Source: Agelas oroides (taxonomy: Eukaryota > Porifera > Demospongiae > Agelasida > Agelasidae). From it: DNA of 64,000 nt. This document shows, in pieces, positions 1-64,000 of this stretch. The translations under genes were made by a program, and so were the position numbers. The stretch is from assembly GCA_949130485.1 (NCBI GenBank), contig OX422184.1, positions 15,226,405-15,290,404 of the forward strand, read 5' to 3'. How positions within the stretch are numbered: position 1 is the first letter of the stretch; each line of letters begins with the position of its first letter. The notes under the pieces were generated by a model. That model was not told where the DNA came from. It did no database searches and saw only the letters and a list, made by a program, of their open reading frames with translations.

Positions 1-558
1 AACCCTTAACCATTTAGCCAATGAGCTGCTTCAAACGGCCACCATGCTGTATGGTCTAATGTCTATGACAGCGTGACGGAACATAAAGGTGCACGACGGA
101 TTATAAGAATTGATGTAACCAGCAACCATTTCAAACAGGGTGAACTTAGATGTTGTGTCGAGTGGGGGAGCACCAACACCGCTGGCACATCGATGTTCAA
201 AATTTCACACATACATAAAGTGTGAAGTTAAAACATAAAGGGAGATGGGGTTGGGGCATTAATGGGTGGGGCATTTATGACTTAAATGGATGGGGCAGTT
301 ACTGTTCTTGGGAGATATGCTCAAAAAACACTGGCCTTCAGGGGAGTACCCTTTCCGGTCCTCGCATGACCACGGGTTTCGGTCCCTTTGAACTCCCGAC
401 CCGTGGCCTACTACAGAAAGGACGGGACCACTCCCCACCTAAGGTTTGCTTTGAGGAGCCCAGCTTTTGGTTGGCACATAGTGCTATGGGCATTCACAGT
501 GCTATGAATATTCAAATTACTAAACAAAATTGGGGGTGGGGCTAAATGGGTGGAGTTA
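1..558. other. Flank without recognisable gene
   Basis: No convincing coding sequence or RNA gene is visible. Around 240-300 a G-rich phrase built on 'TGGGGCA' recurs three times (degenerate short tandem repeat). Around 370-410 a weak inverted pair (ACCACGGGT / ACCCGTGG) is visible. The longest open frame (222-545) has repeat-like, tryptophan/glycine-rich composition and no homology I recognise, so I do not call it. Confidence 0.5.
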
Positions 559-1038
559 TTCCGAGCGAAGCGAGGTTCTAATCAGGTTCAATTGAGATTT
601 TGGTGGTGGTGGTGGTGGTAATGGCGGACACTTTTGGACTAGTGGCTGTAGTGGCTCTATAGTGCAACGGTTTGGCTTCAAACTCTTGGTACGTGCTAGT
701 AGGGTAGCTAAAATACTTTAGCTCGTTCAATTGAGATTTTGGTGGTGGTCCATGGACACTTTTGGACTAGTGGCTCTAGTGGCTCTGTACTGCAACGGTT
801 TGGCTTCAAACTCTTGGTACGTGCTAGTAGGGTAGGTAAATACTTTAGCTCTGCTTTGGCTCAGTGCTACAGCTCAGTAGGTGTTATTTTTCAAGTGCTC
901 GTAGACTATAATAGGCCTAGATCTACATGTACTTGCCATGGTTGCCCATCCCATAGCACGTGCACACGACGTGTCATCGCAGTCACTTTGGAGCACAAGA
1001 TCAAGCTGAGCGAGGATTGACACCAAGTGTCACCCTAG
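559..1038 (+). mobile_element. Non-autonomous Helitron (internal-deletion derivative)
   Basis: This 480-bp unit shares its first about 420 bp with the 5' end of the adjacent autonomous Helitron (1045 onward) and its last 56 bp (983-1038) with that element's 3' end (9134-9189). It ends in a short hairpin (TGACAC-CAA-GTGTCA), then CC and CTAG, followed by a T. The left flank ends in A, consistent with the A^T insertion typical of Helitrons. The internal junction lies at about 982/983. It has no coding capacity of its own. The exact 5' nucleotide is uncertain: the shared sequence begins with TTCCGAGCG, whereas canonical elements begin with TC. Confidence 0.8.
586..855 (+). repeat. Internal tandem duplication in Helitron 5' region
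   Basis: Two diverged copies of a roughly 135-bp segment lie head to tail (586-724 and 725-855). Each starts GTTCAATTGAGATTTTGG and carries a GGT run, and the first GGT run (601-618) is expanded. The same pair recurs at 1072-1204 and 1205-1340 in the autonomous element. The duplication therefore predates formation of the short derivative. Confidence 0.85.
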
Positions 1039-1667
1039 TCATAATTCCGAGCGAAGCGAGGTTCTAATCGGGTTCAATTGAGATTTTGGTGGTGGTGGTA
1101 ATGGCGGACACTTTTGGACTAGTGGCTGTAGTGGCTCTATAGTGCAACGGTTTGGCTTCAAACTCTTGGTACGTGCTAGTAGGGTAGCTAAAATACTTTA
1201 GCTCGTTCAATTGAGATTTTGGTGGTGGTCCATGGACACTTTTGGACTAGTGGCTCTAGTGGCTCTGTACTGCAACGGTTTGGCTTCAAACTCTTGGTAC
1301 GTGCTAGTAGGGTAGGTAAATACTTTAGCTCTGCTTTGACTCAGTGCTACAGCTCAGTAGGTGTTATTTTTCAAGTGCTCGTAGACTATAATAGGCCTAG
1401 ATCTACATGTACTTGCCATGGTTGCCCATCCCATAGCACGTGCACACGACGTGTCATCGCAGCGCAGCTGGCAGCTTCATGCATGCAACAAGGTATGGAA
1501 TTGAGTAGCCAAGCAATAAAGAAAAGCCTTCACTACCTTATTTCACGGTAAGATTTAATACCATTTCACTGGTAAATGTAAATAACTCTACATCTGTATC
1601 TGTCTTCACGGTAGGCTGGCTCTGTGATCACTCAACTGCTTGGAATCCTGAACCAATATTGGCAATA

Positions 1668-3410
1668 ATGGCAATGAATAGCCTTCACTACTTATATCAC
1701 AGTGAGATTTACTATATTGACCATTTCTTGATCATTAATTTAACTCTGGATCGTGTCACTGTGGTGTGCGTGCTTTGTATGCTTTTGCTTTTGCTGTGTG
1801 GAGACATTGAAACTAATCCTGGACCAACAAGGTACCCGTGCAAATTGTGTCGGAAACCTGTAGCAAAAACACACCGTGCTTTATGTTGTGAAGGGTGTGA
1901 TCAGTGGGTACACATCTTGTGTGCAGGCATTCCAAAAACAGAGTATGAAAGACTCTGTGATGATTCAAATGAGGATCAATGGTTTTGCTCAATTTGTAGT
2001 GGCGATACATATCAATATGAATGTGAGTCTAGCGAACATAGACAGGCCCGTTTAGCAAGAAAGCGCCAACGAACTAGAGAGGAAACAGAAGAGGAAAGGG
2101 AAGACAGGCTTGCCAGTAGACGGCAGAGAAGGAGAGAGGAGACAGAAGAGGAAAGGGAAGACAGGCTTGCCAGTAGACGGCAGAGAAGGAGAGAGGAGAC
2201 AGAAGAGGAAAGGGAAGACAGGCTTGCCAGAGAACAGCAGAGAAAGAGAGAGGAGACAGAAGAGGAAAGGGAAGACAGGCTTGCCAGTAGACGGCAGAGA
2301 AGGAGAGAGGAGACAGAAGAGGAAAGGGAAGACAGGCTTGCCAGTAGACGGCAGAGAAGGAGAGAGGAGACAGAAGAGGAAAGGGAAGACAGGCTTGCCA
2401 GTAGACGGCAGAGAAGGAGAGAGGAGACAGAAGAGGAAAGGGAAGACAGGCTTGCCAGAGAACAGCAGAGAAAGAGAGAGGAGACAGGAGAGGAAAGGGA
2501 AGACAGGCTTGCCAGTAGACGGCAGAGAAGGAGAGAGGAGACAGAAGAGGAAAGGGAAGACAGGCTTGCCAGTAGACGGCAGAGAAGGAGAGAGGAGACA
2601 GAAGAGGAAAGGGAAGACAGGCTTGCCAGAGAACAGCAGAGAAGGAGAGAGGAGACAGAAGAGGAAAGGGAAGACAGGCTTGCCAGTAGACGGCAGAGAA
2701 GGAGAGAGGAGACAGAAGAGGAAAGGGAAGACAGGCTTGCCAGTAGACGGCAGAGAAGGAGAGAGGAGACAGGAGAGGAAAGGGAAGACAGGCTTGCCAG
2801 TAGACGGCAGAGAAGGAGAGAGGAGACAGAAGAGAAAAGGGAAGACAGGCTTGCCAGTAGACGGCAACTAAGGAGCAATCTAGAGAGTTCACTATCTAAA
2901 TTTCAAGACAAGCAAGAACAATGGCAGCATGCTAAATGTTCAGTTTGTGCTGAACAGTGGCCTGTTCGAAAATCAAACACTGATTTAGACTCCTACATTT
3001 GTCTTCGTTGTAGTAGAGACAAAAGGTCCCCTAAGATGTTCTCTGCACACAATGATATGGACCCTGGATCTGTTCCATCTTGTTTAGAAGGCATGACCCA
3101 AATAGAAGAAATGCTAATAGCACGGGCGTGCCCAATTATGACAGTTTACCGCAAGCATGGGAGACAAAGAGGATACCAGGGCCATGTCCTCAATTTACCT
3201 CAAAACATTCAACAGTTCCTTAAAAAATTACCAGCTCCAATAGCTTCCCTGCCGATCCTAATTATTAAGCGTGTTGGTGCGGAAAACACCACTGCTGAAT
3301 TTAGGGTGAGGCGACAGAAAGTACTCAGTGCACTTTTGTGGCTCAAGCACAACAACAGTTTTTACCATGATATAGACATTGATCAAGTCACTATTGCAAG
3401 CCTCCCATAG
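1668..3410 (+). CDS. Helitron protein N-terminal part: leader-2A, PHD finger, charged 19-aa repeats
   Basis: The first ATG is at 1668. Residues 1-44 are hydrophobic, ending in a valine/leucine/cysteine stretch directly followed by GDIETNPGP (1800-1826), a match to the 2A ribosome-skipping consensus. Skipping would release a short leader and start the main chain at proline 53. A C4HC3 PHD finger follows (about residues 56-110, 1833-2000), usually a histone-tail reader. Then come about 14 tandem 19-residue units rich in R/E (2045-2870), then a Cys-pair region (CSVC...CLRC, 2938-3010) and a segment resembling the N-terminal domain of animal Helitron helicase-like proteins. The frame ends at TAG 3408-3410 but continues open in the same frame into the Rep domain. 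I infer one original polyprotein, with the TAG a mutation, readthrough or sequence error. Confidence 0.85.
   Translation: MAMNSLHYLYHSEIYYIDHFLIINLTLDRVTVVCVLCMLLLLLCGDIETNPGPTRYPCKLCRKPVAKTHRALCCEGCDQWVHILCAGIPKTEYERLCDDSNEDQWFCSICSGDTYQYECESSEHRQARLARKRQRTREETEEEREDRLASRRQRRREETEEEREDRLASRRQRRREETEEEREDRLAREQQRKREETEEEREDRLASRRQRRREETEEEREDRLASRRQRRREETEEEREDRLASRRQRRREETEEEREDRLAREQQRKREETGEEREDRLASRRQRRREETEEEREDRLASRRQRRREETEEEREDRLAREQQRRREETEEEREDRLASRRQRRREETEEEREDRLASRRQRRREETGEEREDRLASRRQRRREETEEKREDRLASRRQLRSNLESSLSKFQDKQEQWQHAKCSVCAEQWPVRKSNTDLDSYICLRCSRDKRSPKMFSAHNDMDPGSVPSCLEGMTQIEEMLIARACPIMTVYRKHGRQRGYQGHVLNLPQNIQQFLKKLPAPIASLPILIIKRVGAENTTAEFRVRRQKVLSALLWLKHNNSFYHDIDIDQVTIASLP
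1800..1826 (+). other. 2A-like ribosome-skipping motif
   Basis: Codes for GDIETNPGP, fitting the D-(V/I)-E-x-N-P-G-P consensus. The predicted non-formed bond is Gly-Pro at 1823/1824. It follows a hydrophobic leader of about 44 residues, the same layout reported for N-terminal 2A signal sequences in some marine invertebrate proteins. Activity is inferred from sequence only. Confidence 0.8.
2045..2870 (+). repeat. 57-bp in-frame coding minisatellite
   Basis: About 14 tandem units of 57 bp encode the 19-residue unit RREETEEEREDRLASRRQ plus one Arg. Variants contain REQQRKR in place of SRRQRRR, and GEE in place of EEE. Because the period is a multiple of 3, copy-number change keeps the reading frame. 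Long open frames also appear in other frames and on the minus strand; these are shadows of the repeat, not genes. The protein segment is predicted helical and highly charged. Confidence 0.95.
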
Positions 3411-5093
3411 GATGGTATACCAACAGAGCTGCAGCAAATTGATACAGACGGAGATGAAGACAGTGTACCAGCACTTCCACAGGGTCCTCCACTAGATACT
3501 TACACAGATAATGGAAAAGCTGAAATCTGTCAAACCAACTCATTTCTACCTATGCCACAGGGGGTTCAAAGAGAAGAGGATTCTATCCGTCAATCTATTG
3601 CTGGCTCCAACATCCTTGATTGGCCTGAGCTTGGTCAAAGTGGCATTAATGAGTTTTGCGCTGAAGGTCTTGCTACTCAAGTTTTTCCAACCTTGTTTCC
3701 ATTTGGCAGAGGTGATCCCACTACTAAAGGACGACATCAACCTGTCACACTGTCTGATGCTTTTAAGCACCTAATCCGCTACTGCGACAAATCACCTGAT
3801 GGTTGTGATCGCTGGAGATTTGCTTCACATCCACGCTTCCCATACTGGGCGTTAAATATGAAGCATAGGCACCAACTTCTCTCTCAATCCAGCATATTTT
3901 TGAAACAAAATCCCACAGATGCACATCTAACAATTGAGCAGCTCAGAGATATGGTAGGAAGACTTGATTCAACAAACTTGATTTCCCGCATACAGAGATA
4001 TGCTTCAAAGCTTCAAGGCTCTAAGCAGTATTGGCATGCTAGATATGAAGACCTGAAGGCTCTCTTTCAACAAAAGGGAAGCCCAACCTTATTTTGGACT
4101 GTCAGCAGTGCTGATAACTACTGGCCACAGCTACATTCACTAATGCCTTCTAGTGGTTCTACACATACGTCACGAGTGAATTCAGTTATTAGTAATCCAC
4201 ATCTCACTGATTGGTATTTTCACTCAAGGCTAAGTGATTTCATTAACCACTGGCTTAGAAATGGTCTCAATGCTGAATGGTATTGGTATAGGTATGAGTA
4301 CCAAGCAAGGGGTAGCACACATGCTCATGGCTGCGCAAGACTTAAAGATGACCCCGGTATTACCAAGCTTGTGAGCAGAGCAGCCCTTGGATGGAAGGAG
4401 GAGCAACTTGGTAAGCAAGCTCAGAAGGATTCAACCAATGCTGTACCTCTAAATCAGCATCTCATTCTTTATGGGAGACATGCAGCAGATTCTGTTACTA
4501 AGTATGTGAATACATTAGTAACAACTGTAAACAATAGCATTCCAGATGAAACATGGCGTAGACCTGATCCACATCCATGTGCTCAGAAGCTTAATGAGAT
4601 TGCAAATCTTGAAGATGACTATGAGGCACTAGTAAACTGTGTTCAACGTCACACTCAGTGCAATCCATCTTACTGCCTTAAATCCACAAATTCACAAGAC
4701 CAACCAAAGTGCAGATTTGGCTACCCAATTGATTGCATACCACATACCACTTTGTCATTTGAAGAACTTACAACAGGCGAAATTAGAGCTACAATTGCTA
4801 CAGCCCGTAATGATCCACGGATCAACCCTCATAACAAGCAAATGTTACGTCATTGGAGGGCCAATGTTGACTTACAAATAATCGTTGATGTTACAGCTTG
4901 CAGCAGATATCTATCAAAGTACGTGGCAAAAAGTGAACCTAGGTCTATGCCTGCTTCTGAGATCTATTCTAAATGTGTATCATCTATAAATCCTTCTATC
5001 AGTGACCCCACGAAAACAGTTATCAGGAAGTGTCTCATACAGTCGTCGGGGAAAGGGATTTCAGCGCTCAGGAAACAGCACACCTGCTTCTGA
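3411..5093 (+). CDS. Helitron Rep (HUH endonuclease) domain
   Basis: Continues in the same frame after TAG 3408. The central region carries the HUH-type metal site in 'STHAHG' (about 4312-4330) and the tyrosine motif 'YLSKY' (about 4908-4922), the two hallmarks of Helitron Rep nucleases that nick and join single DNA strands during rolling-circle transposition. Upstream, the segment around 'LFPFGRGDPT' (3687-3720) matches the conserved Helitron_like_N style region. The frame ends at TGA 5091, but real Helitron sequence continues from about 5030 in the +2 frame. One indel near 5035-5050 therefore separates Rep from the helicase. Both catalytic motifs are intact. Confidence 0.9.
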   Translation, partial: DGIPTELQQIDTDGDEDSVPALPQGPPLDTYTDNGKAEICQTNSFLPMPQGVQREEDSIRQSIAGSNILDWPELGQSGINEFCAEGLATQVFPTLFPFGRGDPTTKGRHQPVTLSDAFKHLIRYCDKSPDGCDRWRFASHPRFPYWALNMKHRHQLLSQSSIFLKQNPTDAHLTIEQLRDMVGRLDSTNLISRIQRYASKLQGSKQYWHARYEDLKALFQQKGSPTLFWTVSSADNYWPQLHSLMPSSGSTHTSRVNSVISNPHLTDWYFHSRLSDFINHWLRNGLNAEWYWYRYEYQARGSTHAHGCARLKDDPGITKLVSRAALGWKEEQLGKQAQKDSTNAVPLNQHLILYGRHAADSVTKYVNTLVTTVNNSIPDETWRRPDPHPCAQKLNEIANLEDDYEALVNCVQRHTQCNPSYCLKSTNSQDQPKCRFGYPIDCIPHTTLSFEELTTGEIRATIATARNDPRINPHNKQMLRHWRANVDLQIIVDVTACSRYLSKYVAKSEPRSMPASEIYSKCVSSINPSISDPTKTVIRKCLIQSSGKGISALRKQHTCF

Positions 5094-7213
5094 GCCTGCC
5101 TCTTTACAGTTGCACTTTCAACTTTGTTACTGTGTCACTAGATGGCAATCGCAAGGTTCGACCAGTAACCAATGCATCAAGTAGTGAGGACCTAGCAACA
5201 GAACTTTCACTATTGGATACATACGCAATCAGAATGGAGCATTATTCTACAACTTTCCCTGATGTCATTTCACTTAACTTAGTTCAGTTTGCATCAAAAT
5301 ACTCCATTCACAATGCAAAATTAACACAGAGAACACACCCTGTCATTGTCAAAACATTCCCTGACTTCAGTTCTGACCCAAAGGGCCGTAATTATGCATG
5401 CTACTGCAAGTATCAGCTAATCAAATACAAACCTTGGCATAGAACTCCAGATACCCTTTGGGGCAGTCAGCCTACATCCAGTGAATCATTTATAACAACA
5501 TACCATGAATTTCTCAATAGCACTGATGCTAACCAACTCATAACTAATTGTGAAATTGAGCTGGCAAGAGCTCAACTGTACCAGGAGCACCCAACTCAAA
5601 CAGATGATGAGCAGTACCAAGCAAATACCTATCAAGAGGAATGGATGTACCTTTGTCAACTCAATCCCACATTCACAAGCAACGAGCAGCAATTGGACTC
5701 ACTATCTGATTCTGTTGATTGGGAACTTGCTGCAGCGCAAATGGAACCAACAGTGTTGCTCTCCTGTCCAAATTGGATTTACTCAAATAGAGCTCAGACC
5801 ACAACAGATTTTCAACTACCCACAAGACAAGTTGATATTTCCTCTCTGAACACAGCTCAACGGAAAGCATATGATATAGTTGCAGATCACCACACTGCCC
5901 AGTCACCTTCTCCCCTGAAAATGATGGTGCTGGGAACAGCAGGTACAGGGAAGTCATTCCTGATCTCTTGCCTAGCACAACTATTACAGGACAGGTGCCT
6001 CTTAACTGGAACCACTGGAATTGCCGGTTTCAACATTGATGGCATTACTATTCACTCTGCTCTACAGCTACCAATCCAGCAATCTGCAAAGAAAGACCTA
6101 AGTGGATCATCCCTTGCAAGTCTCCAGAATAGGCTGAAGAACACCCATTATCTCATCATTGACGAAGTATCCATGCTTGGTCAACGTACTTTTGCATGGA
6201 TAGATCAACGACTAAGACAAGCAAGTGGCAAGCAGGACTCTCTATTTGGTGGATTCTCACTCATTCTAATAGGTGACTTTGCTCAACTACCCCCCGTAGC
6301 TGACCGACCATTGTATGCTGTGGACAAACCTGATGCTTATGGTCATATTCTCTACAGGCAATTTGACACTGTTGTGATTCTTGATGAAATAGTAAGGCAA
6401 ACTGGGGCAAGTCAAGAACAGGTATTGTTCAGAGATCTTCTTCTTAGACTACGAAATGGGGAATCCACTGAAGAGGACTGGCAACTCCTTCTTTCAAGGT
6501 CACCATCAGCTATTACAAACTTTACAGAATTCAATGATGCTGTGCATCTATTCTATAATAAGGATAAAGTTGCACAGTTTAATGCACAGAAGCTGAACTC
6601 TCTGGGAACACCAATAGCACGCATCAATGCTGTACACTCCTGTTCAAGTGCTGCATCTGCAAAGACTGAGGATGCTGGTGGTCTAGAGCCAGTGCTACTC
6701 CTAGCTAAGGGAGCCAGAGTTATGCTAAAGTCTAACCTGTGGGCACTGAAAGGTTTGTGCAATGGAGCCACTGGAAACATCCTTGACATTTTATATGCTA
6801 CAGGACAAAGGCCCCCTAACGTACCCATTGCAGTACTCGTGCAATTTGATAAATACACAGGACCACCATTTACAGTATCGAATCCTACCTGCATACCTAT
6901 CCCACCTATTTCATTTGATTGGTCAGATGGATCAACAAGACTATCACGTCAACAACTTCCACTAATGCTAAGCTATGCCATCACTATTCACAAGTCTCAA
7001 GGCCAAACTCTGTCAAAAGCCTGCATAGACATTGGAGAGAGAGAGAAAGCAGCAGGAGCAACATTTGTAGCCCTCTCTCGTCTGAGGCAATTATCAGACG
7101 GAATAATTCAACCCATGCCTTTTGAGAGGTTGCAAAGTATTGGCAGACTAAAACGATATCAGGAAAGAATGCTTGAAGAAGAGAGACTTTTTGACCTCAG
7201 TATGAAGCATTAA
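5030..7213 (+). CDS. Helitron PIF1-type helicase domain
   Basis: C-terminal half of the Rep-helicase protein; the start given is the frameshift overlap, not an initiation codon. Visible SF1B motifs are Walker A GTAGTGKS (5935-5958), Walker B IIDEVSML, the GDFAQLPPV motif, 'NGATGNI' and the C-terminal 'AITIHKSQGQTL' and 'FVALSRL' segments. This is a complete PIF1/RRM3-like core, which unwinds donor DNA 5'-3' during Helitron transposition. The region before Walker A (about residues 1-280 here) is the linker after the Rep tyrosines. The frame ends at TAA 7211. Apart from the upstream indel, I see no lesion. Confidence 0.92.
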   Translation: MSHTVVGERDFSAQETAHLLLSLPLYSCTFNFVTVSLDGNRKVRPVTNASSSEDLATELSLLDTYAIRMEHYSTTFPDVISLNLVQFASKYSIHNAKLTQRTHPVIVKTFPDFSSDPKGRNYACYCKYQLIKYKPWHRTPDTLWGSQPTSSESFITTYHEFLNSTDANQLITNCEIELARAQLYQEHPTQTDDEQYQANTYQEEWMYLCQLNPTFTSNEQQLDSLSDSVDWELAAAQMEPTVLLSCPNWIYSNRAQTTTDFQLPTRQVDISSLNTAQRKAYDIVADHHTAQSPSPLKMMVLGTAGTGKSFLISCLAQLLQDRCLLTGTTGIAGFNIDGITIHSALQLPIQQSAKKDLSGSSLASLQNRLKNTHYLIIDEVSMLGQRTFAWIDQRLRQASGKQDSLFGGFSLILIGDFAQLPPVADRPLYAVDKPDAYGHILYRQFDTVVILDEIVRQTGASQEQVLFRDLLLRLRNGESTEEDWQLLLSRSPSAITNFTEFNDAVHLFYNKDKVAQFNAQKLNSLGTPIARINAVHSCSSAASAKTEDAGGLEPVLLLAKGARVMLKSNLWALKGLCNGATGNILDILYATGQRPPNVPIAVLVQFDKYTGPPFTVSNPTCIPIPPISFDWSDGSTRLSRQQLPLMLSYAITIHKSQGQTLSKACIDIGEREKAAGATFVALSRLRQLSDGIIQPMPFERLQSIGRLKRYQERMLEEERLFDLSMKH

Positions 7214-7313
7214 TTTTTTGATACGAATCGTCACCACCATTGCACGTAACAAACCTGCGCATGCGTATGACTGTCCTCGTGTCTTGAAGGCTTTCTGCGA
7301 AGAGACAAGTGAA

Positions 7314-8615
7314 ATGGTTGAATCCACTGAGATTGTTCCTGTGTCGCCGCAGACACCGACGGAAAACGAAGATGGCAGTTCTCAACACCCTCTCTTTGAT
7401 GAACCGAAGATTGAAACATCTGTTGAGGCAGATTTCAACGAGCAGTCACAGTCAACACCCAGAAGAGCACTTTTCAACCAGCACTCACAGTCACCCAAGA
7501 CAAAGAAGCCGAAGGTGGACCCGCCATTGACCCCAAGCCAAGTGAGCAAACCTTCTTCAAGCGTGCTTCTAGAGGCCGTTGTATCTAATGTCTCCCCTCT
7601 CAAAAACAAGAGGTATGTAGGTGAGCTAGTTGATAAGACCAATGCCATCTCCTTTGTGGGCTTTGACCAGCACACTCAAACCAAGATCCAAGCAATGCAC
7701 AAGCAGAAGGTTCCGATACTGCTACGTAACTGTGACATCCAGTTTAACCAGTATTCCAAGAAGCTTGAGGTCATTGTTAAAGGCTACACCAAGATTGAAG
7801 TTTCTCAGACAGCCTTTGACATCGTGAACCCGGATGAAGTGGGTGCACAGACCATACAACTTACCAATTTGCAAGACATGCCAGAGTACACCAAAGTAAA
7901 TGTGCAGGTCAAGGTGATTGACTTGAAAGAACCTCAAGTTGTGGGCAAGAGCAAGAAAAAACAAGAAGTAACCATAGCTGATCAATCTGACAACGCTATC
8001 CTCACACTCTGGGAGCAGGATATTGGCTCTTTGGAATTGGCACAATCCTACAGCATCACCAAGCTTTTGGTTCGGGTGTTCAATGGCGACCACTACCTTT
8101 CCAAACCAGCCCACGGATCTACTGTGCAAATCATTGACGACATTAACAACGTCCAGGAAGACATCACCGATTCAGTGGAGCCCGAGATCCAAGGAGCCTC
8201 AGTTATGGCAGTCAGGGAACTCAAGCAGTACTATGCGTGCGAGTTCTGTAAGGCAAAGATTGAGTTAGACGACGATGACCACCACTTTGGCACCTGCTCT
8301 AAATGTTCTGCCTACGTTCAAACTAAACGGTGTACAGCAACTCGATTTGCCAAGCTTGTACTCACAACACCATCTCTTGAGGCAACCACCCTGGTCGCTT
8401 ACAACAGGTTGCTTGATGCAATCATCGGGGACAAACCACTCACCATGAGGAACCTGATGACCACTAAACCTTTTGATTGCACATACAACATGTACCATGT
8501 GGTCACTAGCGTTTCTCACCTGCAATCTGCTGAGAGTAGAGGCGATCCTGCTCCAGGTGGAGGCGATCCTGCTCCAGGTGGAGGCAACCCTATTCCAGGT
8601 GGAGGTGGTGATTAG
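7314..8615 (+). CDS. RPA-like single-strand DNA-binding protein of the Helitron
   Basis: About 433 aa from ATG 7314; the open frame extends upstream to about 7218 without an earlier in-frame ATG. The order is an acidic/proline-serine N-terminal tail, an OB-fold-like segment (residues about 85-190), a second OB-like segment (about 200-300) with the 'TLWEQDIG' style seen in RPA70, and a zinc-ribbon-like pair CEFC...CSKC (8237-8305). The C-terminus ends in a repetitive tail of GDPAPGG-type units (8538-8612). It follows the helicase by 100 bp on the same strand, and such RPA-like genes are known passengers or accessories of animal and plant Helitrons. Presumed role: coating displaced single strands. 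The glycine-proline tail is not a feature I know from RPA. Confidence 0.8.
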   Translation: MVESTEIVPVSPQTPTENEDGSSQHPLFDEPKIETSVEADFNEQSQSTPRRALFNQHSQSPKTKKPKVDPPLTPSQVSKPSSSVLLEAVVSNVSPLKNKRYVGELVDKTNAISFVGFDQHTQTKIQAMHKQKVPILLRNCDIQFNQYSKKLEVIVKGYTKIEVSQTAFDIVNPDEVGAQTIQLTNLQDMPEYTKVNVQVKVIDLKEPQVVGKSKKKQEVTIADQSDNAILTLWEQDIGSLELAQSYSITKLLVRVFNGDHYLSKPAHGSTVQIIDDINNVQEDITDSVEPEIQGASVMAVRELKQYYACEFCKAKIELDDDDHHFGTCSKCSAYVQTKRCTATRFAKLVLTTPSLEATTLVAYNRLLDAIIGDKPLTMRNLMTTKPFDCTYNMYHVVTSVSHLQSAESRGDPAPGGGDPAPGGGNPIPGGGGD

Positions 8616-8654
8616 CACGACGCCCGGTGGACCACTAATGACTAAGAACTTAGA

Positions 8655-9030
8655 CTTCTCATACAGTATACATTATGACCACTTATTTTGTTTTATCTCA
8701 CCACTCAATTGTTGCATGTGTGTGTGCAAGCCTGAATCATGTCCAACCTCACTCCCTGAGTTTATCTGCATGGTGCAGTCTGATAACTCGCTATACATTA
8801 TGATCACTTATTTTCATTTATCTTACCACTCAATTGGTGTATATCGGAATCATGTCCAATCTCACTCCCTGAGTTCATCTACATGGTACAGTCTGATAAC
8901 TCACTGTACATTATGATCACTTATTTTCTTTTATCTTATCACTCAATTGGTGCATGTGTGTGTGCAAGCCTGAATAGCATGTCCAATCTCACCCCCTGAG
9001 TTCATCTGCATGGTGCATCTGATAACTCGC
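8655..9030 (+). repeat. Tandem repeat, about 115-125 bp unit, in Helitron 3' region
   Basis: Three to four imperfect copies, marked by CATTATGA(C/T)CACTTATTTT at 8671, 8796 and 8909, with CTCACTCCCTGAGTT(T/C)ATC in each. The last unit is partial. Non-coding. Confidence 0.85.
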
Positions 9031-9064
9031 TCACTGAATTTCAAAATTACTCAAGCAATGAATT

Positions 9065-9108
9065 AGCCTCGTACCCAGGCTCCTCCCAGGAGCCTTGGTA
9101 CGAGGCTA
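9065..9108. repeat. Short foldback (hairpin)
   Basis: Near-perfect inverted repeat: TAGCCTCGTACCCAGGCTCC pairs with its reverse complement across a loop of a few bases. The terminal TAGCCTCGT matches the ends of the 594-bp TIR element at 39329-39922, so this looks like a minimal relic of that family inserted into the Helitron. Confidence 0.8.
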
Positions 9109-9133
9109 GCAATGAATTTCAATCAATGACACG

Positions 9134-9189
9134 TCACTTTGGAGCACAAGATCAAGCTGAGCGAGGATTGACACCAAGTGTCACCCTAG
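9134..9189 (+). other. Helitron 3' terminus with hairpin and CTAG
   Basis: Identical to 983-1038. Stem TGACAC / GTGTCA with loop CAA (9169-9183), then CC and CTAG (9186-9189), followed by T. The hairpin plus CTRR end is the rolling-circle termination signal of Helitrons. Here the stem lies only two bases from CTAG, closer than usual. Confidence 0.85.
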
Positions 9190-9352
9190 TATTAAATAGG
9201 GGGATGGGCGAACGGTTAACGTACGGGATTCCGGCTCGCTATTGTGTCGTCTTGGTGGAACGTCTGGGAGGCTTGTTCTTCGCTGGTAGGCGCTCCTGCA
9301 TCGAAGTTTCTTTCGCTGGTCATTCGGGTCTGTACTGCGGCGACGGTGAGTA
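9190..9352 (+). promoter_or_regulatory. Possible CpG-rich promoter / non-coding first exon
   Basis: Starts with TATTAAATAG directly at the Helitron's right end, then a CpG- and GC-rich stretch ending in CGGCGACG followed by GTGAGTATAG, a strong splice-donor match at 9353. There is no ATG-led frame of note. This could be the first exon of a gene to the right, for example the candidate at 10442. The downstream acceptor is not established. Confidence 0.3.
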
Positions 9353-9511
9353 TAGTTGTTTGTGTGTGATACTCGGTCGACGGGCTTTAAATGGGAGCAT
9401 GCTTCTCTTAGTAACGGCGTACCTATCCTAGTAACGGCATAATTTTTACGCTAGTTATGGCGTGTGCTTTGCTATAGCAACGGTACGCCTAGGGGTGTAG
9501 TCGGTTCCGTA

Positions 9512-9545
9512 AGGCTGAGCTAGGGCTAGGGCTGGGTTGGGGCTG
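9512..9545 (+). repeat. Degenerate GGGCTA / GGGTT array
   Basis: Short imperfect array of AGGGCTAGGGCT type. A related stretch occurs at 10181-10222 (GGGTTAGGGCTCAGG...). Together they flank the 60-bp minisatellite. It resembles telomeric TTAGGG only loosely and is too short to call telomeric. Confidence 0.5.
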
Positions 9546-9551
9546 CTCTGT

Positions 9552-10130
9552 GTTATCTGTGAGGCTTACTCACAGTTACACCATTGGTGTGAAGCTCATT
9601 CACATTAAAATTACGAGTGTGAGGCTCACTCACCGTTACGCTATGAGTGTGAAGCTCATTCACACTTGAATTACTACTGTGAGGCTCATTCTCCGTTACG
9701 CTATGAGTGTGAAGCTCATTCACACTTGAATTACTACTGTGAGGCTCATTCTCCGTTACGCTATGAGTGTGAAGCTCATTCACACTTGAGTTACTACTGT
9801 TACGCTAAGGAAAGGGGTGAAGTTACTACTGTTACGCTAAGGAAAGGGGTGAAGCTCATTATTGCGAGTGTGAAGCTCATTCACACTTCAGTTACTACTG
9901 TTACACTAAGGTAAGGGATGAAGCTCATTATTGCGAGTGTGAAGCTCATTCACGCTTTAGTTACTACTGTTGCACTATGAGTGTGAAGCTCATTCACACT
10001 TGAGTTACTACCGTGAGGCTCACTCACAGTCACACCACGGGCATGAAGCTCACTCACACCCGAGCCACCACTGCCACGCCATTTTAAATTACGAGTGTGA
10101 GGCTCACTCACACTTGAGCTACCAGTCATT
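9552..10130 (+). repeat. 60-bp minisatellite with palindromic core
   Basis: About ten units. Each contains GTGTGAAGCTCATTCACAC, an inverted repeat (GTGTGAA / TTCACAC), alternating with GTGAGGCTCA blocks. Units at 9650-9780 are nearly identical with 60-bp period; later units contain an inserted GTTACGCTAAGGAAAGGGGTGAA block. Short open frames on both strands (about 75-82 codons) result from the repeat and are not called genes. Confidence 0.9.
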
Positions 10131-10441
10131 GTACTAGAAACCCCCCCAAAAAGAAAAAAATTAAAAAAAAAACTGATGGTTCAGGGTTAGGGCTCAGGCT
10201 CAGGACCGGGGTAGGGCTAGGGCCAAGTAGACTAGCTGGGATAGGGGGAGAAATGGGCAATGGTTTGTAAAGATACACCCGACTAAGCTGTGGGAAGGCT
10301 CACTTGTGACCAAGTTACAACAGTAAGCCCAGATATCAAAACCTCTCTGTGTGCATGCTGTATAGGTTTCTCTATGGGCTGGATCAGGGGCTGTGTTAGG
10401 GTAAGGGCTTTTATACTTCATACATGTGTATATATGTGGAG

Positions 10442-11109
10442 ATGGATAAAGACGGGGTCTTTTTGACTACAGCTGTCCTTCCTCTCATAATTAAATACAC
10501 TGTGGTAGCTAAGTGGAGATCCCCTGCGGATGGGGTTGTGGGCCTGGGTGGGTTGACTGTACAAGCACTTTGCCTGAGCGGATACTCTCACTATCCACCA
10601 CTTCAGCCTCCGGCTCAATTATCTCTTCACCAAGGGGCTATCCTATGGTTAACTTTGGAAAATGGGAAGCGTGGGACCAATCACAGTGCAGTATTCTGTC
10701 ACATGAGTGCTGATATCACAACTTCAATTACAAGGCATGAAACAATGAGTCAGTCTTCACCAGATACTTATGCAGCCTTTGCGCTTGCACAATGCATGCA
10801 AGTAAATAAAACTCCCTGTGCAACAAGTGACTGCAATGTAAGTTACCTGACCCCTTCCCTCTCTTGGCGAATGGGGTGTGACTATGCGAGACTAGTGTGG
10901 TACTAATTAAAGGTGACCTACATCGTGGTTGGTCGGGCTGTGGGACTAGTAATATAGATACTATGCATTGCTATATAATCTTTCTTGTCTCACCACAGAC
11001 GGTGGAGAATTTTTCTTTCATGCTAACCTGGTGTTTCAGTTGGAGGAGAAAGAAAGACTTCAGTTCGTCTGAACATTGCATACTCAATCTGTTGATATGT
11101 GAACTTTAG
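10442..11109 (+). CDS. Unassigned two-exon gene candidate
   Basis: Exon A 10442-10837 runs from an ATG to a good donor (AAT|GTAAGT). Exon B 10999-11109 begins after a pyrimidine-tract acceptor (CACCACAG) and stays in frame to TAG at 11107. The product would be about 168 aa with no domain, signal peptide or membrane segment that I recognise. Exon B in the alternative frame reads 'GGEFFFHANLVFQLEEK', which looks more protein-like, but exon A cannot supply the required phase without a stop. Supported only by frame and splice-site consistency. It could be a chance frame. Confidence 0.25.
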
Positions 11110-11850
11110 TGTTTGCAGTTTGCAACCACACAAATTGTATATACTTGATTCATGGGCATTTTCAGCACCCACATTTTTTCATAAAGTCCTCATGGCTGCA
11201 TTATGACTGTGACAGAGTCATTTCAAAGTCATCATTGAAGTAGAGATGCATACTGTGTACCAGAGGCTTTTTAAAGAGCTGGCAAAGGTACACCCACAAG
11301 GCAACACATTTCTCGAGCTCGACATTTCTGCTTGTTTTGCATGCATGTACCAGGTTTTTACAGATTACGAACTTGAAATAAAAGTTGAGTTCATATAACA
11401 GTGCAGTGCTCCTTCCAGCTATTGTATAGTAATGCTTGTACGGGGTACGGGGACACACTTAGTAATATATTAGGACCTGTCGGATGAAGTACTCACAACA
11501 CATCCTTCATATCGAGCATTTCTGTCACTTCTTGGATGCTTTGAGTTACTGTGGCTGTTCATGATACAATACACCTTGGAGGTACCAGGTCTCGAATTTC
11601 ATGGAGATGCTCATAAGCAGGCTAGATCAAAGTCCTTGCTCCTGAATAAATGACAAAAGCATTGTTTCATATATATCGGGTATCCTAATCTGAACCCCAA
11701 ATAATGATACTTTGCTGTGTAAGTAATCTGCTTGTATTTATCCAATTCCAATCTCAGATAAGACCACGTATAAGTCTAACCTTTGAAACTCCGAACTTCG
11801 TTTTCAATCGGCTGAAAGATTTTTCTTTTTTTTTCTATAAAATTTATGTC
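11110..11850. other. Stretch without recognised features
   Basis: AT-rich, no homology recognised. A minus-strand frame at 11201-11458 (85 codons) lacks supporting motifs or splice context. Confidence 0.4.
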
Positions 11851-11885
11851 ATAAATGACAAAGGCAACATGAGTATAGCTGATAG

Positions 11886-12575
11886 CTAATGTGAGACATG
11901 TGCCTCAAAGTGATACAACAAGGATCTTTTAAAGGAGGAGATAGAAGAACATAATTTAACTGAGTCAGGCAAATTGCTCCAGGAGGAGATTACAGAAGGT
12001 ACAAATGAGTGATACATGTAATTAGTATGTGCAAAAGGTCTAGTAAAATTAAACGTACTTGTACGATTAAGGTGGTATGGTAAATTACTTTGTACAAAGA
12101 TACTAGATGGGAAGTCCATATGACCACTAACAATATTGCACATTGCAGTTAGCTTAAGATATTTACGACGAACTGACAGACGGGGGAGGTTGAGCAGTTG
12201 CAACATACTGTCATAGTCCAAGTCCCATTGCTTGAGACAGACTTTACAAGCAAATTTTTGCACAGCTTCCAGTGACTGCATGCCCTTGTTCAAGAATGGG
12301 TCCCAGAGTTGGCAGGCATACTCCAAGTGAGGTCTTATGCATGTACGATAGATAAGCAGCAGGGTGTTGGAGTCAGCCCAGCTATAAAACGGTCTGTACA
12401 ACATCCCAACTAGCTTCCTGGCCTTAGCACATACATGTTCGATGTGATCAGACCAGGTTAGCCTGGACGACACCAAAACTCCTAGATAGCAATAGCTTTC
12501 AACCTGCTCTAATGTCACGCCACCCAGTAGGAGTCCTGAAGGAGGTAGATTGGGGTGTATCTTTCTTGAGCAAAT
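11886..12575 (-). pseudogene. 5'-truncated LINE: C-terminal part of reverse transcriptase ORF2
   Basis: Minus-strand frame of about 230 codons, readable from about 12575 down to TAA/TAG at 11886. It contains the post-palm block 'YCYLGVLVSSRLTWSDHI', then 'YRTCIRPHLEYACQLWDP' and 'LEAVQKFACKVCLKQWD', and ends in 'SSISSFKRSL'. These are typical of the C-terminus of Jockey/CR1/L2-group LINE reverse transcriptases. Catalytic palm motifs are absent because the copy is truncated near an A-rich stretch (12572-12590 on plus). No stop interrupts it, so the insertion looks recent. A degraded relative lies at 18510-18656. Confidence 0.85.
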
Positions 12576-12599
12576 GAAAAAAAAAAGATGGGACGTTGT

Positions 12600-13000
12600 A
12601 TCATCGTTGTATTGGTATCAACTTGAAGCAAATAACATGTAAAATCAGAATCTCACCTACACTTCTTGTAAAAGTTAACAAAACTTAAGATATAAATGAC
12701 TTCGTCTCCAATATTGGCCATACTTAAGCTACAACATGAAAAGGTGAGAATTGGTGTGAAAAACAGGCTAATGTTCAAAATCTCCTCGTATGAAATACAC
12801 AATTGTAAATTAAAAAGTGGAATTACAATAAAATCTGCAATGCATGTCATAACCGAATACAAACAACATCTAGGAAAACTTGCTCGCTTTCGGAACTTTC
12901 TCATCCTTACAATTATCATGCAGCTCTTCGAAACCGACGCCCTAAGTAGTCATGCCATAAAGATAAATGTAGCTATATGAAAATCAGACTTCCTTCTCAG
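12600..13000. other. Stretch without recognised features
   Basis: AT-rich sequence upstream of the proposed channel gene start. Short opposing frames at 12653-12980 have no recognisable motifs. Confidence 0.4.
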
Positions 13001-13059
13001 TCCCTTCCATGATGCATTGATGCTTCGGCACCTTTTATACTGGAATGGCAGGCATTGAC

Positions 13060-13243
13060 GCGTGTTGACCCCCATGTTACCGGGAGATTAGGGCCGGGGG
13101 TGCCAATCTCATGGGGGGCCCAAAATTTTATGACACCGGGTAACACCATGACAACGGGATGCATGAGCCTTTCGTTGATTGGACTGCAACTCTTTGACAT
13201 AGAGTTTTGTGTCGTCCGATTCAATTCGCTGATCAAGGAAGAA
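13060..13243 (+). promoter_or_regulatory. Proposed 5' region of the channel gene
   Basis: Sequence before ATG 13244 (context AAGAATGG). Inside is a G/C-rich foldback (13073-13150: GTTACCGGG...CCCGGTAAC type ends), which looks like a small MITE. No TATA box is evident. Assignment depends on exon 1 being correct. Confidence 0.3.
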
Positions 13244-16200
13244 TGGCGGACAGTGCTGGAGTTTCAGGTTGTTACTAGTCCTTCTAGTTATAGCGTTTTA
13301 TACTTAAAGTTATTTGAAGTCGCTAACCATGGGAGGTGTAGCTACATAAGTCTGTTTTTTTGAAGAGATATATATTCTGGGGAATGGGTATTTCAGTACT
13401 TGTATATAGCGCGATGTCTAATAATATGCTAAGCTGTCAATGCGCTAGGTGTAAGACATACTTTACTGAAACTGCTAACTATTAAAAAAGCAATAACAAA
13501 AACAAACATAAAAACACTGTGTTGTGTACGGCAAGCTCTTTTCAGCTACTTCGCTGTCCAAATGAACTTTTGAATTGTAAGATACAGGCTTAGGCCACTA
13601 TTTGTTGTATATTAGTTTCTCATCGGGGACTTTCTCTAAAGTTCATGCGGGCGGGCGGCCATTACCATTATACTATTATTCGTCGACCTCAATAAAAGTT
13701 GGGCTCCTGGACTCGAGAGGCCATACCCCCTGTGGAACGAAGCACGAAATGTGGCGTCTGTGGGGTGAGCGCTCCGATGTTTTCAGGAAGGAGACATATT
13801 TTAGCTGGCTTACAGTGCGCTGAGTAGTTCCAAATCGACATGTAACTTAGCATTACCGACGCATACCGAGCATGAGATCGAAAAGTACACAATAATGGCG
13901 ATAATGGGTTAGTGAAGCGGGCCCCAAAATGCGTGCGGGCGGGGGATGAGAAACTAATATGCAACAAATACTGGCCTTAATTGGGCACATCATGCAAGCA
14001 CTCAACTGTGCTGGTTTGCTTTATTGGCTCACGGCTAGCCGTGCGGTATCCATTTATTGGCCTCTGTGGCATCATGCAACAAATGCCTATAGTAAAAATG
14101 GGGGTAGCCCACTTTTCCAGTAATGCATAATTTAGCTGCTGGAATTTGGGCCATGAATGCGTGGTGGCCCTGTTTGTAATGCTTGTGAATACTTTTAGCT
14201 TCATACCACCAGCTATGAAATGCTTTCTGCATGTCAAACAAAATTTAGTGTTTACATACACTAACTAAATGCTTATTCATTTATGTAAACTTTGGAATAC
14301 ATATGACTGTATGTTTGTGTTACCAAGGAAACAGTACATAAAAGAGAGATGTGTTTCCTATATGTACCAAAGTGCATTTTTCTTATGGTCCAGTATGGTC
14401 CATTTCATTCATGTTAGTCTTACCTAAGTCACCACACAATGTAACCTTGAATATTACACTGCAAAAACAAAGTTATTATGTTAGCAAAGTATGAATTTGG
14501 TTACTACAATTTTGTGACTATCCTTACTATGCAAATATTATGAATGGAGTGCTGTAAAGAATTCATGCAGTGGGAGCTGATACTTGAATAAAGTTTACTA
14601 GCATCCACTACATTCTTTGAATTAGCGTAGGAAGGACAGTTAAGCAATTGTAAATAATTTGCTGAAACCACAATTTTGTTTTTCCATGTAGAAAAAAAGG
14701 AGAGAGAGCCAGGAAGATTTGATCACGTGCCAAGTGACGTACGTGCGCGGTTTTGTGCGTGGTTCTGATAATCGAATTGTTGCCCACGCACTCTGACTCG
14801 AAATATTGTCCAGCATGCTTTGTAAAATTCTAGACCATCGTTGTTGTAGTTGTGGATGTTGCTGGGACTTACGGATCTGCTGTTTTACCTTTCAAGAGCT
14901 AGCTTGTAGGCTACAATAAGTGTATCTTCTATCGAGACTTTTACATAGCCACGGGTCGTTCAACTGGCGCTCGAGACAGTCGCCTTGTGTTGATGGTCAC
15001 AGCGCTGTTTACCCTCACTGTGACCGCAAGGAGTCCTTCAAAGGCCGCTATGAATAACTGTGAGTTCTGAAAACTAGTTCACAGGCTTGGTCATATAACT
15101 AACATGCAACAGCTGGCTGGGGAACTAGCTTTGTAGAAGCTACACAGCTTATTGCTTTATTGAACCTGTTTTTTAGAACTCACAGTTGTTCATAGGGTTC
15201 TTCGAAGGACTACTTGCTGTCACAGTGAGTAGGAATGCGCAGTGAGCGCGAACATAAGTACCCCATCAGGGGTGGATCCAGGGGGGGGGGCATGGGGGGC
15301 CCACCCCCCCTTTCGGATTGAGCACGCGCGAAACGCGGAGGTTTACCGCGCGCTTAGCGCACGTAGCTACACCGATGCAGCGCACATCTCCGTATATGAA
15401 TTACTGCTTTATGTCCTGCAAACATAGAGCGCTCAAATATGCAGCTCCCAAGAGACACTTGCCTCAAACACAAAGGCTGATTCCGAAGGGAAGGGGCTCC
15501 GAGAAACGACCATACGATGAATCGCCTGAGTTACACTCCAAGTTGCCACAAATTTTGCGTGGTTATGGGGTCTCCGACGGCCTCAGAAGCTCTCTCACAC
15601 GGTCCATTCATAAGCGTAGACTAGTCAAGCAGTCTACTCTAGCGGTAGCTTCGTCGGTACTGCGGCATCGCTACGGCTGCATTTGCACTGCAGTATAATT
15701 AGCGTCGTGGTATGGTACCCCATGATTATAGGTACCCTACGTGATCGGCACCGCAATTTTGAAATAAAATACCGGTACTTACGCTCCCGAGTCTACGGTA
15801 TATGGTGTGTGCATGTGTGTGTGTGAGAACTGCTCAGTTTGCGCCCACTTCCCAAAGTGGAGGTGTGGAGTATGGGATTTGGAAGAATTCAGTAGGAACA
15901 AATACTAGAGTAAATATTGTTATAGCCTCCCACAAAATTTTGACAAGCATTGAATAACCGCGGAAGGATAGTCACACAATTGAATTAATAAACTACTTTG
16001 CTAAAACAACCATTTTGCTTTGGCAGTATGTTGTGTATGTGTGTGTGGTGGGGAGGGGGGGTGGGTGGGTGGGGGGGGGGGGGGGGGGGGGGGGGGGGTG
16101 GTGATAGTATCTACAATGACCATAGTCTTGTTCCCTGGCCTTACTGGCCTCCAGTTTATAAGAAAAAATGCATGCCCAATTTGTGCCCACCTCCAAAAGC

Positions 16201-17511
16201 TAGAGGTGTGGAAGGCCTGGGATGATGCTAGAATAATCACAGAGTCTGTGTGAGTGAAAAAATGCCAGTTATACTAAATGCATGGAAATTTCTCAGGTGC
16301 ATTAAGGACTGACTACTTTCCTTAAAACTGTGAGGCAGTGTGCTGGATTCATACTATGATCTTGAGCTTACTTGCCATCAAACTCCAGCTAATTATGACA
16401 TCATTTTTGACCACGCCCACATCCTCCTAAGTGAAGAGAAAATATGTCGTCGGAAAGATTGCAAAACCCGGAGCAGTTCCCACTAGTGCTGGGGGTTCTA
16501 CTTTTGCTACAGCCAAGAGCAACAACAGTAGTAACTAGATCCCACTGGGGATCCAGAAATTTCAACCTGTAGGGAAAATACAAGAGTTTGTGTCTCACTG
16601 ATTCAATAAATTTGCATTTTTCGATGACAAATCACGCCATAGCTCTTTCAAATCTTCATCCTTCGTGTTCCCCAGGGAGATTCTGTAAGAACATACGACA
16701 GTGAAACCAACCAATGCAGTAAACTTGGATTTTTCGGTGTGGAACTGCTCTGGGTAAGCGCCACTTTCACGAAGGGCAGCACCGAAGTTAACGCTTTATA
16801 GTGCTGGTTCGCGACTCAATTGTAGGCGAAGATTGTTCTTTTCTACACTGAAATACCCTCCATCGTAGGTGCCAACTAGCGACTTACACACTGGATGGTC
16901 GACTTTAATGGCAGAAACAGGTGCTTACATCGATCGCTAGTTTCCGCGGATCAATAATACACTTCCGTAATCTTCTCCGCATTACGTAAAACTATTTAGT
17001 CACGCCTTAATGCACCTGAGTTGACATATGAATGCACAAGAGACTTCCATTCCTTCAAGAGAATGACACTATCTCATGTACATGTTGAGGCTGGGCTTGG
17101 TTACAGTTCATTCAAAATGCATATTAATTATTGTCTCTAGTACGATAGTGGGGGGGCGAGCCAAATTGATTCACATAAAAACAAGTGAAGTTTCTGTATG
17201 TATGACATTCAGCATTCTTGTAAGCATGGTCTTCACATACCTATGTGTGTATTTCTACATTCTTTCCTTATTTGTGCATAATGCATGCAAAAATCATCCA
17301 GAATCTGGCAAAATGGTAATTGGATTGGATTTTTGCTTCATGCATAATCTAATTCAATTAATATACATGGTCAACTAGCTTACTAAACTTAGTAATATAA
17401 GCATGACAGTTTCATTTGATTGTAAGCAATAGCTAAAGTACATATCTACACGAGTGCAGTTGTATATACTGCCTATCTAGTCAGCCAAATCAGTGAAGAC
17501 AGAGACAGATC

Positions 17512-17556
<45 letters not shown>

Positions 17557-20500
17557 TTTGGGGGGGGGGGGGGGGGGTGGTCTAAACATACCCCACTACG
17601 ATGCACTTGTAAAGATTAAATTGCTTTTTGCTTTACAGATACATGCTCCCAGCAAATGCCCAAGAGTGAAAAGGAACAGAAGGAGAACAAGGTGATAAAT
17701 GATTCAAGTTGTATACACATATTTTCTAATCTGCATCAGGGGTATATTGATGGGCACACACTCAGGACCACTGAGAGGATTGGAGGGGCCCAGCACAAAT
17801 ACATACATCCCCCATAATATAGATTGTATGAGGGGGGTCTAGGGGCATGCCCCCAGGAAATTGAGGTTTTACAGTACATAGTATACATACATACCTTCCA
17901 GTTGTCATCTTCGTTTAGCACTTTCAGAAAAGCACAATGCATGGGGCCCTAGCGGACTGTGCAGTAGGTGTGCATTAATTTGAAATTTGCATCAGCAGCA
18001 TAAACGAAGCAAAGCAGGCTGACTTGAAATCAACAATACAGCGAAACAAACCCCTTGAAGAAGCTAGACTGGGATGTGAATGATGAACCAGATTCACTGG
18101 ATATTTGAATGAGTTCAGCACTCTTTTGGGACCCCTTGTACTGGGATCCCCCATAGCGGCCCGGGGCAAACTGCCCCTGTTGCCCCCCCATCAGGGGCAC
18201 TGTACCATAACTTGTTGCTTAAAACCATTGTGAGCTAGTGATACAACTATGTACAAATGAAAAGGTAATTTGGTTAATGGAGTTCTTATAGCTATATACC
18301 ATAAGAAGGAAATTGTCATTTCAACAAGCCATTTGCTATCTGAGTTTCAGGTGAGTGAACATATTACATGCATGGACTGTTAATTCTGTGAACAGATTGG
18401 TTAAGAATCCAAAACAGATAATAATTTTACTAATCTGCATCACAAATGCCAGACTAGCTACTTGCTTGTGATGTGGATCGGTAAATGTTAGGCTTGGATG
18501 TAAAGGTGATTGCTGTAATGTGTTACTTTGTACAAAGATACTAGATGGAAAGTACATGTCTAACAATATTGTCCAGTGCTCACGATGAACTGACAAATGA
18601 GGAGGTCGAGCAACTGCAACGTATTGTCATAGTCCCAGTCCCACTGCTTGAGGTCCTGAGGTTTTGTTGGTCTCCAAGTCATTCAACAAGTTGAAAATCT
18701 TCTCTTCAGTGCAAAGGATATCCTCAGATGAGGGATCAGCTATGAAGCATGATGGTCCGACTCACTCAACAGAGGAAAACTATCTTAGTTACTCAGTGGC
18801 GGGATTACACTGCAGTTTACCAATTGTGATGCAACAGACACTAGCACAAGATATATCAGGGTAGAGCTGCCAGAGCTGTTAAATTGGTAGGATGAGGTAC
18901 GATATGCGTAAGTACATAACTTTGTAAAAACCAACTAAAAAGTGGATGGAGAAAAAACACTGACATCTAAATTTTCAAAAATAGAATACAAATCATCGAG
19001 TGCAGCTGAATTAGAAGGTGACTGGTACCATGAGCCAATCTACACTTTCACGTTAACCGGACATCCAAGAGACTGATAGCTCGATAGGTACAGGCCACAA
19101 TGTAAGGCCTATGTTTCCGTACAGTAAAAGGTGGGCAGGGCCTAGTAACAAGGCTGACTATGTTCATGCAAGAACTTTATAATTTCTCATTCAATTTTAT
19201 CTTGTACTTTGGTAATCCGGGTGGTCTGGGTGATCCAGCAGTCCGGCTTTTACACAGCCCATCATGCATTGTGCATGTAAGCTACATTATTACCCTGCGC
19301 GTAGGCGGCGGGGTTAAGCAATTGGTTCTGTCCGTCCGCCGTCGTCGTCTTCTGTCACAAAAAATTTTGAAATTTCATTCTAACGGGCGAATTAGTGGTT
19401 ATGATGATTTGTAAACACGAGGATAACGATGATATTCGCCGTATGTTAGCGTTAATGGTCCTGGTACTAGCACAAAGCACTTTCATTCTAGTAGTTCTCC
19501 CTTTTTCTGATCGAGCAAAGTATCCGCACCCCAAGATGCTCACGGAAGGTTAGTGCTGCAGGTTTACCTTGGTTCGATCAGTTCAGAATTCAGTGCTATA
19601 CCTAGGTAAAATCTTAGTAAGCTTTAGGAAAAAAGTTCACTGCTACTTAGCTACAAGACCTGAAGTAGAAGGCTTAAGAGATCAGGGTTTTGTGTTGCAA
19701 ATTTAGCTGAAGTAGGAAGACTTAGAGTTCAGAGCTTTGTGGCCTCTTAAAAAAAAAGCTTTACCCTCAAGGGAGGAGCCAGACATCAGTTTATCAAATC
19801 GTGAATAGCGAGGCACCCCCTTCACCTGCTTTATACTCGCGCATTACGCGCGTAGTATCAGCCCGAAGCACGGTAGCGCGCTCAATACACGCAACGATTT
19901 TATACGTAGGTATATTGAACGTGTGACGTCACGTAAGCGGAAAAATCGCTTCGGGAGTCGCTGTGAGGGGTGACAGTGGTGTAGCTGGTGAAGGGAGAGT
20001 TGTTGGTGTACCAAAGTTTCATTTCTGGGGTAAGTGCACCATGCCATTAACGAATATCAACTCAGATTGGATGTCCAACGCTTCCTCTGGCCTGTGTATT
20101 ATATTAGTTAGTTAATTATTGCATCTTGGGGTGTAACGAGCAAAGTAACCGCACCCCAAGATGCTCATAAGCAGTCCAACGCTTCCTCTGGCCTGTGTAT
20201 TATAAATATTATTTATATTACGCGGGTCCTTTAAGGTTATGGGTACAAGTTCATGAATAAAATTAGTATGTCAAAACTTGCCTGTATAACTTTTCCTACA
20301 AAAAAGCTACTGGATATTTACAACAACCAGTCACTACAGAGGGCATTCGGCTATAGTTCAGCATAACACTAACTTCGCTACAGTACACAGTCGAGTGACA
20401 GTAGGCGGGTGCTCGGTGGAGTACGAGTATACAAACTTGTTGCATCTTGGGGTGTAATATCGGTGTCCTCCACCATTTTAAATACGGCAATCGGCCACGC

Positions 20501-23500
20501 CCATAGCTTGGATACGGCCATACATGAGTACGGTATACGACAAAGCATGATTTCACGTCTCAGCATGGATCTTGGAAGACAAAGAAAGCGTTCCCTTAAA
20601 CTTCGGGTTGCCTCGCCTGCCAGCCACTTCAGCCAGTCTTCCAAGGTACTTCCAGGCCAGGAACCGACTGAAGAACTCGTAAGCTGGCATTGGTGTCGTC
20701 ATCATATAGCCACGAAGACCTCTGCAATGACAGGTAATTGCAGTGGTCTTGCGAAGAGGTTCCATGGATGGGGCAAGACAGTCCAGGATCCTTGCAGGTG
20801 ATCCCCTTGCAGGGTGGAAGAAGAAGAGAGACATGCTGTTCGTGCTAAGTGTGAGAAACGCACTCTCACACTTAGCATGAGCAGCTTATCTCTCTTCTTC
20901 TTCCACCCTGCAAGCGGATCACCTGAAGGCTGTCTTGTCCCATGGAACCTCTTCACAAGACCATTGCAATCACCTGTCACTGCAGAGGTCCTTGTGGATA
21001 TATGACGTCCAACAACAAAGAAGATGGTGATCAGATTGTCCTGCTCCTCTTCTTGAACGCTGCTCGTTTGCTCTGCCAGAAATTGTACTTTATCTTTGTT
21101 TATATATTACACAGTGACCAACAATAACAAATTACTACGACAACCGCTTGCTCAGGCTCGCCCCATGCACAATGCCTTGGATTCTCTAGTTTATAACATG
21201 TGCGATTATCCGGTCCATGCAGCTTGTCGTCCATTTTACCGTTATTGGCTCCACCTCTTGAGGTCTAATTATAGGCCTGGGTACGAAGTCAATCGCCTCT
21301 GTGTCTCTTCCCCAGACCTTTCGCATCGAAGCGTCTGGGGACGAGACCAGCACAGCAGCGCACGGGGTAAGTATTCTACGCATGAATACACTCTAGTTTT
21401 TGTATGAAGTGGAAGCATGAGGTAGGTAAATTGCCTTCTTCCCAGTGTACACAGACTCCTGAACAGACACATCCCATCTAATAAGGTGCAAAAAAAAAGA
21501 TGTAGGGATGGCATGCCAAAATGTATGCAAACAAGGTAGGGATGATATAATAGTGAAGGTAAATATACAAAGCCTCATCCCGGGGACTGCTGCTGGAATC
21601 CTGGATACTTGGGAATTAGGCTTATACATGATAGCATGGTGAAATGAGGGAGTGTGAAGATCTTTGCTAATAGCAGAGCAAACTTGTTTCCTTTCTCATT
21701 ATCCTGGCGAAGTCATAAGCAGCTAGCCTGAAAAGGCAAATGTGTGTAAGTACTTATGTTGATCATTATAACGGCAGTATGATCATACTATACCTGAGTT
21801 AGACCAGTGAGCGAGACTACATACTCAGTGATAGTACCAGAGGGTAGACGAATGTGTACACGTGCAATCTACCACCTGCTGTGGAAGTCGCTGTGCACGT
21901 TGAAAATAACGTATACAGCTCCAACTAGAGGTCTTCAGAGAAGACATACCCCGCGCAATTTCAGCAAACTGTTACCCATGCGTGCCCATAACTATTGCAG
22001 ACTAAACTAGCAGTGTACGTACATCATATTACATATAGGGTATCTACACTATAATATTAAAGCTGGCTGTAGGGATGGAAGATCAAACACCCCCTGATGC
22101 TGTCAGCAAATGAACTTCATAGAGTAACTGACCGACCTCATCAAGCCCGCGTAGGAGCGTTCGGGTTTTAATAACACGCCATATTTCACTCACCTGTGCG
22201 CCCAGACGAATGCGTTGCCTCGTTCCCAGGCGCAATCCTGGGACCGAGGAGGCTGGTGAACGCGAACACGTGCTTGGAATCAGCATATGCCCGGTCTCCA
22301 CCGTATCCAAGTGGTTGACCGTATCAAAATGGTGGACAATACCAACGTTAAATAGAAAAGTGCTGGAAATGCAGAGGAGTGGACTGCTTTGGTCTCTATC
22401 AGGTACACATACATTTTTTTTTTAGATTGCCATGTCACTGCCGCATACAGCAATCCTTTAACCTAGTAAATGTGCTGATTTAAAAAATTTTTCACCGGAC
22501 AGACGGACAAAACCGATTGCTTAACCCCTTCGCGCATGCGCGCGCGGAGTAAATATCCATCATGTGATGATTAGATTTTCTTTTAAAACCCTCACACAAA
22601 TTTGTACTCGTTGAATGCTCTCAGGGCATGCATCTTCTTGAGACATTCACTCAAACAACCTAAGTAAAATTTTACTAGCTAAAATGACAAACTTTTACCA
22701 CCTCTTTAGGATGCAAACAATGAAGTTGAAAGTAAACCAGATTCAACTGAGGGAGAGGGAGGTAGCAGTACACCAATAAGTGAACTCAAGGTAAGATGTA
22801 ATATTGTTTTGAAAATGTTAGTGTCTGTTTAAATGGAGACTTTATTAGCTTCCTTCATTGCCATCCAATAATGTGTTTGGACAACAAATTCTTTGAGTGT
22901 ATGCTCCATGATCAGCTTTGTTTGCCCAATAAGGTGAAAAATGTTGGACATTGGCTGGATCCATCTACAACTCTGTGTCATTCTATCTTTATTTTAATCT
23001 CTTTTGCATACTTGGAATGAAGCCTGGGAACACTATATTAAGCTGTAGTAGAGCCACAATGCACATATGTACAACATCCATCCATTAGATCAGGAGTGCA
23101 GTGCTCTATATCACAGAAGGGGAGAAGAACGATGTGTTTCACCAGCACCCACAAGATGAAGATGGTGTACAATCGTACTACATCATCCACCACCCAGCCT
23201 ATTACATCACTCACCTAGTTGCTACCATACTACTGATGCTTCTGGCTCTGGTTGAAAAGCCTTCTGTGTTTGCAATAGAGGAAGGAGATGCAACTTTGGT
23301 ATGCAGTATAGATTATTGCTGAAACCAAAAGAGGGAATAATTGATTGTTATTGGGTAACTATAGCTAGCTACTTAACAAAATATACCACTTGAAAAATTA
23401 TATAGCTACATAACTATTTTCTGTTAAAATGCAAAGTTTACACATGTGCAACATATAGTAGCTTATAGTTGGAATTTTGAAGTAACACATCTGCTGTGAA

Positions 23501-26500
23501 CAGCGCATTTTGTGCATACGTATAGCAACATGCTTACAACAACATAGCCGTTAGGTTTGGGCTTACAGCATTACACAACTACCGAGGCTCTTACCTCTTG
23601 CATTCCAACCTTGACACCTCTCATACTTATTACATTATGACACCACTGTCAGCAAAAGTGGGTTCATGCAGTTTGATACGGATATAGGTGTGGCAATGAA
23701 CAGTACTGTTATCACAAACCTTGACCTTATGGCAGATGCAGACTTGACACTAATTCATGACAATTATTATTTAGCATTTCTTGATCCATGTAGATTCATG
23801 TTCCACTGGAAATCATTTTGCACACATTTCTCATCGCTGATGTCACACTGAGGGCCATCTGGCTAAGAAAGAGGTTCTTCACACATCGAACATTTTTGAT
23901 CGTAAGTGATAAAATTTGGATTGTCCCATTTCAACAAATACTCAACAATTGCAGAAAACTTGATCAGGGTGTAATTACTTACATAAAAACTGCCCTATAT
24001 TCATTTCTTTGATGCGTGACCACCAAAGACATCCATGTGATTATAGGTTGATACGTCAAATTTCTAGCGTATCAAATTTAAGATTATCGACTCATCCTTG
24101 ATTTATGACTATTATAGATACAAAGCCACAACAAATAATACCAAATTCTTATTTTGTACTTGAAGAAGAAATTGGTTATCAGTAGGCAAAATGAGTGTAG
24201 GCAAAACACCTCCCTCAATCCACCCAAGTGATGTGATAACTCTTGAAGGTTGTTGATGGTTGTTGCAATTTTTTACACCGGTCAGAGTTTGTGACTATAC
24301 AATAACCTTCAAGTGTACCAATGTTTATGATTCATATGTCAGAAACAAATTTAGTGAATAAAAAATATCTAGTGGTCTACAAATTATACAGCTGTGTGCA
24401 TCAGCTAAAAGTGCTTGATCTATAGTGTACATATACTCCATGAAATACCTATAGCAATACCACCAATTCCTTGACAGTACCGAAAATTCCCCCTATTCAT
24501 CTTCTATCTTTTAGGCAGTGTTGCTGTTTGTCATGTTTGTGGAAGCAGTTGTTGTGATTCTACGTCATCAGAACCATATTCGGGTGACTCGTTCTCTTCG
24601 GCCGCTCTTCTTTGTTGACTCATACTTGATGAGTGAAACACGCAGGTACATATTCTTATATGTAGAATATCAATGGGGGAGTGACCAACGGAGAATGCTT
24701 GACATATACATGAAGTAGTGGCCTTTTTCTTTCCAGAACCATATTCTAGCTGGTGACCATTTCATTTCTTTTTTTGTTTCTTCAGAACTCTGCGAAATAT
24801 TGCCAACTGTCTAAAGGAGATTCTTGATGTACTACTAGTTTTGTTGTTAATGATAGCCATCTTTGCTGTTATGGGTAAGGTTTGGAAATTGCCATGACTA
24901 GGATTTCATTGTAATTGACACATACAGGTAAACTTGCAATAACAACTGGGCCTATTTTTGTCGGGAAATGTGGTTCCTTGATTACTCATACATACACACA
25001 TGCACACATAACCGGTATTCATGTACTCACACGTATACATGCACGCATGCCACACCACACACACACATGTACACATAATCCAGCACACACATGTATACAA
25101 GCATGCATGCACACCACACACACACACACACACACACAACACACACACACACAACACACACACACACACACACACAGACACACAGACACACACACAGACA
25201 CACACATGCACACATAATCATGCGCACACACATGTATACATGCAGACACAGTATACATGCACACATGCACACACCACACACAGACACACACACATATATA
25301 TCACTGCAAGAACAAAGTTGTTATGTTAGCAAAATATTTGGTTACTGCAGTTGTGTGACTATCCTTACAATGCAAATTTTATGAAGGCAGTGCTGTAAAT
25401 GAATTCATGCAGTGGGAGCTGATACTTGAATAAACTTTATAGCCTCCCACAAAATGTTTTACAACCACTACATTCTTTGAATTAGTGTGTTGGAAAGACA
25501 GTCACACAATTTTAGTAACCACATAATTAGCTAAAACCACAATTTTGTTTTTACAGTGATTAGTAGGCACTACATTAAATCACTTTCTAAGTACTGGAAG
25601 GTAATCCGTATACTGAAAGGTGTGTAGAATGTGTAAATTGTTAAACCCACTGTCTAGTCCTTGCTTGTGTCTGTGTGTGTGTGTATGTGTGCATGTATGC
25701 ATGTATGCACAGACACAGATACACATGCACACAATCATGCGCGCACACATGTATACATGCACACATGCACACATACACACACACACAGACACAAGCAAGG
25801 ACTAGACAGTGGGTTTAACAATTTACACAATGAACAAATGAGTTGATGTTACCCACTACTATCCACAGCTGGGAAATTAAAGGGGCCAAAACCTTATACA
25901 GTTGTACATAAAAATGATTACAGCTGTGATGTCAAAGTGTAGTAGGACAAGTATTAGACAAAATTGTAGTACTAGACTGCATAGGAAAGAGGAGATCATC
26001 GGACAATAGAAAAAAGTCATCTAAACATAACCACAAATTTGGATATTTTGATATGACACTGATCAAAATATCCAAATTTATAATATCCAGATTTGTGGTT
26101 ATGTTTAGATATCGGAGGACAAACATGCAAGTACCCTACTGAACCTGTATTTTATTTTATTGCTTACCCCCCAACACACACATGCACACATGCACACACA
26201 CACACTCATGCACTCACTGCACTTGCTATAGGTTACTACCTTTTTTCACAATATGATCCAGATGTAAGAAGAGTATAGTTTGTATTCAGATTGGAGGTTA
26301 TTATGAAGTTTAATTTGTACTGTAAATATGTATGTAATAGTATTTCAGCACAGTGGAACAATCATTTGTCAGCCTCTTCATCACTCTGACAACTGCAAAG
26401 TAAGTTAATATTTGTTGCTTAATGGAGATGCCTCAATGGTTATATTTCTGTTCTTAACATGAAGCCATCCTGATGTGATGCTGGAATCATACAAACTGAA

Positions 26501-29204
26501 TGGTTGGAGTGCAGTATTTTTTGTCATCTTTCTTGTGATCACACTCTACCTTCTTACAAACGTGGTATGTACCTGAGAAAATGCAACTTGCTGCCTGCAT
26601 GCACTACTTCTAATGGGAATGCGAATCAAGACAATGCTTGGACATGCATTAAACAAAGGATACAGTATGCTGTTGCACTGTAGCAGTTTGTCATTATGTT
26701 CAGCTGACAATAGCATTTTAAGATAGCTAGACATTTAGAGTAAAGTAAATTTGCTTTGACTATATAGCTGCTTGGTGTGGTATATGGCAACTTCACACAT
26801 GCCAGCAAAAAAAAGTTCAAGAAGAAGTTCAAGCATCAAAGGTGAGATCACAGAACTGTGAGTGTTGGCATTTCAATTCCACCTATTCGTCTTTATTCAG
26901 GGAAGCATTGAAGAAAGCATATGACAAACTTACTGAAAATCGTGTATTAGACACTGACACTTTCACCAAGTTGATGTTGGAATATAAGCCACTAATGCGT
27001 GAGTTAATTAAATAGCAAATATTAAAATAAATAAATAGCATTAAAACAAAATGCCAATAGCCATAGGTAGTAGTTTGTATTTTCAAACATTACATTGTAT
27101 CAGTATTCTGTCCATGTCACAAGATTGGATTACAGATAGAGAATATTGTACTAACAGTACAAAAGTGGTACTTTGTCATATAGACTTTCTGAAGCTTAGA
27201 GTGATGTATCTTATTTCTCACTCACTGAGCAAGCTAGAGGCCTGTAGACGACATAAACTAGCACAGTTGGCCTGGGTGTGTTACATTCAGAATACCTTAG
27301 GAGTTATGGTTTCATCCTACTTAGAAGATAACCTCAGCTTGTTCTAAACTGCACTGGCTATGTGAAACTAATTAGGTGAAATCTGTAGGAGACAGCAGCA
27401 GAGGTGGTAGATATAAGGTGCAGTCATATTTCAAGAGTTCGAATCACTTGCAACTACTACCAACTAGGTGAAAACTTGAGAAGTTGCTGGTTTTTCCTCT
27501 TTCACATGCAAGTATTGTTTTTGCAAATTTACACAGTTCATCAGGTAAAAATTTTTGAATCCATGTTTAGCTAAGTGGCAGGTTCTGTGTACCTTCAAAG
27601 CTCTAAAAAAGATTGATATCAGAAGAAAAAGAAAATCTAAGAATGAGAATGGCTCACATCCTACACCTCACGAAGTTGAGATTGATCGACTTACTCCTGA
27701 AGAATTCTACCATTTCTACGAAGCACTGGATTTCAAATGGATTCCACCAGTATGCAAGAGCTGCTCAGTATGCTGTATCTTGAGCATTTATATTGATTTT
27801 TATATTACTTTACCCAGCCAAAGGAAGTGAAGAATGAACTTTTTCTTGAAAAAATCCAAGACTACCTTTGTAAGTGGTATCCCTTTCTTCCTCTTTGTAA
27901 ATAGGTGTAGTTGTTATCATCTGCTTTATAAAATACAGCAACTGTTGTGAAGTCTCATCCATTCAAGATTTTACTCAGTAAGCTAATTATGTCATTGTAT
28001 CTGCCCATTGTGTGGGCATAAAAAATACAACTTTTACTTATACTTTTACTACTTTTTTGCTACAGCCTTAGTGGTCATGGCCAATGTACTAATTCTATTT
28101 GTCTACATTGCTCAAGGTATGTATAAATTTTACTCCTGGCAATGCATAAGACATAAAAATCTATACAAAAATGTGTTGTGACATATATGTACATTGATCT
28201 CCTACGTACAGTGCCAAATGGAAAACAGTGGCATGATGTTATATGGTTGTCTTTTCTGTTTGTAACAGGTGGGCTATAGCAGATTACCTTAGAGGTGTGG
28301 TTTTGCACCTTACACCAAATGCATGCCTTCTGTTAATAGCTTACTGCATTGAGGTTGTCTTGAAGATGATTGCCCATGGACTCAAATACTTCACCAGCAT
28401 CTGGAATTGGTGAGTTTCCGTTATACCATGCGTGAAGCCAAGCATTTCTATTACCACTAAGTAGGCAACTGAGATGAACAAACTAATTGCTTTTAAATTA
28501 GAAATGTGCAAATAAGAGCAAGTGACAAATGAGTACACTGTCAGTTGCCCTGGTTTTAGCTTCCAGTGTTCTGACCACTGAACTAAACCCACCAACATTT
28601 GCAAAACCCTATACATATGCACTGGAGAAATGGTGTCAACAGTCTCACACCTGGTCTTGCACTGTACTGATGGCCCTAAATGGTCCAGTCTCACACCCAT
28701 GGTAGCCACTCTTATGTGCAATGCCTCAGTCTTACACTCCTGAATGGTCCACTCTCATACCCATGCTAGCCACTAAGCATACGGTACGCTTCAATCTTAC
28801 TCTTTATATATGATCCTGAATGACTCATTCCCAACCTTCCAGTCCCTCAGTGTTTGCTACTTTTGAGTGATTTCCATGCAGGTGTAAAGCTGAGTAGCTG
28901 CAGGGTATGAGACAAATCTTAAGTGACTGCTGGGTTTAAAAATGACAACTCGGGACTGCATGTGGATTTGAGCTGTGTAGTCTTGTATGCTGCTAATCAA
29001 ATCTATTACAGAGTTTTCGTGATGTTAGACAAGTTATTCGCTGGCCAGTGAATGTAAATCCCCCCCCCCCCCCCCCCCCCCCCTTCTTTCTCGTCTATAT
29101 TTCTCACCTTTCTTTCTCAATGACTTTGACCAGGTTAAGGTCTGTCAGGTCTGGAGCATGTTAAATATCTGAGCCTGCATTTCCCCTCCCCCTCACCCCC
29201 CCCC

Positions 29205-29235
<31 letters not shown>

Positions 29236-32200
29236 ACACACAACCCAGAAAGTGTGAACAGTAACATACTGTTTCTCTTTACAGGATTGACTTGGCAATT
29301 ATTATCAGTAGTGCAGTGATGCTCTTTCTAGAGATCAACTACTGTGCACTTATATTTTTTCGCCCTGTCAAACTCACCAGGTACATTTGCACTTCAATCT
29401 TAAGAACATCATAATGTCAATTTACAGTCTATTTTTATACCAACAAACTCCTTCATACATCTTCAGGGTTCTTTGGATAAAGGGAAGATACCGGAAAATC
29501 ATGAAAGCAGTGGCTTTCTTGATGGGAAAAATTATCAGGTTAGCAATCGACTAAAACAGCATGAACAGGATGGTGGTATCCAGAATGCTTCAGACTACAT
29601 GTATATAGTCTTTTGAAGCAGCTACCATTATATACTGTGGTTCTAGCTGGAACTATAGTTTCCAGTTTGTACAGCAAATTACTAAATTTGCTCTAAACAG
29701 ATTGTTGTTATCAGTTGAGAAAAGGTATCATTTTCTGATTTGGGATAGTTATAGCTCTTCCGTACAGTATATTAGTCAAATCACAGTGCAGGATTTATGA
29801 CAGTAGCTAAACAAACTGCATGAGTCTGAGAAGATCACCCTTCGACAAGATCTACTTACAAAGCCATAAATTCCTGAGCGAGCCCCACATAAGCGAGTTG
29901 AACGGTGGATTTTTCATATATGTGCATATATATATATAATATACCGTAGTCTCGCGAAAGAGCGCCCATTGGCGGAGCACCTTACAAGTCTGCCAAAAGG
30001 GGGTGGGCGCTCTTTCGAGTGTTTCTGCATAGTAGATCGACCATGTCATGTTTACAGCGACTCAATGCCCTCGAAGAAAATAATTGGACAAACAATGATG
30101 TACAACTGAATCACCAGCGGCTTCGAAGTCGAGTCCTGACGGCACTTAATACTCCGAGTGGCATCGTGTCACCGTGAGCATGGTGTAGCTCGTGGCTCGC
30201 ACCGCATTAACTACGTCCGTCTACGCAAAGATGCCTTGTAGTAACTTTCGGTGAAGTATTACACGAAGTTTCTTACATCAGATACGCATAGCGCTTGAGG
30301 CTGTGCTCTACGCGAAGCTCGCTCCAGGGTAGCCGCTCATTTGAGTAAACTTTGACCCTATACGGGAAATTGGGCCAAAAGTAGTGGGTGGGCACTCTTT
30401 CATAAGTGGGTCGTGCGCGCGAAGACAACGAGGAGAGACGCTTGGGAAGAGCAGCTGGAGCGTGAACGTTTACTGTCCACGGGCAGGAAGTTGTGAAGAC
30501 AAACCTGGCTACTTACAGAACGCATAAGGCGGCAGAGATATTTTGATTGTCTACGTGGAATGTATTTACAATGCGTAGCGATGACGAGGGCAGTGTCGGC
30601 GAAGACGGCAAAGAGAGACGCTTGGGAGAAGTAGCCGGAGCGTGAACGTTTACTGTAGAGGGTTGCATGAATGTTGTGAAGACAAACCTAGCTACTTTTC
30701 GATGCATCTCCTATTTGTGTAAGAACTATGCATGACAAGGCAGGCAGTGGGTTGGTATCAATGTACTTTATGTGTAGAAGGTAAGAAGACTACGCAAAGC
30801 CTTTTGAGAGATGTCGCTCGGTGTTGTAAGACCCCACAATAATCGGTGTACATAAGATGGACCCATAATAGTAGGTATGACACTATCAGGGAGTCACTCT
30901 CTATGTAGGGATGGCGCGGACGCGTAATATATGCAAGCAAAAGCCTACGCTAAAGCGCCCAGCCTTCCTCTTTGACTGCCTTTATGACCAGCAAGACTCA
31001 TATAAGTTCCCAAAAACCACTCAGAAGACAGCTAAACGCAAAAGTGTGCGGTAGCGAAAGTGCCATTTTTCGTATTCTTTATTTATGTTCACACTGATGC
31101 TTATCACAGCGCGGAGCTCTATGACCACTCAGCGTCTTTATGGCTTCAAATTAAAAAGCTGTTCATAGCACTGCCCTGCTGCTATATCAGTGGCGTAGGA
31201 TGCCATTTTCTGATTTTGTACGCATACGTACAAGTAGTCTCGTTCCCAGACCAGAGACCACGGTCATTGGTCTGGGAGCAAGACAAGCGAAATCGCAAGT
31301 TGACTAGCAGGCAGTAAGCACGGCTGGCCCGGTCTCTTCCCGTAGTAGTGGGCAAGGCATCAGTGGCGGATGTAGGATTTTGAAAAGGGGGGTTCCAGTG
31401 TGCACTTAATCGCTATACTTGACGAAGCGTAATAAAGCGCGCGAAGCCGGCGCTCCCGTTGGGGTCAGGGGGCAAGCCCCTAGAAAATTTGTTACCTTGT
31501 GAGATTGTTTCTGGTACCATTTTGGGCTGAAATAGCAAGAGTTGACGACCCAAATCTAGTCATTGTGTTTGAAGCCTGTATTTGTTGAGTAGGCCCAGGT
31601 CTCGCGGCCGTATGCCTAGCCTAGTTGGTGACCGTGGCCAGGTGCTTCGAGTGCTGGGCTGGGCTTTAACTAGAATACGCAATTTATCGTTGGTGCTACC
31701 GTAGATAATAGAACACTGAAACGGGATTGGAAACGGACAAAAAATTTGCGGGCAAACTCGGTCAAAACGCCGATGACGTCATGTTGAATCCTCGTTCCGG
31801 TGTTTCGGTTAGAAGGCGGTGCCCACTAACAGGTATACGATCGTTTATCTCCCGCGCGGGTCGTCGAAGTAGAGGTTCTTGTGCATTTACTGATATACCA
31901 TGGTATCTACAACATTCTGGTAGAAAATTGTACTATGCACAGTTGTGAATTGATTTTTATGGAATGTAGAAATGCTAAAATAATAGTTTCGTAGTTTTTT
32001 CTGGAAAATAAACAGGGCTACCCAATGATGCAAGCTGTCATAAAGTGTAACCATTAGCAAAGAATGTAACTGAGTGGCTTATTTTTTGTGATACAGTACA
32101 CAGTTTGATGGGAGGTCTTGAAAAGTGTAAATAATGTGAAAACTCTTGTAGTTTTCTAGAGAGATCTGTACCCTGGTTTAGGTAAGCTTAAAGTCTGCTG

Positions 32201-35200
32201 GTTCAATATTAGCAGTACATAGGTCAATGTAATGCTGACAAAACAATAGAGCTGCAGTAATTGTGTGCACTTTTCTCTAGCTTTCTGAACAGATGCCTCC
32301 AGCTCATGCAGAGGACGTATCAATCTGTCTTAGTCGTCTTCAGGCCTGCTGATAATTTTCAGGACTCGTGAATATCCCTCCATCGCAATAGCAGTCTGCC
32401 AGAAACCACTCGACATTCGGGGAATGAAGAAACGCACATAACAGCCGCTCTCGCACAGTCGTCTACTGCCAATGCAGTGTGCGTCAGATCACGTGATCAC
32501 GTGACCGAAACGATGATTCGACGTAAAATTATTGCCGTTTCCAATCTCTATTATCTATGGTGCTACGCTCTGGTACCGAAGGGAACTGAACGGTGGTTGT
32601 GTGTGGAACAGAGCCGTGAGTTGTTTAGCGACATAATGGGGAGAGGTGGGGCTAGTAATGCTTGCTTCCACTCGTGAATGAGCCCCTCCCGTAGACAAGC
32701 TGTGAATTTTTTGAAATGTGCATTCATTTTGGTGCAGTCAAAGTTGTCCATTCCAAGAGTAGTGACAAACATGAGTCTAGCCTGACTTTGAGAGTAGCTC
32801 TGAACAAAAGCTGGCATAGATTGATTTGAGATACATTGGTGGTTAGGACGCTACCTACAGTGAGTGTGTAGATGCGTCCATCGAGTGGCAATTTTGGGTT
32901 CATGGATATATTAATGAGCCACTAAAACCCTTTTTAAAATTAGGCAAAGCAAGATTGACCTAAAGCAAACCCTAACCCTGAAACTAGGCGTAACCCTGGT
33001 CCTGACTGTAACCCAAGTTTACGTTTTCGTTATAACCTCCGCCGAAAGACTTCACCGCCACCTTAAAACATGAAGCAAAAATGGAGAGGGGGCGTATTCA
33101 TTTAGTCTTTTGCGTACGTCATCACGGTTCCTCGCAATGTTGTGCTCGAGGTCCACAGTCAAGACGACTGCAGTGACTTTCTGGGAAAAACGGACAGCAG
33201 CTTCGCTGAACGAGTGCATGCTGCGGGAACTCAGCGGCGGTTATTGTGCTCATACAAAGCCGAGAGGCAACTTGCATCGTCAGTAGTGGCAGAGGACGAC
33301 AACGTTTACGCTCTTACTGCAATTGTGCAACGAAAACATTCAACAAAGTTTGATAGCTAGTGGGACCGTGAGTGTGCCGCGAGAAGGCAGTGTATCAGTA
33401 TCAGTAAAAGTCTTTAAGACTACTTCTAAACCTTCAAAAAGCCCTCAACAAGTTGTCAAGAGGCTGTCAATAAGCCTGCCATCTTGCGGTGACCGACTAC
33501 AAGTCAACAAGTCTGTGGTGAGCATAGCCTGACTAGTATTAGTGCGCCATAATTAGAAACTGTTCTGCATGGTTTACTGCTGGCTCCAGTGTCCTTGGGT
33601 ATATGGTTTTATCAATTAATTGTAAGTCAGGGCTTAAATTGGGGTAAACACCCCAGCCTAGGCATAGGCTAGCGGGGTTGAGTCGAAGCCTTGGCCCGTT
33701 ATCATCATGGAGTCATGGGTGGGTTCTGAGGACTCCCTCAGTGGCAATGTTTCTACCTCTATTCAGGTGTTTCCTCAGGCTGCTAGTTCTGAAATAGTTG
33801 CTGTTAAATGTGGTTCTGCAACTGGTGATCTCTATTTAGAAAAGTTTGAAGGTGCTACTGGCAGTAAGGGAGGTGTGAAATGCATTCTCTCTCATTCAAA
33901 TTGGTTTACCCCAGTTTGAGTCACTTGGGAGCAAGGAAAAATCTGGAGATGTTCTATTTATCATGGAAACACTCAATTAGGAAACTATCTCCGCTGGCAG
34001 ATAATGCTAGAGGGCTGTCACCAATCCATTCATCCTCTCGATCTCAATCTCCTGCTCCTATTCGCGATGGATCCCTCATTCCACCTGTGTCATCCTTACT
34101 GACAAACCCTCTGCTTGCTTTTATCAAAGCTTACAGGTTGAGAGGTGATGTAAGTGGTCTACGCAATGCTCTTCTCTCTGTTGTTGACTCCTCGCTTCTA
34201 GTTGATGCTCACAAATCTCTCTGGTAGCATTGCAAGAATGATCTTGAGGAACTTGGTCTCTCATTTAAAAACAGAAGACATTCTGACAAGCGTTCAGTTT
34301 CTGATGCCATTCTTGGTGATATTATTGCTTTTGATGCTCTTGATGATGCCTGCAAGCTTCCAGCTATATTTGTAGAAGCCACAGATCTTCTCTCAATTCC
34401 TCCCGTTTTTCTTGATCCGATTGCAAAAAAGCTTTCAGAAAACACTTCCAGCATTGACTGCCTGACTTCTGTGGTTTCAAAACTTTCAGAAAAGTTCTCT
34501 TTACCACCAGCTGACACAAGTCTGCTCTAGATAATCTTTTGGCAACAACAGTCAGACCCAACTTGAGTCCCTCTCTGAGTGCATTATAACTCTCTCTTCA
34601 TTACCTTCAACTAGTGCACCGCCAAGCTCTGAGGCTTCCACTGCTGGACATCATCATAGTTCTTCCTCACAGAAGGCTGGTGCTAGCCAGGGTCACAAGT
34701 TGTTGAATCCATCTTCTCGATCTAACAGAATCATTCTTTTTAATTTACCTGAAGCATCCCTGATGGAGACTAAATCAGCCATTGATGAGATATCAGAGTA
34801 TCTTATTGGTAAGAAGGTCAATGTCTGTAATGCAATCCGTCTTGGACGACATAAACCCCCTGGCAATGATTCAGCTCCTACTAGACCTAGACCCATACTC
34901 ATCACTCTAGACAGTGATTGGGATAAGAGGTTGCTCTTATCCAAATGTAGAAACCCCAAAGGATTCTCTACTTATAAGAGTCTCTTTCTCCGGGTCAATC
35001 TCCCTCCTGATCATCCTCAAAGGGCTAATCGTCGCATTATTGAGACTTCACATCATCCCTCCCAACCACAGGCAGCTGATGAGTCCCACCACTCTGATGC
35101 TGAGTCTACAGGTACAACTTCTGGCCCTCCTGTAGCTCATCATGAGCAGTAACACTTCTGAATCATTTAAGTTCTGTACATATAATTGTCGTGGTTGGAA

Positions 35201-38200
35201 ATCTGGTTGTGATTACGTCAATGACCTTTTAAAATCATGTGATTTCTGCTTGATTCAAGAACATTGGCTGTTTCAAGATCAGTTCTCCACATTGAATGTT
35301 TGTAATGACGTTTACTCTGTTTCTGTTAGCGGAATGTCTGGTGATGAATTGATTCTTGGTAGACCATATGGTGGCTGTATGATTTTTTTCACAAATCATT
35401 CTCCCACTCAATTTCCTGTCTTAAATCTTGCTCAACATGCTTCTGTGCACTCTTGCTTAAACTGTTGAACTCCTTCAATCAACAGATTGCCTCCATCCTC
35501 ATTGACAATGTCTATCTACCCACTAACTATGGTTTAGATGAGTCAACTACCACTTTTCGAGAAACTATTGCTGAATTGGAAGGATTTCTTTTAACTCAGA
35601 TGTATGATCATGTCATCATCACTGGCGATTTTAATGTTGATTTTGCTAAAGTCAGCCCTAATCACACTATTCTTGAGTGCTTCATGCAAGCCTTTGATCT
35701 CGTTAGGGGTGATATATGTTCTGATATCTCATTCACATACAGACGCGATGATCACCAGTCCTTTCCTGGGTTGATCATGTTATTTGTTCTTATTTTGAAC
35801 AATACCAGTAATATGATGTCAATTGATTCTGTTGACAACTTTTCTGATCACCTTCCAGTGTTTTTCACTCTGAATAGCTCTACACCCTCGACACGCCTTA
35901 GGCCTATTTCAATTGGTCAGACAAACTCAACTTCTGATTCCTTATCCCTAAGATCAATTGGAGCAAAATCACTGAGGATGACATAAGCAATTTTCGGCAT
36001 CTCCTTCAGCACAACCTTCCCTCACTTTCCAGCTCAGCTCACTCCTGCATTGATCCTCAATGTTCAGCACACAAGGATATCATTGAGCACTTTTGTAATC
36101 AGTTGCTTGTGGCGAACAATCAAGCAGCACATGCCTGTTTTCCCAGAATCCTGACCCACAAAGCTCGCAGAGTTCCTGGCTGTAACATAATTGATGGTCT
36201 CACAACTGACAATGATATCTCCAACATGTTCTCCTCTAAGATCTCTTCGCTACTCAACTCTGATCTTGACCAATCAGCTAGGAATAGTTTCCTTGCTGAT
36301 CTCACTGATTCCATTTCAAGCTCTGACCTGCTAACCTCTTAAATTTCTTCTACTGTTGTATTGAATGCACTTGATCAACTCAAGAAAGGAAAATCAGATG
36401 GTTCAAGTCTATTTTCTGATGCTTTTATATTTGCCAAAGATATTCTCAGCAACCCTTTGAGTCAACTTTTCACTGCCGTTGTAAGACATGGCTATGTTCC
36501 CAAGCTCTTAAGAGATTGTATTCTTCAGCTAATTCCCAAGCCAGGGAAAGACTTGACTTGCTCTGACAATTACAGACCAATTGCTCTTGCTCCAACATTG
36601 AGCAAGGTCTTAGAGTGGTGCATTTTACTCATCTATGGAGACTCTTTCTCCACCTCGCCTCTTCAATTTGGCTTTAAACCTGGCATGTCAGCTGACATGT
36701 GCACCGGCCTAATTAAAAATGTCATCAGTCGCTACTGTTTTAATGGCTCTAATGTGTTTGGATGCTTCCTCGATGCCTCGAAGGCATTCGATTGAGTCAG
36801 TCAGCTCAAGTTATTTAGCAAGCTACTTGAGAAAAATCTCCCACCAACTATTATTAGATTTCTTTTCTCCTGGTATAGGGATCAAAAATCCTCAGTTCTT
36901 TGGAATAAAACTCTCAGAGAATTTCTCAGTTTCTAATGGAGTTAGATGTTTTATCACCTATACTTTTCATTGTTTATATTGATGAATTACTGATCAGATT
37001 AGAATCTCAAGCTGTTGGCTGCAATTGGTCACACTATTTTGTTGGAGCTCTTGGGTATGCAGATGACATTGTTCTTTTGGCTCCCTCTGCCTCAGCTTTA
37101 AGAATGATGCTCAATACCTGTTGTCAATTTGCCAATGATTACAACCTATTTAATCCAGGGGAAAAAAACACAACTTGTTCGATTCTCCTTACCTTGCTCC
37201 TCACCTAACCCATCTACATCACTGACTTTTCTGTTTGCTGGCCAATTTCTCAAGCTGGCTGATAGAGCCTGTCGTCTAGGTCATATCTTACGTTCGGACC
37301 TATCTGATACTGATGATATTTTGAGGGTTCAAACCGATATGTGCCGTAGAGCTAACTGCCTTTTATCTACCTTTTATGCCACTAATCCTGCTGTCAAGAC
37401 CCTCTTATTTCATACTTTCTGTCTGTCTCTCTATGGCTCTGCACTGTGGAGATTGTCATCTTCCAGTCTGCGCTCACTGAAAGTCACTTTCAATAATCTG
37501 TTGAGAAAAATTTGGAAGCTTCCTTGGCATTGTCATACTAGCATCCTTCACTGCATTAGTAGTCCTCAAAGCCTCTTTAATGTTGTTATTTATCGTTCAA
37601 GTATGCTGTGTCAGAAAGCAAGAGCCACAGGAGTTCCTTTAATTCATGATATCTTCACAGAAGCACCTCAATTATCGTACACCACCTTTGGCTTTGATGT
37701 TAATTACAATCGATACTGGAGAACCTACACTGATGCTGATAAAATGTGCTTAAATTTTATAAGAGATGTCAAGCTATTTCCACAAGAGAACAGAGGACTT
37801 ATTGACGAAATTTATTACTTGTGTACTTATTAATAGTAACTCTCATATAATATTTAACACTATCCGTTATATATATGTATCTCTTCTTACACCTATTGTG
37901 GTGTGTACAATGAAATTTAATAATAATTGGCGGTGGCCAATGAACGAGACTATAGTGATTTCGTGTGTATGCGCGTGTTTACGAACACACTCGATGTCAG
38001 AGTTAAAACAAAAGCTCACTAAAAGCGTGCACAATAGTTGCTCGCTACGGGGTGTTTACATGAGGGAAAATACCTATGCAAGAAAGTGGGGTTAACGAGG
38101 GGGGAATTTGTTTGAAGGGGGCGTATTTTCGGGAGCTTAAGGTACACATCTGTACACAAGCATTTACAACAGCTTGACGTGATAACATTATTCCTGTATT

Positions 38201-41200
38201 GTACTATTGGTATGACAATGTTGTGTAATATAAACTAAAATACATGCAGAAAAGATTGAGTTGAAGATCCAGAAGAGGGAAAGTAAACCTCACCTGTTAT
38301 GTTGGCAAAGCTATAGAAGATGGGATAGCTATATGATTATGTACAGTCTCCAGTTTGGCCAACAATTTTTAACATTAAATGCCTTTATATACATTGAATC
38401 AATGTAGTTAATATAGTGTCGCATATGTACATGTGTATGTCATAAACTCTACACTACATACTCAAATTTGGACAATGCAATCCAATGTCATGTAGCCAAA
38501 TCTATACTAAATGAGATGGTTATGGTTTCCAGTTTGGTAATGTTTACATATAACTTCATGCATATGTACAACATACAAATCAGCACAATAAATGGGACAT
38601 CTAGAAAAGCAGGGAACTGGAAACAGGACAAGAACAGGAGCAGGAAACGGGAACAGAAATTTGTGCAAAATGCTGCACGGGCGGAGACAACTAGGAACTC
38701 TTGGCTATCTTCTTCATGAAGAGAACCCGGAACGACTAGGTCTAGGGACTCATGGTGGTCTAATCTTGTTCACAAGTACAACCAGAAAGAACTGGGGGGA
38801 GAGTACAACAATCAACTCAATCCACAGTCACAATGAATTACCTATTATTTGATCGTTTAGTCATGATTGTACATACAGTTAAAGACGAACTGAACACCCC
38901 TCCTCCCCATGATGGTGCACGACAGAATCTGTTAAACATTGGGCAGCTTCACTGTCACTTCACAAAATAAGAATAAATAAAAGAAGTAGACTAAGTACAA
39001 AAAATAATACAAAACAGTTCAGTCAAAAAACCGATTCATTGTAGGCAATTGTTTGTTCAGGCCACAAGCTCAAGAAGTATAATAGAGTTAGTGATCTATC
39101 CTCTTTCAACTGGTTCACATAGTGTGTGTTGTCACGAGACAGCTGCAGTAGTCTTGGTAAAAGATGTAATCTGTTCAGGACCACTGTTCTGGGAGCAGAG
39201 ATTCATCATCCTCACAGCGACTAATGCAGCCTAGCAGTCCTTGCAGCCATTGCATAAGTATATCTTCGCATAAAATCTTTCACAGTAAGGATGCCGACTT
39301 CACTGCAGGTATTTGTCTAGTATCTGTATAGCCTCGTCCCCAGGCCCCGCCCCCCCGAGGAGAGGCCTGGTACACACTGTTTGCGCATGCGCGTAATATC
39401 CCCAGTTTTTAGGGGATTCGTAAAATAATGGATACTTACCGTACACTAAGTACGTATACGAACCGTTCATGTTCGTTTCACGCAAATGAGTGAGAGTGCG
39501 GCTCTGAAGTGTGGCTGCTTCTCCGGGCAAATCGCTGTTTGGTAAAGCTTTATCGTGCGCCGTTTCTGTTGTAAAGGCTGGTCATGTTCAAGACGGAGCC
39601 GCTACAAGTTGTGTACAAAGAGAGATACCAGTAAGTGTTTTGGCTACGAACGGGCCTTTTTGATTTGTTACCTTTCTGTTTGAGAGTAAGTTTTGAAGAA
39701 GTGATACTGCCACGTAGTACTCTAGTAGTATTCCTCAAGTCAAATTGCCGCTGGAGTCTATTTCGAAGAAAGCTTTGTATTCTTGGTTAGTATAATCTTC
39801 CGCATACGGACAAGATAAGTGCACGAAGCTTTTTACGGAAAATATAACGGAATATATCGCGCATGCGCAAACAGTGTGTACCAGGCCTCTCCTCGGGGGA
39901 GAGGGGCCTGGGGACGAGGCTAGTATCTGTAGGGCTTGAATTAGCAAGCGTCATAGGGCTAGTGAGTGATGACTGATTACAGTATCATTGCTTAGTCAAA
40001 GAGTGGGCATGTGTACCTACTGATCCCGAAGTGTTGAGTGTTGTATCACAGAACCAAACGGTAGGTGAAACTCAAACTCCATTGTTGTGCTTCTTTGTTC
40101 GTGAACAAGATCACTGTGAGCCTCGAGTCTATCTCTGCAGATATTTATGAACAAGCAGTCATCTTGTCTCTGCCTGTGCCACTTTTTGCGCAAATTTCCA
40201 TTCCCATTCCCATACTGTTTCCCATTCCCTACTTTTGCAGCTGCTCCAATTAATGCTCAAATCTGAGCAATGCTTAAATCTGAGCAGTGCTCAAATCTGA
40301 GCAATGCTTACACAAGGTATTTAAAAAATTCTGACACAATACATTTCTGTGTTACATATGCAGTGCAATCATGCTGCTTTTGGTGGTCTACTACTTCTTT
40401 GCAATAATTGGAATGGAGGCATTTTCTACAGTAGTGCGGAGCAAGTGTTGGTAATTGAAGCAACGTAATCTTTCAATATGTATGATGTAGTTGCATGGCA
40501 ATTTGCATGTAGATACTTGCCAATTTGGATCTTGGTAAATTTCATGCTAGCAAGTTTGCCTTGTGCATGAGTTCTATATGCCACATCAGACCATAATGCT
40601 TTTTTGCACGTTATGATATATTTTTGTGTAATCATTTCAAGTGGCAAAGTACAGCAAAGATATTTGTCACTTTACCTCCGGTTTGAATAAGATAGCTAAA
40701 TTGCCCGTAGATAGCAGCAAATCCATGGCTAGATTCGACCAACACTAAAACCTCCTGGAGGAAAGTTGGTTTATGATGCGGCTTTTGTATAGCAAATAGT
40801 GTCTCAATGCTATCCAATATTTATGAATTTGACATCATGTGGGAGTAGTGCTGGAGACTACTGTTCTTCCACATATGTATTTCCATGTAGTACCTTTAGG
40901 GGAACTTGTACAGCAGTTTGGTACCAATCAATCATTGACTTCTGTACCATACTTGATGATGTATTCAATTGTATGTGTTAGCATAATTAATGTTAACGGT
41001 ATTGGATATCCGTGCCCATAATTGTTGTTCCCATTGTGATGTACATAAGTTTTAGGTGTGCAATAATCATTTTTTTATCTGGTCTTTTAGACTTATGTAT
41101 ACGGAATATTGATCTATGTACCTATATGTCCAGCACAAAGACTACCATGCCTTAAGTAAGACTATTTAGTGCACATGAGTAAGATTATTTTTGAATGTAC

Positions 41201-44200
41201 TTTGCATGCAGTGACTACAACCACACCTGGTATGGTGTTGGGGAATACTACAGTGGCACCATGAACACCACCACCACAAACGTCTACTGGTTGCTGAACT
41301 TTCACACCAACATTTTGAGCAGTTTTAGTGAGTACTTTTTTGTGTATACAGACAAGTGCAAGCTAATGCTTATACCTCATTCCATACACAGTTACATTAT
41401 TTGTGCTGATGGTGGTTAACAACTGGTATATAGTAATGGTAGGTGTTAGCTATACCCTAGAGTGTCAGTTGCTATACTCACCGCATTTGAAAATTATTTC
41501 TCTAGGAGGGCTTTGCAGCTGAAGTTCAGCAACAAACTTCAGTTCATCATGCCTGGCTAACTCGGCTCTACTTTATGTCATTCTACATCATCACACTGGT
41601 ATGTAAACTAGTAGACTAAAACTCACTAATCAATGAGATGTTTGTTTTCAATGTCCCCCATTGTATTACACTCTCATTGGTATCTTTAATCTGTTAGGTG
41701 GTACTGCAAGTGAGTGTGGCATTCATTTTAGATGCATTTGCAAATGCAAGAAAGATTAATAAACTACTGTCAAAGAAGTCCAGGACTAACAAGAATAGCT
41801 GCTGTTGCAATCAAATGAACAATGAATTGGGTAAGAAACATAATGGTATTGAAGTATCATTACAATTTTCTCATACTGTAAATTTGTATCCTTCTTTGTA
41901 CATTAGGTGGACCTGCAAACAAAGGTAAGAGTAACAGCTTAGGAAGCAAGCAAGATCAGTATTGTATCCATAGCAAAGGGTTTACTAGGGGTGTCTCTAG
42001 TTGCTCGACTGGACGTGTAACTGGCACTACTCAATCTAGGTTGAACTACCTACTGTGTCTCTAAGGCTCTTATCTCACCACAAAGGTTTATTAATGAGTG
42101 TTATCAGCATCAGCTTACTTCCTTGATGTCACAGTAAGAAAATGGGGCCTCCCTGAATTGGAGTTCCCCTGGTTCCATCCTACATGCGGATTGGGCCTCC
42201 CTACAGTACAATGTATGGGGGGCCCACTTACTACTCTCAAGAAAGGCTGTACTAAGGTTGTTGGATCTGGGAGTGACCAAAGATTGCATGAGGTGCACAA
42301 ACGAAGATTGAAGCAAAGAGACCGAGGACTGAGCACTAATTTCTGCCATTGCATTTTTGTCCACAATGACAATAGTCCTTCAAAGTCAGACTCTTGCTTT
42401 TCGGTGAGAATTTTGCAACTACTATAACTAAGCACCTGATGACAAGCTCAGAAAGCTTCTGAAGTGAGATAAGAGCCCTTCAGACACAGTACGTAATTCA
42501 ACCTAGATGTAGCGGTGCTAGTTACATGAGTTAGCTGTAACTGTGTACATTCGCTGCTCCATTCCATATTTCCTGTTCCTTTCTATTATCCAGTCCAGTG
42601 ATTAGAGACACCCATTTACTAGCGTTTTTGGATAGCCCTTGGGATTTTCATTTGCATGTCAGTTCACTACCATGATATGGGCAAATATGTAGCAAAAACA
42701 TGAATACTGAATCCTGCCTATCCATTTAATTAATTAAAGACTAGGCCTATCTTTATGTATTGTATCACAAAGTTTCTAGTCAAACCATGGCATAAAGTAG
42801 CCCTTCTTATTCATTGCACTAAATACTTTATTAAATTAGTATCAAGTCCAAGTGTGCAGATAAAGAATTAATTACATCCTATTGCATTTAGCCTTCTATC
42901 ATTTCACAGACCACGTAGCTAGGGGTCAAGTTACCAAATTGACATATATACTGGTTAAAGCAAACTCCTAACATAGTACATATTTTCACTTATATGCTTG
43001 CTTGCTTGTTTGTGGCCATATTCCCCGTAAATTGTAAATGAGCGCATTTAAATAGATTGAACACTTGAGTTCAGTTGGTGAAGGCAATGAAGTGCTACTG
43101 CCAGAGTGCAGTGTCAACAACCCAGATTGAAGACAACTCAAGTTGAACCACGCATGGCAACTTACTTCTACAGACCATGACACTGACAGATAATGGTAGC
43201 TAGGCTGCTCACAGATGGCACAAATTATGCACAGTAGTTGAGGTCGCTTCAGTTAAGGGCCAAATTAACACCAGAGATTCACCTCCATGCATTCTTTTTT
43301 GCATGCCATGCTTGCGTAGCCACAGTAGCTGCCCTTATCAAGTTTGCATGGCTTAGAATGCTCATGTAACAGCAGACAGTAACAAATCCTACTGTTATGC
43401 ATGGTTTGTGTGCCATGATAAAATATATATTAAGTCAGCAGTGTGCTGCTTACTCAGGCTCCCTCACGATGATGAGTACAGATAGTATAACTACTGTGGA
43501 TTTTCAACAGCACCTTTGCATACATCACAATCTTCCCAAATTTATCCACAGAACCTAAACCATCTATTGTTAACGCCTACTATGACTCCATGAATATTGT
43601 TTTATCATGTGAAGAAGTGAAAAAGCAGGATGAACAACCTCCAGCAAAATGGTGGAAATACCTACCTTACTGTATTAGGATGTGGAGAAGAATTGACTTT
43701 AAGAGTCGGAAAGTAAGTCACAAAGGTGGTATTAACAAAATACTGAATCAATCAAGCATTTCTGTAATTTGATGTTCATGCAGTTTGAGAATCAGTTAAT
43801 GTCAAGAGGGGTTCACTTTGAGGTAAGTTACAAACCAATATCTGATACATAGGTAGTCAAGAAATGAACTATACGGTAGATTTGGAAATTTCGCTGTAAA
43901 AATGATTTCATGGTCGAGACCAACCGCGAAAATTTTAACACGCAAAAAATAAAAAAAATAAAAATTACTCGGCGATGATCAATGAATAAGCAGATGATCT
44001 CATAGAAGTTGTTTTCATGATCTTGTAAGAGTAGATCACGTGGGAGTTGATCTCATCAAAGTTGATCTCGTGTGAGTAAATCAAAATTTAACACCACAAT
44101 TTATTATTTTTTTACGCAAATTATTTTTAAAGTGAAAATTTCCCAATCCACGGTACTTACATTTGTACTCCACATCTTGGAAGATTACCAAGGAGGGATA

Positions 44201-44553
44201 CTTCTGCATGGGAGAACGAGAAAGAGGGAAAGGTTGCCTTGATTTGCAGTTGTACTCGGACAAATTCAAAGTATGTTTACACAAGTGTATGTAGAGAGAT
44301 CGCAGCTGTAGTTACCTATTGCAATGTCTTTTTGTTATTTAAGAAATGGGAGAGGCAGTCTGAAGAAGAACCAAGTGGTGTAAATGAATATGGTGACCTC
44401 CTTGTCTCAGTCTGCTGCCACTTGTGTGACTCATGCTGCTGCCAGAAGTGTACTGATGAAAAAACTAATGAAGAAATAGAGTTGGAAAGAGAGGAACTTT
44501 GTAAGCGCTTCACATGTTTCTTTAAAGGAGTCCTTGAGTTTATATTTGGGTAG
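13244..44553 (+). CDS. TPC1-like two-pore cation channel, 30 exons, about 904 aa
   Basis: Exons: 13244-13268, 17639-17691, 22710-22790, 23089-23298, 23794-23901, 24515-24645, 24786-24874, 26232-26263, 26341-26399, 26465-26564, 26768-26841, 26901-26998, 27571-27749, 27818-27869, 27939-27977, 28066-28116, 28280-28409, 29285-29380, 29467-29538, 40364-40430, 41091-41155, 41212-41327, 41392-41438, 41506-41598, 41698-41830, 41907-41924, 43552-43712, 43784-43822, 44184-44270, 44344-44553. Every junction uses GT/AG and all phases agree (2715 nt including stop). Two six-helix ion-channel repeats are joined by a lysine-rich linker, as in endolysosomal two-pore channels (Na+/Ca2+ release, PI(3,5)P2/NAADP signalling). 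Filter segments TTANHPDVM and VVNNWYIVM are conserved. 'LYITEGEKNDVFHQHP' favours TPC1 over TPC2/3. Exons 1-2 are the least certain: translation could instead start at ATG 17656 (890 aa). Confidence 0.88.
13592..13977. mobile_element. Harbinger-like MITE, about 386 bp
   Basis: Terminal inverted repeats of about 33 bp: left GGCCACTATTTGTTGTATAT... (from 13593) pairs with right ...GCAACAAATACTGGCC (to 13976). Both ends are flanked by TTA, the 3-bp duplication expected of PIF/Harbinger elements. No transposase is present. It lies in intron 1 of the channel gene. Confidence 0.75.
14455..14690 (+). repeat. Dispersed repeat copy
   Basis: About 235 bp, related to 25303-25555 and 52376-52557 (shared CACTGCAA.AACAAAGTT.TTATGTTAGCAAA, TGCAGTGGGAGCTGATACTTG, ACTACATTCTTTGAATTAG). 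A partial copy is at 15920-16020. The 52-kb copy has an internal deletion of about 75 bp. Class unknown; no coding capacity. Confidence 0.8.
15016..15227. repeat. Foldback element, about 212 bp
   Basis: Arms of about 58 bp: CACTGTGACCGCAAGGAGTC... (15016-15075) pairs imperfectly with 15170-15227 (…GGACTACTTGCTGTCACAGTG). The spacer is unique. Probably a MITE in intron 1 of the channel gene. Target duplication not identified. Confidence 0.7.
15260..15790. other. GC-rich repeat-like segment
   Basis: Begins CAGGGGTGGATCCAGGGGG and GGGGGGCCCACCCCCC, a terminus style common in MITEs. Plus-strand frames (15318-15698, 126 codons) have no recognisable domain. CpG density is higher than in surroundings, so this looks like an inserted element whose far end I cannot define. 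Confidence 0.35.
16021..16098 (+). repeat. GT/G-rich simple repeat ending in long poly-G
   Basis: TGTGTGTGGTGGGGAGGGG... grading into an uninterrupted G run of about 30 bases. Assembly length is unreliable here, and the strand could form G-quadruplexes. Confidence 0.9.
16260..17515. other. Intron 1 sequence without recognised genes
   Basis: Low-complexity-free intronic sequence. Frames at 17076-17378 and 16401-16598 show no known motif or paired splice sites. Confidence 0.4.
17515..17578 (+). repeat. (AT)n followed by poly-G
   Basis: About 16 AT units, a short T run, then about 20 G. Just upstream of channel exon 2. Confidence 0.95.
17639..17691 (+). CDS. Channel exon 2 (alternative first coding exon)
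   Basis: Acceptor TTTACAG, donor AAG|GTGATA. Reads D/TCSQQMPKSEKEQKENK in the phase that joins exon 1 (13244-13268, MADSAGVS) and exon 3 (DANNEVESK...). The joined N-terminus is short, hydrophilic and charged, as in the family's cytosolic N-termini. It contains its own ATG (17656). No counterpart exists upstream of the second gene copy. Confidence 0.55.
18510..18656 (-). pseudogene. Degraded LINE remnant
   Basis: Matches part of the 11.9-12.6-kb LINE (shared ACTTTGTACAAAGATACTAGATGG; GAGCAACTGCAAC.TA.TGTCATAGTCC.AGTCCCA.TGCTTGAG), with deletions. Too short and broken to code. Confidence 0.75.
20073..20204. repeat. Direct repeats flanking a small hairpin
   Basis: A 30-bp direct repeat (TCCAACGCTTCCTCTGGCCT…) occurs at 20073-20102 and 20175-20204. 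Between them GCATCTTGGGGTG (20121-20133) and CACCCCAAGATGC (20152-20164) form an inverted pair. The CACCCCAAGATGC word also occurs at about 19530 and, inverted, at 20440. Confidence 0.8.
20709..20997. repeat. Long imperfect inverted repeat (foldback)
   Basis: Arms of about 140 bp pair across a 9-base loop at 20856-20864. The centre is GCTAAGTGTGAG / CTCACACTTAGC. Further out, TTGCAGGGTGGAAGAAGAAG pairs with CTTCTTCTTCCACCCTGCAA, and GAGGTTCCATGG with CCATGGAACCTC. By eye about 85-90% arm identity. Minus-strand frames of about 90 codons cross it, without recognisable function. Confidence 0.88.
23089..26841 (+). CDS. Channel repeat I (exons 4-11)
   Basis: Exon 4 holds pre-S1 'LYITEGEKNDVF' and S1 (ITHLVATILLMLLALVE). 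Exon 5 holds S2 (about 'EIILHTFLIADVTLRAIW'). Exon 6 holds S3-S4 with 'HIRVTRSLRPLFFVD', a modestly charged S4. Exon 7 holds S5 (LDVLLVLLLMIAIFAVMG). Exons 8-10 hold the pore helix and filter (FVSLFITLTTANHPDVM). Exons 10-11 hold S6 (SAVFFVIFLVITLYLLTNVLLGVVY). The filter codon AAC is split between exons 9 and 10. The acceptor of exon 9 is AATAG at 26340, not the CAG at 26348, because only the former keeps frame and gives YFSTVEQ. Confidence 0.9.
24995..25300. repeat. CA/CATG-rich microsatellite, copy 1
   Basis: Long (CA)n with ACATGCACACATA interruptions in channel intron 7. The duplicate lies at 52043-52372. Long histidine/threonine or cysteine/valine frames here are repeat artefacts. Confidence 0.97.
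25303..25555 (+). repeat. Dispersed repeat copy (related to 14455)
   Basis: Full version of the family described at 14455-14690, in channel intron 7. Followed immediately by the foldback element at 25560. Confidence 0.8.
25560..25829. mobile_element. Foldback MITE, right arm truncated
   Basis: Left arm TTAGTAGGCACTACATTAAA… runs through 25690, then a TG/CA centre, then the beginning of the inverted arm (…GGACTAGACAGTGGGTTTAACAATTTACACA) which stops at 25829. The intact version is in segmental copy 2 (52561-52892). About 360 bp present there are missing here. Confidence 0.88.
26020..26109. repeat. AT-rich hairpin
   Basis: TCTAAACATAACCACAAAT (26020) pairs with ATTTGTGGTTATGTTTAGA (to 26109), and inner TTTGGATATTTTGAT pairs with ATCAAAATATCCAAA; a 12-base bulge separates the two stems on the right arm. 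Same structure in copy 2 at about 53380-53469. Confidence 0.9.
26901..27869 (+). CDS. Channel inter-repeat linker, EF-hand-like region (exons 12-14)
   Basis: Exon 12 begins 'EALKKAYDKLTENRVLDTDTF', aligned with the first EF-hand-like helix of TPC1. Exon 13 carries a basic insertion (KKIDIRRKRKSKNENGSH) and then 'LTPEEFYHFYEALDFKW', the second EF-like unit. The calcium-loop acidic residues are not convincingly preserved, so Ca2+ binding is doubtful. The basic patch is inferred to face the cytosol and could interact with phosphoinositides. Confidence 0.8.
27939..41598 (+). CDS. Channel repeat II (exons 15-24), split by a 10.8-kb intron
   Basis: S1 is in exon 16 (VVMANVLILFVYIAQ), S2-S3 in exons 17-18 and S4 in exons 18-19 ('RPVKLTRVLWIKGRYRKIM', Arg/Lys-rich). 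S5 is in exon 20 (AIMLLLVVYYFFAIIGMEAF). Exons 21-22 form the luminal loop with the sequon NHT and an NTTTT stretch. Exon 23 has the filter VVNNWYIVM, whose NNW is the determinant of Na+ selectivity in TPCs. Exon 24 begins S6 (YFMSFYIITL). Intron 19 (29539-40363) separates S4 from S5 and carries the hAT-like element, the LINE and the 594-bp TIR element. Confidence 0.88.
29059..29240. repeat. Poly-C tracts in channel intron 17
   Basis: Two runs of about 25 C (29059-29083, 29199-29221), the second followed by (CA)n. In segmental copy 2 the first is only about 8 C and the second about 17 C, which accounts for the 23-bp shift in offset between copies. Confidence 0.95.
29951..30019. repeat. Short hairpin
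   Basis: CTCGCGAAAGAGCGCCCA pairs with TGGGCGCTCTTTCGAG (16 of 18 bases) across about 35 bases. A related GTGGGTGGGCACTCTTTCA occurs at 30385. Possibly the end of a transposon fragment. Confidence 0.8.
30421..30697 (+). repeat. Tandem duplication, 180-bp period
   Basis: GAAGACAACGAGGAGAGACGC… (30421-30515) recurs at 30601-30697, each ending GTTGTGAAGACAAACCT.GCTACTT. Located in channel intron 19, CpG-rich relative to flanks. No coding function recognised. Confidence 0.8.
31576..33066 (+). repeat. Dispersed repeat, interrupted by a hAT-like insertion
   Basis: About 624 bp of repeat (31576-31699 plus 32567-33066) match the uninterrupted copy at 46539-47155. The left part contains TAGCCTAGTTGG, a perfect match to the Pol III A-box consensus, with a weak B-box-like GCTTCGA nearby. 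The right part contains an AACCCTAACCCTG stretch. Could be a tRNA-derived SINE or a MITE; not resolved. Confidence 0.85.
31700..32558. mobile_element. hAT-like non-autonomous insertion, 859 bp
   Basis: The copy of the host repeat at 46539-47155 reads straight through where this segment sits. The insert is bordered by an 8-bp duplication GGTGCTAC (31692-31699 and 32559-32566) and has short inverted ends (TAGATAATAGA / TCTATTATCTA). Eight-base duplications are typical of hAT transposons. No transposase domain is recognised; frames inside are short. The same insertion is in segmental copy 2 (59037-59895). Confidence 0.82.
33126..33540 (+). other. Open frames upstream of the LINE, unassigned
   Basis: Two consecutive open stretches in different frames: 33139-33360, and about 33340-33532 reading SGTVSVPREGSVSVSVKVFK then serine/lysine-rich sequence. 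A donor-like GTGAGC follows at 33518. It could be the LINE's 5' region or an exon-like fragment. Conserved unchanged in copy 2 (60463-60877). Confidence 0.3.
33707..35152 (+). pseudogene. LINE ORF1 (RNA-binding protein), broken
   Basis: Starts MESWVGSEDSLSGNV at ATG 33707. A frameshift lies near 33890-33920, a TAG at 34225 and a further frameshift near 34530. The C-terminal part (34700-35152) reads 'NRIILFNLPEAS…' then 'NAIRLGRHKPP' and 'RPRPILITLDSDWDKRLLL', matching the RRM-like core of CR1/L2-type ORF1 proteins. The N-terminal part is low-complexity serine-rich. Original length would be about 480 aa. Confidence 0.8.
35142..37833 (+). pseudogene. LINE ORF2 (AP endonuclease + reverse transcriptase), broken
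   Basis: Endonuclease motifs: 'TYNCRGW' (35180), 'IQEHWL' (35255), 'ITGDFNVDF' (35620) and 'SDHLPVFF' (35845), i.e. the N, E, GDFN and SDH residues. RT blocks: 'LIPKPGKD…NYRPIAL' (36527-36590), 'GCFLDASKAFD' (36762), 'VLSPILFIVY' (36948) and catalytic 'YADD' (37056). C-terminal 'LYGSALWRLSSSSLRSLK' and 'RKIWKLPWHCHTS' place it in the CR1/L2/Rex1 neighbourhood. Lesions include frameshifts near 35460, 35960, 36800-36940 and 37150, and stops at 36340 and 36793 (TGA inside the FDxV motif). Confidence 0.88.
37935..39319. other. Intron 19 sequence without recognised features
   Basis: AT-rich sequence. At 38600-38720 there is a purine-rich GGAACAGG/GAAACGGG stretch. A K/R-rich frame at 38468-38719 follows from it. 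No domains or splice-paired exons recognised. Confidence 0.4.
39329..39922. mobile_element. 594-bp TIR element with 9-bp target duplication
   Basis: Terminal inverted repeats of about 67 bp starting TAGCCTCGTCCCCAGGCCCC and containing GTTTGCGCATGCGCG. Flanked by perfect direct repeats GTATCTGTA (39320-39328 and 39923-39931). Nine-base duplications fit Mutator-like transposons, though the family is not proven. The interior has no transposase. Its tips match the mini-foldback at 9065-9108. Lies in channel intron 19. Confidence 0.88.
41698..44553 (+). CDS. Channel C-terminal tail (exons 25-30), cysteine-rich
   Basis: Exon 25 completes S6 (VVLQVSVAFILDAFANARK) and reads KKSRTNKNSCCCNQ. Exon 26 is an 18-nt microexon (GPANK). 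Exon 27 has 'PPAKWWKYLPYCIRMWRR'. Exon 29 has 'ITKEGYFCMGERERGKG'. The last exon carries 'SVCCHLCDSCCCQKC' and ends ELCKRFTCFFKGVLEFIFG. Clustered cysteines next to membrane and at the C-terminus are not a feature I know from vertebrate TPCs; palmitoylation or metal binding are possibilities. Stop TAG 44551-44553. Confidence 0.8.
41981..42623. mobile_element. TIR element in channel intron 26
   Basis: Nested inverted repeats: CTAGGGGTGTCTCTAGTTGC (41986) pairs with 42596-42620 (…GATTAGAGACACCC). Inner TCTAGGTTGAACTAC…GGCTCTTATCTCAC (42035-42077) pairs with GTGAGATAAGAGCC…TTCAACCTAGA (42464-42512). About 640 bp in all. A 109-codon plus-strand frame (42098-42427) lies between the arms without recognised function. 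Confidence 0.8.
42650..43500. other. Intron 26 sequence without recognised features
   Basis: No repeat or coding signal recognised between the TIR element and exon 27. Confidence 0.4.
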
Positions 44554-44811
44554 CTATTTCTTTACAAGATACAAAGGTGTGGTGTGCATGCAGTCTTTAC
44601 TTAGCCCTAGTGATCATGCAACTTTGTACACTTGACTATGATAGCTGATTCTAGTTTTCCATGTAGCTTTTATATAATTATGGATTCAGGCATGTGTGTG
44701 AATGTATGAATATAAATGTGTGATGCATTGGAGTTATACTTTATGCTTATTTATGTATCCATGGGTATGTGTGTGGTTTATTTGTTATGTTTATGTATCC
44801 TGACCAGCTGG

Positions 44812-44886
44812 CTAGCACATGTTCACACCTTCCTGTAGCACATGTTCACACCTTCCTGTATCACATGTTCACACCTTCCAGATCAC
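44812..44886 (+). repeat. Short tandem repeat, three copies
   Basis: Three copies of CACATGTTCACACCTTCC(T/A)G at 44817, 44839 and 44861 (about 22-bp unit), just past the channel's 3' end. Confidence 0.9.
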
Positions 44887-45210
44887 TTTCTGTACCTTTA
44901 GTAGCCTAGTCATATAAAAGGCTAAGTTCTGTATACTTGTTGGTTGGTTGAGAATATTTGAGTTGAGTAAAGTACTAGTGACTGCGTCCATAGATGAGAA
45001 CCGCGCATCTCACCACTTCGGCAGCGTGACAAAATGTATAAGTGCAAGTATATTGACATTGTATTTACAAATATAATTATTTCATCACACAAGTATACCT
45101 ACGAGTGACCAGAACAAAAAGGAAATATTTTACATGTACATAGATCCTTCAGTTTTTACAATACTGTTACACAGTACTTTTGCATCATTCTTACATTTTG
45201 TGCCATTTTT

Positions 45211-45597
45211 CCAAACATGCTTTATGGGGGTATGATTGCTATGTTGCAAACATGCTCCGTGGAGGTATGACTGCTATGTTCCAAACATGCTTTATGGAGG
45301 TATGACTGCTATGTTCCAAACATGCTCCATGGAGGTATGACTGCTATGTTCCAAACATGCTCCATGGAGGTATGACTGCTATGTTCCAGACATGCTTTAT
45401 GGAGGTATGACTGCTATGTTCCAAACATGCTTTATGGAGGTATGACTGCTATGTTCCAAACATGCTCCGTGGAGGTATGACTGCTATGTTCCAAACATGC
45501 TTTATGGGGGTATGACTGCTATGTTCCAAACATGTTTTATGGAGGTATGACTGCTATGTTCCAAACATGCTTTATGCATGGTATGACTGCTATGTTG
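45211..45597 (+). repeat. 35-bp minisatellite, 11 copies
   Basis: Exact 35-bp period of CCAAACATGCTTTATGGAGG TATGACTGCTATGTT (two parts shown), starting at 45211 with copies every 35 bases to 45561. Variants: TTTATGG/CTCCATGG/CTCCGTGG. Not CRISPR: there are no unique spacers. Confidence 0.97.
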
Positions 45598-45897
45598 CAA
45601 TTGCAATCTTTGTTGTATTTCAAAAGTGCTTTTAATTACAGCCTAGTAGAAAAATATTTGCGTTCAGGTTGATATTTCAAAGTGTGTTCTTACAGTTGAA
45701 AAAAATTAAATGGCCACGTAGTTGCTTGATAGGAGAGGAATAAAGTGGTAATTTTAGCGATGACTAGTGAGACATTTATTGCCATTATGTAATGCTCACC
45801 ATGACATGGTCTGTATGTGGAAAGCTGTGATGTAATTAAGTTGGTTAAGATGTGGCCTGGCGGAACCCCTCATGTGGTGGTCGGAACTTTGAAGATA

Positions 45898-45940
45898 AGC
45901 TTAAAAAAAATAAAATAAAAAAATAAAAAATAAAAAAGAA
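45898..45940 (+). repeat. A-rich AAAATAAA array
   Basis: Poly-A like run with T interruptions; possibly the tail of a retroposed sequence. Confidence 0.7.
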
Positions 45941-46028
45941 GGAGTTTAGCTAGTAGAGTGCTGTATAGTGTCAGTAGCTGTGAGTAGTGCGTAATGCCTG
46001 CTTGTGTCTAGAAGCAGCAGAAAGCATA

Positions 46029-46237
46029 GGCGTGCACAGCAGTAGAGGGTTGGGGGGGAGAAGCATGCACAAAATTTATGATATACAGCACCACTAGCCT
46101 TGTTTCCAGTCCTCCACCACAGCCATCGTCGTGAGTCACGTTGGCGTGCACAGCAGTAGAGGGTTGGGGGGGAGAAGCATGCACAAAATTTATGATGTAC
46201 AGCACCACTAGCCTCGTTTCCAGTCCTCCACCACAGC
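46029..46237 (+). repeat. 114-bp tandem duplication
   Basis: GGCGTGCACAGCAGTAGAGG… at 46029 repeats at 46143. Only a few substitutions separate the shared parts. Contains GGTTGGGGGGGAG. Confidence 0.95.
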
Positions 46238-46250
46238 TTTGGTCGCTTGC

Positions 46251-46276
46251 AGTACGAATAACGCGTTATTCGTACT
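46251..46276. repeat. Perfect 26-bp palindrome
   Basis: AGTACGAATAACG followed by its exact reverse complement, without loop. Confidence 0.97.
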
Positions 46277-46314
46277 GACTGGATGAGTGGACTTCTCTCT
46301 ATCTTGAGTTACAA

Positions 46315-46486
46315 AGAATGTCTGATCTACGAACCTAGCTAGCTAGCTGTAGATAACGCTAGACCACGCCAGACCCCCCCCCCCCCACCTCTCCGGGCGG
46401 CTGGGGGGGGGGGGTTAGCTATCTACAGCTAGCTAGCTAGGTTAGTTATCTACAGCTAGCTAGTAGGTACGTAGATCAGACATTCT
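46315..46486. repeat. Foldback with G/C-run centre
   Basis: AGAATGTCTGATCTACG…CTAGCTAGCTGTAGATAAC pairs with GTTATCTACAGCTAGCTAG…CGTAGATCAGACATTCT. An extra internal copy of CTACAGCTAGCTAGCTAGGTTAG sits on the right side. The centre holds poly-C and poly-G runs that themselves pair. Confidence 0.92.
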
Positions 46487-46538
46487 CATCCGCCCCCACG
46501 TAGTACCGCCACTAGCAGAAAGGCCACAGTGGCCAAGA

Positions 46539-47155
46539 CTGTATTTGTTGAGTAGGCCCAGGTCTCGCGGCCGTATGCATAGCCTAGTTGGTGACCGTGG
46601 CCAGGTGCTTCGAATGCTGGGCTGGGCTTTAACTAGAATACACAATTTATCGTTGGTGGTACACTCTGGTACCCAAGGGAGCTGAACGGTGGCTGTGTGT
46701 GGAACAGAGCCGTGAGTTGTTTAGCGACATAAGGGGGGGAGGTGGGGCTAGTAATGCTTGCTTCCACTCGTGAATGAGCCCCTCCCGTAGACAAGCTGTG
46801 AATTTCTTGAAATGTGCATTCATTTTGGTACAGTCCATTATTGCCAAGAGTAGTGACAAACATGAGTCTAGCCTGACTTTGAGAGTAGCTCTGAACAAAA
46901 GCTGGCACAGACTGATTTGAGATACATTGGTGGTTAGGACTCTACCTACAGTGAACGTGTAGATGCGTCCATCGAGTGGCAATTTTGGTTCATGAATATA
47001 TTAATGAGCTACTAAAACCCTTTTTTAAAATTAGGCAAAGCAAGATTGCCCTAAAGCAAACCCTAACCCTGAAACTAGGAGTAACCCTGGTCCTGACTGT
47101 AACCCAGGTTTATGATTTCGTTAACCCCCGCCGAGAGACTTCACCGCCACCTTAA
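46539..47155 (+). repeat. Dispersed repeat, uninterrupted copy
   Basis: Matches 31576-31699 plus 32567-33066 end to end and 58913-60403 in copy 2. It defines the empty site of the hAT-like insertion (junction GTTGGTGGTACACTCTGG at about 46651-46668). Confidence 0.88.
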
Positions 47156-48754
47156 TGCACACTTTACTATGATCTTACATGACCTCTGCGCAGCCGCTGG
47201 ATAGGGCCCCGTATATACGTCGCACTTTTTCGATCTGAAACCGCTAAACATCCCAGATCCCAGGCTAAATCAATATTGGACACATTACACTGGAATGACA
47301 AGTCAGTCTTATTGATCAATCGGTTAGCTTTGTCAAAGTTGGCGTAATCATATCTCCAGATGGTTCATTTGCTGGCTACACTGGGTGTAGGTTACGAGAC
47401 CATTTCAAGATAACTGAGTTACTCAGTGTCGGGATTACACTAACTGTGATGGAACAGACACTAGCACAAGATATATCAGGGTAGAGCTGCCAGAGCTGTT
47501 AAAATTGGTAGGATGAGGTACGATATGTGTAAGTACATAACTTTGTAAAAACTAGCTAAAAAGTGGATGGTGGTGGTTTCGAAAGTCGATATAAATCTCC
47601 CTAGAAAAATCACTGACATCTAAATTTTCAAAAACAGAATACATCTGAATTAGAAGGTGGCCAGTACCATGAGGCAATCTACACTTTCACGTTAACTGGA
47701 CAACCAAGAGACTGAATATGCTGCCAGGTAGCTTGATAGGTACAGACCACAATGTAAGGCCTATGTTTCCGTAAAGTAAAAGGTGGGCAGGGCCCAGTAA
47801 TGAGGCTGACTATGTTCATGTAAGAACTTTATGGTAATCTGGGTGGTCTGGGTGATGCGGCAGTCTGGCTTTTACACAGCCCATCACGCATTGTGCATGT
47901 AAGCTACATTATTTTTGTATGGAGTGGAAGGGGACTGCTGCTGGAATCCTGGATACTTGGGAGTGGGGGTTATACATGATAGCATGGTGAAATGAGGGAG
48001 TGTGAAGATCTTTGCTAATAGCAGAGCAAACTTGTTTCCTTTCTCATTATCCCGGCAAAGTCATGCACAAACAGCTAGCCTGAAAAGGCAAATGTGCGTA
48101 AGTACTTATGTTGATCATTATAACAGCTGTATGATCATGTTAGACCAGTGAGAGAGAATACATGCTCAGTGATGGTACTAGAGGGTAGACTAATGCATAC
48201 ACACGCAATCTACCACCTGATGTGGAAGTCGCTTGGCACATTGAAAATAACGTAGCTGCAAATATCCATCATGTGATGCCTGATTAGATTTTCTTTTAAA
48301 ACCCCCACACACAAATTTGTACTCGTTGAATGCTCTCAGGGCATGCATCTTCTTGAGACATTCACTCAAACCACAAAAACAACACAGCCTAAGTAAAAAT
48401 TTACTAGCTAAAATGACAAAATTTATACCACCCCTTTATGAGAAAATCCCTTCTTTCAGGATGCAAACAATGAAGTTGAAAGTAAACCAGATTCAACTGA
48501 GGGAGAGGGAGGTAGCAGTCCCCCAATAAGTGAACTCAAGGTAAGATGTAATACTGTTTTGAAAATGTTAGTGTCTGTTTAAATGGAGACTTTATTAGCT
48601 TCCTTCATTGGCATCCAATAATGTGTTTGGACAACAAATTCTTGGAGTGTATGCTCCATGATCAGCTTTGTTTGCCCAATAAGGTGAAAAATGTTGGACA
48701 TTGGCTGGATCCATCTACAACTCTGTATCATTCTATTTCTCTTTGCATACTCGG

Positions 48755-50020
48755 TCATATAATGATTTGTTTTATCCTACAATGTAGAGAAACTCTGTGA
48801 TTCCCTGAGCTTGATATTCTGTCCTGAAAGACAGGGACGTCCCGTGAGTAACACCCATACACCATTGTATGGTACCATTTAAGTCAAGTCATTAAAAGGG
48901 TATGTTCCTGCAGAGTAAGACTCTCCCAATTACCAAGTCTCATGACTTAAAATAGTTCCATGAGTAACACTTCATGCATTATTTTGAGTGGGAACATTTC
49001 GAGTCAAGCATGTGTCCCTGTTATCTTTACATCATTAGAGTAGTCCCAGTTGCTGCAGTTAAGTGCCAAAGGAATATGTGGAGAATCAAAAAGGATAATA
49101 TGTGAACAGCACATCTTTAAATCAAAATAAAAATGTTAATTAGCACAGTGTTAATCATACGTACACACATGAAAAAAAGATGAAAATGTAATGAAATTTA
49201 CAAGATGATGATTGTGGAATTCATTACATTGCAATTCGCAGTGCTGCAGTGCCCAGTGTAGCCTTACTTCACTGGCACTAACCTCATTCCCAGGTTCATG
49301 TGCGCGTATAAAAGCTAATACCTCGCTGAACAACAATTACCTAAGAGTGACAGCAGAGCTTTCCAAAGAACAAAAGAGAGTTTTAAGGAAGCGAGTGGCG
49401 ATCCTGAAGAGAAAGGAGAGGAAAGTGGAAGCAATTAGGAAGAGCTACTGTTTAAGTTTCAGTGGGGAACAATTGTAAGAAATGACCTTCAATTTATTTT
49501 TTTATATTTTGGTGCTGAGGAGAACAAGTTTGGGGGGGGGGGGGGGGGGGGGGGGGTGGTGGTGACAACAAATTTGTCATGACACTCTTTTCAGCTAATA
49601 TGGAAGTGAGAATAAGAACCAGTGACATTTGGTAATGGTCAAAATAGCAATCTGTTTCAAGTCAAGGCTGTTCTCAGGCTGCCTGTGTTGCAATGATGCT
49701 TCTTGCTAACCTGAACATTCCCTTATGCCCTTATAAACAGTGACCTGAAAATAACCTTCCATCAACAGTTTGTGTAACAGAGAGTGGACATCGCCTTCCT
49801 AATGTCTAAGAACACAATTCAATGTTTGTAAGGGGTCAAACTTGGCTCAAGAAAATTCCCCCCCTTAAAGTTGTCTCGCATCTCGCATATATATATACAC
49901 ATAATTTTTGTATAGAGCTAGTCTTGTTCTCAGGCCTTGTTTCCCCTAAGCAGCATATACTTAAAGCACTTTGTGGTAGAGCTTTTGTTGTTGCAAGTGA
50001 AAGAAAAATGCATAGGTACC
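48755..50020. mobile_element. 1.26-kb insertion specific to copy 2
   Basis: Copy 1 reads GCATACTTGGAATGAAGC continuously (about 23008-23025), whereas copy 2 has about 1.26 kb between the same flanks. It contains a poly-G run (49531-49556), an AT-rich body and a lysine/arginine-rich frame at 49212-49478 (…LSKEQKRVLRKRVAILKRKE). No TIRs or target duplication found by eye, so the mechanism (insertion here or deletion in copy 1) is open. Confidence 0.6.
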
Positions 50021-52042
50021 TGGGAATGAAGCCTGGGAACACTAGATTAAGCTGTTCTAGAGCCACAATGCACATATCTACAACATCCATCCATTAGATC
50101 AAGAATGCAGTGCTCTATATCACAGAAGGGAAGAAGAACGATGTGTTTCACCACCACCCACAAGATGAAGATGGTGTACTGTGCATACTACATCATCTAC
50201 AACCCAGCCTATTACATCACTCACCTAGTTTCCACCATACTACTGATGCTTCTTGCTCTGGTTGAAAAGCCTTCTGTGTTTGCAATAGAGGAAGGAGATG
50301 CAACTTTGGTATGCAGTAGAAATTATGGCTGAAACCAAAAGTAGGGAATAATTGATTGTAGCATAATTATTGTTCTATAGCTAGCTATTTAACCAAATAT
50401 ACCACTTGAAAAATTAAATAATAATACTATTTTCTGTTAAAATGCAAAGTTTACACATGTGCAACATATAGTAGCTTATAGTTGGATATTTTGAAGTAGC
50501 ACATCTGCTGTGAATTGCGCATTTTGTGTGTATAGCAACAACATGTATCATATGCTTACAACATAGCCGTGAGGTTTGGGCTTACAGCATTACACAACTT
50601 CCGAGGCTCTTGCTCTTGCATTCCAACTTTGACACCTCTCATATTTATTACATTATGACACCACTGTCAGCAAAAGTGGGTTCATGCAGTTTGATACGGA
50701 TATAGGTGTGGCAATGAACAGTACTGTTATCACAAACCTTTACCTTATGGCAGATGCAGACTTGACACTAATTCATGACAATTATTATTTAGCATTTCTT
50801 GATCCATGTAGATTCATGTTCCACTAGAAATCATTTTGCACATATTTCTCATTGCTGATGTCACACTGAGGGCCATCTGGCTAAGAAAGAGGTTCTTCAC
50901 ACATCGAACATTTTTGATCGTAAGTGATAAAATTTTGGATTGTCTCATTTCAACAAATACTCAACAATTACAGAAAACTTGATCAGGGTGTAATTACATA
51001 CTTTGCTTACATAAAAACTGCCCTATATTCATTTCTTTGATGTGTGACCACCAAAGATATCCATGTGGTTATAGGTTGATACGTCAAATTTCTAGCGTAT
51101 CAAATTTAAGATTATCGATTCATTCTTGATTTATGACTATTATAGATACAAAGCCACAACAAATAATACCAAATTCTTATTTTGTACTTGAAGAAGGCAA
51201 AATGATACAAATTGGTTATCAGTAGGCAAAATGAGTGTAGGCAAAACACCTCCCTCAATCCACCCAAGTGATGTGATAACTCTTGTTGCAATCAAGGTTG
51301 TCGATGGTTGTTGCAATTTTTTACACCGGTCAGAGTTTGTGACTATACAATAACTTTCAAGAGTACCAATGTTTATGATTCATATGTCAGAAACAAATTT
51401 AGTGAATAAAAAATTGTGTGAATATCTAGTGGTCTACAAATTATACAGCTGTGTGCATCAGCTAAAAGTGCTTGATCTATAGTGTACATATACTCCATGA
51501 AATACCTATAGCAATACCACCAATTCCTTGACAGTACCGAAAATTCCCCCTATTCATCTTCTATCTTTTAGGCAGTGTTGCTGTTTGTCATGTTTGTGGA
51601 AGCAGTTGTTGTGATTCTACGTCATCAGAACCATATTCGGGTGACTCGTTCTCTTCGGCCGCTCTTCTTTGTTGACTCATACTTGATGAGTGAAACACGC
51701 AGGTACATATTCTTATATGTAGAATATCAATGGGGGAGTGACCAACGGAGATGCTTGACATATACATGAAGTAGTGGCCTTTTTCTTTCCAGAACCATAT
51801 TCTAGCTGGTGACAATTTCATTTCTTTTTTTGTTTCTTCAGAACTCGGCGAAATATTGCCAACTGTCTGAAGGAGATTCTTGATGTACTACTAGTTTTGT
51901 TGTTAATGATGGCCATCTTTGCTGTTATGGGTAAGGTTTGGAAATTGCCATGACTAGGATTTCATTGTAATTGACACATACAGGTAAACTTGCAATAACA
52001 ACTGGGCCTATTTTTGTCGGGAGATGTGGTTCCTTGATTACT

Positions 52043-52372
52043 CATACATACACACATGCACACATAACCGGTATTCATGTACTCACACGTATACATGCAC
52101 GCATGCCACACCACACACACACATGTACACATAATCCAGCACACACATGTATACAAGCATGCATGCACACCACACACACACACGCACACAACACACACAC
52201 ACACAACACACACACACACACACACACACAGACACACACACAGACACACACACAGACACACACATGCACACATAATCATGCACACACACATGTATACATG
52301 CAGACACAGTATACATGCACACATGCATACATGCACACATGCACACACCACACACAGACACACACACATATA
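52043..52372. repeat. CA/CATG-rich microsatellite, copy 2
   Basis: Duplicate of 24995-25300 with different CA counts and an additional ACATGCATACATGCACACATGC unit. Confidence 0.97.
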
Positions 52373-52560
52373 TCCCTGCAAGAACAAAGTTGTTATGTTA
52401 GCAAAATATTTGGTTACTGCAGTTGTGTGAATAAACTTTATAGCCTCCCACAAAATGTTTTACAACCACTACATTCTTTGAATTAGTGTGTAGGAAAGAC
52501 AGTCACACAATTTTAGTAACCACATAATTAGCTAAAACCACAATTTTGCTTTTACAGTGA

Positions 52561-52892
52561 TTAGTAGGCACTACATTAAATCACTTTCTAAGTACTGGAA
52601 GGTAATCTGTATACTGAAAGGTGTGTAGAATGTGTAAATTGTTAAACCCACTGTCTAGTCCTTGCTTGTGTGTGTGTGTGTGTGTGCATGTATGCATGTA
52701 TACACAGACACAGATACACATGCACACAATCATGCGCGCACACATGTATACATGCACACATGCACACACACACACACACAGACACAAGCAAGGACTAGAC
52801 AGTGGGTTTAACAATTTACACATTCTACACACCTTTCAGTATACGGATTACCTTCCAGTACTTAGAAAGTGATTTAATGTAGTGCCTACTAA
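52561..52892. mobile_element. Intact foldback MITE, about 330 bp
   Basis: Nearly perfect arms of about 130 bp (TTAGTAGGCACTACATTAAA… and its inverse ending …AGTGCCTACTAA) around a TG/CA-rich centre that is itself palindromic. Possible TA duplications (GATTA|GTAGG … CCTAC|TAATA) suggest a Tc1/mariner-type MITE. Copy 1 (25560-25829) has lost most of its right arm. Confidence 0.9.
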
Positions 52893-55800
52893 TAACCGAT
52901 TTGTATCATTTTGCCTTCTTGAAGTACACAAATTGTACTGTGGTTATTGTTGTACCTAGGTAGTGGGCCTTAGCTATTTGGAGACAGTCACATATAAGAA
53001 AAGCCATAAAGAGGGAAAGCAAAAGAGATGTCCAAAAGCATCCATTGCCTGTCAATCGGCGCATCCGAGGGATACGTTACAAAAATATCCACCTGAATTT
53101 AGTAGCGCTGTCATTTTTTTCTAAATAATAAAGATGCTATGTCTTCAATCTAGACCCAAATGGACTTCTTGTACCCAGAAAGAACAAATGAGTTGATGTT
53201 ACCCACTACTATCCACAGCTGGGAAATTAAAGGGGCCAAAACCCTATACAGTTGTACATCCCATGATTAAAATGATTACAACTGTGATGTCAAAGCGTAG
53301 TAGGACAAGTATTAGACAAAATTGTAGTACTAGACTGCACAGGAAAGAGGAGATCATCGGACAATAGAAAAAAGTCATCTAAACATAACCACAAATTTGG
53401 ATATTTTGATATGACACTGATCAAAATATCCAAATTTATAATATCCAGATTTGTGGTTATGTTTAGATATCGGAGGACAAACATGCAAGTACCCTACTGA
53501 ACCTGTATTTTATTTTATTGCTTATCCCCAAACACACGCATGCACACACACACACACACACACACACATGCACTCACTGCACTTGCTATAGGTTACTACC
53601 TTTTTTCACAATATGATCCAGATGTAAGAAGAGTATAGTTTGTATTCAGATTGGAGGTTATTATGAAGTTTAATTTGTAATGTAAATATGTATGTAATAG
53701 TATTTCAGCACAGTGGAACAATCATTTGTCAGCCTCTTCATCACTCTGACAACTGCAAAGTAAGTTAATATTTATTGCTTAATGGAGATGCCTCAATGGT
53801 TATATTTCTGTTCTTAACATGAAGCCATCCTGATGTGATGCTGGAATCATACAAACTGAATGGGTGGAGTGCAGTATTTTTTGTCATCTTTCTTGTGATC
53901 ACACTCTACCTTCTTACAAACGTGGTATGTACCTGAGAAAATGCAACTTGCTGCCTGCATGCACTACTTCTAATGGGAATGCGAATCAAGACAATGCTTG
54001 GACATGCATTAAACAAAGGATACAGTATGCTGTTGCACTGTAGCAGTTTGTCATTATGTTCAGCTGACAATAGCATTTTAAGATAGCTAGACATTTAGAG
54101 TAAAGTAAATTTGCTTTGACTATATAGCTGCTTGGTGTGGTATATGGCAACTTCACACATGCCAGCAAAAAAAAGTTCAAGAAGAAGTTCAAGCATCAAA
54201 GGTGAGATCACAGAGCTGTGAGTGTTGGCATTTCAATTCCACCTATTCGTCTTTATTCAGGGAAGCATTGAAGAAAGCATATGACAAACTTACTGAAAAT
54301 CGTGTATTAGACACTGACACTTTCACCAAGTTGATGTTGGAATATAAGCCACTAATGCGTGAGTTAATTAAATAGCAAATATTAAAATAAATAAATAGCA
54401 TTAAAACAAAATGCCAATAGCCATAGGTAGTAGTTTGTATTTTCAAACATTACATTGTATCAGTATTCTGTCCATGTCACAAGATTGGATTACAGATAGA
54501 GAATATTGTACTAACAGTACAAAAGTGGTACTTTGTCATATAGACTTTCTGAAGCTTAGAGTGATGTATCTTATTTCTCACTCACTGAGCAAGCTAGAGG
54601 CCTGTAGACGACATAAACTAGCACAGTTGGCCTGGGTGTGTTACATTCAGAATACCTTAGGAGTTATGGTTTCATCCTACTTAGAAGATAACCTCAGCTT
54701 GTTCTAAACTGCACTGGCTATGTGAAACTAATTAGGTGAAATCTGTAGGAGACAGCAGCAGAGGTGGTAGATATAAGGTGCAGTCATATTTCAAGAGTTC
54801 GAATCACTTGCAACTACTACCAACTAGGTGAAAACTTGAGAAGTTGCTGGTTTTTCCTCTTTCACATGCAAGTATTGTTTTTGCAAATTTACACAGTTCA
54901 TCAGGTAAAAATTTTTGAATCCATGTTTAGCTAAGTGGCAGGTTCTGTGTACCTTCAAAGCTCTAAAAAAGATTGATATCAGAAGAAAAAGAAAATCTAA
55001 GAATGAGAATGGCTCACATCCTACACCTCACGAAGTTGAGATTGATCGACTTACTCCTGAAGAATTCTACCATTTCTACGAAGCACTGGATTTCAAATGG
55101 ATTCCACCAGTATGCAAGAGCTGCTCAGTATGCTGTATCTTGAGCATTTATATTGATTTTTATATTACTTTACCCAGCCAAAGGAAGTGAAGAATGAACT
55201 TTTTCTTGAAAAAATCCAAGACTACCTTTGTAAGTGGTATCCCTTTCTTCCTCTTTGTAAATAGGTGTAGTTGTTATCATCTGCTTTATAAAATACAGCA
55301 ACTGTTGTGAAGTCTCATCCATTCAAGATTTTACTCAGTAAGCTAATTATGTCATTGTATCTGCCCATTGTGTGGGCATAAAAAATACAACTTTTACTTA
55401 TACTTTTACTACTTTTTTGCTACAGCCTTAGTGGTCATGGCCAATGTACTAATTCTATTTGTCTACATTGCTCAAGGTATGTATAAATTTTACTCCTGGC
55501 AATGCATAAGACATAAAAATCTATACAAAAATGTGTTGTGACATATATGTACATTGATCTCCTACGTACAGTGCCAAATGGAAAACAGTGGCATGATGTT
55601 ATATGGTTGTCTTTTCTGTTTGTAACAGGTGGGCTATAGCAGATTACCTTAGAGGTGTGGTTTTGCACCTTACACCAAATGCATGCCTTCTGTTAATAGC
55701 TTACTGCATTGAGGTTGTCTTGAAGATGATTGCCCATGGACTCAAATACTTCACCAGCATCTGGAATTGGTGAGTTTCCGTTATACCATGCGTGAAGCCA

Positions 55801-56541
55801 AGCATTTCTATTACCACTAAGTAGGCAACTGAGATGAACAAACTAATTGCTTTTAAATTAGAAATGTGCAAATAAGAGCAAGTGACAAATGAGTACACTG
55901 TCAGTTGCCCTGGTTTTAGCTTCCAGTGTTCTGACCACTGAACTAAACCCACCAACATTTGCAAAACCCTATACATATGCACTGGAGAAATGGTGTCAAC
56001 AGTCTCATACCTGGTCTTGCACTGTACTGATGGCCCTAAATGGTCCAGTCTCACACCCATGGTAGCCACTCTTATGTGCAATGCCTCAGTCTTACACTCC
56101 TGAATGGTCCACTCTCATACCCATGCTAGCCACTCAGCATACGGTACGCTTCAATCTTACTCTTTATATATGATCCTGAATGACTCATTCCCAACCTTCC
56201 AGTCCCTCAGTGTTTGCTACTTTTGAGTGATTTCCATGCAGGTGTAAAGCTGAGTAGCTGCAGGGTATGAGACAAATCTTAAGTGACTGCTGGGTTTAAA
56301 AATGACAACTCGGGACTGCATGTGGATTTGAGCTGTGTAGTCTTGTATGCTGCTAATCAAATCTATTACAGAGTTTTCGTGATGTTAGACAAGTTATTCG
56401 CTGGCCAGTGAATGTAAATTCCCCCCCCTTCTTTCTCGTCTATATTTCTCACCTTTCTTTCTCAATGACTTTGACCAGGTTAAGGTCTGTCAGGTCTGGA
56501 GCATGTTAAATATCTGAGCCTGCATTTCCCCTCCCCCTCAC

Positions 56542-56572
<31 letters not shown>

Positions 56573-59036
56573 ACACACAACCCAGAAAGTGTGAACAGTA
56601 ACATACTGTTTCTCTTTACAGGATTGACTTGGCAATTATTATCAGTAGTGCAGTGATGCTCTTTCTAGAGATCAACTACTGTGCACTTATATTTTTTCGC
56701 CCTGTCAAACTCACCAGGTACATTTGCACTTCAATCTTAAGAACATCATAATGTCAATTTACAGTCTATTTTTATACCAACAAACTCCTTCATACATCTT
56801 CAGGGTTCTTTGGATAAAGGGAAGATACCGGAAAATCATGAAAGCAGTGGCTTTCTTGATGGGAAAAATTATCAGGTTAGCAATCGACTAAAACAGCATG
56901 AACAGGATGGTGGTATCCAGAATGCTTCAGACTACATGTATATAGTCTTTTGAAGCAGCTACCATTATATACTGTGGTTCTAGCTGGAACTATAGTTTCC
57001 AGTTTGTACAGCAAATTACTAAATTTGCTCTAAACAGATTGTTGTTATCAGTTGAGAAAAGGTATCATTTTCTGATTTGGGATAGTTATAGCTCTTCCGT
57101 ACAGTATATTAGTCAAATCACAGTGCAGGATTTATGACAGTAGCTAAACAAACTGCATGAGTCTGAGAAGATCACCCTTCGACAAGATCTACTTACAAAG
57201 CCATAAATTCCTGAGCGAGCCCCACATAAGCGAGTTGAACGGTGGATTTTTCATATATGTGCATATATATATATAATATACCGTAGTCTCGCGAAAGAGC
57301 GCCCATTGGCGGAGCACCTTACAAGTCTGCCAAAAGGGGGTGGGCGCTCTTTCGAGTGTTTCTGCATAGTAGATCGACCATGTCATGTTTACAGCGACTC
57401 AATGCCCTCGAAGAAAATAATTGGACAAACAATGATGTACAACTGAATCACCAGCGGCTTCGAAGTCGAGTCCTGACGGCACTTAATACTCCGAGTGGCA
57501 TCGTGTCACCGTGAGCATGGTGTAGCTCGTGGTTCGCACCGCATTAACTACGTCCGTCTACGCAAAGATGCCTTGTAGTAACTTTCGGTGAAGTATTACA
57601 CGAAGTTTCTTACATCAGATACGCATAGCGCTTGAGGCTGTGCTCTACGCGAAGCTCGCTCCAGGGTAGCCGCTCATTTGAGTAAACTTTGACCCTATAC
57701 GGGAAATTGGGCCAAAAGTAGTGGGTGGGCACTCTTTCATAAGTGGGTCGTGCGCGCGAAGACAACGAGGAGAGACGCTTGGGAAGAGCAGCTGGAGCGT
57801 GAACGTTTACTGTCCACGGGCAGGAAGTTGTGAAGACAAACCTGGCTACTTACAGAACGCATAAGGCGGCAGAGATATTTTGATTGTCTACGTGGAATGT
57901 ATTTACAATGCGTAGCGATGACGAGGGCAGTGTCGGCGAAGACGGCAAAGAGAGACGCTTGGGAGAAGTAGCCGGAGCGTGAACGTTTACTGTAGAGGGT
58001 TGCATGAATGTTGTGAAGACAAACCTAGCTACTTTTCGATGCATCTCCTATTTGTGTAAGAACTATGCATGACAAGGCAGGCAGTGGGTTGGTATCAATG
58101 TACTTTATGTGTAGAAGGTAAGAAGACTACGCAAAGCCTTTTGAGAGATGTCGCTCGGTGTTGTAAGACCCCACAATAATCGGTGTACATAAGATGGACC
58201 CATAATAGTAGGTATGACACTATCAGGGAGTCACTCTCTATGTAGGGATGGCGCGGACGCGTAATATATGCAAGCAAAAGCCTACGCTAAAGCGCCCAGC
58301 CTTCCTCTTTGACTGCCTTTATGACCAGCAAGACTCATATAAGTTCCCAAAAACCACTCAGAAGACAGCTAAACGCAAAAGTGTGCGGTAGCGAAAGTGC
58401 CATTTTTCGTATTCTTTATTTATGTTCACACTGATGCTTATCACAGCGCGGAGCTCTATGACCACTCAGCGTCTTTATGGCTTCAAATTAAAAAGCTGTT
58501 CATAGCACTGCCCTGCTGCTATATCAGTGGCGTAGGATGCCATTTTCTGATTTTGTACGCATACGTACAAGTAGTCTCGTTCCCAGACCAGAGACCACGG
58601 TCATTGGTCTGGGAGCAAGACAAGCGAAATCGCAAGTTGACTAGCAGGCAGTAAGCACGGCTGGCCCGGTCTCTTCCCGTAGTAGTGGGCAAGGCATCAG
58701 TGGCGGATGTAGGATTTTGAAAAGGGGGGTTCCAGTGTGCACTTAATCGCTATACTTGACGAAGCGTAATAAAGCGCGCGAAGCCGGCGCTCCCGTTGGG
58801 GTCAGGGGGCAAGCCCCTAGAAAATTTGTTACCTTGTGAGATTGTTTCTGGTACCATTTTGGGCTGAAATAGCAAGAGTTGACGACCCAAATCTAGTCAT
58901 TGTGTTTGAAGCCTGTATTTGTTGAGTAGGCCCAGGTCTCGCGGCCGTATGCCTAGCCTAGTTGGTGACCGTGGCCAGGTGCTTCGAGTGCTGGGCTGGG
59001 CTTTAACTAGAATACGCAATTTATCGTTGGTGCTAC

Positions 59037-59895
59037 CGTAGATAATAGAACACTGAAACGGGATTGGAAACGGACAAAAAATTTGCGGGCAAACTCGGTC
59101 AAAACGCCGATGACGTCATGTTGAATCCTCGTTCCGGTGTTTCGGTTAGAAGGCGGTGCCCACTAACAGGTATACGATCGTTTATCTCCCGCGCGGGTCG
59201 TCGAAGTAGAGGTTCTTGTGCATTTACTGATATACCATGGTATCTACAACATTCTGGTAGAAAATTGTACTATGCACAGTTGTGAATTGATTTTTATGGA
59301 ATGTAGAAATGCTAAAATAATAGTTTCGTAGTTTTTTCTGGAAAATAAACAGGGCTACCCAATGATGCAAGCTGTCATAAAGTGTAACCATTAGCAAAGA
59401 ATGTAACTGAGTGGCTTATTTTTTGTGATACAGTACACAGTTTGATGGGAGGTCTTGAAAAGTGTAAATAATGTGAAAACTCCTGTAGTTTTCTAGAGAG
59501 ATCTGTACCCTGGTTTAGGTAAGCTTAAAGTCTGCTGGTTCAATATTAGCAGTACATAGGTCAATGTAATGCTGACAAAACAATAGAGCTGCAGTAATTG
59601 TGTGCACTTTTCTCTAGCTTTCTGAACAGATGCCTCCAGCTCATGCAGAGGACGTATCAATCTGTCTTAGTCGTCTTCAGGCCTGCTGATAATTTTCAGG
59701 ACTCGTGAATATCCCTCCATCGCAATAGCAGTCTGCCAGAAACCACTCGACATTCGGGGAATGAAGAAACGCACATAACAGCCGCTCTCGCACAGTCGTC
59801 TACTGCCAATGCAGTGTGCGTCAGATCACGTGATCACGTGACCGAAACGATGATTCGACGTAAAATTATTGCCGTTTCCAATCTCTATTATCTAT
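59037..59895. mobile_element. hAT-like insertion, duplicate copy
   Basis: Same element as 31700-32558, with GGTGCTAC at 59029-59036 and 59896-59903. Present because the insertion predates the segmental duplication. Confidence 0.82.
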
Positions 59896-60936
59896 GGTGC
59901 TACGCTCTGGTACCGAAGGGAACTGAACGGTGGTTGTGTGTGGAACAGAGCCGTGAGTTGTTTAGCGACATAAGGGGGAGAGGTGGGGCTAGTAATGCTT
60001 GCTTCCACTCGTGAATGAGCCCCTCCCGTAGACAAGCTGTGAATTTTTTGAAATGTGCATTCATTTTGGTGCAGTCAAAGTTGTCCATTCCAAGAGTAGT
60101 GACAAACATGAGTCTAGCCTGACTTTGAGAGTAGCTCTGAACAAAAGCTGGCATAGATTGATTTGAGATACATTGGTGGTTAGGACGCTACCTACAGTGA
60201 GTGTGTAGATGCGTCCATCGAGTGGCAATTTTGGGTTCATGGATATATTAATGAGCCACTAAAACCCTTTTTAAAATTAGGCAAAGCAAGATTGACCTAA
60301 AGCAAACCCTAACCCTGAAACTAGGCGTAACCCTGGTCCTGACTGTAACCCAAGTTTACGTTTTCGTTATAACCTCCGCCGAAAGACTTCACCGCCACCT
60401 TAAAACATGAAGCAAAAATGGAGAGGGGGCGTATTCATTTAGTCTTTTGCGTACGTCATCACGGTTCCTCGCAATGTTGTGCTCGAGGTCCACAGTCAAG
60501 ACGACTGCAGTGACTTTCTGGGAAAAACGGACAGCAGCTTCGCTGAACGAGTGCATGCTGCGGGAACTCAGCGGCGGTTATTGTGCTCATACAAAGCCGA
60601 GAGGCAACTTGCATCGTCAGTAGTGGCAGAGGACGACAACGTTTACGCTCTTACTGCAATTGTGCAACGAAAACATTCAACAAAGTTTGATAGCTAGTGG
60701 GACCGTGAGTGTGCCGCGAGAAGGCAGTGTATCAGTATCAGTAAAAGTCTTTAAGACTACTTCTAAACCTTCAAAAAGCCCTCAACAAGTTGTCAAGAGG
60801 CTGTCAATAAGCCTGCCATCTTGCGGTGACCGACTACAAGTCAACAAGTCTGTGGTGAGCATAGCCTGACTAGTATTAGTGCGCCATAATTAGAAACTGT
60901 TCTGCATGGTTTACTGCTGGCTCCAGTGTCCTTGGG

Positions 60937-63900
60937 TATATGGTTTTATCAGTTAATTGTAAGTCAGGGCTTAAATTGGGGTAAACACCCCAGCCTAGGC
61001 ATAGGCTAGCGGGGTTGAGTCGAAGCCTTGGCCCGTTATCATCATGGAGTCATGGGTGGGTTCTGAGGACTCCCTCAGTGGCAATGTTTCTACCTCTATT
61101 CAGGTGTTTCCTCAGGCTGCTAGTTCTGAAATAGTTGCTGTTAAATGTGGTTCTGCAACTGGTGATCTCTATTTAGAAAAGTTTGAAGGTGCTACTGGCA
61201 GTAAGGGAGGTGTGAAATGCATTCTCTCTCATTCAAATTGGTTTACCCCAGTTTGAGTCACTTGGGAGCAAGGAAAAATCTGGAGATGTTCTATTTATCA
61301 TGGAAACACTCGATTAGGAAACTATCTCCGCTGGCAGATAATGCTAGAGGGCTGTCACCAATCCATTCATCCTCTCGATCTCAATCTCCTGCTCCTATTC
61401 GCGATGGATCCCTCATTCCACCTGTGTCATCCTTACTGACAAACCCTCTGCTTGCTTTTATCAAAGCTTACAGGTTGAGAGGTGATGTAAGTGGTCTACG
61501 CAATGCTCTTCTCTCTGTTGTTGACTCCTCGCTTCTAGTTGATGCTCACAAATCTCTCTGGTAGCATTGCAAGAATGATCTTGAGGAACTTGGTCTCTCA
61601 TTTAAAAACAGAAGAGATTCTGACAAGCGTTCAGTTTCTGATGCCATTCTTGGTGATATTATTGCTTTTGATGCTCTTGATGATGCCTGCAAGCTTCCAG
61701 CTATATTTGTAGAAGCCACAGATCTTCTCTCAATTCCTCCCGTTTTTCTTGATCCGATTGCAAAAAAGCTTTCAGAAAACACTTCCAGCATTGACTGCCT
61801 GACTTCTGTGGTTTCAAAACTTTCAGAAAAGTTCTCTTTACCACCAGCTGACACAAGTCTGCTCTAGATAATCTTTTGGCAACAACAGTCAGACCCAACT
61901 TGAGTCCCTCTCTGAGTGCATTATAACTCTCTCTTCATTACCTTCAACTAGTGCACCGCCAAGCTCTGAGGCTTTCACTGCTGGACATCATCATAGTTCT
62001 TCCTCACAGAAGGCTGGTGCTAGCCAGAGTCACAAGTTGTTGAATCCATCTTCTCGATCTAACAGAATCATTCTTTTTAATTTACCTGAAGCATCCCTGA
62101 TGGAGACTAAATCAGCCATTGATGAGATATCAGAGTATCTTATTGGTAAGAAGGTCAATGTCTGTAATGCAATCCGTCTTGGACGACATAAACCCCCTGG
62201 CAATGATTCAGCTCCTACTAGACCTAGACCCATACTCATCACTCTAGACAGTGATTGGGATAAGAGGTTGCTCTTATCCAAATGTAGAAACCCCAAAGGA
62301 TTCTCTACTTATAAGAGTCTCTTTCTCCGGGTCAATCTCCCTCCTGATCATCCTCAAAGGGCTAATCGTCGCATTATTGAGACTTCACATCATCCCTCCC
62401 AACCACAGGCAGCTGATGAGTCCCACCACTCTGATGCTGAGTCTACAGGTACAACTTCTGGCCCTCCTGTAGCTCATCATGAGCAGTAACACTTCTGAAT
62501 CATTTAAGTTCTGTACATGTAATTGTCGTGGTTGGAAATCTGGTTGTGATTACGTCAATGACCTTTTAAAATCATGTGATTTCTGCTTGATTCAAGAACA
62601 TTGGCTGTTTCAAGATCAGTTCTCCACATTGAATGTTTGTAATGACGTTTACTCTGTTTCTGTTAGCGGAATGTCTGGTGATGAATTGATTCTTGGTAGA
62701 CCATATGGTGGCTGTATGATTTTTTTCACAAATCATTCTCCCACTCAATTTCCTGTCTTAAATCTTGCTCAACATGCTTCTGTGCACTCTTGCTTAAACT
62801 GTTGAACTCCTTCAATCAACAGATTGCCTCCATCCTCATTGACAATGTCTATCTACCCACTAACTATGGTTTAGATGAGTCAACTACCACTTTTCGAGAA
62901 ACTATTGCTGAATTGGAAGGATTTCTTTTAACTCAGATGTATGATCATGTCATCATCACTGGCGATTTTAATGTTGATTTTGCTAAAGTCAGCCCTAATC
63001 ACACTATTCTTGAGTGCTTCATGCAAGCCTTTGATCTCGTTAGGGGTGATATATGTTCTGATATCTCATTCACATACAGACGCGATGATCACCAGTCCTT
63101 TCCTGGGTTGATCATGTTATTTGTTCTTATTTTGAACAATACCAGTAATATGATGTCAATTGATTCTGTTGACAACTTTTCTGATCACCTTCCAGTGTTT
63201 TTCACTCTGAATAGCTCTACACCCTCGACACGCCTTAGGCCTATTTCAATTGGTCAGACAAACTCAACTTCAGATTCCTTATCCCTAAGATCAATTGGAG
63301 CAAAATCACTGAGGATGACATAAGCAATTTTCGGCATCTCCTTCAGCACAACCTTCCCTCACTTTCCAGCTCAGCTCACTCCTGCATTGATCCTCAATGT
63401 TCAGCACACAAGGATATCATTGAGCACTTTTGTAATCAGTTGCTTGTGGCGAACAATCAAGCAGCACATGCCTGTTTTCCCAGAATCCTGACCCACAAAG
63501 CTCGCAGAGTTCCTGGCTGTAACATAATTGATGGTCTCACAACTGACAATGATATCTCCAACATGTTCTCCTCTAAGATCTCTTCGCTACTCAACTCTGA
63601 TCTTGACCAATCAGCTAGGAATAGTTTCCTTGCTGATCTCACTGATTCCATTTCAAGCTCTGACCTGCTAACCTCTTAAATTTCTTCTACTGTTGTATTG
63701 AATGCACTTGATCAACTCAAGAAAGGAAAATCAGATGGTTCAAGTCTATTTTCTGATGCTTTTATATTTGCCAAAGATATTCTCAGCAACCCTTTGAGTC
63801 AACTTTTCACTGCCGTTGTAAGACATGGCTATGTTCCCAAGCTCTTAAGAGATTGTATTCTTCAGCTAATTCCCAAGCCAGGGAAAGACTTGACTTGCTC

Positions 63901-64000
63901 TGACAATTACAGACCAATTGCTCTTGCTCCAACATTGAGCAAGGTCTTAGAGTGGTGCATTTTACTCATCTATGGAGACTCTTTCTCCACCTCGCCTCTT
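60937..64000 (+). mobile_element. CR1/L2-group LINE, duplicate copy, cut by window end
   Basis: Same as 33600-36663: ORF1 61044-62489 and ORF2 from 62479, with identical stops and frameshifts. A few substitutions differ. The window ends inside the reverse transcriptase before the YADD motif. Confidence 0.88.

Follow-up and report, generated by a model that had tools for sequence, protein, structure and literature searches.

A putative StopGo (2A) leader ahead of a PHD finger at the N-terminus of Helitron Rep-helicases, and its likeness to a LINE block, in the sponge Agelas oroides

Introduction

In a 64-kb stretch of the Agelas oroides genome (hereafter the window, on contig C2 of the 259 Mb searched), the segment 1668-1826 is the N-terminus of a real Helitron, the element extending from 1045 to 9189, and it encodes what is probably a StopGo (2A) leader on the Rep-helicase, whose main function would be ribosome skipping that frees a PHD-transposase starting with Pro. 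The same order of leader, 2A motif and PHD finger is present in a second, separate Helitron family, and the comparisons presented here suggest that it is common to transposons of different classes. In the mechanism proposed, translation would start at 1668 and, at NPG|P, the nascent LLLLLCG-DIETNPG would block formation of the Gly-Pro bond; a 52-residue leader peptide would then be released and translation would resume from Pro, yielding in the intact copy L031 a PHD-DUF6570-Rep-helicase product of 1644 residues (188 kDa), the first zinc-binding Cys of which would be the sixth residue. The leucine-rich tract ahead of the motif would be retained mainly for StopGo, and the benefit, at a guess, may lie in a clean PHD N-terminus together with a set dose of transposase. 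Skipping, its efficiency and its benefit are all deduced from sequence.

The family 1 Helitron and its window copy

Homology among the window and seven other loci stops at 1045 and 9189 (copy comparison), and this eight-locus homology delimits the family 1 element (5'-TT...CTAG-3', on the + strand like every feature given below). Regarding the flanks, nine sites were read, namely the eight copies and a mini-copy: A precedes TT in eight, the remaining one (L037) having G, and T follows CTAG in all nine, which gives A|TT...CTAG|T at 8/9 sites; taking TC instead of TT as the 5' end would make the flank T, not A. The 3' end (9171-9189) consists of a hairpin read by eye, TGACAC-CAA-GTGTCA, the first T and G of which stand at 9169-9170, followed by CCCTAG. 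The sequence GTGTCACCCTAG is found at 9/9 element ends, mini-copy included, and combines the 3' CTRR and the nearby hairpin by which a Helitron is recognized, this by-eye hairpin being shorter than the canonical one and closer to the end. Animal Helitrons as described in the accessible text of PMC4067079 likewise have a zinc finger, a Rep and a helicase, terminate 3' in a CTRR-type sequence with a palindrome, and insert between A and T, as the family 1 flanks suggest on the TT reading. They differ in the 5' end, which in family 1 is TT when A|T is taken as the target, and in that this text does not mention a 2A leader, which family 1 has. The same text attributes 5' TT, 3' CTAG and A|T to proto-Helentron-Pi.

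Beyond the leader and the PHD finger, the element encodes a DUF6570 domain (3024-3392; PF20209, E=5.7e-32), a Helitron Rep (HUH) domain, Helitron_like_N (3816-4331; PF14214, E=3.4e-32), and a PIF1-like helicase (5846-6478; PF05970, E=3.3e-30) with Walker A at 5933. The Rep motif HAH lies near 4317 and YLSKY starts from 4908; both are also present in L031. The element has an HUH Rep with paired tyrosines, the PF14214 match being over the cut-off. A 57-bp tandem repeat (13.9 copies by repeat analysis, 2076-2866) codes for charged repeats; the array varies in length among copies, L036 having a much longer open stretch. A second ORF of 433 aa (7314-8615) encodes a possible single-strand DNA-binding protein, the matches being weak: a single one in Pfam, far below cut-off (E=0.21), and SSB proteins in the PDB at E=0.038-0.049.

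The window copy is broken, as TAG at 3408-3410 closes the frame opened at 1668, a frame change relative to L031 occurs at about 5.05-5.12 kb, and the PIF1-like helicase is split over broken frames. L031, for its part, is a single open frame of 1749 codons comprising 2A, PHD, DUF6570, Rep (Helitron_like_N) and PIF1 helicase, the four domains all above their Pfam cut-offs. With a 114-residue leader-PHD query, eight places match at 99-100%, window included, and a ninth family 1 copy carries a deletion inside the leader. The family 1 copies are too alike, and selection is therefore not measurable on them.

Besides full elements, six internally deleted derivatives (L032-L037) retain leader and 2A. 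An open PHD frame of 313-669 codons is kept in L032-L035, and these four could produce a PHD protein but no transposase; in L036 a stop lies within the PHD, and L037 has a deletion directly after it. A 480-bp mini-copy with both ends the same as the Helitron's lies at 559-1038 of the window, six bases upstream of the full element, and is likely a non-autonomous derivative.

Leader, 2A octapeptide and PHD finger

The ATG at 1668, in the context AATAATGG, opens a 580-aa frame (1668-3410) that starts with MAMNSLHYLYHSEIYYIDHFLIINLTLDRVTVVCVLCMLLLLLCG and continues with DIETNPGP (1803-1826), TR and the PHD finger. The N-terminal leader (1668-1802) comprises 45 residues with the G preceding the octapeptide and 44 without it. 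The sequence-only reading had described it as a hydrophobic leader of 44 residues; the length stands on the latter count, and the hydrophobicity applies to the last 16 residues (VTVVCVLCMLLLLLCG, 1755-1802), which are strongly hydrophobic, but not to the first 29, which are mixed. The skip site is predicted between the Gly codon, which ends at 1823, and the Pro codon. The PHD finger (1833-1997, C4HC3, YPCKLC...WFCSIC) is Pygopus-like: PF00628 matches the window at 28.3 bits (E=1.8e-6, cut-off 24), and a profile of an eight-row alignment in which LINEs are included (A1) has Pygopus PHDs as its best PDB matches (E=3.8e-13). The finger is over the Pfam cut-off, with its C4HC3 ligands, in the window, in L031, in the family 2 copy L044 and in the LINE L047. 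Upstream of the PHD, the only invariant columns of an eight-row alignment are one L and the residues G, D, N, P, G, P. With the Pfam domains and both element ends in hand, the passage from hydrophobic leader through 2A to PHD at a Helitron N-terminus, as originally noticed, is confirmed.

That the peptide might be a product of chance, the leader not being translated together with the transposase, can be considered very improbable. Two further in-frame ATGs, 43 and 8 codons upstream of the 2A, would allow it. Against it, the degenerate 2A codon pattern occurs once in the 64-kb window and in 0/100 shuffles; genome-wide, the G-D[V/I/M]-ExNPGP codon pattern has 283 matches (158 + 125) versus none in the reversed control; a single open frame runs from leader to helicase in both L031 and L044; and the motif is constrained in family 2, as detailed below.

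The total of 283 is not a count of transposons, because many matches sit in host-like gene arrays: among the 100 matches listed, 61 fall in two stretches of contig C1 resembling host gene arrays. When the leader-PHD query was used, 85 of the 150 scored matches spanned 2A and PHD, 22 covered the 2A side only and 43 the PHD only. Of note, one array (C1:4602-496736) holds at least 13 2A codon-pattern sites, among them L053, a host-like gene with LLLLLSGDIETNPGP followed by a Death-domain match of 21.0 bits, under the Pfam cut-off of 22.6. The stretch C1:2.34-5.10 Mb contains at least 48 such sites, including L063 and L064; in these two, as in L055 on C3, hydrophobic leaders run into GD(V/I)ETNPGP, and all three are apparently host genes.

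A second Helitron family and constraint on the block

The leader-2A-PHD order was found again in a second Helitron family of the same genome, where the 2A and its preceding residues are constrained. One of its copies, L044, is open over 2390 codons and encodes PHD, DUF6570, Helitron_like_N and PIF1, each above its Pfam cut-off; as in L031, PF05970 lies in one frame with the Rep, so that helicase and Rep belong to the same protein. The core D(V/I)ExNPGP is present as DIETNPGP in family 1 and as DIESNPGP or DIETNPGP in family 2, the motif of the latter being LLLASG-DIE(S/T)NPGP. L044 also has an OTU match of 22.2 bits, slightly below the 23.3-bit cut-off, by which family 2 resembles the Helentrons of the accessible part of PMC4067079. 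Helentron membership was considered and rejected, as neither L031 nor L044 has a Pfam match at E up to 0.01 to the AP endonuclease that Helentrons carry at the C-terminus.

In a set of 11 family 2 copies, the lowest pN/pS values are those of the octapeptide (0.10), the 25 residues ahead of it (0.20) and the PHD (0.24), against 0.65 in the outer leader and 0.83 in the region after the PHD; the pairs are not independent, and two copies have a stop in the stretch tested. The set excludes L018, which has a 9-residue deletion, and L027; L010 and L011 form the same row as L009. Bootstrapping gives overlapping intervals, 0.29-1.51 for the outer leader and 0.04-0.50 for the near one; compared directly, 0.65% of codon bootstraps (1.15% with six representatives) have an outer-leader value no higher than that of near leader plus octapeptide. 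An ATG 69 codons upstream of the 2A is kept in 10/12 copies (L012 has a stop, L018 the deletion), and the outer leader is therefore probably coding. Roughly, the constrained stretch of family 2 coincides with the stretch on which StopGo depends.

StopGo context and the question of targeting

The hexapeptides ahead of the octapeptide, LLLLCG in family 1 and LLLASG in family 2, both end in (C/S)G before D. Compared by eye, they resemble the leucine-rich StopGo motifs 2 and 6 set out in the accessible text of PMC12846837, in which a leucine-rich tract ending C/S-G before D is a recognized StopGo context and motif 6 supported StopGo when assayed. In the same text, activity depends most on the six residues preceding the octapeptide, full FMDV activity needs more than 30, and leucine-rich motifs prefer S before N; family 1 differs in having T there.

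The sequence-only reading had gone further in proposing a translational control on transposase location: an unskipped product would be directed by its hydrophobic leader to the ER or membrane, a skipped one to the nucleus, and skipping would thereby set where the transposase goes. In favor of such dual targeting, the family 1 leader has a 16-residue hydrophobic stretch, with a best 19-residue hydropathy mean of 2.41 in L031. A precedent exists in the signal-2A leader of a sea-urchin NLR, which, from what is available of Roulston 2016 (PMC4981915), was about 80% skipped in vitro, with about 15% of the product in the medium. There too, a hydrophobic leader runs into an N-terminal 2A; the urchin genes are however host immune genes, their leader is 26 aa long and their targeting was established by experiment, whereas it is hypothetical in the Helitron, whose hydrophobic stretch comes after 29 mixed residues, unlike the urchin leader.

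The leucine-rich tract being a known StopGo context, the hydrophobicity of the leader needs no targeting explanation, and in family 2 the hydrophobicity of the leader is weak (best 19-residue mean 1.09) even though the 2A stretch there is under constraint. When skipping takes place, the hydrophobic stretch should still be inside the ribosome tunnel, and skipping would therefore precede targeting. In signal-bearing polyproteins, according to what is accessible of PMC2978324, upstream sequence can inhibit 2A during translocation, which cuts both ways. A StopGo motif is common to the two Helitron families; a strong signal sequence is not. The 2A between leader and PHD-Rep-helicase thus stands, in an order that recurs in family 2; the targeting switch finds no support so far, the StopGo context explaining the tract and family 2 being weakly hydrophobic (1.09 against 2.41), and dual targeting is judged unlikely.

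Helitron relatives without the block

Related Helitrons lacking NPGP, put forward at the outset as a refuting observation, do occur; whether the motif works where it is present is left undecided by them. One (C1:16287918, L052/L059) shares 62% identity with the window protein across 163 residues around DUF6570; another (C16:5518871, L051/L058) groups with family 2 in the Rep tree. The sequence upstream of their Rep domains (3.1 and 3.5 kb, respectively) yielded no leader-PHD match with E values of up to 10. By position, 12 of 67 Rep matches have a match reaching the 2A region within 12 kb upstream, 54 have none, and one (on C45) has a PHD match only, at the contig end, this comparison covering 92 of the 150 leader-PHD matches and 67 of the 86 Rep matches. 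Since such Rep relatives have no leader-PHD match, the leader-2A-PHD block is either optional as an N-terminal addition or frequently lost.

In the Rep tree, based on 10 rows chosen from the 86 Rep matches, the two carrier families are widely separated, each clustering with a relative that has no block. The grouping of all carriers in one clade was tried on these 10 rows and rejected (p-AU 0.0003), the C45 row (L061) counting as a carrier by assumption, as its contig ends before the 2A, and L060 being a relative with GDVKVNPGP. The decayed family 1 relative L019 likewise has GDVKVNPGP, without the E of the octapeptide.

Contig collections were also searched. Among viral contigs (viral_contigs), the window protein gave 10 pattern stretches and alignment A1 gave 19, and A1 gave 23 in the genome_contigs collection, none of them confirmed; these collections consist of viral, bacterial and archaeal DNA, and absence from them therefore says little on other animals.

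LINE blocks and exchange between transposon classes

Three LINEs with long frames (L047, L048 and L050) also carry a leader, a 2A-like motif and a PHD, followed by APE endonuclease and reverse transcriptase; the PHD is above the Pfam cut-off in L047, and reaches 21.4 bits in L048 and 22.5 in L050 versus 24. Five LINE-block forms were distinguished, L026 and L028 being called LINE from block likeness alone and the Pfam run covering L047, L048 and L050: the E is kept in two (L028, L048) and missing in three (L024/L047, L026 and L050, with GDIGVNPGP, GDVATNPGP and GDIHLNPGP, respectively). In these E-replaced leaders, the motif is 2A-like and skipping putative only.

Such elements have known counterparts. 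From the accessible texts, APE-type non-LTR retrotransposons carry 2A (Odon et al. 2013, via PMC4981915), a PHD lies near the start of some single-ORF CR1/L2 LINEs with Pygopus PHDs among the best structure matches (PMC4120745), and PHD shuffling among LINEs is already published (PMC4120745). The Helitron block is thus like that of 2A- and PHD-bearing LINEs (PMC4981915, PMC4120745) in its 2A-like motif, in the position of its PHD near the start and in its Pygopus matches. Differences lie in what follows, APE and reverse transcriptase in LINEs versus a rolling-circle Rep-helicase in the Helitron, and in the motif E that some LINEs of this genome lack.

Over 2A and PHD, family 2 is 64.5% identical to L047, 52.6% to L048 and 48.1% to L050; family 1 is 43-46% identical to each of them. 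The two Helitron families are about 42-44.2% identical to each other over 2A and PHD, 30% over DUF6570, 30% over Rep and 34.5% over PIF1. Likeness extends into the leader, as the family 2 leader minus its last 8 residues aligned with that of the L025/L047 LINE so well that 0/1000 shuffles for L010 and 5/1000 for L016 were as good, 36 leader pairs having been tried; the ATG 69 codons upstream of the 2A is also common to family 2 and this LINE. The family 1 leader had no match beyond shuffles to LINE or host leaders (cut-off up to 50/1000). The PHD tree (21 rows, 63 columns, long branches flagged) places family 2 with LINEs (95/91); a single Helitron clade is not rejected by it (p 0.67), and because the tree allows such a clade, separate gains in the two Helitron families are not proven. 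Losses of the block in relatives are possible.

This likeness to LINEs could also mean that the block arrived with the PHD from another element and is now a relic, in which only the PHD matters and the 2A is neutral or has ceased to skip. In agreement with this, the L047 block resembles that of family 2 from leader through 2A to PHD, and this LINE, the nearest to family 2, has GDIGVNPGP without the octapeptide E, which two other LINE-block forms and L019 also lack. Against it, constraint on the family 2 octapeptide and the preceding 25 residues is close to that on the PHD and stronger than on the outer leader or downstream of the PHD, and both Helitron families with long open frames retain D-I-E-x-N-P-G-P. 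A relic is, all in all, rather improbable.

StopGo activity is the reading retained for the Helitrons. Leader, 2A and PHD together form an add-on block, which occurs in two distinct Helitron lineages and, for family 2 at least, is related to the LINE block; judging from the alignments, an exchange between LINE and Helitron, in either direction, is likely for family 2. The broader proposition of a mobile translational-control block, exchanged between LINE (class I) and Helitron (class II) within one genome and under selection in the Helitron, is advanced tentatively, at close to even chances.

Conclusions

The original suggestion that no Helitron Rep with this arrangement had been described agrees with the literature search, in which no description of a Helitron with 2A was found among the papers listed, the 2A survey Rao 2025 lying outside its scope. 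Articles with both "Helitron" and "2A peptide" deal, from their accessible parts, with lincRNAs and PIF/Pong/Harbinger elements, and among those pairing Helitron with PHD finger none concerns, by title, a leader-2A-PHD Helitron.

If StopGo is active, a DNA transposon would make its transposase via ribosome skipping, which would add it to the RNA viruses, LINEs and certain host immune genes in which this device is known. With a whole leader-2A-PHD block alike in LINE and Helitron, the movement of modules across transposon classes would have a concrete example, and it becomes testable whether skipping controls how much transposase is made or where it goes.
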